Shown one piece after another: positions 1 through 64,000 of a DNA stretch of 64,000 nucleotides (position 1 is its first letter; the number at the start of each line of letters is the position of its first letter). The DNA lies in the NCBI GenBank assembly GCA_025361565.1, contig JANYKN010000018.1, forward strand, positions 124,001-188,000, in the 5' to 3' direction. The notes beneath the pieces are model-generated. The model was not told the origin of the DNA, made no database searches, and saw only the letters and a program-made list of their open reading frames with translations. This DNA comes from Bacteroidota bacterium (GTDB taxonomy: Bacteria > Bacteroidota > Bacteroidia > Bacteroidales > NBLH01). A program made the translations under genes and the position numbers.

Positions 1-2
1 CG

Positions 3-1337
3 AATGGAGTACACCTTGCAAGTTGGACATCCGAAAATTGGATGAAACTTTATATTGACAAACTTGGCCCTCAAATTCTTACAAATCAAGCCAACGAAGA
101 TGCATGGAGCGGAATATACCAAATTGATAACCAAACTATTTGGGAAAATAGAAATATTGAACGATCCAAGCTCTATACCTATCTGAAATCGTATATAACA
201 GACAAGTCCATACAATTATACAGAAGCCCAAAAGACATTTCGACTATTAATGAAGGATTATCTGAAAAATGTCTGACCATTGGTTTTGCAAGAAGATTTG
301 CTACCTACAAGCGTGGAAATTTATTATTAAGCGATTTGGAACGTTTGAAAAGCCTTGTTAACCATCCCGAAAGGCCAATTCGCTTTATTTTTGCAGGAAA
401 AGCGCATCCAAATGATGGTGCAGGTCAAGGTATTATTAAGCAAATAGTTGAAATGTCTAAGCGACCAGAATTTTTAGGCAAAATTCTATTTGTTGAAGAT
501 TATGATATTGAACTTGCAAAAAAATTGGTACAAGGAGTTGACATTTGGCTCAACACACCAACCAGGCCTTTAGAAGCATCAGGCACAAGTGGAATGAAAG
601 CAGTTATGAATGGCGTTATGAACTTTAGCGTTCTAGATGGCTGGTGGTGCGAAGGATATCGTGAAAACGCAGGATGGGAACTTAATGAAAAAAATACTTA
701 CGAAAATACTGCATTTCAGGACGAGTTAGATGTTGAGACCATTTATAATAAACTTGAATATGAAATAGCTCCCATGTTTTATGATCGGAATGCTCAAAAC
801 ATTCCAATGAAATGGGTTGAAATGATTAAAAATTGCATTGTTCAAATTGCTCCACATTTTACAATGAAAAGGATGTTGGACGACTACTATGAACGTTTTT
901 ACAACCGATTATTTTTGCGAAGTGCCGAAATGAAAGCGAATGATTTTGCTTTAGCAAAAGAAATTGCAGATTGGAAAAGAAAAGTAATGCACAATTGGGA
1001 TCAAATTAAAGTTGAATCGATACGTTTTTCTGATGCATTAAAATCACAACTTGAACTGGGTGTTGAGTATCAGGGCGAGGTTGTGCTTGATTTAAATGGA
1101 TTATCATATGTTAAGATGGGCCTTGAAATTGTAATTGTTTCAAATTCATCCATGCATCCTCACGAAATAGTAAGTATTGTTCCAATGGATTTAGTTTCTG
1201 AGGTTAATGGCAAGTTGGTTTATAAATTGAGATTCATCCCACCTAAAGCTGGTAATTTCAGTTATGGAATTCGTTTATATCCAACGCATGACAAACTGGT
1301 TTACAGACAAGATTTTTGTTATGTGAAGTGGATTTAA
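3..1337 (+). CDS. glgP: alpha-glucan (glycogen/maltodextrin) phosphorylase, 5' truncated by window edge
   Basis: C-terminal part of a GT35 alpha-glucan phosphorylase, which releases glucose-1-phosphate from glycogen or maltodextrin using pyridoxal phosphate. The reading frame is open from base 3, before the first ATG at 42, and begins with NGVHLASWTSENW, matching the family's NGVH-x-x-W segment, so the gene starts outside the window. The PLP site SGTSGMKAVMNG is present; its lysine codon is at 597-599. FAGKAHP and RPLEASGTSGMK are family hallmarks. The length and the C-terminal extension after the catalytic core fit the short bacterial alpha-glucan phosphorylase type rather than the classical long GlgP. 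The gene ends at a terminator shared with the convergent DUF2723 gene. Confidence 0.93.
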   Translation, partial: NGVHLASWTSENWMKLYIDKLGPQILTNQANEDAWSGIYQIDNQTIWENRNIERSKLYTYLKSYITDKSIQLYRSPKDISTINEGLSEKCLTIGFARRFATYKRGNLLLSDLERLKSLVNHPERPIRFIFAGKAHPNDGAGQGIIKQIVEMSKRPEFLGKILFVEDYDIELAKKLVQGVDIWLNTPTRPLEASGTSGMKAVMNGVMNFSVLDGWWCEGYRENAGWELNEKNTYENTAFQDELDVETIYNKLEYEIAPMFYDRNAQNIPMKWVEMIKNCIVQIAPHFTMKRMLDDYYERFYNRLFLRSAEMKANDFALAKEIADWKRKVMHNWDQIKVESIRFSDALKSQLELGVEYQGEVVLDLNGLSYVKMGLEIVIVSNSSMHPHEIVSIVPMDLVSEVNGKLVYKLRFIPPKAGNFSYGIRLYPTHDKLVYRQDFCYVKWI

Positions 1338-1354
1338 GGATACGTTAATCATTG

Positions 1355-1391
1355 AAAAAGCCCTTCCGTAAAATTTACAGAAGGGCTTTTT
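1355..1391. terminator. bidirectional intrinsic terminator
   Basis: Perfect 12-bp stem AAAAAGCCCTTC (1355-1366) / GAAGGGCTTTTT (1380-1391) with a 13-nt loop. It lies between two converging genes and carries A and T tracts on both sides, so it can serve both. Confidence 0.9.
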
Positions 1392-1415
1392 AGTATTCAA
1401 ACTTCAATCAGATTA

Positions 1416-4400
1416 TTATTTCTTTGATAAAACCCGTTGAAATTTTACGTTCAATTCATTTAATAAAGCGTCCTGTTTATTGGCTTCTAATGCTTTCATA
1501 ATTTCTTGAGCTACAGCTAAATTATGATCACGCTCATCTCCAACTTTTGATGCAAATTCTGTTGGTAAGGTAATAAAATATTCAAGTTGCTCTAATGTTT
1601 TGTTGGCCAATGTTCGTAGCATTGTGTTGGCTTTTTTGGTTTCACCTGCTTTGTAATAAGCCTCGGCCATAAATATATTGAAATAATTATATGGAATTTG
1701 CTTTTCAGGCATCATCAATGTGCATCTATCAAGCACTGCAATTGCTGAATCCTTTTTACCTTCATCAAGCAATTGCATAGCCAGACGTGTAAAATTGTTT
1801 TTTACGTTGGATAACATACGGAGGTTATTTTCATCCAAATAAACTTTTGGGTTGTTTATTCCTCCCCATTTAAACTTATTCATCATATTATCATACAAAA
1901 TGTCGGTATTAATATGACCAAGTTCATAAGGCTGGGTTTTTGATTGAATAGGAACCAATCTGTAGGCTAAACCTTCGAGCTGGAAATAATCCTGAAGGTT
2001 ATAATAACCTTCTCCACCTACGGTTACCGCAAAATAAATTGGTCTTTCCCATTTATTGGTCGCCAGTAAATCCAAAACCATCAATTGATTTTTATAGATA
2101 TAACTTCCTGAAATAGACCATTCTAGTTTTGGCACGATTAAATGTGCATCTTTAGGTTCAACAATTCCTTTCGTAACCATTGAGGCAGAATCTACATTTA
2201 AATATAACTTGGTAACCGGAATAAAATTTTCAAATTCGCCATCTTGGGTTTGTATTTTTGCCCGTTTATCATCGGAACCTACAAAATCGATTACTTCTTT
2301 TAATTCAGCAGCATCTTTTGTTCGTTCCTGCACAAACAGAAAATCCCTTTTACCAGGTTTGTACTGATCATATGTGAGCGAAAAAGGAGTTGGTGCAGCG
2401 TTGTATGCCTGTCGTTTATGCTCGTCAACATACCAGTAAGTGCTCAGATAACTTAAATTAATTACGCGCACATCGGTTCGGATTCCTTCAACTTCCTGAG
2501 CATACCAAAGTGGAAAAGTATCGTTATCGCCATTTGTAAACAAAATAGCATTCGGTTTACAAGAATTCAAATAATTTGACGCAAAATCAATAACAGTATA
2601 ACGATTACTTCTATCATGATCATCCCAGTTTTCATTTGCCATAATAACAGGGACGGCAAAAATACTTAAAACTCCTGCAAAAGTTGCCCCACCAATAGGA
2701 GTAATATATTTTTTGAGGAAATCATAAATCAACAAAACCCCAAAACCAATCCAAATCGAAAAGGCATAAAATGATCCAGCATAAGCATAATCACGTTCAC
2801 GGGGCTGATAGGGTGGCTGGTTCAGATAAACAACAATTGCCAGGCCTGTGAATATGAAAAACAGCATAACAACCCAGAAAGATTGTTTGCCATTTCTTCC
2901 TTTGTTATACATATAAAAAATGCCCAACAAACCCAAAAGCAATGGTAAAAAGTAATATTTGTTCCTTCCTTTGTTATTTTTTAATTCCGAAGGAAGTTTA
3001 GCTTGAGGGCCAAGTCGCCAGTTGTCAATAATAGGAATACCACTAATCCAGTTTCCATCAATAATATTTCCATCGCCTTGAATGTCATTTTGTCTTCCTA
3101 CAAAATTCCACATAAAATAGCGCATGTACATAAAATTAACTTGGTATTTAAAGAAAAATTCCAAATTCTGACCAAATGATGGTATTTTTTTATCATCCTT
3201 TATACCAGTCCATTCCATATAGCCTTGTGGGTGATTTGGGGAAGTAGAATTACTGTACATCCTTGGAAAAATCGTTTTATATTTTGAATCAAACTCATAA
3301 TCCATTTTGTGATCAACAAGCTCGTAACGGCCTTTTTCAGGGAGATAAATTGATTCTTCCTGAGTATATTCGGTTATAGGCGCATTAAAGTATTGCCCAT
3401 AAACCAAAGGACGGCTTCCATATTGATCCCTGTTAAGGTATGATAAAAGACTAAACACGTTGTCTGGTTGATTCTGGTTCATTGGAGGGTTAGCACTTGA
3501 ACGAATAATAATTAATGCAAAAGATGAGTAACCAATAAGAATTACGGTAACCATAGTTAATACGGTATTCATCAGAACTTTTGATTTGATAATGGAATAA
3601 TAAATTCCATAGGCCAACAATCCAAATAAAAGAACAAGATAAAAGAAAGTACCAGAATTATAAGGTAAACCAAATCCATTTACGAACAGAAGTTCAAATT
3701 TTGCAGCCAAGTTAACAGCCTGAGGAATAATAACATACATTACAGAACCCAAAATAACGATTGCAGCCAAGGCTGCTAGTAATATTCCTTTTTTGCTAGG
3801 CTCATATTTTTTAAAATAATATACAAATACAATTGCAGGTATTACCAAAAGATTAAGTAAGTGAACTCCAATAGAAACACCCATCAAATAGGCAATTAAA
3901 ATTAACCATCGATTAGCATATTTATCGTCTGCAACATTCTCCCATTTTAAAATAGCCCAAAAAACCAATGCGGTAAAAAGAGACGACATTGCATATACTT
4001 CACCTTCAACAGCCGAAAACCAAAAAGTATCGGAAAAAGTGTAAGCCAACGCTCCTACAATTCCACTTGCCATTATTGCAATTAAATTTCCATTTTCAAG
4101 TGATTCTTTACTTCCGATCAGATTTCGGGCAATATGTGTGATGCTCCAAAATAAAAACAAAATTGTAAATCCACTGGCTAAAGCTGACATGGAATTAACC
4201 ATTATGGCAACATGCTTTACATCTGCGGCAAAAAAAGTAAAAAATCTCGCAATCAAATTAAAAAATGGTGCTCCGGGTGGATGCCCCACCTCTAGTTTAT
4301 AAGAACTTGTAATAAACTCACCACAATCCCAGAAACTTGCAGTAGGCTCAATGGTTAAAAGGTATGTAGCTGACGCAATTACAAAAATAAGCCAGCCGGT

Positions 4401-4487
4401 AATCCGGTTAACGATTTTGAATTTTCTTATTGAAAAATCAGCATCGGTGTTCAAGGGTTCTTGTCCTGATTTGTTAATAACGGCCAT
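1416..4487 (-). CDS. DUF2723 family membrane protein, probable GT-C-fold glycosyltransferase
   Basis: Large integral membrane protein (1023 aa) of the DUF2723/TMEM260-like family, typical of Bacteroidota. About a dozen hydrophobic segments fill residues ~30-620, followed by a soluble C-terminal half. The first periplasmic loop holds ASFWDCGEFITSSYKLEVGHPPG, with the acidic D/E pair typical of GT-C glycosyltransferases (O-mannosyltransferase-like). The C-terminal ~150 residues look alpha-helical and TPR-like (MLLDEGKKDSAIAVLDRC style repeats). It probably transfers a sugar from a lipid-linked donor to exported proteins or glycans; donor and acceptor are unknown. It stands alone on the minus strand, convergent with glgP. 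Family assignment is secure, reaction is inferred. Confidence 0.9.
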   Translation of the reverse strand: MAVINKSGQEPLNTDADFSIRKFKIVNRITGWLIFVIASATYLLTIEPTASFWDCGEFITSSYKLEVGHPPGAPFFNLIARFFTFFAADVKHVAIMVNSMSALASGFTILFLFWSITHIARNLIGSKESLENGNLIAIMASGIVGALAYTFSDTFWFSAVEGEVYAMSSLFTALVFWAILKWENVADDKYANRWLILIAYLMGVSIGVHLLNLLVIPAIVFVYYFKKYEPSKKGILLAALAAIVILGSVMYVIIPQAVNLAAKFELLFVNGFGLPYNSGTFFYLVLLFGLLAYGIYYSIIKSKVLMNTVLTMVTVILIGYSSFALIIIRSSANPPMNQNQPDNVFSLLSYLNRDQYGSRPLVYGQYFNAPITEYTQEESIYLPEKGRYELVDHKMDYEFDSKYKTIFPRMYSNSTSPNHPQGYMEWTGIKDDKKIPSFGQNLEFFFKYQVNFMYMRYFMWNFVGRQNDIQGDGNIIDGNWISGIPIIDNWRLGPQAKLPSELKNNKGRNKYYFLPLLLGLLGIFYMYNKGRNGKQSFWVVMLFFIFTGLAIVVYLNQPPYQPRERDYAYAGSFYAFSIWIGFGVLLIYDFLKKYITPIGGATFAGVLSIFAVPVIMANENWDDHDRSNRYTVIDFASNYLNSCKPNAILFTNGDNDTFPLWYAQEVEGIRTDVRVINLSYLSTYWYVDEHKRQAYNAAPTPFSLTYDQYKPGKRDFLFVQERTKDAAELKEVIDFVGSDDKRAKIQTQDGEFENFIPVTKLYLNVDSASMVTKGIVEPKDAHLIVPKLEWSISGSYIYKNQLMVLDLLATNKWERPIYFAVTVGGEGYYNLQDYFQLEGLAYRLVPIQSKTQPYELGHINTDILYDNMMNKFKWGGINNPKVYLDENNLRMLSNVKNNFTRLAMQLLDEGKKDSAIAVLDRCTLMMPEKQIPYNYFNIFMAEAYYKAGETKKANTMLRTLANKTLEQLEYFITLPTEFASKVGDERDHNLAVAQEIMKALEANKQDALLNELNVKFQRVLSKK

Positions 4488-4648
4488 TATTTTAAAATTT
4501 AATTTAGAAGGCGAAAATAGAAAATAAGCACTGAACTAAAAAATGTAACAATAACGAAATTTATACAAAATGTTTTTAATCAATATTTTAATTATTTATC
4601 CCCTTCTAAAATTTATTAATTCTGAATAAAAATTAAAAAATAATTCAA

Positions 4649-4683
4649 CTACAGAAATAAAATAGAATTGAGCTGTAATTTTG
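4649..4683 (+). promoter_or_regulatory. array promoter, copy 1: conserved box plus -7 element
   Basis: Box CTACAGAAATAAAATAGAA at 4649-4667 followed by the Bacteroidota -7 element TAATTTTG at 4676-4683, 27 nt from box start to -7 start. The same box at the same spacing precedes all four paralogues. No TTTG/TTG is at the usual -33 position, which the box covers, so an activator site is plausible. Confidence 0.65.
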
Positions 4684-4730
4684 AATCATAAAACAACAAA
4701 CACTTTATTATTTAATTTAAAATTTTAATT

Positions 4731-5093
4731 ATGAAAACAATTATTGGAAATGTAAAAAAGTTTGCCGTATTATTAACTTTGGTATTGGGATTAAGCACAA
4801 TTGTTAGTGCAGGACCCAAAACACCTATTAAAGTTACTGACCTTCAAAAAAGTATAACAGATCAGATAGCCAAAGATTATGCAGGTTATACTATTAAAAA
4901 TGCTTATAAAATGGACAAAAACAAAGTAGTTACATACGATGTTAATGTTGTAAAAGGAACACAGACTCTTTGTCTTGCTTTTGATCAAAGTGGAAAGTTT
5001 TTAAGAGTTATTGAACCAAAGAGCAAATCAAATACAAGTAACAAAACTACCGCTATGACTGAAAAAAATCATTCTCAGAAGTCGCAAAAATAA
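4731..5093 (+). CDS. PepSY-like secreted small protein, paralogue 1 of 4
   Basis: 120-aa protein with a signal peptide at residues ~1-27 (KKFAVLLTLVLGLSTIVSAG) and one compact domain: LQKSITDQIAKDYAGYTIKNAY, then a beta-rich stretch with YDVNVVKGTQTLCLAFDQSGKFLRVIEPK. This alternating helix-strand pattern resembles PepSY-like (BLIP-like) domains common in Bacteroidota; that is inferred by eye. The charged Lys/Thr-rich tail looks disordered. It is the first of four tandem paralogues preceding a two-component system, suggesting envelope sensing or modulation. Exact function unknown. Confidence 0.75.
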   Translation: MKTIIGNVKKFAVLLTLVLGLSTIVSAGPKTPIKVTDLQKSITDQIAKDYAGYTIKNAYKMDKNKVVTYDVNVVKGTQTLCLAFDQSGKFLRVIEPKSKSNTSNKTTAMTEKNHSQKSQK

Positions 5094-5116
5094 CTATACA
5101 AACACTATATTACCAG

Positions 5117-5143
5117 AGACCGGATTTTCCGGTCTTTTTTTTT
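5117..5143 (+). terminator. intrinsic terminator after paralogue 1
   Basis: Stem AGACCGG (5117-5123) / CCGGTCT (5129-5135) with a short ATTTT loop and a run of nine T. It separates paralogue 1 from paralogue 2, so each has its own transcription unit. Confidence 0.85.
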
Positions 5144-5166
5144 GTTTAGAAAATATCAAAGATCAA

Positions 5167-5201
5167 CTACAGAAATAAAATAGAAGTGGTTAATAATTTT
5201 A
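5167..5201 (+). promoter_or_regulatory. array promoter, copy 2, with altered -7 element
   Basis: The 19-bp box CTACAGAAATAAAATAGAA is perfectly kept at 5167-5185. At the same 27-nt offset the -7 element reads TAATTTTA (5194-5201) rather than TAATTTTG, and the sequence between the two is unlike the other copies. The box has been preserved while the core promoter has drifted. Confidence 0.5.
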
Positions 5202-5247
5202 GTTCAATAGATAGTAACACAAAATGTTTTATTTAAATTCTAAAATC

Positions 5248-5574
5248 ATGAAAACGATGATGGTAAATGCAAAAAAGGTTTCCGTACTTAAAAAAAGCAT
5301 AATTGAAGAAATAGCAAGAGATTATGTTGGATACACTATTAAAAGCGCATATAAGGCAGACCTTAACAAGGCGATTACTTATGATGTTAATTTAGTAAAA
5401 GGAACGCAAACTGTTTTTCTTTCATATGACAAGAATGGCGTGTTTATTGAGTTTATTGAACCTCAAAAAAAACACATCATCAAATTAATGCCCATTGCAA
5501 AGATACCGCAATACCGGGAAAAATTAATTCCAAAAAGTTTTAAAAAGAATTTCACAAATTCTTCATTCAAATAA
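5248..5574 (+). CDS. PepSY-like paralogue 2 of 4, signal peptide deleted
   Basis: Related to its neighbours from KKSIIEEIARDYVGYTIKSAYKADLNKAITYDVNLVKGTQTV to the FIEFIEP strand. The hydrophobic core of the signal peptide is missing: MKTMMVNAKKVSVL runs directly into KKSI, consistent with an in-frame deletion of about 25 codons. The C-terminal tail is also different (basic, NFTNSSFK end). I chose the ATG at 5248 because it aligns with the MKT start of the other copies; the ATG at 5224 adds eight residues. Without an export signal it is probably cytoplasmic or a decaying copy. Confidence 0.6.
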   Translation: MKTMMVNAKKVSVLKKSIIEEIARDYVGYTIKSAYKADLNKAITYDVNLVKGTQTVFLSYDKNGVFIEFIEPQKKHIIKLMPIAKIPQYREKLIPKSFKKNFTNSSFK

Positions 5575-5579
5575 TCCAT

Positions 5580-5614
5580 CTACAGAAATAAAATAGAATT
5601 GAGCTGTAATTTTG
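5580..5614 (+). promoter_or_regulatory. array promoter, copy 3
   Basis: CTACAGAAATAAAATAGAA at 5580-5598 and TAATTTTG at 5607-5614, offset 27 nt. The segment between them and about 12 bases after are identical to copy 1. Confidence 0.65.
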
Positions 5615-5660
5615 AATCATAAAATAACAAATACTTAATATTTAATTAAATTAAAAAACA

Positions 5661-6023
5661 ATGAAAACAACAATTGAAAATGTAAAAAAGTTTGCCCTGA
5701 TGTTAACTTTATTATTCGGAATAAGTGCATTGGTTAGTGCGCAATCAAAAACTCCTATTAAAATTGCCGATCTTCAAAAAAGTATAACTGACCATATTGC
5801 TAAGGATTATGCAGGTTATACAATCAAAGATGCCTTTAAAAAGGAAAACAACAAAGTGACGACCTTTGATGTTGATATTGCAAAAGGAAACCAGACCGTT
5901 TGTCTTGCTTTTGACCAGAGTGGCAAGTTTTTAAAGGTTATAGAGCCTAAAAGTAATTCAAATACCAACAACAAAACTACAGCTATGACTGAAAAAGATC
6001 ACACTCAGAAGCCACAAAAATAA
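5661..6023 (+). CDS. PepSY-like secreted small protein, paralogue 3 of 4
   Basis: 120 aa, closest to paralogue 1 in length and tail (both end in AMTEK-N/D-H-x-QK-x-QK). Signal peptide at residues ~1-27 ending SALVSAQ; mature part KTPIKIADLQKSITDHIAKDYAGYTIKDAF followed by strands TFDVDIAKGNQTVCLAF and KFLKVIEPK. The single cysteine in the TVCLAF strand is shared with paralogue 1 and, as MVCLSF, paralogue 4. Periplasmic or secreted; function unknown. It has its own copy of the conserved promoter box. Confidence 0.75.
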   Translation: MKTTIENVKKFALMLTLLFGISALVSAQSKTPIKIADLQKSITDHIAKDYAGYTIKDAFKKENNKVTTFDVDIAKGNQTVCLAFDQSGKFLKVIEPKSNSNTNNKTTAMTEKDHTQKPQK

Positions 6024-6052
6024 TTTTACAATTAACACATTTTAATAATTAG

Positions 6053-6087
6053 CTACAGAAATAAAATAGAATTGAGCTATAATTTTG
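6053..6087 (+). promoter_or_regulatory. array promoter, copy 4
   Basis: CTACAGAAATAAAATAGAA at 6053-6071 and TAATTTTG at 6080-6087, again 27 nt apart. Confidence 0.65.
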
Positions 6088-6129
6088 CTTCAAATAATAA
6101 CAAACACTTAATATTTAAATTTAAAAACT

Positions 6130-6498
6130 ATGAAAACAACTATTAAAAATGTAACAAAGTTTGCTTTAATGTTAACCTTAGTATTTGGAATGAGCGCTTT
6201 AGTTAGTGCACAATCAAAAACTCCAGTCAAAGTTGCCGATCTTCAAAAAAGTATAACCGATTACATAGCCAAAGATTATGCTGGTTATACTGTTAAAGAT
6301 GCCTATAAAGTAGACAAAAACAAAGTAATTACTTTTGGTGTAAATGTTGAAAAAGAGGGGAAAATGGTATGTTTGTCATTTGACAACAGTGGGAAATTTT
6401 TAAAGGTTATCGAACCTAAAACAAAAACAAGTTCTACAACAAAAACAACCACTAACACAAAAACTTCCACTGGGAATAACAAAAAAACAACGAAATAA
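6130..6498 (+). CDS. PepSY-like secreted small protein, paralogue 4 of 4
   Basis: 122 aa. Signal peptide at residues ~1-28 (ALMLTLVFGMSALVSAQ), the shared domain KTPVKVADLQKSITDYIAKDYAGYTVKDAYKVDKNKVITF, and a long Thr/Lys-only tail (KTKTSSTTKTTTNTKTST) that is probably disordered. It is the last copy before the response regulator and is closed by its own terminator. The family is likely envelope-located; partner and ligand are unknown. Confidence 0.75.
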   Translation: MKTTIKNVTKFALMLTLVFGMSALVSAQSKTPVKVADLQKSITDYIAKDYAGYTVKDAYKVDKNKVITFGVNVEKEGKMVCLSFDNSGKFLKVIEPKTKTSSTTKTTTNTKTSTGNNKKTTK

Positions 6499-6519
6499 AG
6501 TTGTTAATGTTAACATGCC

Positions 6520-6548
6520 AAAGGCCAGGGTAATACCTGGCCTTTTTT
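6520..6548 (+). terminator. intrinsic terminator closing the paralogue array
   Basis: 10-bp stem AAAGGCCAGG (6520-6529) / CCTGGCCTTT (6536-6545), 6-nt loop, then a T run. It separates the array from the two-component genes. Confidence 0.88.
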
Positions 6549-6590
6549 ATTTAAACACAATTTTAAGATATCGTCAATCATTTAATTTCG

Positions 6591-6658
6591 TTACTTTGTA
6601 GTTGCATTTAGAAAACTTCTTTGAAAAAAGGAAATGATTCCATTATTTCAAAATGGAA
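6591..6658 (+). promoter_or_regulatory. leader of the two-component operon with an inverted repeat
   Basis: A weak -7-like element TTACTTTG (6591-6598, one mismatch to TAnnTTTG) is followed by the inverted repeat TTCCATT (6638-6644) / AATGGAA (6652-6658), 27 nt before the response regulator start. It could be an operator for autoregulation or a leader hairpin. The array box is not found here. Confidence 0.35.
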
Positions 6659-6684
6659 ATATTAATAATTGAAATAAATCTGTC

Positions 6685-7365
6685 ATGAAAATCTTAATTG
6701 TCGAAGACGAAAAAGAGCTCGCATCATCAATAACATCCTATCTGAGTCAGGAAAAATATATATGTGAATGCGTTAATAATTTTGCATTTGCATCTGAAAA
6801 AATAGACTTATATAATTATGATTGTCTGATAGTTGATATAATACTTCCTGATGGAAACGGACTCGATATTATTAAAAATTTAAAAAAAACGAAAGCTGAT
6901 ACTGGAATTATTATCATATCGGCCAGAAATTCATTAAGTGATAAAATTACCGGTTTGGATATTGGAGCCGATGATTACCTGACAAAACCTTTCCATTTAT
7001 CAGAATTAAATTCAAGGTTAAAATCCATTATACGCCGAAGAAGTTTTGCCGGCAACAATGAGATTAATTTTGAAAAAATAAAAATTTTACCTGATTTTAA
7101 CCAGGTTTTCGTTGATAACACCGAACTAGTTCTTACTAAAAAAGAATATGATTTAATCATGTACCTGATAATTAACAAGAACAGGGTGGTTACAAAGGAA
7201 TCAATTGCAGAACATCTTTGGGGAGATAACATAGACATGGTTGATTCCTATGATTTTTTATATAACCACATAAAAAATTTGAGAAAAAAAATAATCGATG
7301 CAGGAGGTGATAATTACATCGAAACTGTTTATAAAATGGGATATCGTTTAAGCAATAACAATTGA
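6685..7365 (+). CDS. OmpR/PhoB-family response regulator
   Basis: 226 aa. N-terminal receiver domain (1-~118): acidic pair in ILIVEDE, phospho-acceptor D51 in LIVDIILPDG, conserved lysine K101 in DDYLTKPF. C-terminal winged-helix DNA-binding domain (~128-226) with LTKKEYDLIMYLIINKNRVVTKE and a YIETVYKMGYRL wing. Its stop is one base from the start of the histidine kinase, so they are co-transcribed. Position beside four paralogues with an identical upstream box makes this regulator the first candidate to bind that box; this is inference. Confidence 0.93.
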   Translation: MKILIVEDEKELASSITSYLSQEKYICECVNNFAFASEKIDLYNYDCLIVDIILPDGNGLDIIKNLKKTKADTGIIIISARNSLSDKITGLDIGADDYLTKPFHLSELNSRLKSIIRRRSFAGNNEINFEKIKILPDFNQVFVDNTELVLTKKEYDLIMYLIINKNRVVTKESIAEHLWGDNIDMVDSYDFLYNHIKNLRKKIIDAGGDNYIETVYKMGYRLSNNN

Positions 7366-7366
7366 A

Positions 7367-8635
7367 ATGAAACTAATTACAAAAACATCATACTATTACA
7401 TTGGCTTTTCAATCATTGGATTTATAATTGGTGGTATTATTTTTTATCATATTATTTTTTCCATTATCAACAGTAGGGCTAATGATGATTTAAAAACTGA
7501 AAAGGAACTAATCGAGGAGCAAATCATCCATTCCGACAGTATTCCTGATTTTACCCCATATTTTGGTCATCAGATTGTCGTCACTTTTTTCGATCATCAT
7601 GTTATTCCAACATATGCATTAAACGATACAATAATGACTGATACTGTATCTAACGAAGAAATTCCATACCGGTATCTGATTTCAGCAAATAATAAAAAAC
7701 ATAAATCGTATTCAATAGAAATATTTAAACCTTTGATTAATACAAATCAACTGTTTGAAGATATCTTTTTTGTGATGTTTATTATGTTTTTGTTTCTATT
7801 ACTGTCGTTAATCCTAATAAATTATCTTATCTCACGCAAAACTTGGTCGACATTTTATAATACGTTAAAAAAAATAAAAGAGTATGATATAAATAATGGA
7901 GAAGGTTTGATTTTAAACCAGAGCAATATTTCGGAATTTATGCAGCTGAACGAGGTACTTGTTCAAATGTCGAATAAGATTTTTCACAATTATATAAACC
8001 TTAAAGAATTTACAGAAAATGCATCGCATGAAATTCAAACGCCTTTGGCCATAATAAAGTCGAAACTTGAATTATTGATTCAAAGCCTGCCATTAAACAA
8101 CGAGCAAATGACAATTGTACAATCCATGTATGAAGCGGTTACCAGGCTTTCGAAGCTAAATGCGAACCTGGTACTTTTGTCTAAAATTGAAAACAGCCAA
8201 TTTCACGATACAGCGAATGTTAACCTGAATCAAATTATCGAATCAGTTTTAGCAAATCTTGAAGATATTATTGCTCAAAAAGAATTAAAAGTGAGTAAAA
8301 ACATTCCTGCAAATCCTGTTCTAATACAAATGAACCCAACCCTGGCCGAAGTTCTCATCATTAATTTGATTTCAAATGCAGTAAAACATAACATAAAAAA
8401 TGGAAGTATCGATATTACGTTGAATGACAAAATGCTTTCCATATCTAATTCCGGTCTTCATATGGAAACTGACCCAAAATCTATGTTTGATCGATTTAAA
8501 AAGGGTAAAACTACTTCGGAGTCACTTGGCCTTGGGCTTTCAATTGTACAAAAAATAGTAAACCTTTACAAAATCTCAATTTCGTATGTGTATGAATCCG
8601 AAACACATACACTGACTTTGATGTTTCTAAAATAG
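7367..8635 (+). CDS. sensor histidine kinase
   Basis: 422 aa. TM1 ~11-36, a short periplasmic sensor region (~40-130), TM2 ~132-155, then a dimerisation/phosphoacceptor domain with H221 in TENASHEIQTPLAI and a HATPase domain ~290-420 (N box NLISNAVKHN, G box SLGLGLSIVQKIV). No clear HAMP domain joins TM2 to the kinase core. The first glycine box is degenerate (LSISNSG rather than DxGxG). The architecture is like the RprX-type kinases of Bacteroidota. The small sensor domain could be addressed by the PepSY-like proteins encoded just upstream; this is untested inference. Confidence 0.9.
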   Translation: MKLITKTSYYYIGFSIIGFIIGGIIFYHIIFSIINSRANDDLKTEKELIEEQIIHSDSIPDFTPYFGHQIVVTFFDHHVIPTYALNDTIMTDTVSNEEIPYRYLISANNKKHKSYSIEIFKPLINTNQLFEDIFFVMFIMFLFLLLSLILINYLISRKTWSTFYNTLKKIKEYDINNGEGLILNQSNISEFMQLNEVLVQMSNKIFHNYINLKEFTENASHEIQTPLAIIKSKLELLIQSLPLNNEQMTIVQSMYEAVTRLSKLNANLVLLSKIENSQFHDTANVNLNQIIESVLANLEDIIAQKELKVSKNIPANPVLIQMNPTLAEVLIINLISNAVKHNIKNGSIDITLNDKMLSISNSGLHMETDPKSMFDRFKKGKTTSESLGLGLSIVQKIVNLYKISISYVYESETHTLTLMFLK

Positions 8636-8708
8636 AATTGCAAAAAAAAGAACGAATACACCAAAAAGACTTTTGGTATATTCAATTCATTTTTATTGAC
8701 AACAGTGA

Positions 8709-8987
8709 CTAAAATTCCTCAAGGATATCCTGGAGATTGTCATCAACTGCAATAACCCTTATTACTTCAGGTACAGATCTCTGAATAGTTCTTTCAATTC
8801 CAAGCTTCAGTGTTTGAACACTCATGGCACAAGTACCACATGCCCCCAACAGTTTTATTCTAACTTCGTTATCTTCATTTATATTTACAAATGAAACATC
8901 GCCTCCATCTGATTGCAAATAGGGTCTTATTTCATCAAGGGCACTTAAAATTTTCCCTTCTACTTCAATGTTGTTTTTCTTTATCAT
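8709..8987 (-). CDS. NifU-like C-terminal (NFU) iron-sulfur protein
   Basis: 92-aa stand-alone NFU domain, which carries or delivers an Fe-S cluster. The CxxC motif is in LLGACGTCAMSVQTLKLGIE, and LDEIRPYLQSDGGDVSFV is the usual N-terminal signature. A longer frame opens at a TTG (9029), but the ATG at 8987 fits the family start (MIKKNNIEVEGKILSALDEIRP) and is used here. It directly follows mrp on the same strand, forming an Fe-S assembly/delivery operon. Confidence 0.9.
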   Translation of the reverse strand: MIKKNNIEVEGKILSALDEIRPYLQSDGGDVSFVNINEDNEVRIKLLGACGTCAMSVQTLKLGIERTIQRSVPEVIRVIAVDDNLQDILEEF

Positions 8988-9029
8988 AAACGTATCGATT
9001 TTATTGATAAAACCAATTATTATATTCAA

Positions 9030-10154
9030 TTAATTGGTAGGATGCTTTGCATTTGGGTCAATCGCAACTTTGAGTGTTGGTGCAAGGTTTGCATTTCGTT
9101 CTTCAACAAGTTGGGCAACATTTTCGCCCAATTGCCTAAAAGAGTCTCCAAGAATGCTGTTTTCAAGTGCGGAAGGAACTCCGGAATCACCATTTTCTCT
9201 AATTGATTCCACAATTGGAATATGTCCAAGAAAAGGAATGTTTAGCTCGGCAGCAAGGTTTTTACAACCATCTTTACCGAAAATATAGAATTTTTTGTTG
9301 GGTAATTCATCCGGTGTAAACCATGCCATATTTTCGATTAATCCTAAAATAGGTACATTGATTTTTTCTTGCCTAAACATACCAATTCCTTTACGGGCAT
9401 CGGCAAGGGCAACTTCCTGAGGTGTGCTTACAATAATAGCACCTGTTACAGGCATGGTTTGCACAAGTGTTAAATGGATATCACTGGTTCCGGGTGGTAA
9501 ATCGATAATCATATAATCCAACTCTCCCCAAACCGAATCTTCAATAAGCTGCCTTAATGCACTCGTGGCCATTGGCCCGCGCCAGATCAACGCATCATTC
9601 GGGTTTACAAAAAAACCGATAGACAACATTTTTACTCCATATTTTTCTACAGGAACAATACAATCTTTTCCATTCACATTTTCCATTCCTGGTTTAATAC
9701 CTTCAACACCGAACATTTTTGGAATAGATGGCCCATAAACATCGGCATCAATTAAACCCACTTTAGAACCCAGTTTTGCCAGTGCAATTGCCAAATTTGT
9801 TGAAATTGTTGATTTGCCAACACCTCCTTTACCTGATGCTACAGCAATAATATTTTTTACACCCGGAAGTATTTCTTCCTGAGTTTTATCAATACGCCCG
9901 TATGTAACCCTGGATGTAATTGTTGCATTAACTTCAATGTTTTTTGTAATTGTATCGTGAATTGCTTTAACACATGCTTTTTCAATCGATTTTTTAAAAG
10001 GGCTGTTAAATACTGGTAAATAAACTGAAAAACTTATTTTTCCATCTTCAATTTCAATGGATTCCACCATATTTAAACTTACAATATCGGCATTTCCATC
10101 CGGATATCTAACCTTTTTAAGTGCTTCTGAAACTTGATCTACTGAATAACTCAT
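9030..10154 (-). CDS. mrp: Mrp/ApbC-type P-loop ATPase, iron-sulfur cluster carrier
   Basis: 374 aa. N-terminal MIP18/DUF59 domain (~1-85), then a ParA/MinD-like ATPase with the deviant Walker A GKGGVGKSTIS at ~109-119, DADVYGPSIPKMFG and YMIIDLPPGTSDIHLTL. Mrp proteins bind and transfer Fe-S clusters. The CxxC pair used for cluster binding in many homologues is absent: the segment reads ENMAWFTPDELPNKKFYIFGK with no cysteines. As far as I know this is usual in Bacteroidota Mrp. The NFU protein follows within 45 bp, so the two may work together on one cluster. Confidence 0.94.
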   Translation of the reverse strand: MSYSVDQVSEALKKVRYPDGNADIVSLNMVESIEIEDGKISFSVYLPVFNSPFKKSIEKACVKAIHDTITKNIEVNATITSRVTYGRIDKTQEEILPGVKNIIAVASGKGGVGKSTISTNLAIALAKLGSKVGLIDADVYGPSIPKMFGVEGIKPGMENVNGKDCIVPVEKYGVKMLSIGFFVNPNDALIWRGPMATSALRQLIEDSVWGELDYMIIDLPPGTSDIHLTLVQTMPVTGAIIVSTPQEVALADARKGIGMFRQEKINVPILGLIENMAWFTPDELPNKKFYIFGKDGCKNLAAELNIPFLGHIPIVESIRENGDSGVPSALENSILGDSFRQLGENVAQLVEERNANLAPTLKVAIDPNAKHPTN

Positions 10155-10313
10155 TCTTTTGATTTTAATAATAATAGTATTTAATTTTAAACATTGGTTT
10201 CAATTCAAAATTGCCAACGAATATTAATATCTATGTTGACATTTGGATGTGCATATTAAATAGAAATTATCAATTTGCCAATTCCTTATTTTTATTTAAA
10301 TTAAATAAAGCTG

Positions 10314-10321
10314 CAAATATA
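10314..10321 (-). promoter_or_regulatory. -7 element, probable mrp promoter
   Basis: TATATTTG on the minus strand, a perfect TAnnTTTG match, ~160 nt upstream of the mrp start. No clear -33 element. Confidence 0.45.
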
Positions 10322-10621
10322 GATATTTTTAGTTTGGATGAACAATATTAATTAAACCATTTATATCTGTTTTTGTTCAAAATAAATTAGTAAAACTAAC
10401 TTATATGATGCATTGAATCTGATTGTTATTAATCAAATCCATTCCAATTATTTGAAGTTTTTTTTTATTCAATTTTTCTTTTATTTATCGAAATATCGTT
10501 TCCGGTAATTTGGTATTTCTATTGATTGGTTTTGATGATTCAAGTGAAGGCTGCAGGATATTCTTTTTTGAAACTGGTTCTTTTATTAAAAATTTGGTTG
10601 GCAATTATTTTAAATAACAAA
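10322..10621. other. AT-rich intergenic stretch between divergent genes
   Basis: About 300 bases between the mrp promoter and the start chosen for the isoprenoid enzyme. It holds T-rich tracts but no repeat, hairpin or convincing gene. A frame opens at 10526 and would add 32 mostly hydrophobic residues to the downstream protein; I treat that as untranslated. Confidence 0.4.
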
Positions 10622-11623
10622 ATGAAACTTTCAGGATTCTTCTCCAAAACAAACCATTATTGTGCCATTCTAACCAATGGCATCAGCCTTTTCATCAAGG
10701 TTTATTTATTTAACAGAATACGCACCAATCAGGTTATTCATGAACTAAATAGTTTTCTTGAAAAATCCAATTACTCGTTAAAAGATGAACAACTAAAAAG
10801 AATCCGCATTTATACAATTCAAAGCTGCTTAACCAATAGCTGGTTTTGCCAACTCAGGGGAAAAAACGCTAACTCAGCCGAGACCCGAAAAGCAATTTAT
10901 ATTGGAGCAATTACGCCTTTTTTGGACGATTTGGTTGATTCCGAAAAGATTAATTCAGAACAAATTTTTGAACAATTACGGCACTTAGATAAAAATAGTT
11001 CAGAAAAAATAATGATAATAAACTATTTGTACGGGAAAATAACAAATGCTTGCATCGATAAATTTAATTCCATTTTTACTGAAGCTCTTCTCGCTCAGGA
11101 TGCCAGCCTTAAACAGCTTCAAAAAGAAAAGCTGAACCACAGTGAATTGTTGGAAATTACGCTTAACAAAGGAGCCAGTTGGACATTATTGTATAGAACA
11201 ATACTGCAAAATCCCATAAAAAACAAAGAAAATGAGGCAATTATTACTTTGGGTGGACTAATGCAATTGACCAATGATGCTTTTGATGTTTATAAGGATT
11301 TCCAAAATGGCCAACAAAGTATATTTACAAATACCAATGATTTGGAGCCTTTGAACCAGCAATTTGTTCAGTTAACGCATCAAATGATCGCTCAATTCAA
11401 GCAAACAGATTACTCGATGAAAAATAAAAAGCAAGCAATTATTCAAATGATGCTTATTGTTTCAAGGGGCATCATTTGTTTGGAACAACTTTTACAATGC
11501 CAGAAAAAAACAGGCAATCAGTTTAAAATTGAGACTTATACCCGAAAAGAATTGATTTGTGATATGGAAAAATTTGGGAATATTATGAAAACGGTTAGGG
11601 TTAGCTATAAATACACCCTTTAA
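10622..11623 (+). CDS. class I isoprenoid-biosynthesis-type enzyme (terpenoid synthase fold)
   Basis: 333 aa from the ATG at 10622 (365 aa if the ATG at 10526 is used). Two metal-binding-like motifs stand at the right distance for an all-alpha class I terpenoid synthase: DDLVD in IGAITPFLDDLVDSEK (residues 134-138 of the longer frame) and NDAFDVYKD in GGLMQLTNDAFDVYKDFQNG (250-258). The second can be read as an NSE-like or second Asp-rich motif. The rest is predicted helical. It resembles squalene/phytoene-synthase-like proteins annotated in Bacteroidota as class 1 isoprenoid biosynthesis enzymes. Substrate unknown and no isoprenoid partner is adjacent; a polyprenyl synthetase is at 44.3 kb. 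Confidence 0.65.
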   Translation: MKLSGFFSKTNHYCAILTNGISLFIKVYLFNRIRTNQVIHELNSFLEKSNYSLKDEQLKRIRIYTIQSCLTNSWFCQLRGKNANSAETRKAIYIGAITPFLDDLVDSEKINSEQIFEQLRHLDKNSSEKIMIINYLYGKITNACIDKFNSIFTEALLAQDASLKQLQKEKLNHSELLEITLNKGASWTLLYRTILQNPIKNKENEAIITLGGLMQLTNDAFDVYKDFQNGQQSIFTNTNDLEPLNQQFVQLTHQMIAQFKQTDYSMKNKKQAIIQMMLIVSRGIICLEQLLQCQKKTGNQFKIETYTRKELICDMEKFGNIMKTVRVSYKYTL

Positions 11624-11643
11624 AGTTTTCTTTTATTTTAAGG

Positions 11644-12348
11644 CTATTTTTCTTTTAAACCATTAATTATATTGCCCTCCTTTTGATAGAACGAATAACT
11701 AAAACCAATAGAAATGCACCCTGGTGTATATGAATTTAATTTATTGTAACTATATTTTAAATTAAACTCAAATAATCGCTGCTTATTTTCCCTATATCTT
11801 AAATATCCTAAACTGAAACATGGTTGTAGCCATGTGTTTTTTATTGGATTTCCTCCGATTAATTGAACGTCTGAAGGTATTGATTCAGATTTTATCAACG
11901 GAGCAATTACAAAATCATAACCAAAACCAAAAGAAAATCCTCTTTTAAAGCTCGAATTTTTTGTGGCTCCTGCACCAGTTCTATAACTCAGAAAAATTGG
12001 AGTAATAAAATTATATTTACCTGAAAAATCCGGGTAATTTGAAGGAGTTAATTCAGAAGAGCACTTACCAACTCCTAATGACGGACAAACATTTAAATTG
12101 ATAGAGTTATTATCCCCTAATTTTATTAAATTGTAGGTTAAACTTAATCGCAATGAAACAGAAAAACCGCTTAAAGACATATTTCCAGAATCTAAGTAAT
12201 TTGTATTTGTTCTTTGATAATTGTAATCAAAATCAGGACAGTCGAGATAATCAACAGAAAAACCATAAGCAACAAATATTCTTTGACCTTGAGATTTTTC
12301 AGTAATAAAAACCAATAAAAATGCAAAAATTATAAGTTTAAATTTCAT
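11644..12348 (-). CDS. predicted outer-membrane beta-barrel protein
   Basis: 234 aa with a signal peptide (residues ~1-21, KLIIFAFLLVFITEKSQG) and alternating short polar/aromatic strands such as GFSVSLRLSLTYNLI, SINLNVCPSLGVG, GFSFGFGYDFVIAPLI, QPCFSLGYLRYREN, and a C-terminal strand GCISIGFSYSFYQ. This pattern fits an 8-10-stranded outer-membrane barrel of the kind annotated as porin-family or outer-membrane beta-barrel proteins. No specific family recognised. It converges with the isoprenoid enzyme gene; spacing is 20 bp. Confidence 0.6.
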   Translation of the reverse strand: MKFKLIIFAFLLVFITEKSQGQRIFVAYGFSVDYLDCPDFDYNYQRTNTNYLDSGNMSLSGFSVSLRLSLTYNLIKLGDNNSINLNVCPSLGVGKCSSELTPSNYPDFSGKYNFITPIFLSYRTGAGATKNSSFKRGFSFGFGYDFVIAPLIKSESIPSDVQLIGGNPIKNTWLQPCFSLGYLRYRENKQRLFEFNLKYSYNKLNSYTPGCISIGFSYSFYQKEGNIINGLKEK

Positions 12349-12387
12349 GGTGCTGGTTAATTTATTGATTATTAAGGTATTTTGGTA

Positions 12388-12465
12388 TTTGTCGGTTGCG
12401 CTTCACTAAGGTTTATCGGGCACGAAATCGATTAAATGGCAAATGGATGATTACACAATGTTAGC
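12388..12465 (-). repeat. degenerate attC-like palindromic repeat, copy 1
   Basis: Aligns with the better copy at 13078-13167: AGGTTT..CG..CACGAAATCGAT, then TGGCAAATGG and an identical ACACAATGTTAGC end. The hairpin arms are decayed. On the minus strand it overlaps the last codons of the 160-aa gene, as attC sites often do with cassette genes. Confidence 0.45.
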
Positions 12466-12933
12466 AAATGTTTTTAATTTAGCTGCAAAAGAATCAATCA
12501 GTTCCTTTCTATGATAACTAAAAATCAATAAAGTGAAAATACAAGATAATATTAAAATAGAAAGAATAAACAATAAATCCTTCCAAATAAACGACCATGA
12601 GAAATCGGTTAAAGAAAGCATTCCTGATATTATGCCAAACCCGAGTAGTCCAAGAATAATAAATTTCATTATCGTTCCCAAAATATTCATTTTTGTTTTA
12701 AGAATTAATTTTGGTTCGTTATTTTGAATTATAACAATTCCCTTAATAACATAATAAAATGCTCCAATTGAACGACTTCGTTTCCAAATTTTAAATTCAT
12801 TAGTTTTCACATTACCGCAATACTCCAAACCATAAAACCTAACAAAAGTCTTGATATGATTAGATAATGTATCTTCCTTATTAAATGTGATAATTTTATT
12901 AATAGTTTCAATATAATCTTCTACAGTTTCCAT
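12451..12933 (-). CDS. hypothetical protein with two membrane segments
   Basis: 160 aa; not recognised. A soluble N-terminal half (to ~80) precedes two hydrophobic helices (~86-108 and ~114-138, IMKFIILGLLGFGIISGML and LLFILSILILSCIFTLLIF), then a short basic tail. The last residues (FANIV) are encoded by the GCTAACATTGTGTAA end of the palindromic repeat. It is flanked by two copies of that repeat and so looks like a cassette-type accessory gene. Confidence 0.55.
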   Translation of the reverse strand: METVEDYIETINKIITFNKEDTLSNHIKTFVRFYGLEYCGNVKTNEFKIWKRSRSIGAFYYVIKGIVIIQNNEPKLILKTKMNILGTIMKFIILGLLGFGIISGMLSLTDFSWSFIWKDLLFILSILILSCIFTLLIFSYHRKELIDSFAAKLKTFANIV

Positions 12934-13077
12934 TTATTAATATTAAAAAAAACAATTTATTAAAGGCTAATTTATTCATATTCATTCATTTGTTTTTCAA
13001 CTTTATATGCTTAAACCATTATTACGTTTGTTTATGAATTAAATTGAGGTTTCCAACAAGCCTAATATTTGCAAACG

Positions 13078-13167
13078 GCAACTTGTAGACACCGTTTGCC
13101 CCTTTCACAGAGGTTTCGCACCCGCGAAACCGATCCAGGGGCAAATGGGCGGCTACACAATGTTAGC
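13078..13167 (-). repeat. attC-like long imperfect palindrome, copy 2
   Basis: About 90 bp that fold into one bulged hairpin. Outer arms GGCAAC-TTGTAG / CTACACAATGTTAGC, middle arms GTTTGCCCCT / AGGGGCAAAT, inner arms GGTTTCGC / GCGAAACC around a tiny loop. On the minus strand it follows the AAA ATPase gene by 9 bp and begins GCTAAC. Long bulged palindromes right after an ORF are the hallmark of integron attC sites, but boxes deviate from the RYYYAAC/GTTRRRY consensus and no integrase is in view. A transposon-borne hairpin repeat is the alternative. Confidence 0.5.
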
Positions 13168-13175
13168 TTTAGTAA

Positions 13176-14309
13176 TTATTTCAACCACTTTTCAAAATTT
13201 GTCATATTAATCACTTCAAAAGATGAGTCTGGGTAAGCATTTTTCCATTGAGTCGGAACTTTAACTTTTGACTCCTTCCATTTAAATTCGTATCCAAATA
13301 AGAAACCATCCCTTTCTTCTACCCAATCAACTACTTGCTGTTCATATGTTCGCCAAAAATAGTTATTTGATGAAATTCTCTTGTATTCTTGAAATTTTAA
13401 TCTCTCACTTATCATATAGTTTTCCCATAAAGCACCAATATCGTTTCTAGATTCTATTGGATTAAAATTTGCAATTACAGCATTTCGAATTCCGTTATCA
13501 AGGAAGTACCATCTTGAGTTTTTTGTTATCTCTTTCCTTAAATTTCTACTAAAACCTTCAACTTTATGAAGGATGAAAACTTTGCTCAATAAATCCAGAT
13601 ATTTTTCGACCGTATTTTTACTTATTCCAAGTTGTTTTCCCAATTCTTGAAGTGAAACTTCTCCACCAATTTGAAAAGCGATTAAACGCAATAGATTGAA
13701 TATCTTTTGCGAATTCTTAATGTTTTCATAGACTAAAATATCTTTCAGTAAATAAGAACTTACCATTTCATTTAAATAATCTATTTTATCTACTCTGTCT
13801 GGCAAATGGAGTAATTCTGGATAATTACCAAATATTAACCGTTCACGAACCTTGTCAATTTTTTCAATATTGTTTTCGATTTGATTATACTCATTCTCTG
13901 AAAGTGCAAATAGATTAAATGAATATTTTCTGCCAGTTAATGGTTCACCTGCATCTTTATGAATATCAAAAGAAGACGAGCCTGAAATAATTATTTTTAA
14001 TCCTTCTATTTCATCAATCATTAATTTCAATTTCAAACCTATTTCCTGTATTTTTTGAGCTTCATCGATATATAGCAATTTATAAGAGCCTAAAATTTGT
14101 TTATAATTTTCAACGCTCCGAATTGCTAGTTTATCATGTACATTAATGTCTTCTCCATTTAAAGTCAGAACAGGTTCATTTAACTTTTCTAGAATCTCCT
14201 TAACAAGTACCGTTTTCCCAACTCTTCTCGCTCCAAAAACAATCACAACTTTATTGGATTGCAGTTTTTTAATTACATTTTCAGATATATCTCTGACTAA
14301 ATATTTCAT
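13176..14309 (-). CDS. AAA_14/DUF4143 family ATPase
   Basis: 377 aa. N-terminal P-loop ATPase with Walker A GARRVGKT (residues 26-33), Walker B KLLYIDEAQKI and sensor ISGSSSFDIHKDAGEPLTGR. A winged helix-like stretch (~205-245, VSLQELGKQLGISKNTVEKYLDLL) is followed by a DUF4143 domain with nuclease-like residues (DNGIRN, EYKRISSNNYFWRTYEQQVVDWVEE, FGYEFKWK). These ATPases are common, mobile, and of uncertain role; some are proposed to belong to toxin or defence loci. It sits between a palindromic repeat and a GCTAACATT motif, consistent with an acquired cassette. Confidence 0.88.
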   Translation of the reverse strand: MKYLVRDISENVIKKLQSNKVVIVFGARRVGKTVLVKEILEKLNEPVLTLNGEDINVHDKLAIRSVENYKQILGSYKLLYIDEAQKIQEIGLKLKLMIDEIEGLKIIISGSSSFDIHKDAGEPLTGRKYSFNLFALSENEYNQIENNIEKIDKVRERLIFGNYPELLHLPDRVDKIDYLNEMVSSYLLKDILVYENIKNSQKIFNLLRLIAFQIGGEVSLQELGKQLGISKNTVEKYLDLLSKVFILHKVEGFSRNLRKEITKNSRWYFLDNGIRNAVIANFNPIESRNDIGALWENYMISERLKFQEYKRISSNNYFWRTYEQQVVDWVEERDGFLFGYEFKWKESKVKVPTQWKNAYPDSSFEVINMTNFEKWLK

Positions 14310-14633
14310 AATTCCGTCATATTATTGACGCAATTTACAATAATCCTGACAAAGCACCAAATTTGAAGACTACTTTCTGTATTAAGGCTAACATTATGCT
14401 ATCTCTATCAGAAAACAGCTTAAATCTTTTAGAAATTGAGGATATTTAATTTATTATCTGTAATGCTTAATAAACTAATTCCTTGTTATTCTGCTAATTG
14501 CAGTACTTAGTATTTTATTCTTCGATAAAAAAAAAGTTCAAAAAAAGAATTACAAATATTCAGAATCTTAAATATAATCATTCTAAGAATATGGCCAAGT
14601 AAACATTTTCATAAACTGTATCATTTTATAAAA
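14310..14633. other. intergenic, remnant cassette boundary
   Basis: About 320 AT-rich bases. GCTAACATT at 14386-14394 repeats the terminal motif of the palindromic repeats downstream, in the position where a preceding cassette would end, but no hairpin accompanies it. Nothing else is recognisable. Confidence 0.35.
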
Positions 14634-14666
14634 TCAAAAAAACCGCAAAGGAAAATCTCTGCGGTT
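14634..14666 (-). terminator. intrinsic terminator of the glyQS-yfhO unit
   Basis: Stem AACCGCA (14641-14647) / TGCGGTT (14660-14666) with a 12-nt loop; read on the minus strand it ends in a run of seven T, 33 nt beyond the yfhO stop. Confidence 0.85.
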
Positions 14667-14698
14667 CTATGATTAAAAATCAGTAATTTCCTTATACT

Positions 14699-17227
14699 CT
14701 ATTTTTCAGCAGTTATTGCTTTCTTTTTTTTCCTGTAAGTAATTCCAGTACCTCCCAAAAGCAGCAGAACAACCAAAATTGAGGTTGAAACAGCTATTTT
14801 TTGGCTCATTGCATATGTTTTTGGTTCAAACTTAAACTCAATGGTATGAACTCCTTTTGGTACAATCATTCCCCTCAAAATATAATTTACACGGATATGA
14901 TCAGTCAGAAAACCATCAACATAAGCATTCCAGCCTTTTGCGTAATAAATCTCTGAAAATACTGCTAGACGGTCTGTCTTAGTCGCAGATTTGTATATCA
15001 AATCATTAGGCTTATATGACACTAAATCAATATAACCAGTATCAAGTGAGAAAAACTGGGGTGCAGGTAATTTATCAATCACTGTTTTAAAGTGTTCATC
15101 AATAATAGCGGTCTTTTTGGGATTAAATTTGCTCAAAGTTGCAAGTTCTTCGTCGGCATTTTTAACTTTAATATAATCATCAACAAACCAAACGTGACCA
15201 AGCGAGTTCCAGTTCAGTTCATATTCTGTTGGTGAGTATATGATATATTTGGTATTCAACATATTAATAACATTCATTTTGCTCATAACATCGTTGATAC
15301 TGCCTGTGGTATCTTTTTGAAAAGCATCACCAACAGCTTGAATTTCATAGGCTAAGTATCGTTCAATAACATCCTGGTAACGGCGAAGTTTTGCTCCATG
15401 ATATCCACCAATCGATTTGTGGAAATAAGGCGTAAATCCATCCTGAAAAGGGCTTTGCAAAAAGCTGAGAACCCTGTAATCGGGATCTGAATCTTTCAGA
15501 ATCATTTCGTCCGAAGCCGTTTTTTGGAATTCATTTTTGGCTATTCTCTTTTTCTGAAAATTTTCTTCGCTCAAATATCGTTTGTCAATAGTCCACATAT
15601 CCAATAACACCAGAACTATCAAACCTATTACAAGGTATTCTTTTTTAACTAATTTGGTGTAAGAATAAGCCATCAACAGCACTGCGGCAAATAATATAAA
15701 AACAAAACTTCTCAAAGCATCGGCAGCAAAAATCTTCATGCGCACATCGGCCAATCCTGACGAAAAGATTACTATTTGATTTGCCATTTGAGGCTGTTCA
15801 ACCTTTTGGGCATTAAACGAAGTTACTTCTCTGGCACTTAAAAAATCAAAAAACATAGATGGTGCAAGATAAAACAATAAGCTAATACCTGCAGTTAATC
15901 CAAAAGCAACATAAATCCACTTTCTCTGCTTTTTTAACAAATCGGGTTTATCTATAATTTCCTTTACGGTAAGCATGGCCATTAGTGCTGCTGCAAAACT
16001 GGTAATTACCAATGCCATTGACAATGTCCTGAATTTGTTATAAAGCGGAACGTAATCTAAGAAAAAATCTGTAAATCCCCTGATATTTCCACCCCACGAT
16101 AGCAAGATACCCAGAATTGCAGAAATCAGCAACCACCATTTAACAGAACCATCAACGATAAACAAACCCAAAATAAAAAGGAAAACAATAATGGCCCCAA
16201 TATAAACCGGTCCGGATGTGAAACTTTGGTCACCGTAATATGATGAATATTTTCCAATATATTCAACATAGTTTTGATCTACATTTTTAAACAATTCCGG
16301 CTTGTCAAAGCCGATTGGCTGGCTTGATCCTCCTTTTGCGTTTGGGATTAATAAAGTCCAGGTTTCGTCAATTCCATAGCTCCATGAATAAGCATAATCC
16401 TTGTCTGTTCCTGATGCTTTTTCACCTTTACTATCAGTCAATTCTGAAGGTCCGCGAATACTTTCTTTGCCATACTCGTAGGTTGTAAGTAAATTGGTGA
16501 TATTCGGCAATAAAGCCAAAACTGCTGCCAATGCCAACACCATTGAGGCAGACATGAATTTTTTTAGATCTTTTTCAATAATCGCATAAATAAATTGAAC
16601 CCCAACCAACACAAAAACCATAAGAGCCAGATAATATGCTATTTGAATATGATTTGTTGCAATTTCAACACCCAGGGCAAATGTAGTAAGTATTCCTCCC
16701 CAAAGATATTTTCCCTGATAAGTCATTATTACCCCAGCTATTACAGGAGCCATATATGCAATGGCATAAGTTTTAGTGATATGCCCAACTGCAATAATAA
16801 TTATATTGTAGGACGCCATGCCAAATGCAATACCTCCTAAAATGCTTTGCAAATTAGTGAATTTAAGACTTAGCAAAAGCAAATAAAAACCAAACATGTA
16901 TATGAAAAGTATAGCAACAGTGGTGTATGGCAATCCCAGGCGTAAAAAACGCTGGATATACAAATACACATTGTATGAGGTGCCACCTGAAATTTGATAA
17001 GCCGGCATACCGCCAAACATGGAATTTGTCCACTGGCTGTCGGTACCTGTCTTTTCTTTAAAATCGACCAATTCTTTTGCTATTCCTTTTGCATGGGTCT
17101 GATCCATTTGGGGAAGGTCTTTCCCATTAAGCAATGGGCTAAAATAAATATAGCTCAGTACCACAAAAAAAACAATTGCCAATAAATAAGGCAGCGCTTT
17201 CTGAAAGTAGGTTTTTAGGTTTTCCAT
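14699..17227 (-). CDS. YfhO-family membrane protein
   Basis: 842-aa integral membrane protein of the YfhO family (GT-C-like glycosyltransferase fold). About a dozen TM helices span residues 12-530, a soluble segment (~560-800) follows, and a last TM (~808-828) precedes a basic tail. The first loop has the acidic/aromatic LPQMDQTHAKGIAKELVDF and MFGGMPAYQI typical of the family. In Firmicutes YfhO glycosylates lipoteichoic acid; in Bacteroidota the acceptor is unknown. It starts 45 bp after glyQS and is probably co-transcribed. Confidence 0.88.
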   Translation of the reverse strand: MENLKTYFQKALPYLLAIVFFVVLSYIYFSPLLNGKDLPQMDQTHAKGIAKELVDFKEKTGTDSQWTNSMFGGMPAYQISGGTSYNVYLYIQRFLRLGLPYTTVAILFIYMFGFYLLLLSLKFTNLQSILGGIAFGMASYNIIIIAVGHITKTYAIAYMAPVIAGVIMTYQGKYLWGGILTTFALGVEIATNHIQIAYYLALMVFVLVGVQFIYAIIEKDLKKFMSASMVLALAAVLALLPNITNLLTTYEYGKESIRGPSELTDSKGEKASGTDKDYAYSWSYGIDETWTLLIPNAKGGSSQPIGFDKPELFKNVDQNYVEYIGKYSSYYGDQSFTSGPVYIGAIIVFLFILGLFIVDGSVKWWLLISAILGILLSWGGNIRGFTDFFLDYVPLYNKFRTLSMALVITSFAAALMAMLTVKEIIDKPDLLKKQRKWIYVAFGLTAGISLLFYLAPSMFFDFLSAREVTSFNAQKVEQPQMANQIVIFSSGLADVRMKIFAADALRSFVFILFAAVLLMAYSYTKLVKKEYLVIGLIVLVLLDMWTIDKRYLSEENFQKKRIAKNEFQKTASDEMILKDSDPDYRVLSFLQSPFQDGFTPYFHKSIGGYHGAKLRRYQDVIERYLAYEIQAVGDAFQKDTTGSINDVMSKMNVINMLNTKYIIYSPTEYELNWNSLGHVWFVDDYIKVKNADEELATLSKFNPKKTAIIDEHFKTVIDKLPAPQFFSLDTGYIDLVSYKPNDLIYKSATKTDRLAVFSEIYYAKGWNAYVDGFLTDHIRVNYILRGMIVPKGVHTIEFKFEPKTYAMSQKIAVSTSILVVLLLLGGTGITYRKKKKAITAEK

Positions 17228-17272
17228 TTTACAAATTATTATGCAGATTTTATTCTTAATTCTAATTACTAA

Positions 17273-18823
17273 TTAAAGTTTTTTAAGCAGATTTTTAAAA
17301 CTAACCAGACCATCAATAATTTCTGGTAATTTTTTAATTTCTACTCTTTCCTGTTCCATTGTATCGCGGTATCGTATGGTAACCGTTTTATCTTCCAACG
17401 ATTGATGATCAATGGTGATACAGAATGGTGTACCAATAGCATCATGTCTTCTGTAACGACGGCCAATGGTATCTTTTTCTTCGTATTGACAATTGAAATC
17501 AAATTGTAATTCCTTCATTATTTCACGGGCCATTTCAGGCAATCCATCCTTTTTCATCAAAGGCAATACTGCCACTTTTACAGGAGCTAATTGTGGTGGA
17601 ATCCTTAACACAACACGTTGATCGGTTGTACCATCTTCCTTTGTCAATGTTTCTTCGAAATATGCCGAAGATAAAACGGCAAGGAACATTCTGTCCAGAC
17701 CAATTGATGTTTCAACTACGTAAGGGACATACGATTCATTGGCTTCATTATCAAAATATTGCAGCTTTTTACCTGAGAATTCCTGATGGTTTTTCAAGTC
17801 AAAATCGGTGCGGGAATGGATGCCTTCTAATTCTTTGAAACCAAAAGGAAATTCAAATTCAACATCGGCCGCAGCATTGGCATAATGTGCCAATTTATCA
17901 TGATTGTGGAAACGGTATTTATTTTCGCCAAGACCAAGAGCTTTGTGCCATTTCATGCGGGTAGCTTTCCATTTCTCATACCAATGCATCTCATCGCCGG
18001 GTTTTACAAAATATTGCATTTCCATTTGCTCAAACTCACGCATACGGAAAATAAACTGACGTGCAACTATTTCATTTCTAAAGGCTTTTCCAATTTGAGC
18101 GATTCCGAATGGAATTTTCATCCTTCCTGTTTTTTGAACATTCAGGTAGTTTACAAAAATACCCTGTGCAGTTTCTGGACGCAAATAAATAACATTGGCA
18201 TCATCGCTCAACGAGCCAATTTTGGTATCGAACATTAAATTGAACTGCCTAACATCTGTCCAGTTTTTTGAACCTGAAATGGGACAAACAATCTCGCAAT
18301 CGATGATAATTTGCTTAAGTTCCTCAAGATTATCAGTTTCGAGTGCGGAAACGAATCGTTTGTTTAAAGCATCAATTTTAGCCTGGTTTTCAAGCACTCT
18401 TTGATTGGTGGCCAAAAATTGTGCTTCATCAAATGTATCGCCAAATTTGGCTTTTGCTTTTTCTACTTCCTTGTCAATTTTGGCTTGTATTTTAGCGCGA
18501 TGATCTTCGATTAGAACATCGGCGCGGTATCTTTTTTTGGAATCTTTGTTATCGATCAAAGGATCATTAAATGCATTTACGTGCCCAGAAGCTTTCCAAA
18601 CGGTAGGATGCATGAAAATGGCAGAATCGAGGCCTACAATTTCTTCGTTAAGCTTCACCATTGCCGACCACCAGTAGTTTTTGATATTGTTTTTTAATTC
18701 AACACCATTTTGGCCATAATCATAAACTGCACCTAATCCATCGTAAATTTCGCTAGAAGGAAAAATAAAACCATATTCCTTTGCGTGTGCTATAATTTTT
18801 TTAAACAAATCTTCGCTTGCCAT
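17273..18823 (-). CDS. glyQS: glycine--tRNA ligase, homodimeric (eukaryote/archaeal-like) type
   Basis: 516-aa class II aminoacyl-tRNA synthetase that charges tRNA-Gly; the single-chain alpha2 type rather than the alpha2-beta2 GlyQ/GlyS of E. coli. Motifs: IFPSSEIYDGLGAVYDYGQNG at the N-terminus, MFDTKIG...YLRPETAQGIFVNY, motif 2 IAQIGKAFRNEI and motif 3 VVETSIGLDRMFLAVL, followed by an anticodon-binding domain (~410-510, APVKVAVLPLMKK). Length is normal. It has a good -7 element 40 nt upstream, and yfhO follows in the same direction. Confidence 0.96.
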   Translation of the reverse strand: MASEDLFKKIIAHAKEYGFIFPSSEIYDGLGAVYDYGQNGVELKNNIKNYWWSAMVKLNEEIVGLDSAIFMHPTVWKASGHVNAFNDPLIDNKDSKKRYRADVLIEDHRAKIQAKIDKEVEKAKAKFGDTFDEAQFLATNQRVLENQAKIDALNKRFVSALETDNLEELKQIIIDCEIVCPISGSKNWTDVRQFNLMFDTKIGSLSDDANVIYLRPETAQGIFVNYLNVQKTGRMKIPFGIAQIGKAFRNEIVARQFIFRMREFEQMEMQYFVKPGDEMHWYEKWKATRMKWHKALGLGENKYRFHNHDKLAHYANAAADVEFEFPFGFKELEGIHSRTDFDLKNHQEFSGKKLQYFDNEANESYVPYVVETSIGLDRMFLAVLSSAYFEETLTKEDGTTDQRVVLRIPPQLAPVKVAVLPLMKKDGLPEMAREIMKELQFDFNCQYEEKDTIGRRYRRHDAIGTPFCITIDHQSLEDKTVTIRYRDTMEQERVEIKKLPEIIDGLVSFKNLLKKL

Positions 18824-18862
18824 ACTTCTGCTCCTATCAAAAATGTTATTTTTTTAAGTTTG

Positions 18863-18870
18863 CAAATGTA
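18863..18870 (-). promoter_or_regulatory. -7 element of the glyQS promoter
   Basis: TACATTTG on the minus strand (TAnnTTTG), about 40 nt before the glyQS start codon, with an imperfect -33 (TTAG) at the expected distance. Confidence 0.55.
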
Positions 18871-19028
18871 TGAAAATGTTGATTCTAATCCTAAATTAAA
18901 TAATGAATTATGTTTTTGAATGCATGCAATCCGGATTTGAAACATCAACACCGATAAAATGATTGATAATTCAACCAAGTGGCACTAATCTATAATGGGG
19001 AAAAGTAAAATAGGTTACTTATCTTGAC

Positions 19029-19167
19029 AAAAAAATATCCCAGGTTAACGGACGTAAAACCTGGGATTTGAAAAACTATTGGATTAACTACTAAAAATAA
19101 AAAAAAACTATAAACAATTAAAAACTTAAAACACTACTTGTTCTATTCCAAAAATTGCTTTTAACCC
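19029..19167 (-). ncRNA. candidate small RNA or leader upstream of glyQS
   Basis: On the minus strand a perfect -7 box TAAATTTG (19173-19180) with GTTG 20 nt upstream (19201-19204) predicts a start near 19167. About 120 nt on lies a 10-bp stem ATCCCAGGTT (19037-19046) / AACCTGGGAT (19058-19067) followed by seven T: a good intrinsic terminator. No ORF with a start codon lies between. It could be an independent ~139-nt RNA, or an attenuated leader for glyQS ~200 nt downstream, though glyQS also has its own promoter. Confidence 0.4.
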
Positions 19168-19362
19168 TTCTTCAAATTTACCAATTGTAACCAAAAGGAA
19201 CAACACGGCTATCTTAAATTTAAGATAAATTTATCATAAATTGAATAAAAAAATAAGGCGCTACAAGATTTTTAGGGGATTTCTTATTTGGAATGAATTA
19301 AGATTTGGGGAAATAGATTCATGGACTGGCTATACATTCTGAATTAATACAAATTATGAAAT

Positions 19363-19404
19363 AAAAAAAGTTATGCTCAGTAATAAATATGAAGCATAAC
19401 TTTT
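19363..19404 (-). terminator. intrinsic terminator of the DUF4494 gene
   Basis: Stem AAAAGTTATGC (19366-19376) / GCATAACTTTT (19394-19404); read leftward it ends in a T run. It lies ~45 nt beyond the DUF4494 stop codon. Confidence 0.8.
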
Positions 19405-19449
19405 ATAATTATTTAAAAAAGAATGTATTATTTGCAAAATTCTTTGTCT

Positions 19450-19944
19450 CTATAATTCTTCTTCTTTTTCAAACTCCAAATCCTCAACGGGCTTTAAATG
19501 TTCAGGAATTTCGGCTTTTTCAAAATAAGGGAATACATCCATAATGGTAGATTGCTGGATGGCCGGTATTTCAAAATCACTAACCATTCCGTGCATAGCA
19601 TTTTCGGTATTGTCGTAAGCTTCTTTTAAATTGTTGGCTTGTATAAGCATATACGTATTGGTGCGGCGTTCCACCTTTTTTTCTTCATCATAACCAATAT
19701 ATGTAACTTTTACTTTAAACCATTTGTCACCATCCTCATTGGGTATTAGATCGCTATAATTGGCAATTTTAATATTGGTAACCGTAAATTCTCCAGAAAT
19801 ATAAGGTTTCAACATTTCATGAATTCTTTTTTCAGCTTCGGTAAACGAAACAGCATCGACCAAATAAGGTTCAGAAACCATTTTTTCTTTACCATTCTGA
19901 TCCATTTTCATATATTTTACCTTACATTCGAACCATGTGCTCAT
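19450..19944 (-). CDS. DUF4494 family protein
   Basis: 164-aa soluble protein of a family found almost only in Bacteroidota; function unknown. It has two similar halves: WFECKVKYMKMDQNGKEKMVSEPYLVDAVSFTEAEKRIHEML and WFKVKVTYIGYDEEKKVERRTNTYMLIQANNLKEAYDNTENAM, each a strand-turn-strand-helix unit, so the protein is an internal duplication. The tail is very acidic (LEFEKEEEL). It forms a single-gene unit with its own promoter and terminator. Confidence 0.85.
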   Translation of the reverse strand: MSTWFECKVKYMKMDQNGKEKMVSEPYLVDAVSFTEAEKRIHEMLKPYISGEFTVTNIKIANYSDLIPNEDGDKWFKVKVTYIGYDEEKKVERRTNTYMLIQANNLKEAYDNTENAMHGMVSDFEIPAIQQSTIMDVFPYFEKAEIPEHLKPVEDLEFEKEEEL

Positions 19945-19979
19945 GCTATATTTTTTAGTGTTTATTTATTTTTGAGGCG

Positions 19980-19987
19980 CAAAGATA
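19980..19987 (-). promoter_or_regulatory. -7 element of the DUF4494 promoter
   Basis: TATCTTTG on the minus strand, a TAnnTTTG match ~36 nt before the start codon. No clear -33. Confidence 0.5.
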
Positions 19988-20100
19988 ATCTTAATATTTT
20001 AAATGAATTATTTTAAATGAAAATTGATTTGGCTCCTAATCTGGTTAATTTTGATTTCTTTTAATTTTATTGTTTAATCAAAACCAAGCTATGATTATTG

Positions 20101-20108
20101 TATATTTG
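20101..20108 (+). promoter_or_regulatory. -7 element of the CPBP protease promoter
   Basis: TATATTTG, a TAnnTTTG match, 23 nt before the ATG at 20131. It overlaps an upstream TTG-initiated extension of the frame (20098), which argues for the ATG start. Confidence 0.55.
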
Positions 20109-20130
20109 CAAGCCAAATTTATATTGTTTT

Positions 20131-21093
20131 ATGATAGCAGAATCCTTTAAAAACGCTCCTAATTTCACAAAATTTATATTCATCCTCTTTTCCATTTTAG
20201 TTGGATGTGTTTTTTTTGTGGTTATTGGAATTCTAATATCAATCCCCATCTTTGGTGTTAATATCAATGATTTTTCAGGATCGCTCAACGCTTCAAATCC
20301 TGCAAATATTTCTGTCCTCAAATTTTTACAAGCTTTTTATTCTATTGGAATGTTCATTTTTCCTGCGTTTATAATCGCTTTATTTTTTAATGGTAAAATA
20401 GGGGAATATCTTCAAATCAAAAAAATTCCATCTCCATTGTCTATTGTATTTGTTTGCCTGATCATGTTTTTTGCTTTGCCATTAATCAATTATCTGATGT
20501 TGTTGAACCAAAGCATTACATTTCCAGCTTCAATGGCAGGTTTGGAAACTGAACTAAAATCGCTTGAAAAAGAAGCCGAAGTAATAAGTGGCTCCTTTCT
20601 TAAAGCCAATTCATTTTCTGTATATCTTGCTAATATGCTGGTAATGGCTGTTATTCCAGCAATTGGGGAGGAATTTATGTTTCGTGGAATTTTTCAACGA
20701 ATGTTTAAGGATTGGACCAAAAATATTCACATTGCCATATGGCTTGCTGCGATACTTTTTAGCGCCATGCATATGCAATTTTACGGATTTATTCCACGTA
20801 TGTTATTGGGTGCTTTTTTTGGATATTTATTCTACTGGTCCGGTAATTTGTGGCTTTCTGTCTTAGCTCATTTTGTAAATAATAGTATCGCTGTAACAGC
20901 CTTTTATTTAAATGGCGAAATTGCTGAAAAGGCTGACAAAATAGGAACAGACAAAGGCATTAATGCCGCATTATTTTTTAGCATTTTGATGGTTTTATTA
21001 CTCATTTATACAATAATAAAAATTGAAAATGAAAAACGCATAAAAACAAATTTTTCAGAACCAAAACTAAATCATGATGAAAACAAAATTTGA
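20131..21093 (+). CDS. CPBP-family intramembrane metalloprotease
   Basis: 320 aa with about eight hydrophobic segments. The CPBP (Abi/CAAX protease) signature is present: motif 1 IGEEFMFRGIFQRM with the paired glutamates and arginine, and motif 2 FSAMHMQFYGFIPRMLLGAFFG, followed by LWLSVLAHFVNNS. These conserved Glu and His residues are expected to form the active site in the membrane. The natural substrate is unknown. A -7 box just upstream supports the ATG at 20131 over the earlier TTG. The stop overlaps the cupin gene by 20 bp, so the two are translationally coupled. Confidence 0.9.
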   Translation: MIAESFKNAPNFTKFIFILFSILVGCVFFVVIGILISIPIFGVNINDFSGSLNASNPANISVLKFLQAFYSIGMFIFPAFIIALFFNGKIGEYLQIKKIPSPLSIVFVCLIMFFALPLINYLMLLNQSITFPASMAGLETELKSLEKEAEVISGSFLKANSFSVYLANMLVMAVIPAIGEEFMFRGIFQRMFKDWTKNIHIAIWLAAILFSAMHMQFYGFIPRMLLGAFFGYLFYWSGNLWLSVLAHFVNNSIAVTAFYLNGEIAEKADKIGTDKGINAALFFSILMVLLLIYTIIKIENEKRIKTNFSEPKLNHDENKI

Positions 21094-21397
21094 TATTGAA
21101 AATGCGGAGGTCATATTTAATCAGAATGGCGTAGTTGGTAAAAAAATACTAAAACAAGGAAACCTTGAATACCTGTATCTGAAATTTGAGCCATATAGCG
21201 GAACTGATGACCACGTTCAGGAAAATTTAATGACTTTTTTCATCGTTAGTGGGCAAGCAAAACTAATTATCGATAGCAAGGAAAACCAAGTAAGTAAAGG
21301 TGAATTAATAGAAATACCAGCGGGCTCAAACAGGAAATGGATAAATTCAGGGAATGAAATCCTGGAACTTTTTGTAATCAAAACCATCCTGCAATAA
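21074..21397 (+). CDS. small cupin-domain protein
   Basis: 107-aa single-domain cupin. The barrel is visible as YLKFEPYSGTDDHVQENLMTFFIVSGQAKLIIDSKENQVSKGELIEIPAGSNRKWINSGNEILELFVI. The usual metal ligands G(X)5HXH(X)3,4E are only partly kept (DDHVQEN), so metal binding is uncertain. It begins inside the end of the CPBP protease gene, implying shared expression. Function unknown. Confidence 0.85.
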   Translation: MMKTKFDIENAEVIFNQNGVVGKKILKQGNLEYLYLKFEPYSGTDDHVQENLMTFFIVSGQAKLIIDSKENQVSKGELIEIPAGSNRKWINSGNEILELFVIKTILQ

Positions 21398-21419
21398 AAC
21401 CAAAGTATAAATTTGACAT

Positions 21420-21450
21420 AAAAAAAGCCCGGACAATATTGCCCAGGCTA
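21420..21450 (-). terminator. intrinsic terminator of the PfkB kinase gene
   Basis: Imperfect palindrome around CAATATTG (21427-21450, AGCC.GG outer arm pairing with CC.GGCT); on the minus strand it runs into seven T, 25 nt beyond the kinase stop. Confidence 0.75.
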
Positions 21451-21474
21451 CTATCTCAAAATAAATTCTGAAAA

Positions 21475-22398
21475 TTAATGCACTTTGTAATCAAAATTAA
21501 CAAGATCTACAAATCGTAAAACGCGATCATAAATTTCCTCTTTGGTCAGATTTTGCAATCTTTCTGTTCCAAACTTCTCTACACAAAATGAAGCTAGTGC
21601 TGAACCAAAGATGACTGCATTTTTCATGTTCGCAAAAGAAATATCGCCACTTTTTGCAAGATATCCGGCAAATCCGCCTGCAAATGTGTCGCCTGCACCG
21701 GTTGGGTCAAATACTTCTTCGAGCGGCAAAGCAGGAGCATAAAACACTTGTGTTTCGTCAAATAAAAGTGCACCATGTTCACCTTTTTTAATAATAACAA
21801 TATTAGGTCCCATTTTACGTATTGCTTTTGCTGCCTTTATCAGAGAATATTCTCCTGACAACTGCCTGGCTTCCTCATCATTAACAGAAATAACGTCAAC
21901 CATTGCAATGGTATTTTTCAATTCGTCAAGCATAATATCCATCCAAAAATTCATGGTATCCATGATGATTAATCGAGGCCGAGTGGTCATTTGCTCAATA
22001 ACTTGCCTTTGCACAACGGGTGAAAGGTTACCCAATATTAAATATTCCGTGTTTTTATAGGCATCTGGTACAATTGGATTAAAAGTGCCCAAAGAATTAA
22101 GCTCGGTAACAAGAGTATCTCTCGAGTTCATATCGTTGTGATATTTCCCTGACCAGAAAAAAGTTTTCTCTTCTTTTTTGATTTGAATACCTTTTACATC
22201 AATATTATGGTTTTCTAAAAGAGTGATATTCTCTTTTTCAAAATCGCCCCCAACTACAGATACAACTTGTGGCTGTGCTCCGGCATAAGACGCGGCTAAA
22301 CTAATATAAGTACCAGCACCACCAAGGATTTTATCGGTCTTTCCAAAAGGTGTTTCAATTGCATCATAAGCCACACTACCAACTACTAATAATTTCAT
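21475..22398 (-). CDS. PfkB-family carbohydrate/nucleoside kinase
   Basis: 307-aa ribokinase-fold kinase. The start at 22398 gives MKLLVVGSVAYDAIETPFGK, the normal family N-terminus; an upstream ATG at 22464 would add 22 residues. LGGAGTYISLAASYAGA is the first PfkB signature and DPTGAGDTFAGGFAGYL the second, containing the catalytic aspartate. Substrate cannot be read from the sequence; homologues in Bacteroidota are often annotated as sugar kinases. It has its own terminator and stands divergent from the tRNA-Asn gene. Confidence 0.9.
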   Translation of the reverse strand: MKLLVVGSVAYDAIETPFGKTDKILGGAGTYISLAASYAGAQPQVVSVVGGDFEKENITLLENHNIDVKGIQIKKEEKTFFWSGKYHNDMNSRDTLVTELNSLGTFNPIVPDAYKNTEYLILGNLSPVVQRQVIEQMTTRPRLIIMDTMNFWMDIMLDELKNTIAMVDVISVNDEEARQLSGEYSLIKAAKAIRKMGPNIVIIKKGEHGALLFDETQVFYAPALPLEEVFDPTGAGDTFAGGFAGYLAKSGDISFANMKNAVIFGSALASFCVEKFGTERLQNLTKEEIYDRVLRFVDLVNFDYKVH

Positions 22399-22548
22399 AA
22401 GTTTTAGTTTATTGATTGATATAAATTTAATAAAAATATTTGAATTACGCATAAAAACGGTCAAATATAAGAAGACAAAAGTTTCAAACCTTCATTCTTA
22501 TGAAAGAAAATAATTTTTAAATTATTTTTCCACTTTTTTTCCAAATAT

Positions 22549-22579
22549 TTTGCAAATGTAAAAAAAGAAACTACTTTTG
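22549..22579 (+). promoter_or_regulatory. consensus promoter of tRNA-Asn
   Basis: TTTG (22549-22552), 19-nt spacer, TACTTTTG (22572-22579): a full match to the Bacteroidota -33/-7 consensus, 16 nt before the tRNA 5' end. It is the best promoter in the window and validates the -7 calls elsewhere. Confidence 0.85.
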
Positions 22580-22595
22580 CCACTCGAAATTGAAT

Positions 22596-22669
22596 TCTCG
22601 CTTAGCTCAGTTGGTTAGAGCATCTGACTGTTAATCAGAGGGTCCAAGGTTCAAGTCCTTGAGCGAGAG
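22596..22669 (+). tRNA. tRNA-Asn (anticodon GTT)
   Basis: 74 nt with all arms: acceptor TCTCGCT (22596-22602) pairs with AGCGAGA (22662-22668); D arm GCTCAGTTGGTTAGAGC; anticodon stem TCTGA/TCAGA around CTGTTAA with GTT at 22630-22632; T arm with GGTTCAAGTCC; discriminator G at 22669. Only CA of the CCA end may be encoded, offset by a base, so CCA is probably added after transcription. Confidence 0.97.
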
Positions 22670-22671
22670 CA

Positions 22672-22698
22672 AAAAGCCACCAAACGGTGGCTTTTCTG
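22672..22698 (+). terminator. intrinsic terminator of tRNA-Asn
   Basis: Perfect 10-bp stem AAAAGCCACC (22672-22681) / GGTGGCTTTT (22686-22695) with loop AAAC, directly after the tRNA. Confidence 0.9.
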
Positions 22699-22729
22699 TT
22701 TTATATACTTTGCAGAAACTATGTTCTAT

Positions 22730-22761
22730 AAAATATAAAAGCAAGTCACATGGCTTGCTTT
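22730..22761 (-). terminator. intrinsic terminator of the heme gene cluster
   Basis: Stem AAAGCAAG (22738-22745) / CTTGCTTT (22754-22761); on the minus strand followed by a T-rich TTATATTTTAT tract. It lies 30 nt beyond the hemH stop. Confidence 0.75.
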
Positions 22762-22791
22762 ATAGACTTAAAAAAACTGAATAACAGCGGA

Positions 22792-23793
22792 TTAGAGTGC
22801 AATTTTCTTAACAGCCTCAACCCAATATTCCTCCGCATTTAAGCTTTCGACCATTTGTAGTTTTTCGCCACCCAATTCTTTAAATAATTCTGCATATTCG
22901 GTGGCAATTTCAAAATTGGTTTCGAGGCAATCGGCAACAAAAGAAAGTGGAATTACCAAAAGCTTTTTAACTCCTTGTTTTGCTTTTTCTTCAATTACTT
23001 TATCGGCAAAGGGGTTTAACCATTTTTTACCAAAACGCGATTGGAAACAAATACTGTAATCACTCTCTTTTAATTCAAGTTTCGTAGCAATTAAACGCAT
23101 GGTTTCATAACATTGAGCCTGGTAGCAAAAACGGTTTGCCTGATTTATTTCCGTTTTGCAATGATGTTTTTCGCAAGTTTCGTTAAAATGTGTTTCTTCA
23201 ACTTGATTGACCGGTAATCCATGAAAACTGAACAAAATATGATCGTATGTTTTTGGATTGTATGGATTTAATCGCTGAATCCAAGAATTGATAAAAGCTG
23301 GATGATTATAAAATTCGTTAACAATTTGGATATTTGGTATTTCGGACCATTTTTGAACAATCTGCAAAAAATATTCAATAACCGAACCACTGGTTGATGA
23401 AGCGTATTGCGGAAACAAAGGAACGAAAACTATTTTTGAAAAATGTTGCATGCGGATATTTTCCAGGGTCTTTACCAACGACGGTTCACCAAAACGCATG
23501 GTCAGAAAAAATTTAGTAGTTTCGGATTTTTCCTCATTTAGTTTATTTACCAAATTGGTGCCATGGTAAATAATTGGCGAGCCATTCTCTGTCCAAACTT
23601 TTTTATACATTTTTGAAGATTTTGATGCCCTGAATGGCACAATAATCAGGTTAACCAATATCAATCTGGCCAAATATGGCAAATCAATTACCCGGTAGTC
23701 ATTTAAAAACTTTGAAAGAAATTTACGGACTTTGTTTTTATCAGGACCATCGGGTGTACCAAGATTGATAAGGATTACAGCAGTTTTATTCAT
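22792..23793 (-). CDS. hemH: ferrochelatase
   Basis: 333 aa; inserts Fe2+ into protoporphyrin IX, the last step of protoheme synthesis. Typical segments: VILINLGTPDGPDKNKVRKFLSKFLND at the N-terminus, VFVPLFPQYASSTSGSV, the active-site histidine in ILFSFHGLPVNQV, and LLVIPLSFVADCLETNFEI with the catalytic glutamate. Several cysteines lie in the central HFNETCEKHHC and CYQAQC stretch; whether they bind Fe-S is not clear. Last gene of the heme cluster, 10 bp behind the cytochrome-b-like gene. Confidence 0.96.
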   Translation of the reverse strand: MNKTAVILINLGTPDGPDKNKVRKFLSKFLNDYRVIDLPYLARLILVNLIIVPFRASKSSKMYKKVWTENGSPIIYHGTNLVNKLNEEKSETTKFFLTMRFGEPSLVKTLENIRMQHFSKIVFVPLFPQYASSTSGSVIEYFLQIVQKWSEIPNIQIVNEFYNHPAFINSWIQRLNPYNPKTYDHILFSFHGLPVNQVEETHFNETCEKHHCKTEINQANRFCYQAQCYETMRLIATKLELKESDYSICFQSRFGKKWLNPFADKVIEEKAKQGVKKLLVIPLSFVADCLETNFEIATEYAELFKELGGEKLQMVESLNAEEYWVEAVKKIAL

Positions 23794-23803
23794 TTATAAT
23801 CTT

Positions 23804-24250
23804 TTACATATATTTATAATAAAGATAAAAACCCAACGAAATAAAGGTAATTGAGGTTGCTGCACCATAATAAAACAATGCATATTTGAATTTATCCTTA
23901 CTGGTTATGGCTTTGCTGGTAAAAAATCTACCTATTTGAGCAATAAGTAAAGCAAATAGCATGACACTGAAATGCTCAATTGCCCAAAATTGCGAATTTT
24001 GTTTTTTTATCAATTCTTCAACCGGGAGTTTCCGTAAATCTTCGGAAGGATCTACAAAAAAATAAAGGACAACACCCAAAATAAAACCCATGTAGAGCAG
24101 GGCAATGAATATGTATTCCAAATAAACATGTGATTTTTTATATTCATTTTTAAACATCACCCCCTTTAATGCGTATAAACAAAGAATAATAGCCACTATT
24201 GTAAAAAGTGCACTTGACCAGACATGAATGGTAACGAGTATTTTATGCAT
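23804..24250 (-). CDS. cytochrome-b-like four-helix membrane protein in the heme cluster
   Basis: 148 aa with four membrane helices (~5-28, 43-66, 90-110, 122-143). Histidines sit in or next to the helices (H2, H8, H41) and in FWAIEHFSVMLFALLIAQIGR, a segment I recognise from small Bacteroidota proteins labelled cytochrome B. Sandwiched between hemG and hemH, 10 bp from hemH, so it may take part in late heme synthesis, for example as an electron acceptor or heme-binding partner. It is not HemJ by any motif I can see. Function is inferred from context. Confidence 0.6.
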   Translation of the reverse strand: MHKILVTIHVWSSALFTIVAIILCLYALKGVMFKNEYKKSHVYLEYIFIALLYMGFILGVVLYFFVDPSEDLRKLPVEELIKKQNSQFWAIEHFSVMLFALLIAQIGRFFTSKAITSKDKFKYALFYYGAATSITFISLGFYLYYKYM

Positions 24251-24397
24251 GGATATGATTAATAAAATATATATGGTTTTTCTTCTTCTTTGAAATGCCT
24301 ATAAAAGAAATATCTTTTGAACAATAATAATTATAAATATTTGAACACTACCATATTACATAAATATTAGAACAATTTATAGACTAAGAAATTAATC

Positions 24398-25771
24398 TTA
24401 AATATTGGTTTTCAGTAATTGATCTGCCAATTCTTTGCCTTGCTTTATTCTATCAGCCATACCAATTCCTCCACGTAAATTACCGCCAATTAATAATCCC
24501 GGAAAATCCATTTGAATTTTGTCAATGGTATCGAACCGAATTCCACTATCTGCGCCATATTGCGGAATGGCGTGGTTGTATCTTGTTAATTTAAATAAAT
24601 CGGGTTTAAATTCCGACAGATCCATTAAATCTGTGGTTTCTTTTTCCACCATTTCCCTAATTTTATCATCTGATAAATATGTTAGCTCAGCTTTGCGCAC
24701 ACCTCCCATAAAAATGGTAAGCAATGCGCCTTCCTTTGGTGCTTTATCTGACAAAAATGCGGATAAAAATAAATAACCAAGCACATCCCTGTTTTCCTTA
24801 AATGGAATTAAACCTCCAAAACCATCAAGCGGTCGGCCTTTCCACGTTTTAAAACCAAGTGTTACTTCTATAACTTTTGCGTAAGTAAGATTGGTCATTT
24901 TATTCATTTCGTTGGCTGGAATAAATGGCAAAATCTTATCAAGGGCATAAGCTCCCGTAGCGGTGATAACCTTTTTGGCCGCAATTTCGATTTGTTTATC
25001 CCCATTTTGACCAGTGATTATATAAAGACCATTTTCATGATTTATTTGGATGTTTTTTACTCCCAAATCGAAATTTTCAGGTTTTGATGCTTGATAAAGT
25101 GCATTTGTTAAAGAAGACAATCCATTTTTGGCAGAAAACACTTTGCGGGTAACTTTTTTTGACTGCTCATCCTTTTTTTGAAATGATTTTTTGATTGAAC
25201 CACCAATGAAACTACCAAAGTCTTGCTCTAAATTCCATAATTTGGGAAGGGCATATTTTGGTACCAGATAATTTGGATCGCCTGCATAAACACCTAAAAT
25301 AAAAGGGTCGATGGCGTAATCCAAAAAGCTTTGGCCCATTCTGCGTTTTACCAATTCGGCAAGCGTTTCGTGCGGATTTGTGCCTTTTCGGCGAAATGGC
25401 TCACCAAGAATTCTGAACTTATCTTTTAAAGTAAACAATGGGGTTTTAATACCCTCTTTTAAGCCAGAAGGCAGTTTTTCCCATTTGCCATTTTTAAGGA
25501 TATAACGCTTATTTACCGCATCATTGGCTACTTCCAACTCACATAATCCTTTTAAATCTTCAAATAGATCAAACACTTCGGCAGTTCCAACCACACCAGT
25601 ATTTGGACCTTCCTCGTAATTAAAGTCATTTTCTTGCATGGAATGAATTACACCGCCTGGCCTGTCCAATAAATCGAGTACTTTAAAATCAGCCCCAGCT
25701 TTATTTAAATAAAAAGCAGTGGTTAAGCCGGTTAGTCCGGCACCAATGATTACAATGTCTTTTTGCTCCAT
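24398..25771 (-). CDS. hemG: protoporphyrinogen oxidase, FAD-dependent (HemG/HemY type)
   Basis: 457 aa. Oxidises protoporphyrinogen IX (or, as in Gram-positive HemY, coproporphyrinogen III) with FAD. Dinucleotide-binding motif IIGAGLTGLTTAFYLNKAG at residues 7-25, then DRPGGVIHS; the C-terminal FAD motif is LIGGNLRGGIGMADRIKQGKELADQL. This is the flavin monoamine-oxidase-like family, not the small flavodoxin-like HemG of E. coli, despite the shared symbol. HemN in the next gene makes protoporphyrinogen IX, so the protoporphyrin-dependent branch is expected. Confidence 0.94.
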   Translation of the reverse strand: MEQKDIVIIGAGLTGLTTAFYLNKAGADFKVLDLLDRPGGVIHSMQENDFNYEEGPNTGVVGTAEVFDLFEDLKGLCELEVANDAVNKRYILKNGKWEKLPSGLKEGIKTPLFTLKDKFRILGEPFRRKGTNPHETLAELVKRRMGQSFLDYAIDPFILGVYAGDPNYLVPKYALPKLWNLEQDFGSFIGGSIKKSFQKKDEQSKKVTRKVFSAKNGLSSLTNALYQASKPENFDLGVKNIQINHENGLYIITGQNGDKQIEIAAKKVITATGAYALDKILPFIPANEMNKMTNLTYAKVIEVTLGFKTWKGRPLDGFGGLIPFKENRDVLGYLFLSAFLSDKAPKEGALLTIFMGGVRKAELTYLSDDKIREMVEKETTDLMDLSEFKPDLFKLTRYNHAIPQYGADSGIRFDTIDKIQMDFPGLLIGGNLRGGIGMADRIKQGKELADQLLKTNI

Positions 25772-25864
25772 TTTCTTATTGAATATTGTTTATTGACAAT
25801 TTTTTCAGTAGCTGCAATTAAAGCCAGTTTAATTATCTAATTTCAAATGACTAATTTCTATTTT

Positions 25865-27235
25865 CTAAACTGTTTTCGAATATTGTGCATTAGATTTGGT
25901 AAGCAATGGATCAAAAGCCATAGCAATATTCCTAATTACGAAATATCCCTGTTCTTTTAATTGCAAAATACCGTCGCTAAATTCTATCAAATCATCGGCT
26001 TTGAACTCATCTAATTTATCTTCCGAAAATTCCACTATTTCGATAATTTCTTGTTCCGAAATATCATATCGCTTTGCGATTTGTTTAAAGCTCAAATATC
26101 CGTTACACATAATTTCGGTAATTACATCTCGCCTGATTCGATCCATTTTGCTCAATTCATATCCACGCTCAACTGCAAAACCTGTATTTTCAATTTGTTC
26201 CATATAATCGCCGAGTGCTTTTGTGTTTTGGATATATGCGCCATTCAACTGGCTAATTGATGAAGTTCCAAAACCATAAACCTGCCCAGTGGTTTCGCGT
26301 GTGCAATATCCTTGAAAATTACGGTGAAGGGTTTTGTTTTTATAAGCAATATTCAACTCATCTTCAGGTTTTGCGTAATGATCCATGCCAACCGAAATAT
26401 AGCCAGCTTCAGTTAACAGATGCAATCCCGCATCAAACATGGCCAATTTTTCCTCAAGTGTAGGTAAACCGTTGCTTTCTAGCTTTTTCTGCATTGTTTT
26501 AACCCAAGGCACATGTGCATATGAGAAAGTAACCAATCTGTCTGGTGAAATATCTATGGCTTTTTTAATGGATTCTTTAAAACTTTCAACTGTTTGATAA
26601 GGCAATCCATATATTAAATCCAGGTTAACTCCTTGAAATCCTGTTTTTTTCATGTGTGTCACCAAGTCTTTTACAGGATATTTTGATGGATCGCGGTTAA
26701 CGCTTTTCAATATTTTTGGATCAAAATCCTGGATTCCAAGACTCAGCCTGTTAAAACCTATTTTTGCAAGCTGATCGATGTCTTCAAATTCAAGATAAGC
26801 AGGATTGCATTCCATCGCAATTTCGGCATTGGATGTAAACTCAAAATCCGATTTAAGCGCATCCATTATTTGGCTGATATAATTTATCGATATTGCATTT
26901 GGTGTGCCTCCGCCCCAATGTATCTGACTTACTTTCCTGCTCTTATCCAAATAAGAAGAAACTGTTTTAATTTCTTTGATTACCGCGTTTACATATCGTT
27001 TTACAACCTCATCGCTCTTTAATATACTGGTATTGCAGCCACAAAAAAAGCAAAGCTTGGAACAAAAAGGAATGTGTACATAAAATGAAATATTTTTAGG
27101 TTCCTCCGAATTTGATATTTCGAGATGCTTCACGTATTGCTCTTTTCCAAATCCATCGTGGAAAAAAGTGGCGGGCGGATAACTGGTGTACCTGGGACCC
27201 GGTTTATTGTATTTTTTTATTATTTGTATATTCAT
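25865..27235 (-). CDS. hemN: oxygen-independent coproporphyrinogen III oxidase
   Basis: 456-aa radical SAM enzyme converting coproporphyrinogen III to protoporphyrinogen IX without oxygen. The cluster motif CxxxCxxCxC is in HIPFCSKLCFFCGCNT (cysteines 58, 62, 65 and 67 from the chosen start). YTSYPPAT near the N-terminus and IHWGGGTPNAI are diagnostic of true HemN rather than HemW. The start at 27235 gives MNIQIIKKYNKPGPRYTSYP, the normal N-terminus; a frame to 27277 adds 14 residues. It is separated from hemE by a transposase with its hairpin flanks. Confidence 0.95.
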   Translation of the reverse strand: MNIQIIKKYNKPGPRYTSYPPATFFHDGFGKEQYVKHLEISNSEEPKNISFYVHIPFCSKLCFFCGCNTSILKSDEVVKRYVNAVIKEIKTVSSYLDKSRKVSQIHWGGGTPNAISINYISQIMDALKSDFEFTSNAEIAMECNPAYLEFEDIDQLAKIGFNRLSLGIQDFDPKILKSVNRDPSKYPVKDLVTHMKKTGFQGVNLDLIYGLPYQTVESFKESIKKAIDISPDRLVTFSYAHVPWVKTMQKKLESNGLPTLEEKLAMFDAGLHLLTEAGYISVGMDHYAKPEDELNIAYKNKTLHRNFQGYCTRETTGQVYGFGTSSISQLNGAYIQNTKALGDYMEQIENTGFAVERGYELSKMDRIRRDVITEIMCNGYLSFKQIAKRYDISEQEIIEIVEFSEDKLDEFKADDLIEFSDGILQLKEQGYFVIRNIAMAFDPLLTKSNAQYSKTV

Positions 27236-27263
27236 TGTTTTAAATTTATTAATAATTTTGATT

Positions 27264-27444
27264 CCCCCGCATTTCATACTGGGCTATTCATGGTTTAATC
27301 CCTTTGGGATTATTTTATTTTCGAAAAATTATAACAGGCATCTGTTCAATTTGTTTCAAAACCACTAAGTGGTTTAACTTTTGAATAACCCCAGGTGCAA
27401 CCTGGGCTTAGAATACATATGCATTGTGAACCCTGAAAGGGTTC
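27264..27444. repeat. REP-like hairpin block, left of the transposase
   Basis: Row of small palindromes: a degenerate CCCCCG..CTGGGCTATTC (from 27264), AATCCCTTTGGGATT (27297-27311), ACCACTAAGTGGTTT (27361-27375), CCCAGGTGCAACCTGGG (27390-27406), GAACCCTGAAAGGGTTC (27428-27444). The same five types follow in the same order to the right of the transposase at 27953-28151, so the blocks are direct repeats. Confidence 0.75.
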
Positions 27445-27450
27445 AACCAC

Positions 27451-27897
27451 TCAAAATAAATATTTTTCTTCAAATTCAATTCCATGTTCTTGCAGCAAAG
27501 AAATATATTCATCCCTAAAAGTGTTTTTCTTATGGTGTTCTTGCTGATTTTTTACATATTCAATCAAATTAGCTTTAGCTGATATATGGTAAGTAAAAGC
27601 ACCATATCCATCCTGCCAACCATTGAATTTCGGAAATAGTTTTTCTGTATAAATAAAATCGCTGGCTGCCAATTTTATATCTTTGATTAAAATAGCTGGG
27701 GCAACCATTGGGTGGATATGAGTTACAATATGCAAATGATCTTCAACTCCTCCAATACGATATAAGTGACAATTTTTGTTTTGAAGCAATTGCCATATAT
27801 AAGTAAAAAGTCTTTTATGTCCATCTTCAACCAACGTGTTTTCCCTATTTTTTGTAGAGAATACTACTTGATAGAGAATTTGGGTAAAAGTGCTCAT
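27451..27897 (-). CDS. tnpA: Y1 (HUH) transposase, IS200/REP-associated type
   Basis: 148 aa (151 if the ATG at 27906 is used). Single-strand transposase of the Y1 superfamily: metal-binding HUH motif in GGVEDHLHIVTHIH, and a catalytic tyrosine candidate in LIEYVKNQQEHHKK. STFTQILYQVVFSTKNRENTL is a typical start. The full-length frame suggests it may still be active. It lies between two directly repeated blocks of palindromes and splits the heme cluster between hemE and hemN. No tnpB partner. Confidence 0.88.
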   Translation of the reverse strand: MSTFTQILYQVVFSTKNRENTLVEDGHKRLFTYIWQLLQNKNCHLYRIGGVEDHLHIVTHIHPMVAPAILIKDIKLAASDFIYTEKLFPKFNGWQDGYGAFTYHISAKANLIEYVKNQQEHHKKNTFRDEYISLLQEHGIEFEEKYLF

Positions 27898-27914
27898 TTT
27901 GTTCATTTATAGTT

Positions 27915-28151
27915 GAACCCTTTCAGGGTTCTCAAATATTCTGCATTTATTTCCCCGAATTTCATTCGGGGCTATTCTTGGTTTAATCCCTTTGGGATTA
28001 TTTTATTGTTCGCTTCTCTTTGTTTTTCAACTTGCAATCCTTTTTTTAAGCGTTTTCTTATCCAGAACCACGAAGTGGTTAAACCTTTGAATAACCCCAG
28101 ATGCAATCTGGGGATCATAAAGTATTAGGGACTGGAACACTGAAAGTGTTC
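27915..28151. repeat. REP-like hairpin block, right of the transposase
   Basis: Palindromes GAACCCTTTCAGGGTTC (27915-27931), CCCCGAATTTCATTCGGGG (27953-27971, followed by CTATT), AATCCCTTTGGGATT (27985-27999), AACCACGAAGTGGTT (28066-28080), CCCCAGATGCAATCTGGGG (28095-28113), GAACACTGAAAGTGTTC (28135-28151). Stem changes are compensatory relative to the left block (for example CCAGGT/ACCTGG versus CCAGAT/ATCTGG), so the folded form appears conserved. Confidence 0.78.
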
Positions 28152-28166
28152 AACAATTCTTCACTT

Positions 28167-29195
28167 CTACCTCCACTTCTGCGACTTAACCCAATCCGTT
28201 ATAAATCTGGCATTTTCAAAAGGCGTTTCAGGTAAAAATCCATGACCAAGATTAAAAATCCAATTTTTATTTTTTCTACCAAAAGCTAGGAATTTGTTGA
28301 GCTCAGCTTCAATTGTTGCTTTATCGGCAAATACAATTCGGGGATCTAAATTGCCTTGTAGGCCAACCAAAGGATCTACCATTTTACGTGCCTTTTCAAT
28401 TGGAGTTTGCCAATCAACACTTACAAAATCACAAATATCATAATCAATTTCCGAAATCCCTGTTCCAATTCCTTTTGGGAAAAAGATAAATGGCGTTCCG
28501 GTTTCACGAACTTTTTCACCAATTTTTTTTATCGAAGGCATAAACAATTCAAAATACAAATCGTTGGGTATCAATCCAGAATTGGTATCGAACAACTGAA
28601 ATACTTCAACGCCATGCTTGATCTGGTTCAAAGCATATTCAATGGAAAGCTCGGTTACCATTTCAATTATTTTTTTGGTTTGCTGTTTTTCACGAAAAAA
28701 ATATTTGATGGCATCTTCAAAATTGGAACGGCTACCCAAGCCTTGAATCATAAAAGTTAGCACTGTTAAAGGTGCACCGCAAAATCCAATTAATGGAATA
28801 TTTGCCGGTTTTGTATTGATTATCACATCGATAGACTTGTATATATAATCCAATTTTGAAGAATCGGGATTAAACAAGCCCATCGGATTTTTGATATCTT
28901 TTAACGGATTATCGAAAACTGGTCCTTTATCGGTAAAATCAAGCCCCATACCCATTGCATAAGGGATTACCAAAATATCCGAAAACAGGATGGCTGCATC
29001 TACATCCAAATCAGTGACTGGCAAAAGGGTCACTTGGGCAGCCAATTCGGGAACTTTCATCATTTCCCAAAAAGTGTGCTTTTCTTTTAATTCAAGATAT
29101 GATGGCAACACGCGGCCAGCTTGGCGCATATACCAAACTGGTGGCCTGTCGGTAGGTTTTCCTTGTAAAGTATCTAGTAAAATGGATTTTCCCAT
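28167..29195 (-). CDS. hemE: uroporphyrinogen decarboxylase
   Basis: 342 aa; decarboxylates the four acetate arms of uroporphyrinogen III to give coproporphyrinogen III. Signature PPVWYMRQAGRVLPSYLELKEK at residues ~19-40 holds the catalytic arginines; FSDILVIPYAMGMGLDF and GFCGAPLTVLTFMIQG are also family hallmarks, and the C-terminal FNLGHGFLPETPFENARF carries the conserved histidine. Length is normal. Sixth gene of the heme cluster in transcription order; a ~930-bp transposase region follows it. Confidence 0.96.
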   Translation of the reverse strand: MGKSILLDTLQGKPTDRPPVWYMRQAGRVLPSYLELKEKHTFWEMMKVPELAAQVTLLPVTDLDVDAAILFSDILVIPYAMGMGLDFTDKGPVFDNPLKDIKNPMGLFNPDSSKLDYIYKSIDVIINTKPANIPLIGFCGAPLTVLTFMIQGLGSRSNFEDAIKYFFREKQQTKKIIEMVTELSIEYALNQIKHGVEVFQLFDTNSGLIPNDLYFELFMPSIKKIGEKVRETGTPFIFFPKGIGTGISEIDYDICDFVSVDWQTPIEKARKMVDPLVGLQGNLDPRIVFADKATIEAELNKFLAFGRKNKNWIFNLGHGFLPETPFENARFITDWVKSQKWR

Positions 29196-29388
29196 GTGTC
29201 TTTTAATGTGTTGATATTTAAAAAGTAAATTTCTTGTTTGTAATTTATTGCTTCAATAACATTCTATAGAACTAAAAAATCTCAAATGACAAACTACAAA
29301 AAATACAAAATTTGAAAAATACTACCTAATATTCTTTCAGTTTCCATATTTTTTGTAGTTTAAACAATTGCAATCAGGATTTAGTTTT

Positions 29389-30684
29389 CTATCCCTTTAA
29401 ATTTTTCAATGCCTGCAAATTGGCGCCGATAGCAATTTCAATATCCATATCGGTATGCGCTGCCGAAACAAATGCACACTCATATTGCGATGGGGCCAAA
29501 TAAATTCCACTTTCCAAAGCCATTTTAAAGTATTTGGCATAAGTTGCAGGTTCTGATTTCATGGCATCGGTATATGAATTGATTTTGCCTTGTTTATTGA
29601 AAAATAAAGTCATCATCGAACCAACACGGTTAATAATGGCATCAGTACCGGTTTCTCTAATGTTTTTTAAAATACCGTCTTCCAATACTTTAGCTTTGGC
29701 ATCAAGCTTTGCATAAAACTGAGGATCGTTATTGATGATTTCGAGCGTTTTATATCCGGCAGCCATGGCCAATGGATTGCCAGAAAGCGTACCCGCCTGG
29801 TAAATTGGGCCTGCAGGTGCTAATTTTTGCATGATTTCCATGCGTGCTCCATATGCGCCAACTGGCAAACCGCCTCCAATTATTTTTCCTAAAGTTGTAA
29901 TATCGGGAAAAACACCATATAATTCTTGTGCTCCACCTTTTGCCAACCTAAATCCTGAAATTACCTCATCGAAAATCAACAAAGCACCAGATTGATGCGT
30001 TAAATCGCGCAAAGCTTGCAAGAAACCAGCTTGTGGCAATAAAACACCAACATTTCCGGCAACCGGCTCTATAATTACTGCTGCAATTTGATCTTTGTTT
30101 TCTTCAAAAAGCTTTTTAACTGAATCTATATCGTTATAATTTGCAATCAAAGTATCTTTTGCTGTTCCTTTGGTTACACCAGGACTGTCAGGTAATCCAA
30201 GTGTAATGGCTCCTGAACCTGCTTTAATTAAAAAGCTATCGGCATGACCGTGATAGCAACCTTCAAATTTGATGATTTTTTCGCGACCCGTAAACCCGCG
30301 TGCAAGGCGCAAAGCGCTCATGGTGGCTTCGGTGCCTGAATTAACCATACGAACACATTCTATAGATGGAACCATATCGATAATCAGTTCTGCCATGGCA
30401 GATTCTGCAATGGTTGGTGCTCCATAACTGGTTCCTCTTTCGGCTGCTTTTTTTATTGTTTCAACAACTTCATCGTGGGCGTGGCCAAGAATTAGCGGCC
30501 CCCATGAAGAAACAAAATCAATATACTCGTTTCCATCAATATCATATATTTTTGATCCTTTTCCCCGATCAATAAAAATGGGTTGGCCATTGATGCTTTT
30601 AAATGCACGAACCGGTGAGTTTACGCCACCTGGGATAACTTTTTGCGAACGTTTGAATTCGATTAGGCTTTTTGTATTGTTCAT
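29389..30684 (-). CDS. hemL: glutamate-1-semialdehyde 2,1-aminomutase
   Basis: 431-aa PLP enzyme that isomerises glutamate-1-semialdehyde to 5-aminolevulinate, the second step of the C5 pathway. [42 protein letters not shown] is the family N-terminus; the PLP pocket shows [32 protein letters not shown] and the Schiff-base lysine in [17 protein letters not shown]. Together with hemA it shows that ALA is made from Glu-tRNA, not by ALA synthase. Confidence 0.96.
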
Positions 30685-30774
30685 ATTTGGAAATTAGACA
30701 TTAGAAATTGGTGCTTAGAAGTTGGAAATTAGAAATTAGTTACTGCCTAAGTTCTAATTTCTATGTTCAAAGTT

Positions 30775-31746
30775 CTATTTTAAATAATCAGCAAATTCCT
30801 TTGCATGATAAGTAAGAATAATATCAGATCCTGCTCTTTTAATTGAGGTTAGAATTTCTTTTACAATTCGTTCTTCATCAATCCAACCGTTGGCAGCAGC
30901 CGCTTTAACCATTGCAAATTCACCACTTACATTGTATGCAGCAATTGGAATGTTGAAAGAATCCTTTGCTCTGCGAATAATATCAAGATAACTTAATGCT
31001 GGTTTAACCATAACAATATCTGCACCTTCCATGATATCCAATTCAATTTCGCGCATGGCTTCGTTTGAATTGGCAGGATTCATTTGGTAAGTGGCACGGT
31101 TTCCGAATTGTGGTGCGCTACCAGCGGCATCCCTGAATGGGCCATAAAAACCAGATGCATATTTTGCAGAATAAGCCATAATAGGAATTCTATTAAAACC
31201 ATGCTCATCCAACGATTCACGGATTTTTCCAACGCGTCCGTCCATCATATCGCTTGGGGCTATCATATCAACACCTGCATTTGCAAAAGCAATACTTTGT
31301 GCTGCAAGGGTTTCAAGGGTTGAATCGTTTTCTACATCACCGTTCACAATGGTGCCACAATGGCCATGGCTGGTATACTCGCAATTACAAACATCGGCAA
31401 TAATAAACATATTTGGCAATGCTTTTTTAATGGCACGGATTGCTTCCGAAATAATACCGTGTTCATGAGCGCCGATCATTCCTGTATCGTCTTTATGTTC
31501 AGGAATTCCAAACAACAATACCGACTGTATTCCTTTGCCTGAAAGCAATTTACATTCTTCAACCAGGTTTTCAACTGAAAGTTGGAAATTTCCTGGCATC
31601 GATTTAATCGGGTTTTTAACTTTACTGCCATGAATGGCAAACAAAGGCATTACCAAATCGTCCAAGTCAACTTTGGTTTCGGTTACCATGTTGCGTACAA
31701 CAGGACTGTATCGTAATCTTCTTAATCGTGTAGTTGGAAAGTTCAT
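30775..31746 (-). CDS. hemB: porphobilinogen synthase (delta-aminolevulinic acid dehydratase)
   Basis: 323 aa; condenses two ALA molecules to porphobilinogen. Active-site lysines lie in IPIMAYSAKYASGFYGPFRDAAGS and MVKPALSYLDIIR. The metal-site region reads DVCNCEYTSHGHCG, so the cysteines of the zinc-type enzyme are present and Zn2+ dependence is likely. N-terminal RPTTRLRRLRYSP-like start (FPTTRLRRLRYSPVVR) is typical. The 313-bp gap upstream carries an inverted-repeat element. Confidence 0.96.
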   Translation of the reverse strand: MNFPTTRLRRLRYSPVVRNMVTETKVDLDDLVMPLFAIHGSKVKNPIKSMPGNFQLSVENLVEECKLLSGKGIQSVLLFGIPEHKDDTGMIGAHEHGIISEAIRAIKKALPNMFIIADVCNCEYTSHGHCGTIVNGDVENDSTLETLAAQSIAFANAGVDMIAPSDMMDGRVGKIRESLDEHGFNRIPIMAYSAKYASGFYGPFRDAAGSAPQFGNRATYQMNPANSNEAMREIELDIMEGADIVMVKPALSYLDIIRRAKDSFNIPIAAYNVSGEFAMVKAAAANGWIDEERIVKEILTSIKRAGSDIILTYHAKEFADYLK

Positions 31747-31835
31747 ATTATTATTATTTAAAGTTTAAATTTTTGAGTTTTGGAATTTATATGAAAATCG
31801 AAACATAAAGTATTGATTGAATTTTAGTTGACCTC

Positions 31836-31948
31836 TTCCCCCTTGGCGAAGGGGGTTGGGGGATTGAATGTTTCTCAATCTGTTATTTTAGGTTCTGTTT
31901 TACTTTTTTAATAATCAATCCCCCTTTACCCCCTTCTCCAAGGGGGAA
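31836..31948. repeat. inverted-repeat element (paired hairpins) between hemD and hemB
   Basis: Left arm 31836-31867 (TTCCCCCTTGG.GAAGGGGG..GGGGGATTGA) and right arm 31915-31948 are inverted copies, ~32 bp, with only a few differences; each arm also holds its own CCCCCTT/AAGGGGG hairpin. The 113-bp unit resembles widespread paired-REP/MITE-like repeats of this G/C-rich type. The rest of the 313-bp gap (31747-32059) is plain AT-rich DNA. Confidence 0.7.
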
Positions 31949-32059
31949 TTTGTTTCTATAAGCTTTGGTGGGACAGAATCATTTTACTGTTTAATATTTA
32001 TAAATTAAAAGATTTGGCATGAATTAAAATTAAACAATAATTATCATTTGAAAAACCAC

Positions 32060-32821
32060 TTAATTACTAAAATATTCAATAATCGATAAAGCCAAACCTT
32101 CCATGCTTGAATTTTTGGCCTCCACGGTTACTTGAAAAGATTTATTTTCCACTGCTTCGCTAGTTCGTCTACCAATTGTAGCTATTTGCAAGTTTTTTGT
32201 TTCAGGCGAATATCCTGTTAAAGTAATAAAATTATCAAATGCTGATGGACTTGTAAAAACCAACAATCCATATTTATCTTCATCAATGATATTTAGAATA
32301 TTCGAATCAATATGCTCAATATCAATAGTTTTATAAACATTAATTCTTGTTGCAGAGCAAACTTTTTGAAGTGATTCGGTTAGATAAGTGTCCGCTTTTT
32401 CGCCCAAAGGCAATAAAACCTTATTGTTACTTTTAATGATATCTTGAATAAGATGTTGGCTAAATTCTTTTGAAGTATTTCCTGGATTTATGTATGAAGC
32501 ATAATGGTCAAATTTTTTGAGTTCCTCCTCTGTTGCGCTACCTATGCAGGCGAATTTTAAATCAGGAATATGATTGCGAGTATAACGAGCTTGAACCAGT
32601 AATTCAAAGAATGCTTGAACTCCTCTCATACTTGTGAATATTACCCAGTCGAAACCAGGAACTAGATTGATTGTTTCAAATAACTCGGCATTGAGTTCAA
32701 TAAATTCAATCTTTATCATTGGTACATTTAAAAGCTTGAAATCTTCTCCAAACAGTTTTGCGAACTTTTGGAACTGATCTGGCATTTGTGTGCTAATGAC
32801 AAGCTTTTGAAGTGTTGGCAT
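32060..32821 (-). CDS. hemD: uroporphyrinogen-III synthase
   Basis: 253 aa; cyclises hydroxymethylbilane to uroporphyrinogen III with inversion of ring D. HemD sequences diverge strongly; recognised here by the bilobed pattern and segments DWVIFTSMRGVQAFFELL, KFACIGSATEEELKKF, LLPLGEKADTYLTESLQ, GLLVFTSPSAFDNFI and IATIGRRTSEAVENKSFQV, and by position directly after hemC (57 bp). Length is typical. Confidence 0.9.
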   Translation of the reverse strand: MPTLQKLVISTQMPDQFQKFAKLFGEDFKLLNVPMIKIEFIELNAELFETINLVPGFDWVIFTSMRGVQAFFELLVQARYTRNHIPDLKFACIGSATEEELKKFDHYASYINPGNTSKEFSQHLIQDIIKSNNKVLLPLGEKADTYLTESLQKVCSATRINVYKTIDIEHIDSNILNIIDEDKYGLLVFTSPSAFDNFITLTGYSPETKNLQIATIGRRTSEAVENKSFQVTVEAKNSSMEGLALSIIEYFSN

Positions 32822-32878
32822 TTTATTTAAATTTTAGACTTTCCAAGTTTTAAAAACTTAGAAAGTCTCCCTTTTCTA

Positions 32879-33811
32879 TTAATCACTTATTTCCCTAATA
32901 TATTCAATAATTTTGCTTGCGCCTTTTTCGTAAAACGACAAAGCCAATTTTTTTGCAATTTGCTCTGCATCACTTCTTTTTCCTGTATAAGTGTCTTGAA
33001 TTACCCCAGTACCATCGGGCATGGAAATAAATCCGCAAATACTAAATTCAGTAAGGGTGCTTTTGGTATAACAACCAACAGGAACCTGACAACCACCTTG
33101 CAATACATTTAGAAAAATACGCTCCGCCCTTGCGGTTGTATTGGTGTCTTCGTCGTTAATCTGATCAACCAACGATTGTATAAAACCATCGTTTTCGCGG
33201 GTTTCAATGGCAATAATTCCCTGGCTTACTGCGGGAATAATGGTTTCTTCGTCAATTACTTCTGAAATATATTTATCAAACCCAAGTCTTTGCAAACCAG
33301 CCGCTGCCATAATCATTGCAGTACAATAACCATCTTCCATTTTGGCAAGGCGTGTATTCACATTTCCTCTAATGTCCACAATTTTAAAATTGGGATTTAA
33401 CTTTAGCAATTGGGCTTTTCTACGTAAACTTGAAGTTGCAATAATATCATTGGCATCGAGGTCTGCTACTTTTTTACCCGAAATGCTAACCAATGCATCC
33501 CTGAATTCAGCTCTTTTTAAAACTCCGCCAAGAATTAAACCTTCTGGCAAAACAGTGGGTAAATCTTTTAAACTGTGAACGGCCAAATCAACAATACCGT
33601 CGGTTAAAGCAGTTTCTATTTCTTTGGTAAACAATCCTTTGTCACCAATTTTCGATAAAGCAACATCGAGAATTTTATCACCTTTCGTTTTTATAATTTC
33701 AATTTCGAATTGCAGGTCAGGAAACTTGACTTCCAATTCGCTTTTAACCTTATTGGCTTGATACAATGCCAATTGACTTCCTCGTGTTCCTATCCTGATT
33801 ATTTTGCTCAT
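32879..33811 (-). CDS. hemC: hydroxymethylbilane synthase (porphobilinogen deaminase)
   Basis: 310 aa; polymerises four porphobilinogens on a dipyrromethane cofactor. IRIGTRGSQLALYQANKVK is the N-terminal signature, HSLKDLPTVLP carries the catalytic aspartate region, and the cofactor cysteine is in LNVLQGGCQVPVGCYT. TSSLRRKAQL and VDIRGNVNTRLAKM provide substrate-binding arginines. It starts 97 bp after hemA. Confidence 0.96.
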   Translation of the reverse strand: MSKIIRIGTRGSQLALYQANKVKSELEVKFPDLQFEIEIIKTKGDKILDVALSKIGDKGLFTKEIETALTDGIVDLAVHSLKDLPTVLPEGLILGGVLKRAEFRDALVSISGKKVADLDANDIIATSSLRRKAQLLKLNPNFKIVDIRGNVNTRLAKMEDGYCTAMIMAAAGLQRLGFDKYISEVIDEETIIPAVSQGIIAIETRENDGFIQSLVDQINDEDTNTTARAERIFLNVLQGGCQVPVGCYTKSTLTEFSICGFISMPDGTGVIQDTYTGKRSDAEQIAKKLALSFYEKGASKIIEYIREISD

Positions 33812-33908
33812 GTTTTGTATTGGACTATTTATTTGCGGTTAATATAAATACACTATCTCTCAAAAGCAATATTGAATTTAGAACTAGAACAGATTTGGCT
33901 TTAATGAA

Positions 33909-35162
33909 TTAAAGTTCAAAAAGTTCATTAATGGCTTCGATGCTGTGTTTATTCTCACCATTTTTTACCAGACCCCTGAGATTTCGGATGAAAAGGCGGG
34001 CATATTTATCTGTAAGATGTTTTCCGTATTCTTCAATTGCTTTTTGATCGCTGATGTTGTTCACTTTTACAAAACCATCCAATTCGGTTTGGTTGATTTG
34101 GTGAAAATTGGTTTTTATTTTTTCAAAAACAGGTGACAGGCCCCGAACAACAAGCCAATCCATAAAATCAACATTTACCTCATCAATAATTTTTATTGCA
34201 TCGTCTACGGCTTGGGTTCTTCTATGTGTTGTACTATTTACAATTTCGGTTAAATCATCAACTGCAAAAAGATTCACTCCCTGCATCCCCGAAATGGAAG
34301 GATCAATATTACGAGGAACTGAAAGGTCAATAAACAGTTGCACTTGAACTGCATCGGCTAATTCTCTTGTTCTTTTCATCATTTCTTTGGTGAGAAGATA
34401 AGATTGAGAATCGGTTGCAACAATTACGATATCGCTAACTGACAAGTACTTTTCAATTTCTTGAAGACCAATTGCTATTCCATTGTATTTTTGAGCAACA
34501 ATTTCGGCTTTTTCAACGGTACGGTTGGCAACATATAAAGTTTTGATTTCGCGTTTTCCTAAACTGGTAAGAACCAACTGACCTGTTTGGCCTGCGCCAA
34601 TCATCATAACTGTACTTTCGGAAAGATTTGGATAATATTTTTGACACAAATCAACAGCTGCAGAGCTTACAGAAGCGGAACCTTCGTTAATTGAAGTTTC
34701 TGATCTTACTTTTTTACCTGCTTCAAATGCTTTGGTAAACAATCTTGACAATACAGTATCGGCACAATTATACTCCTGCGCGGTGCAAAATGCATTTTTA
34801 ACTTGCCCAATAATCTGATCTTCGCCAATTACCAAGGAATCAATTCCTGAAGTAACTTTGAATAAATGCTCAGAAGCATCTTTGCCAGTTTTAAAATAGA
34901 AACTGGATTTATGAGAATCGGAATAATTCTTAAATGTGGTTAACGCACTAAGTATTAATCCATAGGCATCCTGATCATTCCGTTTGCGACAATGGAAATA
35001 AATTTCGGTGCGGTTACATGTTGATAAAATAACCAAACCCTTATGGTCGGGATTATGTTGAAGTATTTTAGAAAATTTACCAATATCCTCTGATGAAAAA
35101 GCATATTGCTCACGAATGCTTATGTCTGCTGACTTAAAACTAATTCCGACTAATCCTATCAT
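33909..35162 (-). CDS. hemA: glutamyl-tRNA reductase
   Basis: 417 aa; NADPH-dependent reduction of glutamyl-tRNA to glutamate-1-semialdehyde, the first committed step. Catalytic cysteine in VILSTCNRTEIYF, the GEDQIIGQVKNAF motif, and NADPH site VMMIGAGQTGQLVLTSL. The frame opens earlier at a TTG (35189), but that codon overlaps a -7 promoter box, so the ATG at 35162 (MIGLVGISFKSADISIREQYAF) is preferred. First gene of the cluster and the usual point of heme feedback control; no regulatory site beyond the promoter is evident. Confidence 0.95.
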   Translation of the reverse strand: MIGLVGISFKSADISIREQYAFSSEDIGKFSKILQHNPDHKGLVILSTCNRTEIYFHCRKRNDQDAYGLILSALTTFKNYSDSHKSSFYFKTGKDASEHLFKVTSGIDSLVIGEDQIIGQVKNAFCTAQEYNCADTVLSRLFTKAFEAGKKVRSETSINEGSASVSSAAVDLCQKYYPNLSESTVMMIGAGQTGQLVLTSLGKREIKTLYVANRTVEKAEIVAQKYNGIAIGLQEIEKYLSVSDIVIVATDSQSYLLTKEMMKRTRELADAVQVQLFIDLSVPRNIDPSISGMQGVNLFAVDDLTEIVNSTTHRRTQAVDDAIKIIDEVNVDFMDWLVVRGLSPVFEKIKTNFHQINQTELDGFVKVNNISDQKAIEEYGKHLTDKYARLFIRNLRGLVKNGENKHSIEAINELFEL

Positions 35163-35186
35163 ATCCTTTTCACTTGGTTCTGTGAG

Positions 35187-35194
35187 CAAACTTA
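35187..35194 (-). promoter_or_regulatory. -7 element of the heme cluster promoter
   Basis: TAAGTTTG on the minus strand (TAnnTTTG), 25 nt before the hemA ATG at 35162. No -33 match at standard spacing. Confidence 0.5.
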
Positions 35195-35452
35195 GAATTG
35201 AATTCTGAATTAAATTTGAATTTTTAAGAAAAAGGGCATAATCTGATTTAATTCATGTTTTTGGCAGTTTTTTTTGTAGGAAGCCCGCTTTAGATCATAA
35301 AAATTCTAATTGAGGATTAATGCCAAAATGATATTAATTTCATTCCATCCAATTATTATTTGTATACCAAAATCATGCATCTGAAATCCATTAAAATGAC
35401 AAATTTTATCTACATTAGCTAAATTATTTATTCGAATTTCAAAAACTCTAAA

Positions 35453-37351
35453 ATGGATTCATTCATAGCAAAATTCAGTTTAAAGGCCAGAATTCTGACA
35501 GTTGTTTTAACTGTTACAACCTTGGTATTATTATTTACCATATTATTCTTTAGCATCAACATCAGAAAAAACTCTGTTGCAGATTCAAAACTTCTGGCAG
35601 ATAGTGAAACTAAACGTTTTGCAAGTGAAATTGACAAATTGTTTAATCATTCGTTGACTGTTGCAGGCTCACTTTCAGATGCTTTTCTTGAAAACCTGAA
35701 TCTCGAAAATGGAATAAGAGATACAACCAACAAAAAAATCCTTGTTAAAATTTTAAAAAGCAATGAGGATTTTCTATCGGTATGGATGCAATATGATATG
35801 AAAGTTTTGAATCCAAACTACAACAAAAAAAACGGCAGGCAGAGAAATATTGCTTTTAAGCTGACTGATAAGTATTATTTTTCACAAAACTATTCCGATA
35901 CCACCAACGAAGAAGTTAGCGGCCTCTACTATTATGCAAAAAATGGGGGCGTTTTAATTATGAGCGATCCTTACTACGATACACATCAGCCTGAGTTAAA
36001 AGGTATTTTAATGGTAAGCCCAATTATGCCAATGTTCGATAATGGCAGATATCTTGGCCAGGTGGGAGTTGATCTTGCGATGACCAGGATTCAACAAATA
36101 GTTCAAAACATAAACCCGTTTGAATCGTCAGTTGCCTATTTGGTAGCTCCAAATAATAAAATTGTTGCCCATACTGATTCTAGCTTTTACAATAAGGATT
36201 TGATTGAAGAGAATAAAGAATCGGAAACAGAATTCAAGCTGGCATTGGATTCTATCAATAAAAACAAAACCTGTTCGTTTCAGATAACCCGTTCAAAAAA
36301 CAACGAAGAAATATATGTTTCACTATCACCAATTAAATTAGGGAATGATGGAAAAGTATGGGCTCTTGTTACCGAAACTCCAATAAATATATTAACAGCA
36401 AAATCAGACAAGCTTTTTAGGATTACCATTTTAGTTGGATTTCTTGGGTTATTGCTTCTTGCTCTGGTTGTTTCAATTTTAATAAATAAAATAACAAACA
36501 GACTTTCAAATGCCATAGAGTTTTCAAATAAAATAAGTAATGGTGATTTGACAAGTCGTATACAAGTATCTGAAAATGACGAAATTGGAAAACTTGTTTT
36601 TTCGATGAACAATATGGCAGATAAAATAAAAACAATTGTTACCAATATAACCAGAAGTTCCGATAATATCACCAAAACAAGTTCTGAAATCACCAACCAT
36701 GCATCAGAACTGGCAGATGGGGCAAGTAATCAGGCATCTTCGGCTGAGGAAGTAATGGCATCCATTGAAGAAATGAATTCCAGTCTTTTTAGCAATACTG
36801 ATAATGCCCGTCAAACAGAAATAATTGCCGAAAAAGCGTTGATTGGAATTAGAAATGGAAGTAAATCAGCCCATCAAACACTCAATTCCATTCATGAAAT
36901 TGCTAAAAAAATATCAGTTGTCGATGAAATATCTAAACAAACCAATATTCTGGCATTAAATGCGGCTATAGAAGCTGCCCGTGCCGGTCAATTTGGTAAA
37001 GGCTTCACTGTTGTTGCAAATGAGGTTAAAAAATTAGCTGAACGCGCTCAGAAAGCGGCAGCAGAAATTGATAATATTTCGGCCAAAGGTGTTGAAATTT
37101 CTATTATGGCCGAAAAAGAACTGACAAATCTTGTTCCAGATGTTGAAAAAACAACAGAACTAGTAAGAGCTATTTCCAGCTCAAATGTTGAACAGAGCAG
37201 TGGGGCCGAGCAAATACAGGAATCTATCATGCAATTAAATAATATTGCTCAAAAAAATGCTGCTCTATCTGATGAACTAAACAGTCAAGCTAAACAATTG
37301 GCTGATGAAGCAAGTTCACTAAAAGAATTTATACAATATTTCAGGATATAA
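35453..37351 (+). CDS. methyl-accepting chemotaxis protein with dCache-type sensor (1)
   Basis: 632 aa. TM1 ~14-36; periplasmic double-Cache domain ~40-310 with [21 protein letters not shown] and [15 protein letters not shown]2 ~320-343; HAMP ~344-397 ([35 protein letters not shown]); long coiled-coil signalling domain to the end with the hairpin tip [18 protein letters not shown] near residue 500. It should modulate a CheA kinase, but no che gene is in the window. Tandem with a second, diverged copy at 37474. Confidence 0.93.
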
Positions 37352-37473
37352 AAAACTTTACATAATCCGGCCAAGACCAATTATTTGCAAAAAATATATG
37401 GTTTTGTTTAATTAACATTTTTATACTATATTGTCAATGAAATAGTCCCTCTTCATCGGTTAAAGCACTTAGT

Positions 37474-39366
37474 ATGTATAAATATTTTGAAAATTTCAGA
37501 TTAAAGACAATTATCCTTACTGCTGTTCTATCTTTCTGCTTTGTTATATTTGCATTTACGATCGTTTATTTAGGGATTAATGTTAGAAATCAAACCAAAA
37601 AAAATTCTAAAATCATTGTTGATCAATATACCAAGGGCTTTGCAGTTGAAATACAGGGTCTTTGTAACGAAGCATTGGGTGTAACAAGAACACTTGTTAA
37701 TGCTGTAAGTGAAAATAAAGATTTTACAATCAATGAAATCAATCCTAACGCCAAAACAATTTTATCAAAAACATTGTTGAATAATCCAGATTTTTTATCG
37801 GTTTGGTTCGATTGGGAAGTCAATGTCATTAATCCAAGCTACAATAAAAAAAATGGCCGCATAAGTAATATTTTGTTCCTATCCGGGGGTAAAGTTAATT
37901 TTAAGCGCGAGATAATGGACACTACCAACGAGGATTTGAAATCAGCATATTATGATATTAAAAATACTGGAAAAGAAATAATGGGTGATCCATACTATGA
38001 TGATAATACAGAAGGACTTAAAGGAATTCTAATGGTTAGTCCATCGGTACCGATTATGTTTAATGGTAAATTCCAGGGAATGGTTGGCATTGATTTAGAC
38101 ATGAGACACATACAGAATATTGTAAAAAAAATAAAACCTTTTGAACAATCTACAGCCTACCTTCTATCTCCAAATAATATCATTGTTGCTCATACAGATG
38201 AGGCATATTATAATAAAAATCTATTAGATAATAAGGAGCGGAAAAATTCTTTTGGCGAAGCTTTAGTTTCAATAAAACAGAACAAGCAGAATTCTTTTAT
38301 ATACAAAAATGAAAAGGGGGAAGAAATTTACGTTAGCCTAATCCCTTTAAATATTGGACGTGATAATGAAATTTGGGCACTTGGCACAGAAACACCAATC
38401 AGTTCGGTACTTGAAGAATCAAATCGGATTTTCTTCAGAACAATTGTTATTGGAATAATAGGAATATTAATTCTTTGCGTAATCCTTTACTTTATACTTG
38501 ACATCATTACAAAACGATTGCATACAGCTATAAAATATTCCGAGACAATTGCAAAAGGAGATTTGACTAACCAAATAGAAGTAAACGGAAAAAATGAAAT
38601 TGCCGAATTGGCTACAGCACTAAATCAGATGTCAAAAAAACTGAAAACAGTAGTTTCCAATATTTCTAAAAGTTCCGATTCTATAAAAAATGCAAGCGAC
38701 GAAATCACCATTTATTCATCAGAATTATTGCAAGGTTCATCAAGTCAAGCTGTTTCTGTTGAGCAAGCACTGGCTTCGATTGAAGAAATGGCTTCGAATA
38801 TTCTTAGTAATCTAGAAAATGTAAAAGAAACTGAAATAATTGCTGAAAAATCATTGGTTGCTGTTAAAAATGGAAGTCAATCCGCAAAAAAATCCGCAAA
38901 TTCGATACACCAAATTGTTGAAAAAGTTTCACTAATCCAGGAAATTTCAAAACAAACAAATATTCTATCGCTAAATGCAGCTATTGAAGCCGCCAGAGCT
39001 GGTGAACATGGAAAAGGTTTTGCTGTAGTTGCCAATGAAGTTAAAGCACTTGCAAATCATGCGCAAGAAGCAGCAGAGCAAATAAATGAACTTTCTGAAA
39101 ATGGCGTGAATATTTCATCACAAGCTGAACAAGATTTGTGGAACCTGCTTCCTGAAATTGAAAAGACTGCACTTTTGTTAAAAGAAATTGTGAATGCAAA
39201 TATAGAGGAAAGCCAGGGTGCAGAGCAAATTCAAAATGTTGTGCATGAATTAAATAAAATCGCACAGAAAAATGCGCAAGTTTCGGAAGAATTGAACAAC
39301 AAAGCCGAAAACTTGACAAACGAAGCATTTCGATTAAAAGAAATTATAAAGATTTTTAAGATTTAG
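37474..39366 (+). CDS. methyl-accepting chemotaxis protein with dCache-type sensor (2)
   Basis: 630 aa, same architecture as its upstream neighbour: TM1 ~13-35, double-Cache ~40-310 ([49 protein letters not shown]), TM2 ~320-342, HAMP, and signalling tip [18 protein letters not shown]. The sensor domains keep the same ligand-pocket-like segments but differ at many positions, so the pair probably arose by tandem duplication and may sense related ligands. 122 bp separate the two genes. Confidence 0.93.
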
Positions 39367-39447
39367 CAAAGTATCCCTTTATTAATCATCCATTCTAAAT
39401 TATCTACCAAAAGGTTATAAAATAGATAATCCTTTAATCTGTCAGAA

Positions 39448-40032
39448 ATGAAAAAATTGATCCTGATATGTAATATTTGCATTGCTATAATTGGACTTTG
39501 CCCCTTTTTAGCAAAATCGCAAGAAAATGAAATATCCTTCAAAGAATTCATTAATCTGCTTGAACAAAAAGAAAAGGACAAAAATCTTCAAATTGCAGAT
39601 TCTGTCTATCTTCTATTTATTAATGATGTGCCAAAAAAAGACGACGAATCGGAAACAGAAATAAGTGTGCTTTTAAACAGAGTTGGTTTTGTTGGCCTGA
39701 TAGTTTATACTTTGTCTGATATGGAAAGAAGTGAAGAATCCCAACTGTGTATTTATGATTGGGAAGGAAATCTAATAACCGATTTTGATTATGGATCAGG
39801 TACATATGGTGATTATTTTTCAGAATCAATCGTTTGCCAGTTAAAAGCCAACGATGAACTTGAATGCAAACACTATATTAACGAAGGTGGACTTAAAGAA
39901 GTGCTTGATGACGAAGGAAATGTTACCGGAATGAATTATATCACTGTTAAAGACGAAGTAACATTCGAATACTATAAAATCTTACCCAATGGCAATATTG
40001 AAACCATTGAAACGGAGGCTGAAACCGATTAA
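39448..40032 (+). CDS. hypothetical secreted protein
   Basis: 194 aa; no family recognised. Signal peptide at residues ~1-24 (KKLILICNICIAIIGLCPFLAKSQ). The mature protein is acidic with beta-rich segments (SQLCIYDWEGNLITDFDYGSGTYGD, MNYITVKDEVTFEYYKILPNGNIETIE). Probably periplasmic. The stop overlaps the stop of the convergent Uma2-like gene by 4 bp. Confidence 0.6.
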   Translation: MKKLILICNICIAIIGLCPFLAKSQENEISFKEFINLLEQKEKDKNLQIADSVYLLFINDVPKKDDESETEISVLLNRVGFVGLIVYTLSDMERSEESQLCIYDWEGNLITDFDYGSGTYGDYFSESIVCQLKANDELECKHYINEGGLKEVLDDEGNVTGMNYITVKDEVTFEYYKILPNGNIETIETEAETD

Positions 40033-40430
40033 TCTATTTCAAATAATTGTCGAACAGAAATTTGCAAATGCGGAAAAACATTGGAGCGAATATCCTGACC
40101 TGGAGCAAATAATTGTTCATTGTCTTTATGAACTACTGAAACTTCTTTATCACGAGAGTTTACAAACCAAACTTCCGTGTCAAACTTATTCCAGAGTTGA
40201 ACTATTCCATTTCGCCACGATTCGACTTCGCGCTGACGGTGAACCACCAGGTTAGGTGCCAGATTACTCCCAAAATCTTTATGAATTGCTATATCTGCAT
40301 CGTCTGATAGATTTTCAGCAAAATGAAAACTCACCGGTCCTTCGCTTATTTTTTCGGCATACGGTAGTTGATGGTTTATGTCCTGAAGCATTACGCGTAA
40401 TCTTTCGATGTGTTTTCTGAAATTATCCAT
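40029..40430 (-). CDS. Uma2-like (DUF820) protein, probably catalytically inactive
   Basis: 133 aa from the ATG at 40430 (an upstream TTG would extend it). The C-terminal part resembles Uma2/DUF820 PD-(D/E)XK-fold proteins: ADIAIHKDFGSNLAPNLVVHR, WNKFDTEVWFVNSRDKEVSVVHKDNEQLFAPGQDIRSNVFPHLQISVRQLF. In the active family the strand reads PDLVVEV with catalytic acids; here it is PNLVVHR, so the nuclease site seems lost. The N-terminal half of the usual domain is short. Assignment is by eye. Confidence 0.5.
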   Translation of the reverse strand: MDNFRKHIERLRVMLQDINHQLPYAEKISEGPVSFHFAENLSDDADIAIHKDFGSNLAPNLVVHRQREVESWRNGIVQLWNKFDTEVWFVNSRDKEVSVVHKDNEQLFAPGQDIRSNVFPHLQISVRQLFEID

Positions 40431-40609
40431 TTTATTAAATTTTGTAGAATTTGGCAATGATAGAAAAAAAAACTGAAATTATATGTGATTTTTAAATTAA
40501 GCACTATTGGAATCCTTATGTGGATTTTTATTTAGAATAATTCTAAACAATTAAATTTATTATTAATTTTGCATTCGTTAAATCCAATTTTAAATTAATA
40601 TTGCATCTT

Positions 40610-41065
40610 ATGAACAACAACAAAGTAAGGGTAACCAAAGAGTTTGATTTTGAAATGGCCCACGCCTTATGGGATTATGATGGTCTTTGTAAAAACCTCC
40701 ATGGCCATTCCTACAAATTGTTTGCTACCGTAATTGGAGTTCCCATAACAGACAAAAGCAGCACAAAATTAGGTATGGTAATCGATTTTGGAGATATTAA
40801 AAAAATAGTAAAAACCACCATTGTTGATGTTTTTGACCATTCGGTGGTTTTAAATAAAAATGCACCGACAAAAGATTTTATTCATACCAAACAAATGTTC
40901 GATCGCATTCATTTGCTCGATTATCAGCCAACCTGCGAAAATATGGTTGTTGATTTTGCCATGCAGATAAAAGGTTTGCTGCCTGCGGGAGTTGAACTTT
41001 ACAGTTTAAAACTATATGAAACTGCAACCTCATGCGCCGAATGGTTTGCTTCTGACAATCAATAG
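40610..41065 (+). CDS. queD: 6-pyruvoyl-tetrahydropterin synthase / QueD family protein
   Basis: 151 aa from the ATG at 40610. Zinc ligands H18, H31 and H33 in MAHAL and NLHGHSYKL, and the catalytic cysteine C27 in GLCKNLHGH, fit the QueD/PTPS family; VIDFGDIKK, DHSVVLN, PTCENMVVDFAMQI and SLKLYETATSCAEW complete the pattern. In most bacteria this enzyme makes 6-carboxytetrahydropterin for queuosine; a PTPS role is possible. The -7 element TAATTTTG at 40564-40571 lies 39 nt upstream. No other queuosine gene is adjacent. Confidence 0.9.
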   Translation: MNNNKVRVTKEFDFEMAHALWDYDGLCKNLHGHSYKLFATVIGVPITDKSSTKLGMVIDFGDIKKIVKTTIVDVFDHSVVLNKNAPTKDFIHTKQMFDRIHLLDYQPTCENMVVDFAMQIKGLLPAGVELYSLKLYETATSCAEWFASDNQ

Positions 41066-41222
41066 TTTGCATATAATATTTTTGAAGATTTACTTTTTCG
41101 CTATATATTAGCTTATTGTTTTGATTTTTGCTGAATGTTGATTAAACAATATTGCACTTCGCAACCATTTGCAACAGAAATCATTCTTTTAAATCTAATT
41201 TTATATACCAAACCCAATTTTT

Positions 41223-41804
41223 ATGAAAAATGTTTATAGATTCATCTACTTTTTAGCCTTTTGCTCATTTCTAGCTTGTAGTGGTAACAACAAAAGCGGA
41301 GCAGTTTATGAATCCGGCAAACAATTCTCAAGCCTCATCAAAGATTTGAACCAAAAATTCACTGAAAAAGCAGCATATAGCACCATTATGTTTTCGTACG
41401 ATAAGATAATGGGTAATTCAATACTTGTAAAAGTGGCAAAGGATTTGGATTCTACTGGTTTGGAAGAATGGCTATTTATGAATGGTAGCTGGGAAAAGAA
41501 ATCTGACATCCCGCTTAAACTTGAAAATCAAAAACCTTCGGATTTGCTTTTTACTATCAATGGTGATTTTGATCTATCTAAATTGGTTGATATGGTTGAT
41601 GTTTCGAAAGAAAAGGTAGTTTCGGAAAAAAAGGGAAAAGATGTAGAGTGTAAAAGTGTAAACCTATTAATGAAAAGCAAAAAAACCACCTACAATAAAA
41701 TGGACGGATTAATTATACAAATCACCATTGAAACTATGGATGGTAGTGGTAAATATGATTTAGGATTCGACTCCAAAGGTAATTTTGAGGGATTTTTGAA
41801 TTAG
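41223..41804 (+). CDS. hypothetical lipoprotein
   Basis: 193 aa. Signal peptide with lipobox FLACSG (cysteine ~19), so it is lipid-anchored. The mature part alternates strands and helices (AAYSTIMFSYDKIMGNSILVKVAKDLDSTGLEEWLF, GKYDLGFDSKGNFEGFL) and could be a small alpha/beta domain. No family recognised; no operon partner. Confidence 0.65.
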   Translation: MKNVYRFIYFLAFCSFLACSGNNKSGAVYESGKQFSSLIKDLNQKFTEKAAYSTIMFSYDKIMGNSILVKVAKDLDSTGLEEWLFMNGSWEKKSDIPLKLENQKPSDLLFTINGDFDLSKLVDMVDVSKEKVVSEKKGKDVECKSVNLLMKSKKTTYNKMDGLIIQITIETMDGSGKYDLGFDSKGNFEGFLN

Positions 41805-41891
41805 AATCCTTAGCTTATTTTAATTCCAACTCACCATAAAATATTTATTGGTATCAATATAAAACTCAATTTCAAATTAATAAAGCCTTTT

Positions 41892-42236
41892 CTAACGTGA
41901 GCCAGCCAAAGTTTTCAACGTATCTTTTAAAATAGTATTTTCAATTTCCAAAACTTTTAGCCTTTCTTTTAAACTCGCAATTTCTCCCTCAACAGAACTG
42001 TTGTCTTTTTTAATGATTGGATTTTCGTAAGGAAGCATCTCTGCTATTCTTCTGAAAAAATTATATTGAAATACCTCCGAAAATTCAATCAGACGGCTTA
42101 CTTGTATCGTTGGCCTTTCAATCATACCAACTATTGTAGCATAAGGTCGGCTCATTTTGCGCGAAAGATCAACCACGGAGACATGTTGATTTGTCATTTC
42201 GTCTAATACCATTTGCATTACATTAATCTTTTGCAT
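41892..42236 (-). CDS. small helix-turn-helix protein with C-terminal coiled coil
   Basis: 114 aa. The N-terminal ~65 residues (MQMVLDEMTNQHVSVVDLSRKMSRPYATIVGMIERPTIQVSRLIEFSEVF) have the spacing of an XRE-like helix-turn-helix; residues ~78-112 (VEGEIASLKERLKVLEIENTILKDTL) form a leucine-rich coiled coil, probably for dimerisation. Likely a DNA-binding regulator. The DNA just upstream has a -7 box, a TGTATAATACA palindrome and two direct 11-bp repeats, which it may bind itself. Confidence 0.7.
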   Translation of the reverse strand: MQKINVMQMVLDEMTNQHVSVVDLSRKMSRPYATIVGMIERPTIQVSRLIEFSEVFQYNFFRRIAEMLPYENPIIKKDNSSVEGEIASLKERLKVLEIENTILKDTLKTLAGSR

Positions 42237-42285
42237 CGTATATGTGATTTTAGAGAATAAAATACATAAATATGAATATTAATTA

Positions 42286-42338
42286 TGTATAATACAAATA
42301 TATATTGATATTATAGTATATAATTAATTGATATTATA
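42286..42338 (-). promoter_or_regulatory. promoter/operator region of the HTH gene within very AT-rich DNA
   Basis: On the minus strand a perfect -7 box TATATTTG (42295-42302) lies ~60 nt before the HTH start. The palindrome TGTATAATACA (42286-42296) overlaps it, and the direct repeats TTGATATTATA at 42305-42315 and 42328-42338, 23 bp apart, cover the -33 zone. The wider gap 42237-42623 is almost pure A/T and holds no gene. Confidence 0.5.
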
Positions 42339-42623
42339 ACATATATTATCTAATCTACATTATTTATAAATGATTAAACATTTGATATACTTTATAATAA
42401 CATGTTTATTAAATATAATACGTTATATATTAATAGTACTACAACCTTTATACTATCTAATAAAGCTTATATGCTCGAATTTACATAATATGTGAGCAAT
42501 AATACATTTTATATAATGTATTTTACATATATTTTAATGCCTTTAAAGATATTTCTTTCAAATGGTTTATAATCATTGAAAAGAAGTTTAAATCGCTTCG
42601 AGAATGGATGACTGATAGAAGGG

Positions 42624-43181
42624 TTATAATCTGGTTCCAAACAAAAAATGCACTGACCAATACTTGCTGTTGATATCAACCACACTCACGCCTATCTTTG
42701 ATGAAGTATGTATAAACTGATTATTTCCGAGATAAATGCCACTGTGAGTAATTAATTTATCGGTATTGTATGTGGAATGAAAAAAAACCAAATCGCCACG
42801 CTCCAAATCGCTTACAGAAAGGAAAATTTTGCCATATCGGGCTTGTTCGTTGCCATCGTGCGGTAATTTCACTTCATTGAGCTGATGGGCAACCATAACC
42901 AAACCCGAACAATCGATGCCTTTGTTGGTTAAACCACCCATTTGGTGAGGAGTTCCCAAAAATGATTCGGCTGATTTGATAATTGCTTCCACATTGTGGT
43001 TTTTATAGTTGGCTTTTAGTTCATAACCTCCTTTTTTAAAAACAATGATTTGTTCTTTTAATTTTGGATCTGTTGTGCGGCTTAAAAGAATATCAATGGG
43101 ATCGGTTTCTTTTATAATTGTGCAAGATAAAAAAATGATTGCTGCTAGTGCAACGATGATTAAGTTATTTGTTGTTTTCAA
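42624..43181 (-). CDS. NlpC/P60-family (C40) cell-wall peptidase, lipoprotein
   Basis: 185 aa. Lipoprotein signal ending IFLSC (cysteine 20), then an NlpC/P60 domain ~60-185 with the catalytic Cys91 in GIDCSGLVMVAHQ, His146 in THSGIYLGNNQFIH and a third polar residue (His158). Such enzymes cleave peptide stems in peptidoglycan (D-gamma-glutamyl-diaminopimelate bonds). DLERGDLVFFHS is another family signature. Single-gene unit. Confidence 0.9.
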   Translation of the reverse strand: MKTTNNLIIVALAAIIFLSCTIIKETDPIDILLSRTTDPKLKEQIIVFKKGGYELKANYKNHNVEAIIKSAESFLGTPHQMGGLTNKGIDCSGLVMVAHQLNEVKLPHDGNEQARYGKIFLSVSDLERGDLVFFHSTYNTDKLITHSGIYLGNNQFIHTSSKIGVSVVDINSKYWSVHFLFGTRL

Positions 43182-43436
43182 TGATTCGTCTTTTATAGTA
43201 TTCGATTATTATTTGCAAATGATGTTTCACATTATATTCATCTGCGAAATTATATAATTAAAGTAATGATTCCTCGCCAATTAACAATTGCTTAGTAATA
43301 ATAAAGAAATTAATTATGTTGATATTATGGATAGGCAAATGACTTTGGGTTTTTTAAATCAATTAATTCTAAATAAGAATAATCACCGATAAATTCAACG
43401 ACTTACTTTTATATCAAACTAATAAACGATTTTAAT

Positions 43437-44057
43437 ATGAAAACATCAATAATATTACTACTCATCATTTCCTTTTTTGTTTCTAATCATGCATTTTCAC
43501 AGCAATTATCATCATCATCGGAAAGCCCAAAATTTAAAACTTTCTACGATTTTAAAGTAAAAACCATCGATGGAAAAGATTTTGATCTTTCAACATTGAA
43601 AGGGAAAAAAGTATTGGTTGTAAACACCGCTTCGAAATGCGGGAATACACCACAGTATGAAATTTTACAGAAATTGTACGAAAAAATGGATAAAAGCAAA
43701 TTCGAAATTATTGGTTTCCCGGCAAATAACTTTTTATCGCAAGAACCGGGTTCTAACGCTGATATCAAAGAATTCTGTACTAAAAACTATGGCGTCACTT
43801 TTCCAATGATGGCCAAGGTTTCGGTTTGCGATTATATTTATGAATCTCATCCGATTGATCCAGCAAAAGCCAAAAAAGTGAGTACCGACGAAATTTACAA
43901 ATGGCTTACCACCAAAGAATTAAATGGAGTAATGGATACACAAATTGAATGGAATTTTCAAAAGTTTTTAATTGATGAAAACGGGCATTTGGTTGGAACT
44001 TTATCGCCAAAATTTGCAAAAGAGTTGTTGATGTTGCAGGATTGGTTTTCTAATTAG
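43437..44057 (+). CDS. glutathione peroxidase-family thiol peroxidase, exported
   Basis: 206 aa. A signal peptide (~1-21, IILLLIISFFVSNHAFS) precedes a thioredoxin-fold GPx domain. The peroxidatic cysteine is C68 in VVNTASKCGNTPQYE (cysteine in place of selenocysteine); the glutamine/asparagine/tryptophan helpers appear in GFPANNFLSQEPG and IEWNFQKFLID. A second cysteine in EFCTKNYG may be the resolving residue. Probably thioredoxin-dependent and periplasmic, removing peroxides. Confidence 0.9.
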   Translation: MKTSIILLLIISFFVSNHAFSQQLSSSSESPKFKTFYDFKVKTIDGKDFDLSTLKGKKVLVVNTASKCGNTPQYEILQKLYEKMDKSKFEIIGFPANNFLSQEPGSNADIKEFCTKNYGVTFPMMAKVSVCDYIYESHPIDPAKAKKVSTDEIYKWLTTKELNGVMDTQIEWNFQKFLIDENGHLVGTLSPKFAKELLMLQDWFSN

Positions 44058-44085
44058 AAATTTGAAATTAGGACTTAAGTTTCAA

Positions 44086-44196
44086 TGTCATTGCGAGCGC
44101 AGCGAAGCAATCCCTCCCATCCGCTTTGCAGCAAGCTAGTCCAAATTGGCTGTATCTGTTATTGAATGAGACTGCTTTGCTCCGCTCGTAGTGACG
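44086..44196. repeat. MITE-like element with ~27-bp inverted ends
   Basis: Left end TGTCATTGCGAGCGCAGCGA and right end TCCGCTCGTAGTGACG are imperfect inverted copies (about four in five bases) around a ~55-bp core. The TCATTGCGAGCG..GCGAAGCAATC motif is a very widespread bacterial intergenic repeat. Lies between convergent genes and could also stop transcription. Confidence 0.6.
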
Positions 44197-44262
44197 CTCG
44201 CTACTTATGCGAAAGCCTGGAATTTTAATCTCCAATGAATTTTTATTGTTGTATTAATGCTC

Positions 44263-45246
44263 CTAGCTTTCCCTTTCCATTAATTTATCGGCAAAATCAA
44301 TGAGCTGTAGTTTATTTGGTTGTTCAACATTTACTGAATTCAACGCTTGCATAGCCAAATGATAATACGATTCCATTTTGGTTTTAACAAAATGTTTGAT
44401 ATTTAATTTATCAAAAATAGCAATCATGCTTGCTATTTTATTTGCAGGATCATTGCTGTTTTCAATCAGTAATCGATCGATAATTAAACGATCAGAAGCA
44501 TCAGCAAGTTGCATTGCTTTAATAAGCATATAGGTTTTTTTATTGGCTACAATATCCCCACCAATTTTTTTCCCAAATTTTAATGGATCGCCATAAACGT
44601 CGAGGTAATCATCCTGAAGTTGAAAGGCAAGTCCCAGGTTTAAACCAAATTCGTATAATTTCTGAGCTTCGGTTTCATCTGCTCCGGCAGAAAGTGCCCC
44701 AATTTTAAGACTTGCTGCCACCAAAACCGAAGTTTTTAACCGAATCATTTCAATATATTCGCTTTCAGAAACTTCTTTACGTTGCTCAAAATTCATGTCA
44801 TATTGCTGGCCTTCGCATACCTCGTTTGCTGTTTTATTAAATAATTCTACAATTGCAACAAGGTTTTCTTTTGGCGCTTTTATTATTTGCTGATAGGCTT
44901 TTATTACCATTGCATCACCGGAGAGAATTGCGATATTCTCGTTCCATTTTTTATGAACAGTTGGCCTGTTGCGACGTACATCTGCTTTGTCCATAATATC
45001 ATCATGAAGGAGCGTGAAATTATGGAAAATTTCAACAGCCATGGCTGGAAAAATTGCAGGCTTAACATCATTTGAAAATAAATTGCATGCAGCAAGAACA
45101 AGAACCGGTCTAATCCTCTTGCCTCCCGCATCTAAACTATATTTAATTGGATCGTAGAGCTCAGAAGGTTTTGAGCCTATTTCCAATTCACTGATTGACG
45201 TGTGAACAAGATGCAGTAATTCTTGAAAATTAAATATCCTGCTCAT
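44263..45246 (-). CDS. polyprenyl synthetase (trans-isoprenyl diphosphate synthase)
   Basis: 327 aa. First Asp-rich motif DDIMD at 82-86 in FHNFTLLHDDIMDKADVRRNRPTVH and second DDYLD at 211-215 in AFQLQDDYLDVYGD, with GGKRIRPVL near the N-terminus. A phenylalanine sits five residues before the first motif, a position where bulky residues limit product length, so a short-chain (FPP/GGPP) product is plausible. The start overlaps the stop of the RND gene by 4 bp, indicating coupled translation. Confidence 0.93.
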   Translation of the reverse strand: MSRIFNFQELLHLVHTSISELEIGSKPSELYDPIKYSLDAGGKRIRPVLVLAACNLFSNDVKPAIFPAMAVEIFHNFTLLHDDIMDKADVRRNRPTVHKKWNENIAILSGDAMVIKAYQQIIKAPKENLVAIVELFNKTANEVCEGQQYDMNFEQRKEVSESEYIEMIRLKTSVLVAASLKIGALSAGADETEAQKLYEFGLNLGLAFQLQDDYLDVYGDPLKFGKKIGGDIVANKKTYMLIKAMQLADASDRLIIDRLLIENSNDPANKIASMIAIFDKLNIKHFVKTKMESYYHLAMQALNSVNVEQPNKLQLIDFADKLMERES

Positions 45247-47642
45247 GGTTTTATTTCTGTTTCCACTACATCTCCATTACCGCCATTTCCGTTTATACCA
45301 TCTTCTTCGATCAAAATTAGTGGCTTTTCAAATGCTTTTCCCGAAACCGAATGTTTGATCGATAATAAAAGAGCAGGTAAAAAAATCATGTTTGAAAACA
45401 TGGAGATTAAAAGTGTTATAGAAACCAATAAACCAAGAGCCTGAGTTCCTCCAAACTTGGATAAGGTAAATATTCCAAAACCAAAAAACAATATCAAAGC
45501 AGTGTACACAATGCTTATCCCAATTTCGTGAAGCGCAAGTACTGCCGACTCCTGAATTTTGCCACCGGTAATAATCAGATCCTGTCTGTATTTTGCCAAT
45601 ACCCGAATGGCATTATCGACCGAAATACCAAAAGATATGCTGAAAACCAGAATGGTTGATGGTTTTAACGGAATATGAAAATATCCCATAACTGCAGCTG
45701 TGAGCAACAAGGGAACAAAATTGGGCACCAATGATATAATTATCATCCTCAACGAGGTAAACATAGTGGCCATAAAAATAGCAATCAAAATGATGGCCAA
45801 CAAAACGCTCGAAAACAAGTTTGAGACCATAAATGAAGTGCCCTGGTTAAAAACAATGCTGGACCCGGTTACTACCACATTATATTTTGTTGCAGGGAAT
45901 ATTTCCTGTGCTATTCTTGAAATTGTATCGATAAGTACTTTGTTTTTTGTTGTTCCAACATCGTTTAATCGATAACTTATACGTGTAATTTGCTGAGTAC
46001 TGTCAACAAACGATTTGATTACGTTGAAATTACTGTTCTCCTTTTGCTCAGGTAAATATGGAAAAATAAATGCCAGTTCCTGTTGCGATGGAAGTTTAAA
46101 CGCAGTTTCGCTGCCATTGTAATAAGCCTGACGTGCAAATTTTAATGCATCAACAATAGAATTTGGTTTTGATAAATCATGTACAGAAGAAAGCCTGTTG
46201 ATCAATTGATCCATTTTTTTAAGCGTGTTATACTGAAAAACACCTTTTTTCTTTTTGGTATCAATGGTAATTTCAAGCGGCATTACTCCACCAATATTAT
46301 TTTCGAGAAATTTTAAATCTTTATAAACCGGGTTGCTTTTGGGAATATCATCGATAATATAACTTTCGGTTTTTACCTTGGTAATTCCATAAGCACTAAT
46401 GATCATAAATAGAATAACTACTCCATAAACCAATTTACGTTTGTGCTCAACCAAATAAACTAGCTTTTCAACAAATCTGTTTATAAATTTATAGTCAAGG
46501 TGCTTGGTATGACGAGATTTTGGTGGAGCCAGAAAACTGAAAAAAATTGGGATAAGTGTAACGGACAAAAGCGATAATCCCATAATGTTGATGGAAGCTA
46601 CCACACCAAACTCAACCAAGAACCGGTTACCTGTTACTATAAATGCACCAAATCCAATTGCGGCAGTAACATTGGTTAAAAATGTTGCGGTTCCTACCCG
46701 GTGAATCATAATATACAATGATTTATATCTATCCCCTGATTTTCGATATTCGTTGTGGTACTTATTAAGTAAATATACACAGTTTGGAATACCAATTATG
46801 ATGATTAGAGGTGGAATCATTCCCGTAAGGATGGTTATTTTATAATCAAAGATTCCCATGGTGCCAACTGACCAAACAACACCAATCCCAACAATAAGCA
46901 TTGAAAAAAGAACGACTTTAAATGACCTGAAAAACAAATATAAAATCAAAGCCGTAACAAACATGGCCAGAAAAATAAACATAAAAAGTTCGCCACGGAT
47001 AAGTAGTGAAATTTTTGTTCTGGCATATGGCAAACCGGAATAATGAACTTCTGTATTATATTTTTTACTAAAACCGCCAGCAAGTTTATCAATATCGCTA
47101 ATCATTCCTTCGCGTGCTTTGCTATTGATAATATCTTTGTCCATGGTAAGAACCATCAGAACAGTGTGGGTTGAGTCATTATAAATCAATCCATTGTAAA
47201 ATGGCCTTTGTTTAAAAATGATAGCAAGACTATCCAGTTGTTGCTGTGTTTGAATTTCTTTCTCAAAAATAGGTTTTCCCTGGAACTTTTTGGTTTCCAT
47301 GTTTTTCACTATATCAACCGCATTGGAGATAGAAAGAACCTGCTTAATTCCATGAATCTTTTTCATCGAATCCTGCAATTTTTTCCAATCGTTGAATTTA
47401 TTTAACTGGAAAAAGTTGGAATCCTGAATACCGATAATGGTAAGATTTGCATCTTCGCCAAATACCTTTTTAAAGTTGGCAAATTCAATATAATACCTGT
47501 CGGTTTTTGGCAGTAATGAAACATAGTTGTAATCGAGGCTAACATCTTTTGCCTTATAAGCCATAAATGCAGTAATGGCTGCAATAATTATCAATATTGT
47601 AATCCTATAGTTCAGGATAATTCCGGCAAGTTTTTTCCACAT
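45243..47642 (-). CDS. RND/MMPL superfamily exporter
   Basis: 799 aa with two repeats of one TM helix plus a large periplasmic domain plus five TM helices (TM1 ~14-30, TM block ~220-375; TM ~408-425, block ~620-770). This is the single-chain MMPL/HpnN-like type, not the ~1000-aa AcrB drug pump type. Motifs such as GIPNCVYLLNKYHNEYR and SFGISVDNAIRVLAKYRQ mark the central TM helices. Related proteins export lipids or hopanoids; the overlap with a polyprenyl synthetase gene makes an isoprenoid-type lipid cargo a reasonable guess. Confidence 0.88.
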   Translation of the reverse strand: MWKKLAGIILNYRITILIIIAAITAFMAYKAKDVSLDYNYVSLLPKTDRYYIEFANFKKVFGEDANLTIIGIQDSNFFQLNKFNDWKKLQDSMKKIHGIKQVLSISNAVDIVKNMETKKFQGKPIFEKEIQTQQQLDSLAIIFKQRPFYNGLIYNDSTHTVLMVLTMDKDIINSKAREGMISDIDKLAGGFSKKYNTEVHYSGLPYARTKISLLIRGELFMFIFLAMFVTALILYLFFRSFKVVLFSMLIVGIGVVWSVGTMGIFDYKITILTGMIPPLIIIIGIPNCVYLLNKYHNEYRKSGDRYKSLYIMIHRVGTATFLTNVTAAIGFGAFIVTGNRFLVEFGVVASINIMGLSLLSVTLIPIFFSFLAPPKSRHTKHLDYKFINRFVEKLVYLVEHKRKLVYGVVILFMIISAYGITKVKTESYIIDDIPKSNPVYKDLKFLENNIGGVMPLEITIDTKKKKGVFQYNTLKKMDQLINRLSSVHDLSKPNSIVDALKFARQAYYNGSETAFKLPSQQELAFIFPYLPEQKENSNFNVIKSFVDSTQQITRISYRLNDVGTTKNKVLIDTISRIAQEIFPATKYNVVVTGSSIVFNQGTSFMVSNLFSSVLLAIILIAIFMATMFTSLRMIIISLVPNFVPLLLTAAVMGYFHIPLKPSTILVFSISFGISVDNAIRVLAKYRQDLIITGGKIQESAVLALHEIGISIVYTALILFFGFGIFTLSKFGGTQALGLLVSITLLISMFSNMIFLPALLLSIKHSVSGKAFEKPLILIEEDGINGNGGNGDVVETEIKP

Positions 47643-47849
47643 AATAAAAAATATAAATTTTTTAAAAACGGCTAAAGTAATAATAATTATTGTAACTAAT
47701 CAACACCCATATGCACACTATTAATCAGCTAATTAACCAAAGCTTCCTTGATAGTTAATCAAATCGATATAATCCATTAATTTGCAGATTAAAAATTAGA
47801 ATTTTTCCTTCTATTTTTACTGATGAATTTTCTTTTGATTAAAGACTAT

Positions 47850-48052
47850 CACTACTGACCGATAAATTATAAAGTCAGAATTAAAATATCAAAAAACATC
47901 TTTTAGAACATTAGTTATCAATCAATTAATATTTGGGCTAAAGCCCAATTCATACTATTTTATAAATTACCCCTGGCTTAAGCCAGGGGCTATTAAAATC
48001 ACGATGGCATTGGGCTTTAGCCCAAAACACTATTTTTTGTCGGTCAGTAGTG
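47850..48052. mobile_element. 203-bp MITE with TIRs, 9-bp target duplication and internal palindromes
   Basis: Ends CACTACTGACCGA (47850-47862) and TCGGTCAGTAGTG (48040-48052) are a perfect 13-bp inverted repeat. Immediately outside on both sides is AAAGACTAT (47841-47849 and 48053-48061), a 9-bp target-site duplication. Inside are TTGGGCTAAAGCCCAA (47933-47948), its exact reverse complement at 48010-48025, and the perfect palindrome CCCCTGGCTTAAGCCAGGGG (47970-47989). No coding capacity. The rest of the gap 47643-48210 is AT-rich. Confidence 0.88.
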
Positions 48053-48170
48053 AAAGACTATATTACTTTTTTATTAATAGGTTCTATCTTTCCATAAGAT
48101 AGAAACTCATGTCTTATTAGGAGCTTTAACATTTTTTCACAATTAAAATTCGAAGTTTCATTGGAATTGT

Positions 48171-48178
48171 TAAATTTG
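48171..48178 (+). promoter_or_regulatory. -7 element of the regulator gene
   Basis: TAAATTTG (TAnnTTTG), 32 nt before the ATG at 48211. No -33 match at normal spacing. Confidence 0.5.
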
Positions 48179-48210
48179 TATTTAACAGATAGATACAAGT
48201 AAAACATATA

Positions 48211-51054
48211 ATGAGAATATTTAAATTTATTTTACAAATATTTGTTATAGTGATTGTTGCAACTGCAATGAAGGCGCAATCCAATTTTGGTTTTGACCAA
48301 CTTCCTGTCCAAAATTATGGAAGGAACGATTATAAATCGGGCAATCAAAACTGGAGCATTGCACAGGACAAAAATGGAATTATTTATTCGGGCAACAACA
48401 ACGGACTTTTGGTGTTTAACGGCAACACATGGAAACTTTGCACACTTCCAAACCAAACAACCGTGCGATCGGTAGCCACGGATCAAAACGGAAGGATATA
48501 TGTTGGCTCTTTTGAAGAGTTTGGCTATTTTGAACCCGACGAATTTGGAGTGCTTCATTATGTATCTTTATCGGCTCTGCTAAAAAACTACGATTTCCAT
48601 AACGAAGAAATCTGGAAAATCATCATCCATAAAAATGCAGTTTATTTTCAATCATTTCTGGTAGTTTTCGAATATAGCAACAACAAAATCAAAACATTAT
48701 TACCGGGCGGCTTTGTTAATTGTTTTTCAAAAGTCGATGATCGGCTTATCCTTGCCGTTAATACCAAGGGTTTAATAGAACTTGATGGTAGCCACTTCAA
48801 AACTGTTTGTGAAAACTCTTTTTTCAAAGCTGAAGCCATTGCTTCTGTTCTTCCATTTGACAATAACAATTGGTTAATTGCCAGCTCGCAAAAAGGCGTT
48901 TATCTATACAACCAAAAGAATGGATTAACTAAATGGAAAACTGATTTACAGCTTTCTTTCGAACATGATCAGGTAAACAGGGGATTGGCTACAAATGATG
49001 GTAAAATTGTTCTTGGCACTATTTTAAATGGGGTTTATATATTAACAAAACAAGGCACACTGCTTCAGCACATCAACAAACAAAATGGGCTGCAAAACAA
49101 TACTGTGCTAGATTTATTCAACGATATCCATGGCGATGTTTGGGTAGGCCTTGACCGGGGAATCGACTTATTAATCCTTAATTCGGATATTTCTTTTTAC
49201 TATGATTTCTCGGGAAAAATTGGTTCTGTTTATGCCGTTCAAATAAAGAACAACAATTTATATATTGGCACCAATCAGGGTCTTTATTATAGCTCTTTGC
49301 CAAACAATATGGATAAACCCTACTTGCCCAACTTTAATCTAATCAATAATTCGCAAGGCCAGGTCTGGAATATTTTTGATGCCGGCAATCAACTTTTATG
49401 TGGTCACAACAAAGGAACTTTTGAAGTTGACAATGAACAATTTAATAATATTTCAGATGTTTCTGGTGGACTTTCGTATGAGACATTTAGTTATAAAAAC
49501 AAGGAATATCTATTGGGCTGCACTTATACAAAACTGGTTCTTTACGAGAAAAATGGCGGCAAGTGGCGGTTCAGAAATACGATTGAAGATTTTATGCACC
49601 CGATTAAACAAATTAAAATTGACTATTTGGGCAATATTTGGGCCAGCCATTTTGTAAAAGGACTCTTCCGGCTAAACCTCGATGATTCATTAAAAAGGAT
49701 TGAACATTTGGTTTTTTATGGTACAAAAAAAGGATTCAATTCTGATTACCAAATTATGGTAACAAGGCTGCAAAACAGAATTGTGTTTATAAATGATGGA
49801 AAATTGTTCACATACAACGATTTGCTTGATTCGATTATTCCATTTACTACCTTGGAAAAGCAATTAGGCATGAAACTCAGGATTAAATATATTACCCAGG
49901 CCAATGCCAATAGTTCCTGGATTATTTCCGATCAAGGAATTTTAAACCTGAGCATGGAAAAAGATACATGGAAACTCAAAAAATTATATCCATCCGATCT
50001 TTTTTACGATAAAGTGATTTCCGGTCAGGAATTCATTCTCCCTCTTGCCGGTGGCAACGCTATATTGGCACTTGACAACGGACTGGCTTATATTAAATCG
50101 GATACGATTGCAAATAAAGATTCGATTTTAAGTAAACCTTTATTTACAAGCATAATTTCAACTGGAGAATCAGAAATTCAATTGACCTTAAAGCAAAGCA
50201 ATGGCAATAATGTCCCTACTTTATCTTATTGGAACAATAATATGATTTTCCATTATTCATTTCCCTATTTTCGAAGTTCCAGTTATTTTTTGGCACAGCT
50301 GCAAGGCCTTGACAACAAATGGATCAAAACCGAAAGGCCCGAATATGAATACGACAGGCTTCCGCCGGGAAATTATACTTTTATACTAAAAGCTGTAAAT
50401 GCAAATGGAATAGTGTCGGAGCCCATTCAATGGTCATTTCATATAAAATCTCCGTGGTATTTGACCAAACTGGCCAAAGTTTTTTATTTGGCAATAGTAG
50501 TTGCTTTGATGCTGCTAATCCGCTATTATTACAGAAAAAGGTTAAAACAACAGACCAGAAAATTGAAAATTGAAAAAGAGAGAGAATTAATAAAAGTGAG
50601 GAATGAAAAGCTGGAAGCTGAAATCATGCACAAAAGCAAAGATTTGGCCAACACCACTTTTTCGATAATCAAAAAAAACGAAATGCTTTTGGAAATTCGC
50701 AAAATGCTCATGTATCAGCGAAGACAAAGCACTACCAGTCAATTTCCAAAACAGACCGGACTGATTAGGCTTTTGGACAAAAACATTTCGAACGAAGATG
50801 ACTGGAAAATATTTGAAAACAATTTTGAACAAGCGCACGAAGAATTTTTGAAAAGGATTAGGGAGAAATTTCCGGAACTCACGCCCAGTGATTTAAAGCT
50901 TTGTGCATACTTAAGGATGAACCTTTCCTCAAAAAAAATAGCGCTTTTATTGGGCATCACTATCCGTGGCGTAGAAAATCATCGATATAGGTTACGCAAA
51001 AAAATGGGGCTCGAACACGATTCCAACCTGATTGATTATTTAATGAAATTCTAA
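48211..51054 (+). CDS. membrane-bound propeller/Y_Y_Y sensor regulator with LuxR-type HTH
   Basis: 947 aa. Signal peptide (~1-22), periplasmic two-component-regulator-type beta-propeller (~25-650, repeats such as GDVWVGLDRGIDLL, IYVGSFEEFGYF), Y_Y_Y domain (~675-745, GLDNKWIKTERPEYEYDRLPPGNYTFILKA), one TM (~755-772), cytoplasmic coiled coil (~775-835) and a C-terminal LuxR/GerE-like HTH (~885-946, LTPSDLKLCAYLRMNLSSKKIALLLGI). No kinase or receiver domain: a one-component sensor that binds a glycan fragment outside and DNA inside. It precedes the SusC/D operon and is its probable regulator. Confidence 0.9.
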   Translation: MRIFKFILQIFVIVIVATAMKAQSNFGFDQLPVQNYGRNDYKSGNQNWSIAQDKNGIIYSGNNNGLLVFNGNTWKLCTLPNQTTVRSVATDQNGRIYVGSFEEFGYFEPDEFGVLHYVSLSALLKNYDFHNEEIWKIIIHKNAVYFQSFLVVFEYSNNKIKTLLPGGFVNCFSKVDDRLILAVNTKGLIELDGSHFKTVCENSFFKAEAIASVLPFDNNNWLIASSQKGVYLYNQKNGLTKWKTDLQLSFEHDQVNRGLATNDGKIVLGTILNGVYILTKQGTLLQHINKQNGLQNNTVLDLFNDIHGDVWVGLDRGIDLLILNSDISFYYDFSGKIGSVYAVQIKNNNLYIGTNQGLYYSSLPNNMDKPYLPNFNLINNSQGQVWNIFDAGNQLLCGHNKGTFEVDNEQFNNISDVSGGLSYETFSYKNKEYLLGCTYTKLVLYEKNGGKWRFRNTIEDFMHPIKQIKIDYLGNIWASHFVKGLFRLNLDDSLKRIEHLVFYGTKKGFNSDYQIMVTRLQNRIVFINDGKLFTYNDLLDSIIPFTTLEKQLGMKLRIKYITQANANSSWIISDQGILNLSMEKDTWKLKKLYPSDLFYDKVISGQEFILPLAGGNAILALDNGLAYIKSDTIANKDSILSKPLFTSIISTGESEIQLTLKQSNGNNVPTLSYWNNNMIFHYSFPYFRSSSYFLAQLQGLDNKWIKTERPEYEYDRLPPGNYTFILKAVNANGIVSEPIQWSFHIKSPWYLTKLAKVFYLAIVVALMLLIRYYYRKRLKQQTRKLKIEKERELIKVRNEKLEAEIMHKSKDLANTTFSIIKKNEMLLEIRKMLMYQRRQSTTSQFPKQTGLIRLLDKNISNEDDWKIFENNFEQAHEEFLKRIREKFPELTPSDLKLCAYLRMNLSSKKIALLLGITIRGVENHRYRLRKKMGLEHDSNLIDYLMKF

Positions 51055-51161
51055 GTAGAATAAAATTATCAAAATCACCGCTAGCCAAAGCGCCTGAGCT
51101 AATTTTTCAGCTTTGCTTAGCGAGGCTTGTTTGTACCAACAAAAGCTAAATTGTTGAAAAA

Positions 51162-51244
51162 GGCGAAACCTTTAAAAAAGGTTTCGCCTTTAGATGATTG
51201 CCAGCTAAAGTATCCTTTCAATTTTATCCTTTTATCATTCCAAC
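51162..51244 (+). repeat. 83-bp direct repeat, copy A, starting with a terminator hairpin
   Basis: Begins with stem GGCGAAACCTTT / AAAGGTTTCGCC and a T run, a good terminator for the regulator gene, and continues with ~50 bp (TTTAGATGATTGCCAGCTAA... to ATCATTCCAAC). A near-identical copy is at 52554-52636; only about five bases differ. The Y1 transposase unit begins at its last base. Confidence 0.85.
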
Positions 51245-51896
51245 CCCCGCTGCCGCACGAGTCCTCTCGTGTGGCTATGTAGAAAAGAAAGCCTATATTT
51301 GTTCCATGAGCAGAAATTATAAATTCCATAACCCGGAAGGAGTCTATTTTGTGAGCTTTGCAGTAGTTGAATGGTTAGATGTTTTTACCAGGAACGAATA
51401 TAAGAAAATCCTTATTGACAGTATTCACTTTTGTCAGAAGGAAAAAGGCATGGAAGTTTTTGCATGGTGTATAATGACAAACCATATGCATTTGATTTTC
51501 CGCAGTAATAATGGGCAGAAACCTGAATTGTTATTAGGTGATTTTAAGAGATTTACAAGCAAGGCAATAGTAAATGAGATAAAAGAGAACCCCAGGGAGA
51601 GTCGAAAAGAGTGGTTGTTGGAACAATTCATAAAAGCAGGTGCAGAATCATCAAATGTAAAACAATATCAATTTTGGAGACATGACAATAAACCTATTGA
51701 ATTATGGAGCAACAAGGTGATTTTTGAGAAAATAAATTATATACATAGTAATCCGGTTGAAGAAGGTTTGGTTTATAATCCACAAGATTATGTTTATAGT
51801 AGTGCAAGAGATTATGCAGGGGAAAAGGGGCTGATAAATGATGTGATTGTAGTTAGATAGTGATTGCCACACGATACAATCGTGCGGCAGCGGGGG
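51244..51896. mobile_element. REP-associated transposase unit with ~32-bp inverted palindromic ends
   Basis: Left end 51244-51275 (CCCCCGCTGCCGCACGA-GTCC-TCGTGTGGC) and right end 51866-51896 (GCCACACGAT-ACA-ATCGTGCGGCAGCGGGGG) are inverted copies, and each end is itself a hairpin. A single Y1 transposase gene fills the unit. This is the layout of a REP/RAYT system. Confidence 0.8.
51306..51860 (+). CDS. REP-associated tyrosine (Y1) transposase
   Basis: 184 aa. Metal-binding HUH motif in AWCIMTNHMHLIF; typical C-terminal region with KQYQFWRHDNKPIELWSNKVIFEKINYIHSNPVEEGLV, where the tyrosine in NYIHSNP is close to the catalytic position of the RAYT family. MSRNYKFHNPEGVYFVSFAVVEW is a standard start; the frame continues upstream to 51198 through the palindromic end, which I exclude. 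Full length and apparently intact; probably mobilises the hairpins at its borders. Confidence 0.9.
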   Translation: MSRNYKFHNPEGVYFVSFAVVEWLDVFTRNEYKKILIDSIHFCQKEKGMEVFAWCIMTNHMHLIFRSNNGQKPELLLGDFKRFTSKAIVNEIKENPRESRKEWLLEQFIKAGAESSNVKQYQFWRHDNKPIELWSNKVIFEKINYIHSNPVEEGLVYNPQDYVYSSARDYAGEKGLINDVIVVR

Positions 51897-51966
51897 AGTT
51901 AAATTCCAATAAGTCTTTAGTATATTGGTATCATGGGAAAATTAAATCAATTTAAAAAATAAAAAA

Positions 51967-52299
51967 ATGAAAAGACTATTTCAATATATTTTAGGGGTTG
52001 TTGCAATAATTGGTGTCAGTATTATATTATTTCGGTCTTATAAAGCAGGATTGAATTTCTGTAATTATGAAATGAATGGAAGAATTGATAGCATCAAAAT
52101 TGAAGAAAAAGGTTATTATTCTATTAGTATCAATAATGAATGGTATTATATCGGACCTTATGCTCTATATGAAGTATATAAGATATCAATTGGAGATTCA
52201 ATATCAAAAAAGAAAGACTGCTATAAAGTTTATTTGAAAAGGAATGGATTAACTTATGATTTGAGTATTGATGGAAAATTACCATGTAATTGCAATTGA
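51967..52299 (+). CDS. hypothetical small membrane-anchored protein
   Basis: 110 aa, not recognised. One N-terminal TM or signal anchor (~5-24, FQYILGVVAIIGVSIILF), then a small beta-rich domain (GRIDSIKIEEKGYYSISINNEWYYIGPYALYEVYKISIGDSISK) with cysteines at the end (LPCNCN). Lies in the accessory insert between the 83-bp direct repeats. Confidence 0.5.
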   Translation: MKRLFQYILGVVAIIGVSIILFRSYKAGLNFCNYEMNGRIDSIKIEEKGYYSISINNEWYYIGPYALYEVYKISIGDSISKKKDCYKVYLKRNGLTYDLSIDGKLPCNCN

Positions 52300-52467
52300 A
52301 ATCCCCACTGATCAAAGATGAAAAATTACCTCAGGCACACTCGACATTACGTACCTCTATGTAGCAATAAACAAAAGCTTCCATTAAATTGAGCCTTTTA
52401 GTTTTAAACAAAGAAAGTTCTCCGGTTGGTATTGCGGATGTAATTCTATCAAACCAATCCAACACCC

Positions 52468-52496
52468 AAAAAACCTGGCCACAAGCCGGGTTTTTT
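52468..52496 (+). terminator. orphan intrinsic terminator
   Basis: Stem AAAAAACCTGGC (52468-52479) / GCCGGGTTTTTT (52485-52496), one wobble pair, short loop. Good terminator, but no gene ends just before it; the 168 bases after the 110-aa gene show no other ORF. It may close that gene or be a remnant of one lost. Confidence 0.7.
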
Positions 52497-52553
52497 GTTC
52501 TAAAAGAATGGCTTTTCGGGTATCAATCAAAGGGGAGGTTAAGTTGCAGGAAA

Positions 52554-52636
52554 GACGAAACCTTTTAAAAAGGTTTCGCCTTTAGATGATTGCCAGCTAA
52601 AGTATCCTTTCAATTCTATCCCTTTATCATTCCAAC
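52554..52636 (+). repeat. 83-bp direct repeat, copy B
   Basis: Near-identical to 51162-51244, including the CGAAACCTTTT/AAAAGGTTTCG hairpin and the ATCATTCCAAC end. Here the hairpin follows no gene directly. The two copies bracket the transposase unit and the 110-aa gene. Confidence 0.85.
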
Positions 52637-53065
52637 ACCTAAAAGTAAAAGTCGCCCAGATTTAAAATTCTTAGGTGGAAGTTTGGAATACATAAAATCA
52701 ACTTTTACAATTAATACAAAAATCTACCAAGTAATTGTTAATTGTGAAACCGATTCTTGAAATTTAGATTGAAATATTTAAAATCCTGAAAACGTTTAAA
52801 GCGATATTTGTTTTTTTTCCTCATTTATTATTGAAATATTTTAACACTTCACACAATTATAAATTATTATCTTTTAAATATTTACAAAATAGAAGTGAAG
52901 AAAAAGTGAGGTAAAAAATTACTACATTTTAACATGGTGTAATTTTTATGTGGTTCAATTTTATGATATCATTTTAACAAGTTTTAACTTTCGATGGTAA
53001 AATAATATTATTAAAAAATAGCCCTGCAGGCTTATTATTTTCACAAAACCTAAATTCAATATAAT
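52637..53065 (+). other. AT-rich leader region of the susC operon
   Basis: About 430 bases before susC. No perfect TAnnTTTG; the nearest candidate is GATATTTG near 52803. A small hairpin TAGCC-CTGCA-GGCTTA stands ~45 nt before the susC ATG and may lie in the 5' leader. No gene seen. Confidence 0.35.
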
Positions 53066-56000
53066 ATGAAACAAAAATTGTTAGAATTCAAGTTTAAACG
53101 TTTAGGTATTGCAATGGTATTTCTGTTGCTATCCTTAAACATTTTTTCACAAACAATAACAGGTATTGTTACTTCTGCCGAAGACGGCATGGGCCTTCCC
53201 GGGGTTAATGTTGCAATAAAGGGCAGCACAAACGGGTCAATGACAGATCTTGATGGAAAATACACTATTAATGTTAATAATCCTCAGGATATATTGGTTT
53301 TCAGTTTCGTAGGTATGGAAACACAGGAAGTATTGGTTGGTAGCCAAACTGCTATTAATGTTGCCTTAAAGTCATCCGAACAATTTGTAAATGAAGTGGT
53401 AGTGGTAGGTTATGGTAAGTTAAACGTAAAAGATTTAACTTCTTCTATTACTACCCTTAAATCCGGTGAAATTTCAGCAATCCCATCCGGACAAGCCATG
53501 CAAGCATTGCAAGGAAAGATTTCAGGTGTACAGGTAATTGGCAATGGAGCACCGGGTAATTCTCCAACTATCCGTATTAGAGGTCTCGGTTCATATGCTG
53601 ACGCTGATCAAAATCCTTTGTTTGTAGTAGATGGCATGTTTTACGATAATATCGATTTTTTAAACCCGTCAGATATTGCTACAATTTCGGTATTAAAAGA
53701 TGCCTCAGCCTCTGCAATTTATGGAGTGCGTGCTGCAAATGGAGTTGTTTTAATAGAAACCAAGTCAGGTACCTATAATCAAAAGTCTAAAATTACATAT
53801 GATGGTTATTTTGGAACTCAAGTTGCCCAAAACGTTTTAAAAATGGCAAACGCCGAGCAGTTTACAACAATGGCCATGGAATCAGGTTCTGCCGCAGATA
53901 TCAGTTTTATCGGAAATGCTATGCAGCGTTATGGCAGAAGCCGGATAAACCCAAATGTACCTGATGTAAATACAGATTGGTACAAAGAAATATTGCGCAC
54001 TGCTCCCATTCAAAACCACAGTTTGTCTATTGATGGTGGCGGACAAAATGCAAGCTATTCAATTGGTGCAAGCTATTTTGCTCAAGAAGGCATACTTGCC
54101 ATGAAAAATGATTATGAGCGTTTCAACCTCAGATCAAAATTAGATTATAAAGCTAATAATTGGCTTACCGTTGGAACAAACACCGTTTGGAGCAACGCTA
54201 CAAAATATAGTGAACAAGCTTCTGCCTGGAACGAAGCTTATTTCGCAATTCCTATTATGCCGGTTTATGACGAATTGAATACCAATGCAACGCCCACAAA
54301 GTATTCCTCGGCTGAATATTTGGGATATAGGGATGGGAAAAACCCTTTTCCTACGATGGATTTCAACGAAAATCGTCTTAAAATAATGAAATTGCTCACT
54401 ACTTTTTATGCAAACATTGATATAATCCCCAACAAGTTGTCTTTTAAAACTACCTATTCATATAGCCTTGAACAGCTTAACAATCGTATAGTTGGCCTAC
54501 CTTATTTTGTAAGTCCAGTGCTCAAAAGAGATGATTCATATCTCTCAAAGTCATCAGCGCTTGGTACCCGCAACTATTGGGATAATGTACTGACTTATAC
54601 CGACAAATTTGGGAAACACGATTTAACAGTGATGTTGGGAACCTCTTACAGAGACGAAGCTGGGGAGAATCTTTACGCAGCAGCAAATAAAATCGATTCA
54701 CAGGATGAAAGACTTTGGTATATTAATCAAGTTGGAGAAGCTAATGTTCTAACTTCAGGTGTTGGTGATGGAGGATATCGGGAATATGGTTTTTCATATT
54801 TCGGAAGGGTGTCTTACAACTATGATAATAAATATTTGGTTTATGGAACTTTAAGAGCCGATGGAACCTCAAAATACCAGGAGAAATGGGGATACTTCCC
54901 ATCAGTAGGTGTTGGTTGGGTAATTTCGGAAGAGAGTTTCCTTAAAAATATAAGCCAGATTAACTTTTTAAAATTACGTGCCTCATGGGGAAGACTTGGT
55001 AACGACAAAGTAGATGCCAGTGATGGTGCAACAACCACTACTGCTGTAAATACTGCAATTAATGGTCAACTAGTTTCAGGAGCAGTTACTACAAGTACTT
55101 TCACCTGGCTTGGTTGGGAAGTAATTGAAGAATCCAATTTTGGTATTACCTCAAAATTGATTAATAGCCATTTGTCTGTTGATGCAGATTATTATATACG
55201 TGATACAAAAAATGCAGTAATCCCAATCCAATATCCATTTGGATTAGGCAGTACAAGGAAAAACGCTGGTCAAATCAGAAATTCAGGTTTCGAACTTGCT
55301 TTGAACTGGAACAATAATATTACAAATGACCTTTCTTATAATGTTGGTTTAAATTTATCTACACTTAAAAATGAGGTTCGCGATCTTTATGGACAACCTT
55401 ATATTGATGGTGGTAGCGCCGAATTCCGTCAACGGTCAATTGTTGGGGATCCGCTTATGGCATTTTATGGATTAGAAGTAGCTGGAGTTTATCAGAATGA
55501 TGCAGAAATTGCTGCAGATCCTGTTGCTGTTGCAAATGATCTTGTTCCCGGAGATTTCAAATATAAAGACCAGGATAATAACGGTATTATTGATGGTAGC
55601 GATAGGGTTGTGCTGGGTTCCTATTTCCCTTCATTTACTTATGGTTTTAATTTGGGCGTTAACTGGAAAAACTTTGAATTTTCGGCCAATTTAATGGGCC
55701 AAAAAGGAAATAAAATCCTTAACCGCAAACGTGGTGAAATGATTTGGACAAACGATGGAAATTTGGACGCAGATCTTGCCATTAACCGTTGGCATGGTGA
55801 GGGTACATCAAATTCTTATCCATCATCGGCAGGTTTACGAAAAGGCTGGAACCAAAAAATGAGCTCCTATTTTGTTGAGGATGGTTCTTTCTTCAGGATT
55901 CAAAATGTTCAGTTAGCCTATAATATTAAAGGCAAAAAAATGTTTGGTGCCCCAATACCGGCAATAAGAATTTCAATGACAGCTGCCAGACCATTAACCT

Positions 56001-56104
56001 TATTCAAATATAATGGTTTCAATCCTGAAATTGCAAATGGTATAGATACACAAACCTATCCAATTCCGGCAGTTTATACCTTTGGGCTAAATGTTAGTTT
56101 TTAA
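53066..56104 (+). CDS. SusC/RagA-family TonB-dependent outer-membrane transporter
   Basis: 1012 aa. Signal peptide (~1-29), carboxypeptidase-like regulatory domain (~30-110, ITGIVTSAEDGMGLPGVNVAIKGSTNG), plug domain with the TonB-box-like VNEVVVVGYG and SVLKDASASAIYGVRAANGVVLIETK, then a 22-stranded barrel ending in a C-terminal strand TFGLNVSF. It imports oligosaccharide across the outer membrane powered by TonB-ExbBD, with the SusD-like lid encoded 12 bp downstream. First gene of the polysaccharide utilisation operon. Confidence 0.96.
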   Translation: MKQKLLEFKFKRLGIAMVFLLLSLNIFSQTITGIVTSAEDGMGLPGVNVAIKGSTNGSMTDLDGKYTINVNNPQDILVFSFVGMETQEVLVGSQTAINVALKSSEQFVNEVVVVGYGKLNVKDLTSSITTLKSGEISAIPSGQAMQALQGKISGVQVIGNGAPGNSPTIRIRGLGSYADADQNPLFVVDGMFYDNIDFLNPSDIATISVLKDASASAIYGVRAANGVVLIETKSGTYNQKSKITYDGYFGTQVAQNVLKMANAEQFTTMAMESGSAADISFIGNAMQRYGRSRINPNVPDVNTDWYKEILRTAPIQNHSLSIDGGGQNASYSIGASYFAQEGILAMKNDYERFNLRSKLDYKANNWLTVGTNTVWSNATKYSEQASAWNEAYFAIPIMPVYDELNTNATPTKYSSAEYLGYRDGKNPFPTMDFNENRLKIMKLLTTFYANIDIIPNKLSFKTTYSYSLEQLNNRIVGLPYFVSPVLKRDDSYLSKSSALGTRNYWDNVLTYTDKFGKHDLTVMLGTSYRDEAGENLYAAANKIDSQDERLWYINQVGEANVLTSGVGDGGYREYGFSYFGRVSYNYDNKYLVYGTLRADGTSKYQEKWGYFPSVGVGWVISEESFLKNISQINFLKLRASWGRLGNDKVDASDGATTTTAVNTAINGQLVSGAVTTSTFTWLGWEVIEESNFGITSKLINSHLSVDADYYIRDTKNAVIPIQYPFGLGSTRKNAGQIRNSGFELALNWNNNITNDLSYNVGLNLSTLKNEVRDLYGQPYIDGGSAEFRQRSIVGDPLMAFYGLEVAGVYQNDAEIAADPVAVANDLVPGDFKYKDQDNNGIIDGSDRVVLGSYFPSFTYGFNLGVNWKNFEFSANLMGQKGNKILNRKRGEMIWTNDGNLDADLAINRWHGEGTSNSYPSSAGLRKGWNQKMSSYFVEDGSFFRIQNVQLAYNIKGKKMFGAPIPAIRISMTAARPLTLFKYNGFNPEIANGIDTQTYPIPAVYTFGLNVSF

Positions 56105-56115
56105 TTATCTAAAAT

Positions 56116-57657
56116 ATGATGACTATGAAATTATTTAATTTCTCGATAAAAATAAATTTCCTGATGATTACTCTGCTGTTTATAGCAGCTTGTAACGAAA
56201 AATTGGATACTCCGCCTGAAAATACAAAATTTACAGGAGAAACAGATTACACAATTACCGACAATATGGTTTTGCCATTGCTCGGGGCCTATGCTGAATT
56301 CCAATCAAGGGGATGGGAAGATTTTCCAATGATTTCTGTCAGGGGAGATGATGTAAATGCAGGTGGCCTTGGTGATCAACAAGATTTTACCGAAGAGGAT
56401 AAATTCAATTACAACAAAGATTATTGGATGTTTAACTCGGTATGGCAAAATTTGTATGCTGATATTTTTAAAACAGAATCGTCTATGGAGCAAATATTAA
56501 AATACAAAGAATTTGCTGCCAACCCAAGCACTGCTGATGAATATATAGCAGAAGCAAAAGTACTCCGCGCATTTTTGCTATTTCAAATATCTCGTGTTTG
56601 GGGTGCTGTATTTATTCCTACCAGTTCAGATCCTTCGGATTTGCTGGTTGCTAATTTAGCAACAAAAGATGAAGTAATGCAACACATCTCCGATCAAATG
56701 GACGAGGTTATTCCGTTGTTGAAGGATATGCATCCAAATGAACGTGTCGATATACCAGGCGGAGTAACCAAATATACAGCGCTTGCCATAAAAGCATTGG
56801 CCAATCTTGAATTAAAAAACTACCAAGGGGTCGCCGATGCAACTTCTCAAATAATCAGCTCCGGTAAATTTAGCCTTGAACCTGATTTTTACGAACTTTT
56901 CAAAATTGCAGGTAAACTGAACAGTGAAAATTTGTTTGAGATGCAATTTTCAGACTTTGGAAAAGGTACAGGGGATAATATGATCTATCCTTTTGAATTC
57001 TTTGGTCCCCAAGGATGGACACCTGCAGTATCAGGCGCCACTGGTGGATGGGGATTTTATGAACCAAGTATTAAATGGATTAAATTTATGCTTGACAGGG
57101 GCGAAACTACCCGTTTACAAACAAGCGTGCTTTTCACCGACCGTGGAATAACAGAAATTGAAAGTGATCCAAATTACAGTACTTTGCCGGCATGGATTAC
57201 CAATACAACACCTTCGGGCGATGTATTAAATGATTATGCCCGTGCCAAGTTTGCCAGTGGTAAACATTATCTTCCATCAGATCAACTTACTCCCGGAAGG
57301 ACAGTATATGGCACTAATAAAAATTTCACCTGCATTCGCTATGCTGAAATATTGTTGATGCATGCTGAAGCGCTAACACAAGGTGCTACTGGTTCAGGAA
57401 TGACAGCGGATGAGGCTGTAAATGCAGTTAGAGATAGGGCAGGTCTTGCTCCATTAACAGGTGTTACCAATGGACAGGTTATGGACGAAAAATTTGCCGA
57501 ACTGGCAATGGAATGGGGCACTCGTTATTACGATATGATAAGATTAGGTAAATTTAGCGAGTTGAGTTACGATGGAAGAACATTTACTGAGGACAAAGCT
57601 TATCTTCCTTATCCACAGATTCAGGTAGATTTACTTCCTGCTTTGCAAAATAAATAG
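56116..57657 (+). CDS. SusD/RagB-family nutrient-binding outer-membrane lipoprotein
   Basis: 513 aa. Lipobox FIAACNE near residue 26, then the SusD fold: N-terminal helices with MFNSVWQNLYADIFKTES and LRAFLLFQISRVWGAV, TPR-like core, and the C-terminal RagB/SusD segment IRYAEILLMHAEAL...AVNAVRDRAGLAPLTG and MEWGTRYYDMIRLGKF. It forms the lid on the SusC barrel and binds the oligosaccharide. Start could also be the ATG at 56125. Confidence 0.96.
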   Translation: MMTMKLFNFSIKINFLMITLLFIAACNEKLDTPPENTKFTGETDYTITDNMVLPLLGAYAEFQSRGWEDFPMISVRGDDVNAGGLGDQQDFTEEDKFNYNKDYWMFNSVWQNLYADIFKTESSMEQILKYKEFAANPSTADEYIAEAKVLRAFLLFQISRVWGAVFIPTSSDPSDLLVANLATKDEVMQHISDQMDEVIPLLKDMHPNERVDIPGGVTKYTALAIKALANLELKNYQGVADATSQIISSGKFSLEPDFYELFKIAGKLNSENLFEMQFSDFGKGTGDNMIYPFEFFGPQGWTPAVSGATGGWGFYEPSIKWIKFMLDRGETTRLQTSVLFTDRGITEIESDPNYSTLPAWITNTTPSGDVLNDYARAKFASGKHYLPSDQLTPGRTVYGTNKNFTCIRYAEILLMHAEALTQGATGSGMTADEAVNAVRDRAGLAPLTGVTNGQVMDEKFAELAMEWGTRYYDMIRLGKFSELSYDGRTFTEDKAYLPYPQIQVDLLPALQNK

Positions 57658-57685
57658 CACTAATTAACTATTTAAAAACAATTTT

Positions 57686-59320
57686 ATGAAAATATATAAA
57701 CAACTTATTTTAGGAATATTTACCTTGTTTTTTGCATTAGCATGTAACAAAGGTATAGATCCGATTAGTTCTGTAGCCCCTGGTGTTGACGAGTCAGCAC
57801 CTGTGGTTAAAATAACTTACCCCGCAGATGGAACAGAGGTTTCTGATATGGATACTGCTGTAAACATCAAGTTTGACGTTACTGATGATATTGAAATAAA
57901 AACCGTCGCGGTAAAAATTGACGGAGTTGAAATCGCTAGTTTCGATAGCTTTAAGGATTATCGCCATGCCATTCTTGAATATCTTTATACTCAACTTAAA
58001 ACGAATGGGGATCATGTACTATCTATTACTGCTACCGACCTTGAAGGTAAAAGCACTACTACTATTTCCAATTTCCAGAAAAAAGCGTATGTGCCTGTAC
58101 TTGCAAGCGAAACCTTGTACATGAATTTTGATGGAAACTATGTTGACAGAATTTCATATGCTTATGCTACAATTGTTGGTATGCCAGGATTCTCGGGAAG
58201 TGGGCTGAAAGGTTCGAATGCTTATAGAGGAGCAACTGATGCTTACTTAACTTTTCCAATTACCAATCTGGTTAGCACCGAGTTTAGTGGTGCCTTCTGG
58301 TATAAAGTAAATGCATCTCCAGATAGGTCAGGTATCCTGAATATAAGCCCTGTTGGTGAAGACAGAACCAAAGGATTCAGACTATTCCGCGAAGGAAGTG
58401 CAAGCGCACAGCGAATCAAGCTTAATGTTGGAACTGGATCAGCAGAAACATGGAATGATGGGCAGGAGATTGTTGCGCCAGGTACGGAATGGGTCCATAT
58501 CGCTTTCACCATCTCACAAACAAGTTGCATCATTTACATCAATGGCCAGGTGGCGGCAGAAGCAGCATTAGCTGGACCTATTGATTGGACTGGATGCAGT
58601 GTACTTGGTATTGAATCTGGTGCACCAAATTTTACTTATTGGAACCATAAATCTGACCTGAGTGATATGGATGAATTACGGTTGTTCAATAAAGCACTAA
58701 CTCAAGAAGAAATTGCTGCTTTGATTGAAAACGATAAGCCTTATACTCCTAAATACGATGGCGAAGTGCTTTATATGCCATTTGATGGAAATTATAAAGA
58801 ACTTGTTAGCAAAACTGACGCTTCAGTTGTTGGAACTCCCGGATTTGATGCATTAGGTAAAAAAGGTCAGGCTTATGCAGGTGCAGCTGATTCGTACCTT
58901 ACTTTCCCAACAGCAGGAATTACAGGATCTTCATATAGTGCAGTTTTTTGGTACAAAGTAAATGCTTCTCCCACTGCAGCAGGTATACTAAATACCAGCC
59001 TGACAGGTGAAGACCGGACCAAAGGCTTCCGTTTGTTCCGTGAAGGCGATGCAAACTTACAACGCATCAAACTTAATATTGGAATAGGAACAGCTGGGAC
59101 TGGAGAAACATGGAACGATGGTCAACAGATTGATGCAACTGTTACAGATTGGGTACATATCGCATTTACAGTTTCATCGTCGCATTGTATCATTTATATT
59201 AATGGTGTAGTTGCTGCTGATGTAGCCTCAGCAGGTGGTATGGATTGGACTGGTTGTGATGCAATAAGTATCGGATCCGGAGCCCCAAACTTTACCTATT
59301 GGGGCACTTGTCTGATCTAA
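57686..59320 (+). CDS. surface lipoprotein with Ig-like and two LamG domains, frameshifted at the 3' end
   Basis: 544 aa as read. Lipobox FALACNKG (cysteine 20), Ig-like domain (~38-130, PVVKITYPADGTEVSDMDTAVNIKFDVTDDIEIKTV), then two LamG/concanavalin-like repeats (~140-350 and ~355-544). Each repeat has DRTKGFRLFREG and WVHIAF..S..CIIYINGxVAA. Position after susD suggests a surface glycan-binding protein. Repeat 2 stops at GAPNFTYWGTCLI; adding one G at 59301-59304 restores WGHLSDLSLYDELRLFNKEL..., matching repeat 1, to a stop at 59400. Either a real mutation or a base-call error in a G run. Confidence 0.88.
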   Translation: MKIYKQLILGIFTLFFALACNKGIDPISSVAPGVDESAPVVKITYPADGTEVSDMDTAVNIKFDVTDDIEIKTVAVKIDGVEIASFDSFKDYRHAILEYLYTQLKTNGDHVLSITATDLEGKSTTTISNFQKKAYVPVLASETLYMNFDGNYVDRISYAYATIVGMPGFSGSGLKGSNAYRGATDAYLTFPITNLVSTEFSGAFWYKVNASPDRSGILNISPVGEDRTKGFRLFREGSASAQRIKLNVGTGSAETWNDGQEIVAPGTEWVHIAFTISQTSCIIYINGQVAAEAALAGPIDWTGCSVLGIESGAPNFTYWNHKSDLSDMDELRLFNKALTQEEIAALIENDKPYTPKYDGEVLYMPFDGNYKELVSKTDASVVGTPGFDALGKKGQAYAGAADSYLTFPTAGITGSSYSAVFWYKVNASPTAAGILNTSLTGEDRTKGFRLFREGDANLQRIKLNIGIGTAGTGETWNDGQQIDATVTDWVHIAFTVSSSHCIIYINGVVAADVASAGGMDWTGCDAISIGSGAPNFTYWGTCLI

Positions 59321-59449
59321 GTTTGTATGATGAATTGCGCTTGTTCAACAAAGAACTTTCGCAAACTGAAATTCAAACAATTATTGCTAATGAGAATTAA
59401 TTAGTTAAAAGTTGGTTATTTAAATAGTATCGATTAATTGGTTATTATC

Positions 59450-59479
59450 AAGGCTGTCTGGAAGTTACCGGACAGCCTT
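59450..59479 (+). other. strong intercistronic hairpin within the PUL operon
   Basis: 12-bp stem AAGGCTGTCTGG (59450-59461) / CCGGACAGCCTT (59468-59479) with one G-T wobble and a 6-nt loop, between the LamG gene and the first GH144 gene. No T run follows on the plus strand, so it looks more like an mRNA-stability or partial-attenuation element than a full terminator. Confidence 0.6.
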
Positions 59480-59526
59480 ATAATCAATCATTCTACAGAA
59501 ACTCTTAGCAATTCAAAAATAAGAAA

Positions 59527-61506
59527 ATGAAGATTAACTATTTGATTTTTATCATTATACTACTCATTCCTTTCGCTTGTAAAAAACAAAACGACAACCC
59601 AAAACCTGAGCAGTTGAGCATCAACTATGTAAAAATTGGTACAATATCGCTCAATGAGTCTGCTACTGTTGATGGTGTTCCTGTCGATAAAAATATCACT
59701 ATTGAATTTACCAAATCTATTGACACAAATACAGTCAGAGATAACATCATTTTATTGAAATCCGGAGGCGGATTAATTCCTTTTTCTATCCAATACAACA
59801 ACAATAACAAAATAATTATTTTAAGTCCAATCAGTTCCTTTGATTCAAAATCACTTTATACACTAGAAATTCATAGCGGATTAAAAAGTATTGAAAATCA
59901 GATTTTTGCAGGAAGCAATTATTCATTTAAAACAGTTACAGGCACTTTTAAAGTTCAAGAAATAAATATCAATACTACTAATTTTTTAAATCCAAATGTT
60001 CCACAAAACATTGACTATAAAAACATTAATATAGAAATCCTGTTTTCGGAAGCACTAAATGCTTCAAACTACCAATCGGCAATCAGCTTAACAGGAAATC
60101 CATCAGTCACTTTTGCATTGTCTGAAAACAATACAAAACTAACAATTACCAATAATTCACAATTTACTGATTTAAGTCGCTATTATTTGAATATCTCGCC
60201 GAGTTTGCGTGCCGCAAATGGTTTCGAATTTGCAGGTTTCAACAATCGTTTCTACACTTCCCTGGACTCCACCTCTAAATTCCCCCAAATTACAGATGAT
60301 GAACTACTTGAACTTATCCAAAAGCAAACCTTCAAATATTTTTGGGATTTTGGCCATCCAACCTGTGGATTGGCAAGAGAAAGAAATACTTCTGGTGATA
60401 TTGTTACCACCGGAGGTTCCGGATTTGGAATTATGGCGCTGATTGTAGGCATGGACCGCAATTTTATCACTCGTGCCCAAGGCCTTGCAAGGATGGAAAC
60501 CATTGTTGATTTCCTTGGAACTGCCGATCGTTTTCATGGCGCATGGCCACATTGGATGAATGGCGTCACCGGAAAAGTTATACCGTTTGGCACCAAAGAT
60601 GATGGCGGCGATTTGGTTGAAACTTCGTTCCTTGTTCAAGGTTTGCTTACTTTCAGACAGTATTTGAATCCCGGAGTGCCAGCAGAAAATACATTAATCA
60701 CTAAAATAAATACATTGTGGCAAGGCGTGGAATGGAACTGGTATACACAAGGAGGACAAAATGTACTGTACTGGCATTGGTCGCCAAACTTCAACTGGGA
60801 CATGAACTTTGCACTTCGTGGATATTACGAAGCGATGATTACATATATCCTGGCCACAGCATCGCCAACACATGGCATTGCCACCAATCTTTATCACGAG
60901 GGTTGGTGCAGGAGTGGTGGCATTATAAATGGTAAGACTTTTTATGGCTATGTGCTTCCGATAGGATATGATTATGGCGGCCCTTTGTTTTTTGCCCATT
61001 ACTCTTTCCTGGGCCTTGATCCCCGAAATTTGCAAGATAATTATGCAAATTACTGGACACAAAACGTAAACCATTCGTTAATTAATTGGTCATACTGCAT
61101 GGCCAATCCGAAAAAATTTGTCGGCTACAGCAAGGATTGCTGGGGATTAACAGCCAGCGACGACCAAAATGGCTATGATGCACATCAACCTACAAACGAT
61201 TTGGGAGTGATTTCGCCCACAGCAGCCGTTTCATCTCTCCCCTACTGCCCGGAACAATCCATGAATGCAATCAGGAATTTTTATTATTTGCTCGGAGACA
61301 AAACCTGGGGTGACTATGGATTTTATGATGCCTTTAACATAACAGAAAACTGGTGGGCAAGTTCATCCCTTGCTATTGATCAGGGACCTATGATAATAAT
61401 GATTGAAAATTACCGTACACAATTATTATGGAATTTATTTATGTCATGCCCTGAGATTACAGGAGCTTCAGGAGCATTACATGGCTTAGGATTTACTGGA
61501 TATTGA
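59527..61506 (+). CDS. GH144-type glycoside hydrolase lipoprotein with N-terminal Ig-like domains
   Basis: 659 aa. Lipobox IPFACKKQ (cysteine 18); two Big_5-like Ig domains (~30-140 and ~145-240, e.g. VPVDKNITIEFTKSIDTNTVRDNIILLK); then a Glycoamylase (PF10091) catalytic domain ~255-655 with FKYFWDFGHPTCGLARERNT, TTGGSGFGIMALIVG, FHGAWPHWMNG, DGGDLVETSFLVQGLL and YWHWSPNFNWDMN. Characterised GH144 enzymes (Chitinophaga pinensis) are endo-beta-1,2-glucanases. Surface-anchored by its lipid, it probably makes the first cuts outside the cell. Substrate is inferred from family. Confidence 0.88.
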   Translation: MKINYLIFIIILLIPFACKKQNDNPKPEQLSINYVKIGTISLNESATVDGVPVDKNITIEFTKSIDTNTVRDNIILLKSGGGLIPFSIQYNNNNKIIILSPISSFDSKSLYTLEIHSGLKSIENQIFAGSNYSFKTVTGTFKVQEININTTNFLNPNVPQNIDYKNINIEILFSEALNASNYQSAISLTGNPSVTFALSENNTKLTITNNSQFTDLSRYYLNISPSLRAANGFEFAGFNNRFYTSLDSTSKFPQITDDELLELIQKQTFKYFWDFGHPTCGLARERNTSGDIVTTGGSGFGIMALIVGMDRNFITRAQGLARMETIVDFLGTADRFHGAWPHWMNGVTGKVIPFGTKDDGGDLVETSFLVQGLLTFRQYLNPGVPAENTLITKINTLWQGVEWNWYTQGGQNVLYWHWSPNFNWDMNFALRGYYEAMITYILATASPTHGIATNLYHEGWCRSGGIINGKTFYGYVLPIGYDYGGPLFFAHYSFLGLDPRNLQDNYANYWTQNVNHSLINWSYCMANPKKFVGYSKDCWGLTASDDQNGYDAHQPTNDLGVISPTAAVSSLPYCPEQSMNAIRNFYYLLGDKTWGDYGFYDAFNITENWWASSSLAIDQGPMIIMIENYRTQLLWNLFMSCPEITGASGALHGLGFTGY

Positions 61507-61548
61507 TTCAATTCTATTGGGGTTGAATCAATACATTAACTAAACAAA

Positions 61549-62907
61549 ATGGTAAATAAAATTATAACCGCAACATTCATTCTATTTTCTTTCAGCGCTT
61601 GTTTATCCACAAACAAAAATCAAACTGCTGAAATTGAGAATATTGCCATCATTTCCGATTCATCGTTATTGGATTTGGTACAGAAACAAACCATTAAATA
61701 TTTTACCGAAGGTGCAGAACCAACAAGTGGAATGGCCCGTGAACGATTCAATGTGGACAATATCTATCCCGAAAATGATAAAAATATTGTTACCAGTGGT
61801 GGTAGCGGTTTTGGTGTGATGGCGCTGATTGTAGGCATGGAAAGAAAATTTATTTCCAGGGAAGAAGGTATCCAACAATTGGAAAAAATTGTCCATTTTC
61901 TTGAAACTGCAGATCATTTCCATGGCGCTTGGCCACATTGGTGGAACGGTGAAACAGGTAAAGTAAAACCTTTTGGCCAAAAGGACAATGGTGCAGATCT
62001 GGTGGAAACTTCATATATGCTGCAGGGTTTGCTTTGTGCACGCCAATATTTGAAAGATGGTAGTGAAAAAGAAAAAGGAATTGCCCAACGCATTGATAAA
62101 TTGTGGAAAGAAGTAGAATTCGACTGGTTCCGCAATGGCCAAAATGTGCTTTACTGGCACTGGAGCCCAAACTATAAATGGGAAATGAATTTTCCTGTCC
62201 ATGGATATAATGAATGTTTGATCATGTATGTTTTGGCAGCATCATCGCCAACTCACGGAATTTCCGCCGAAGTTTATCACCAGGGCTGGGCCCAAGGAGG
62301 CAAATTAAAATATACACATCAGGCTTTGGGTTTTCCTTTGAGCCTTCGTTATCAGGGAAACCCGCCAAATGGAGCGCCTTTGTTCTGGTCGCATTATTCT
62401 TATTTGGGATTGAACCCCAAGGGATTAAAAGATACTTATGCCGATTACTGGCAAGAAAACACCAATCAAACACTCATCAACTATACTTGGTGCACAAATA
62501 ATCCCAAAAAATTCAAAGGTTATGGTAAAAACAGCTGGGGACTGACTGCCAGCTACTCAGTCAAATTTTATTCTGCACATGCTCCGGATGAGAATAGCGA
62601 TTTAGGTGTTATTTCACCAACAGCGGCACTTTCATCATTTCCATATACACCAGATCAATCTATGGCCGCATTAAAACATTGGTATTACGATATGAACGAT
62701 AAATTATGGGGATCTTACGGGTTTTATGATGCATTCAGTGAAACCGACAAATGGTATCCCCAGCAATATCTAGCCATTGATCAAGGGCCAATACCCGTGA
62801 TGATTGAAAACTATCGTTCAGGTTTATTGTGGAAATTGTTTATGAGCTGCCCTGAAGTAAAAGCTGGGTTAACAAAGCTTGGGTTTGTTTCACCATGTAT
62901 TAAATAA
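61549..62907 (+). CDS. GH144-type glycoside hydrolase lipoprotein, catalytic domain only
   Basis: 452 aa. Lipobox FSACLS (cysteine 18), then directly the same Glycoamylase/GH144 domain (~35-450): TIKYFTEGAEPTSGMARERF, TSGGSGFGVMALIVGMERKFISREEG, FHGAWPHWWNG, NGADLVETSYMLQGLL, LYWHWSPNYKWEMN, AIDQGPIPVMIENYRSGLLWKLFMSCPEV. It lacks the Ig-like spacer of its neighbour, so it probably sits closer to the membrane, perhaps in the periplasm-facing leaflet. The two catalytic domains are clearly homologous but well diverged, suggesting different product or linkage preference. Confidence 0.88.
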   Translation: MVNKIITATFILFSFSACLSTNKNQTAEIENIAIISDSSLLDLVQKQTIKYFTEGAEPTSGMARERFNVDNIYPENDKNIVTSGGSGFGVMALIVGMERKFISREEGIQQLEKIVHFLETADHFHGAWPHWWNGETGKVKPFGQKDNGADLVETSYMLQGLLCARQYLKDGSEKEKGIAQRIDKLWKEVEFDWFRNGQNVLYWHWSPNYKWEMNFPVHGYNECLIMYVLAASSPTHGISAEVYHQGWAQGGKLKYTHQALGFPLSLRYQGNPPNGAPLFWSHYSYLGLNPKGLKDTYADYWQENTNQTLINYTWCTNNPKKFKGYGKNSWGLTASYSVKFYSAHAPDENSDLGVISPTAALSSFPYTPDQSMAALKHWYYDMNDKLWGSYGFYDAFSETDKWYPQQYLAIDQGPIPVMIENYRSGLLWKLFMSCPEVKAGLTKLGFVSPCIK

Positions 62908-62931
62908 TTAGCTATAAAATAAATTAAGCAC

Positions 62932-64000
62932 ATGAATATAAAATTCACAATTATATTAATTGTAGTCTATTGCTTTGCAGAAGTATTACAGGCACAAGAA
63001 TTGAAAACCTATTGCAACCCAGTAAATATAGATTACGGCTACACTCCCATTCCTAATTTCGGCGAATGGGGAAAACACCGCGCAACTGCTGATCCAGTGA
63101 TAGTAAATTACAAAGGCGATTTCTACCTGTTTTCGACCAATCAATGGGGATATTGGTGGAGCAAAGATATGTTGAAATGGAATTTCATTTCCAAAAAGTT
63201 TTTGCGCCCATGGAATGAAGGTTATGACGAACTTTGTGCACCTGCCGTTGGTATTGTTGGCGATACAATGATCGTTTTCGGATCTACTTATACCAATAAT
63301 TTCACCATTTGGATGAGTACAAATCCAAAAGAAAACCAATGGAAACCACTTGTTGATTCCTTTGCTATCGGAGGTTGGGATCCAGCTTTTTTCACCGATA
63401 ACGATGGTAGATTTTACATGTACAATGGAAGTAGCAACCGATATCCGGTCTACGGCGTGGAATTAAACCGAAAAACCATGCAGCCGATGGGTAATCGTGG
63501 AGAAATGTATCTGCTGGAACCTTGGCGCTATGGCTGGCAACGCTTTGGCGAATACATGGATGATACTTTTCTTGATCCATTTATTGAAGGCTCGTGGATG
63601 ACAAAAAATAACGGTAAATATTATTTGCAATATGGCGCTCCAGGAACTGAATTCAGTGGATACGCTGACGGTGTTGTTGTTGGCACAAGCCCATTGGGCC
63701 CGTTTACTCCACAATCGATGCCACTTAGCTATAAAGCTGGCGGTTTTGCCCATGGTGCAGGCCACGGTTCCACTTTTCAGGATAACTGGAACAATTACTG
63801 GCATGTTTCCACAATTGCAATTTCAGTAAAAAACAATTTTGAGCGGAGGATTGGCATTTGGCCTACAGGATTCGACAAAGATGATGTAATGTACTGCAAT
63901 ACAGCATTTGGCGATTATCCAACCTATCTTCCAACAGGAAAAGAAGATCACCTTCAAAGCCAATTTACAGGCTGGATGTTATTGAACTATCAAAAACCGG
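62932..64000 (+). CDS. GH43-like five-bladed propeller glycosidase, 3' end outside window
   Basis: At least 356 codons, open to the window end. Signal peptide (~1-22, ILIVVYCFAEVLQAQ). The three acidic residues of GH43-like enzymes can be placed: base D54 in HRATADPVIVNYKGDFYLFST, pKa-modulator D150 in GGWDPAFFTDNDGRFYMYNG, and acid E219 in FIEGSWMTKNNGKYYLQYG. A segment with WHVSTIAISVKNNFERRIGIWPTGFD is typical of a subset of GH43-like proteins. GH43 enzymes usually remove arabinose or xylose, less often galactose. It follows the second GH144 gene by 24 bp in the same operon. Confidence 0.85.
   Translation, partial: MNIKFTIILIVVYCFAEVLQAQELKTYCNPVNIDYGYTPIPNFGEWGKHRATADPVIVNYKGDFYLFSTNQWGYWWSKDMLKWNFISKKFLRPWNEGYDELCAPAVGIVGDTMIVFGSTYTNNFTIWMSTNPKENQWKPLVDSFAIGGWDPAFFTDNDGRFYMYNGSSNRYPVYGVELNRKTMQPMGNRGEMYLLEPWRYGWQRFGEYMDDTFLDPFIEGSWMTKNNGKYYLQYGAPGTEFSGYADGVVVGTSPLGPFTPQSMPLSYKAGGFAHGAGHGSTFQDNWNNYWHVSTIAISVKNNFERRIGIWPTGFDKDDVMYCNTAFGDYPTYLPTGKEDHLQSQFTGWMLLNYQKP

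Follow-up and report, generated by a model that had tools for sequence, protein, structure and literature searches.

A 19-bp direct-repeat operator before four PepSY-like genes, probably read by the adjacent HaeSR-like two-component system

Introduction

In the window (the whole 64,000-nucleotide stretch analysed here), four tandem PepSY-like genes each stand behind an identical 19-bp box, CTACAGAAATAAAATAGAA. The box is best explained as the operator of the adjacent HaeR-like regulator, which would activate weak promoters while its partner kinase senses an envelope signal; we put the probability of this whole explanation at roughly four in five. The cluster reads as follows.

4649..4667, + strand, operator box 1, with -7 element TAATTTTG at 4676-4683
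4731..5093, + strand, PepSY-like copy 1, 120 aa, putative signal peptide
5115..5137, + strand, terminator-like hairpin 3' of copy 1, a consensus match only
5167..5185, + strand, operator box 2, with -7 element TAATTTTA at 5194-5201
5248..5574, + strand, PepSY-like copy 2, signal-peptide region (24 aa) lost, different and basic C-terminal tail
5580..5598, + strand, operator box 3, with -7 element TAATTTTG at 5607-5614
5661..6023, + strand, PepSY-like copy 3, 120 aa, putative signal peptide
6053..6071, + strand, operator box 4, with -7 element TAATTTTG at 6080-6087
6130..6498, + strand, PepSY-like copy 4, 122 aa, modelled fold matching DUF2874/PepSY-like crystal structures
6520..6545, + strand, terminator-like hairpin between the array and the regulator gene, a consensus match only
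6685..7365, + strand, OmpR-type response regulator, 226 aa, Trans_reg_C domain, recognition helix 187-202 with K197, K217 in the wing
7367..8635, + strand, histidine kinase, PorY family of NCBIfam, 422 aa, H221 in HEIQT

Results

The box is a direct repeat kept by selection

An earlier note, made from the sequence alone, had described four unchanged boxes at a constant 27 nt from the -7 position, occupying the place where a -33 element is expected. All of this was borne out: the four copies are exact, the box start lies 27 nt before the -7 element in every one, and no TTTG -33 element was found at the four box promoters. The -7 elements themselves are TAnnTTTG-type, that is, of the housekeeping kind. 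The box, which the note had taken as a single unit, is better described as an 11-bp direct repeat, CAGAAA-N5-TAGAAT; in full it reads CAGAAA-TAAAA-TAGAAT-N7-TAATTTTG, a variant of the family operator described below.

The box is identical at 19/19 positions in every pair of copies, whereas pairwise identity is 32-48% in the 25 nt upstream of it, falls as low as 25% in the spacer and is 40-59% at four-fold sites. Because flanks and four-fold sites have diverged while the box is invariant, it is purifying selection, and not recency, that holds the box. The same contrast rejects duplication without selection. A recent duplication or conversion of the gene-promoter unit, with no regulator involved, would fit tandem paralogs such as these, but it is hardly credible given this divergence and the presence of the same operator in unrelated promoters across the phylum. 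An alternative sigma factor that uses the box as its upstream promoter element is also very unlikely. Such an element would explain the fixed distance and the replaced -33 element, but not the 11-bp direct repeat, the retained housekeeping-type TAnnTTTG element or the covariation of one box base with the recognition helix of a response regulator (see below).

A genome-wide search, which the note had proposed, placed the box in the array only: across the 6.76-Mb genome it occurs four times exactly and never with one or two mismatches. The shuffle expectation for the box at up to three mismatches was 0.06, and the 14 genome matches at three mismatches are close to the number given by a reversed-pattern control (4+9). 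The idea that the exact box serves a wide regulon in the host genome was rejected, since the box is found only four times there.

Three of four PepSY-like products look secreted

Copies 1, 3 and 4 look like carriers of a signal peptide: each has an N-terminal hydrophobic stretch that ends in VSA. Copy 2, which probably starts at the ATG at 5248 and not at the mechanical open reading frame start at 5224, lacks the signal-peptide residues, so that the products of copies 1, 3 and 4 look secreted and that of copy 2 does not. As copy 2 has kept its operator and lost its signal peptide, its product should stay cytoplasmic, or else the gene is decaying. The hairpins after copies 1 and 4 make it probable that the array and the regulator operon are separate units and that copy 1 has a transcript to itself.

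Against the Pfam profile PF11396 (PepSY_like), copy 3 scored 13.8 bits, below the gathering cut-off of 28.3, and copies 1, 2 and 4 gave no match; in the local alignment, 5 of the 12 members matched with E<=0.1, the lowest value being 1.5e-5. Copy 4 was modelled with AlphaFold, with a core pLDDT of about 90 or more. The top Foldseek rows for this model were DUF2874/PepSY-like structures with probability 1.00, and VIA-align gave a Z score of 10.2 against 3u1w (rmsd 1.6 A over 68 residues). On this model, copy 4 has the PepSY-like, or BLIP-like, domain fold. The copies resemble DUF2874/PepSY_like proteins such as BDI_1975 and BT0923 in the fold modelled for copy 4 and in being small and, except for copy 2, probably exported, and differ from them in being single-domain, in their charged low-confidence tail and in a sequence that falls under the Pfam cut-off.

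The adjacent pair resembles HaeSR

The kinase exceeds the cut-off of the NCBIfam PorY family (430 bits against NF052314, cut-off 350) and has about 105 aa of periplasmic sequence between its two membrane spans. In that family assignment it resembles PorXY, the pair associated with the type IX secretion system. However, PorX is described as lacking binding to target promoters (PMC5706477), whereas the partner in the window is an OmpR-type DNA-binding regulator. We rejected identity with PorXY because this partner carries Trans_reg_C and PorX has no OmpR DNA-binding domain.

The closest described system, likened by description, is HaeSR (PG0719-PG0720) of Porphyromonas gingivalis, a hemin-responsive pair next to the lipoprotein PG0717 with four DUF2874 domains (PMC3764172, PMC5706477). 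The kinase HaeS binds hemin and has a sensor of 104 aa (PMC5706477), and HaeR binds its own promoter and that of hmuY (PMC3764172, PMC5706477). Kinase length (about 425 aa, compared with 422 aa here), about 105 aa of periplasmic sequence, the HExxT motif (HEIQT here), a DNA-binding regulator as partner and an adjoining DUF2874 (PepSY-like) gene are all shared. The putative targets may be alike as well: operators of the window system's family stand before regulator, PepSY-like, hemA and HmuY genes. The systems differ in that P. gingivalis has one four-domain lipoprotein and the window has four single-domain copies, each with an operator, upstream of the regulator. This gene neighbourhood is widespread: the regulator and PorY-family kinase adjoin PepSY-like genes in many Bacteroidales, and in many families of the order the gene behind a PorY-like kinase is PepSY-like.

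The operator recurs across relatives

In relatives, PepSY-like genes and many regulators are preceded by a family operator, CAGAWT-N5-CAGAAT-N7-TAnnTTTG. Pairs of CAGAWT near such loci lie 11 bp apart in 13 cases and at any other distance in at most two. An operator score of at least 16.5/20 was reached by 15 of 51 family regulator promoters and by 18 of the 34 promoters in front of the small gene that follows the kinase, each against a null of 0.0007-0.001 from shuffles. Columns left free by the search pattern show the same period, with T at -2 (80%) and T at +9 (75%). Scanning 295 genomes of the order for the exact pattern returned 16 sites, compared to 0 for the reversed pattern, and all 16 lie in promoters: of PepSY-like genes (7), hemA (4), regulators (3), HmuY (1) and a TonB-type receptor (1). 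In a contig-wide scan, 77 of 80 loci among the matches listed carry Bacteroidota titles. Pfam analysis of 82 downstream proteins among the matches listed, drawn from both the 295-genome scan and the contig-wide scan, gave PepSY_like (27), GlutR, i.e. hemA (10), OmpR-type regulators (8), Sulfatase (5), PAP2 (5) and HmuY (2). Matches in Woesearchaeota, Pelagibacteraceae and Gastranaerophilales contigs were taken as chance, being opposite a long open frame.

Several other observations were made in these scans. First, the operator lies upstream of sulfatase/LtaS-type genes at six loci (L187, L213, L219, L248, L251, L263) and of PAP2-type genes at four (L208, L217, L229, L240); these lipid-modifying targets were found in Sphingobacteriales, Flavobacteriales and Cytophagales and are reminiscent of PmrAB regulons. 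Second, two Hymenobacter genomes carry two operators back to back, about 100 bp apart (L207, 71-205; L240, 7105-7239), one facing a PepSY-like gene and the other a second gene.

Operators of the PhoB and PmrA type, which belong to OmpR-family regulators, consist of two half-sites 11 bp apart that replace the -35 element. The family operator shares their 11-bp half-site spacing just upstream of a core promoter, where it takes the place of the -33 element, and differs in its CAGAWT half-site, its Bacteroidota TAnnTTTG -7 element and its 7-nt spacer. The operator appears to be undescribed so far: the open-licence literature yielded no HaeR operator or consensus, though one may have been published elsewhere, and nothing on PorY together with PepSY.

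Covariation and co-occurrence point to the neighbouring regulator

In a scan blind to the first half-site base, residue 197 of the recognition helix covaried with that base: K paired with C in 35 of 36 cases and N with T in 10 of 10, with R mixed. A T faces a K-type regulator only once, in the second half-site of the window box itself, which counts against the explanation. N-type regulators occur in three genomes at two places in the tree and may be of single origin. Regulators near exact operators elsewhere all have K or R at residue 197, and no T-type operator (TTTAGAWT repeat) was found in 395 genomes of the phylum. The operator also co-occurs with the kinase, which is present in 10 of 11 genomes with an exact operator compared to 42 of the other 138 genomes (p=1e-4). 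A hemA operator scoring at least 17 is found in 10 of 16 kinase-bearing genomes compared to 1 of 12 that lack the kinase (p=0.0016, rank test on scores).

Comparative evidence thus supports the note's proposal of activator-dependent promoters under the adjacent two-component system: the linkage is conserved, the same operator precedes regulator and PepSY genes in other families, residue and base covary, and the hemA operator occurs mainly where the kinase is present. On these sequence comparisons, it is well supported that the neighbouring regulator drives the four promoters. As to autoregulation, no clear operator site was found before the gene of the window regulator, whereas 15 of 51 family regulator promoters carry one.

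A second system and a probable lateral origin

The window holds a further predicted target, the heme-synthesis gene hemA, with a hemC-like gene after it at 32879-33811.

35187..35220, - strand, operator-promoter TTCAAATTTAATTCAGAATTCAATTCTAAGTTTG before hemA, score 19/20
33909..35162, - strand, hemA, glutamyl-tRNA reductase, predicted regulon member

In one half-site, the hemA site is closer to the family consensus than the four boxes are. Elsewhere in the genome, a pair of tandem two-domain PepSY-like genes (C149:54392-55490; L150, L169), with a TAGAAT-N5-TAGAAT operator before the first, is a probable further regulon member by its sequence. With these two exceptions, operator sites of one or two mismatches outside the array were taken as chance, because they either fall within a gene or are followed by none that is related.

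Another kinase-regulator pair of the genome also exceeds the family cut-off (kinase at C53:174998-176260, L088), and its regulator has the same K-type recognition helix as the window's. This C53 system groups with those of the genus and is a vertical copy; no operator-like site was found in the promoter of its regulator. One search reported an in-frame TGA in the matched stretch of the kinase and another did not. In G004, G019 and G022, hemA lies immediately after the two-component system, the G004 system being the ortholog of C53. The hemA site may belong to the C53 system, which may also bind to the boxes. That it is the main reader of the boxes, or reads them together with the neighbour, which would then not be the sole activator, is suggested by its helix, its vertical descent and the position of its G004 ortholog beside hemA, but we consider this unlikely. 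Physical linkage favours the adjacent pair, and the variant box and K217 are common only to the window and a genome of another family, G074. There, the nearest match to the window box stands before both PepSY genes, with 1/19 mismatch at the first and the same spacing. The G074 regulator is the nearest to the window's (tree support 92/91) and does not group with that of C53; the wing residue K217 is shared by these two regulators and by no other of the 49.

A search of six relatives from the genus gave no homologue of the PepSY genes. Since these homologues are missing there and the window regulator clusters with those of another family, sequence comparison makes it likely that the module was gained laterally in this genome. 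At 29% G+C compared to 34%, the cluster at 4649-8635 ranks with the window's most A+T-rich parts, which fits lateral gain without showing it.

Discussion

The sequences show the repeat and its spacing, purifying selection on the box, an operator common to the family, the gene linkage and the covariation of residue and base; regulator binding, promoter activation, the signal and PepSY function are what we infer from this comparative picture. Two regulator molecules, 11 bp from each other, would sit head to tail on CAGAAA-N5-TAGAAT. Between the end of this repeat and the -7 element lie 7 nt, and the repeat would stand in for the -33 element, so that the phosphorylated regulator would activate promoters of little strength by themselves. 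Control of the regulator would lie with the PorY-family kinase, acting on a signal at the envelope for which heme or iron status is the most likely candidate. Copies 1, 3 and 4, the intact PepSY-like ones, would act in the periplasm after export, probably by binding a partner or a ligand, and may exert feedback on the system; DUF2874 proteins have been proposed as partner-binding inhibitors (PMC2954215). The dose or feedback control suggested by the note is a conjecture, and one of the four copies lacks a signal peptide.

Heme or iron status is the likely signal on the basis of neighbouring members of the operator family, not of the PepSY copies: because this family also marks hemA, HmuY and TonB genes, we read it as serving heme/iron homeostasis. 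The PAP2 and sulfatase genes that carry the operator in other orders make an envelope role a serious rival. The note's dedicated envelope-sensing circuit stands in part: the lipid-modification genes fit it, and the operators at hemA, HmuY and TonB genes go beyond it. A PmrAB-like sensing of envelope damage or cations, with hemA as an accessory target, is a credible but less likely alternative. Besides those sulfatase/LtaS-type and PAP2 genes, it would agree with the PmrA-type architecture and with one DUF2874 structure annotated as calcium-regulated. It accords less well with hemA at 10 and HmuY at 2 of the 82 downstream genes among the matches listed, with hemin binding by the related HaeS (PMC5706477), and with the 3.7- and 5-fold induction of the PepSY-like genes BT0922-BT0923 of B. 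thetaiotaomicron in low iron (PMC10434189).

On balance, we lean towards a wider reading in which an operator of the form ~TTCAGAWTTNCTTCAGAATT-N7-TAnnTTTG would mark a phylum-wide regulon, bringing PepSY-like, heme synthesis and uptake, and lipid-modification genes under one kinase-regulator family with a residue-197 code and, in this genome, a laterally gained module with a four-fold array. If true, one residue would specify one base, K with C and N with T, and a probably laterally gained module would have grown its PepSY effectors into a four-fold operator-gene array. The residue-base covariation offers a direct test of regulator-site pairing, and the operator allows prediction of the HaeR-like regulon in sequenced Bacteroidota genomes. 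Many crystal structures exist of DUF2874/PepSY-like proteins, which are common in gut and oral Bacteroidota and have no established role; the link by operator to a HaeSR-like system, hemA and HmuY would give them a testable function.
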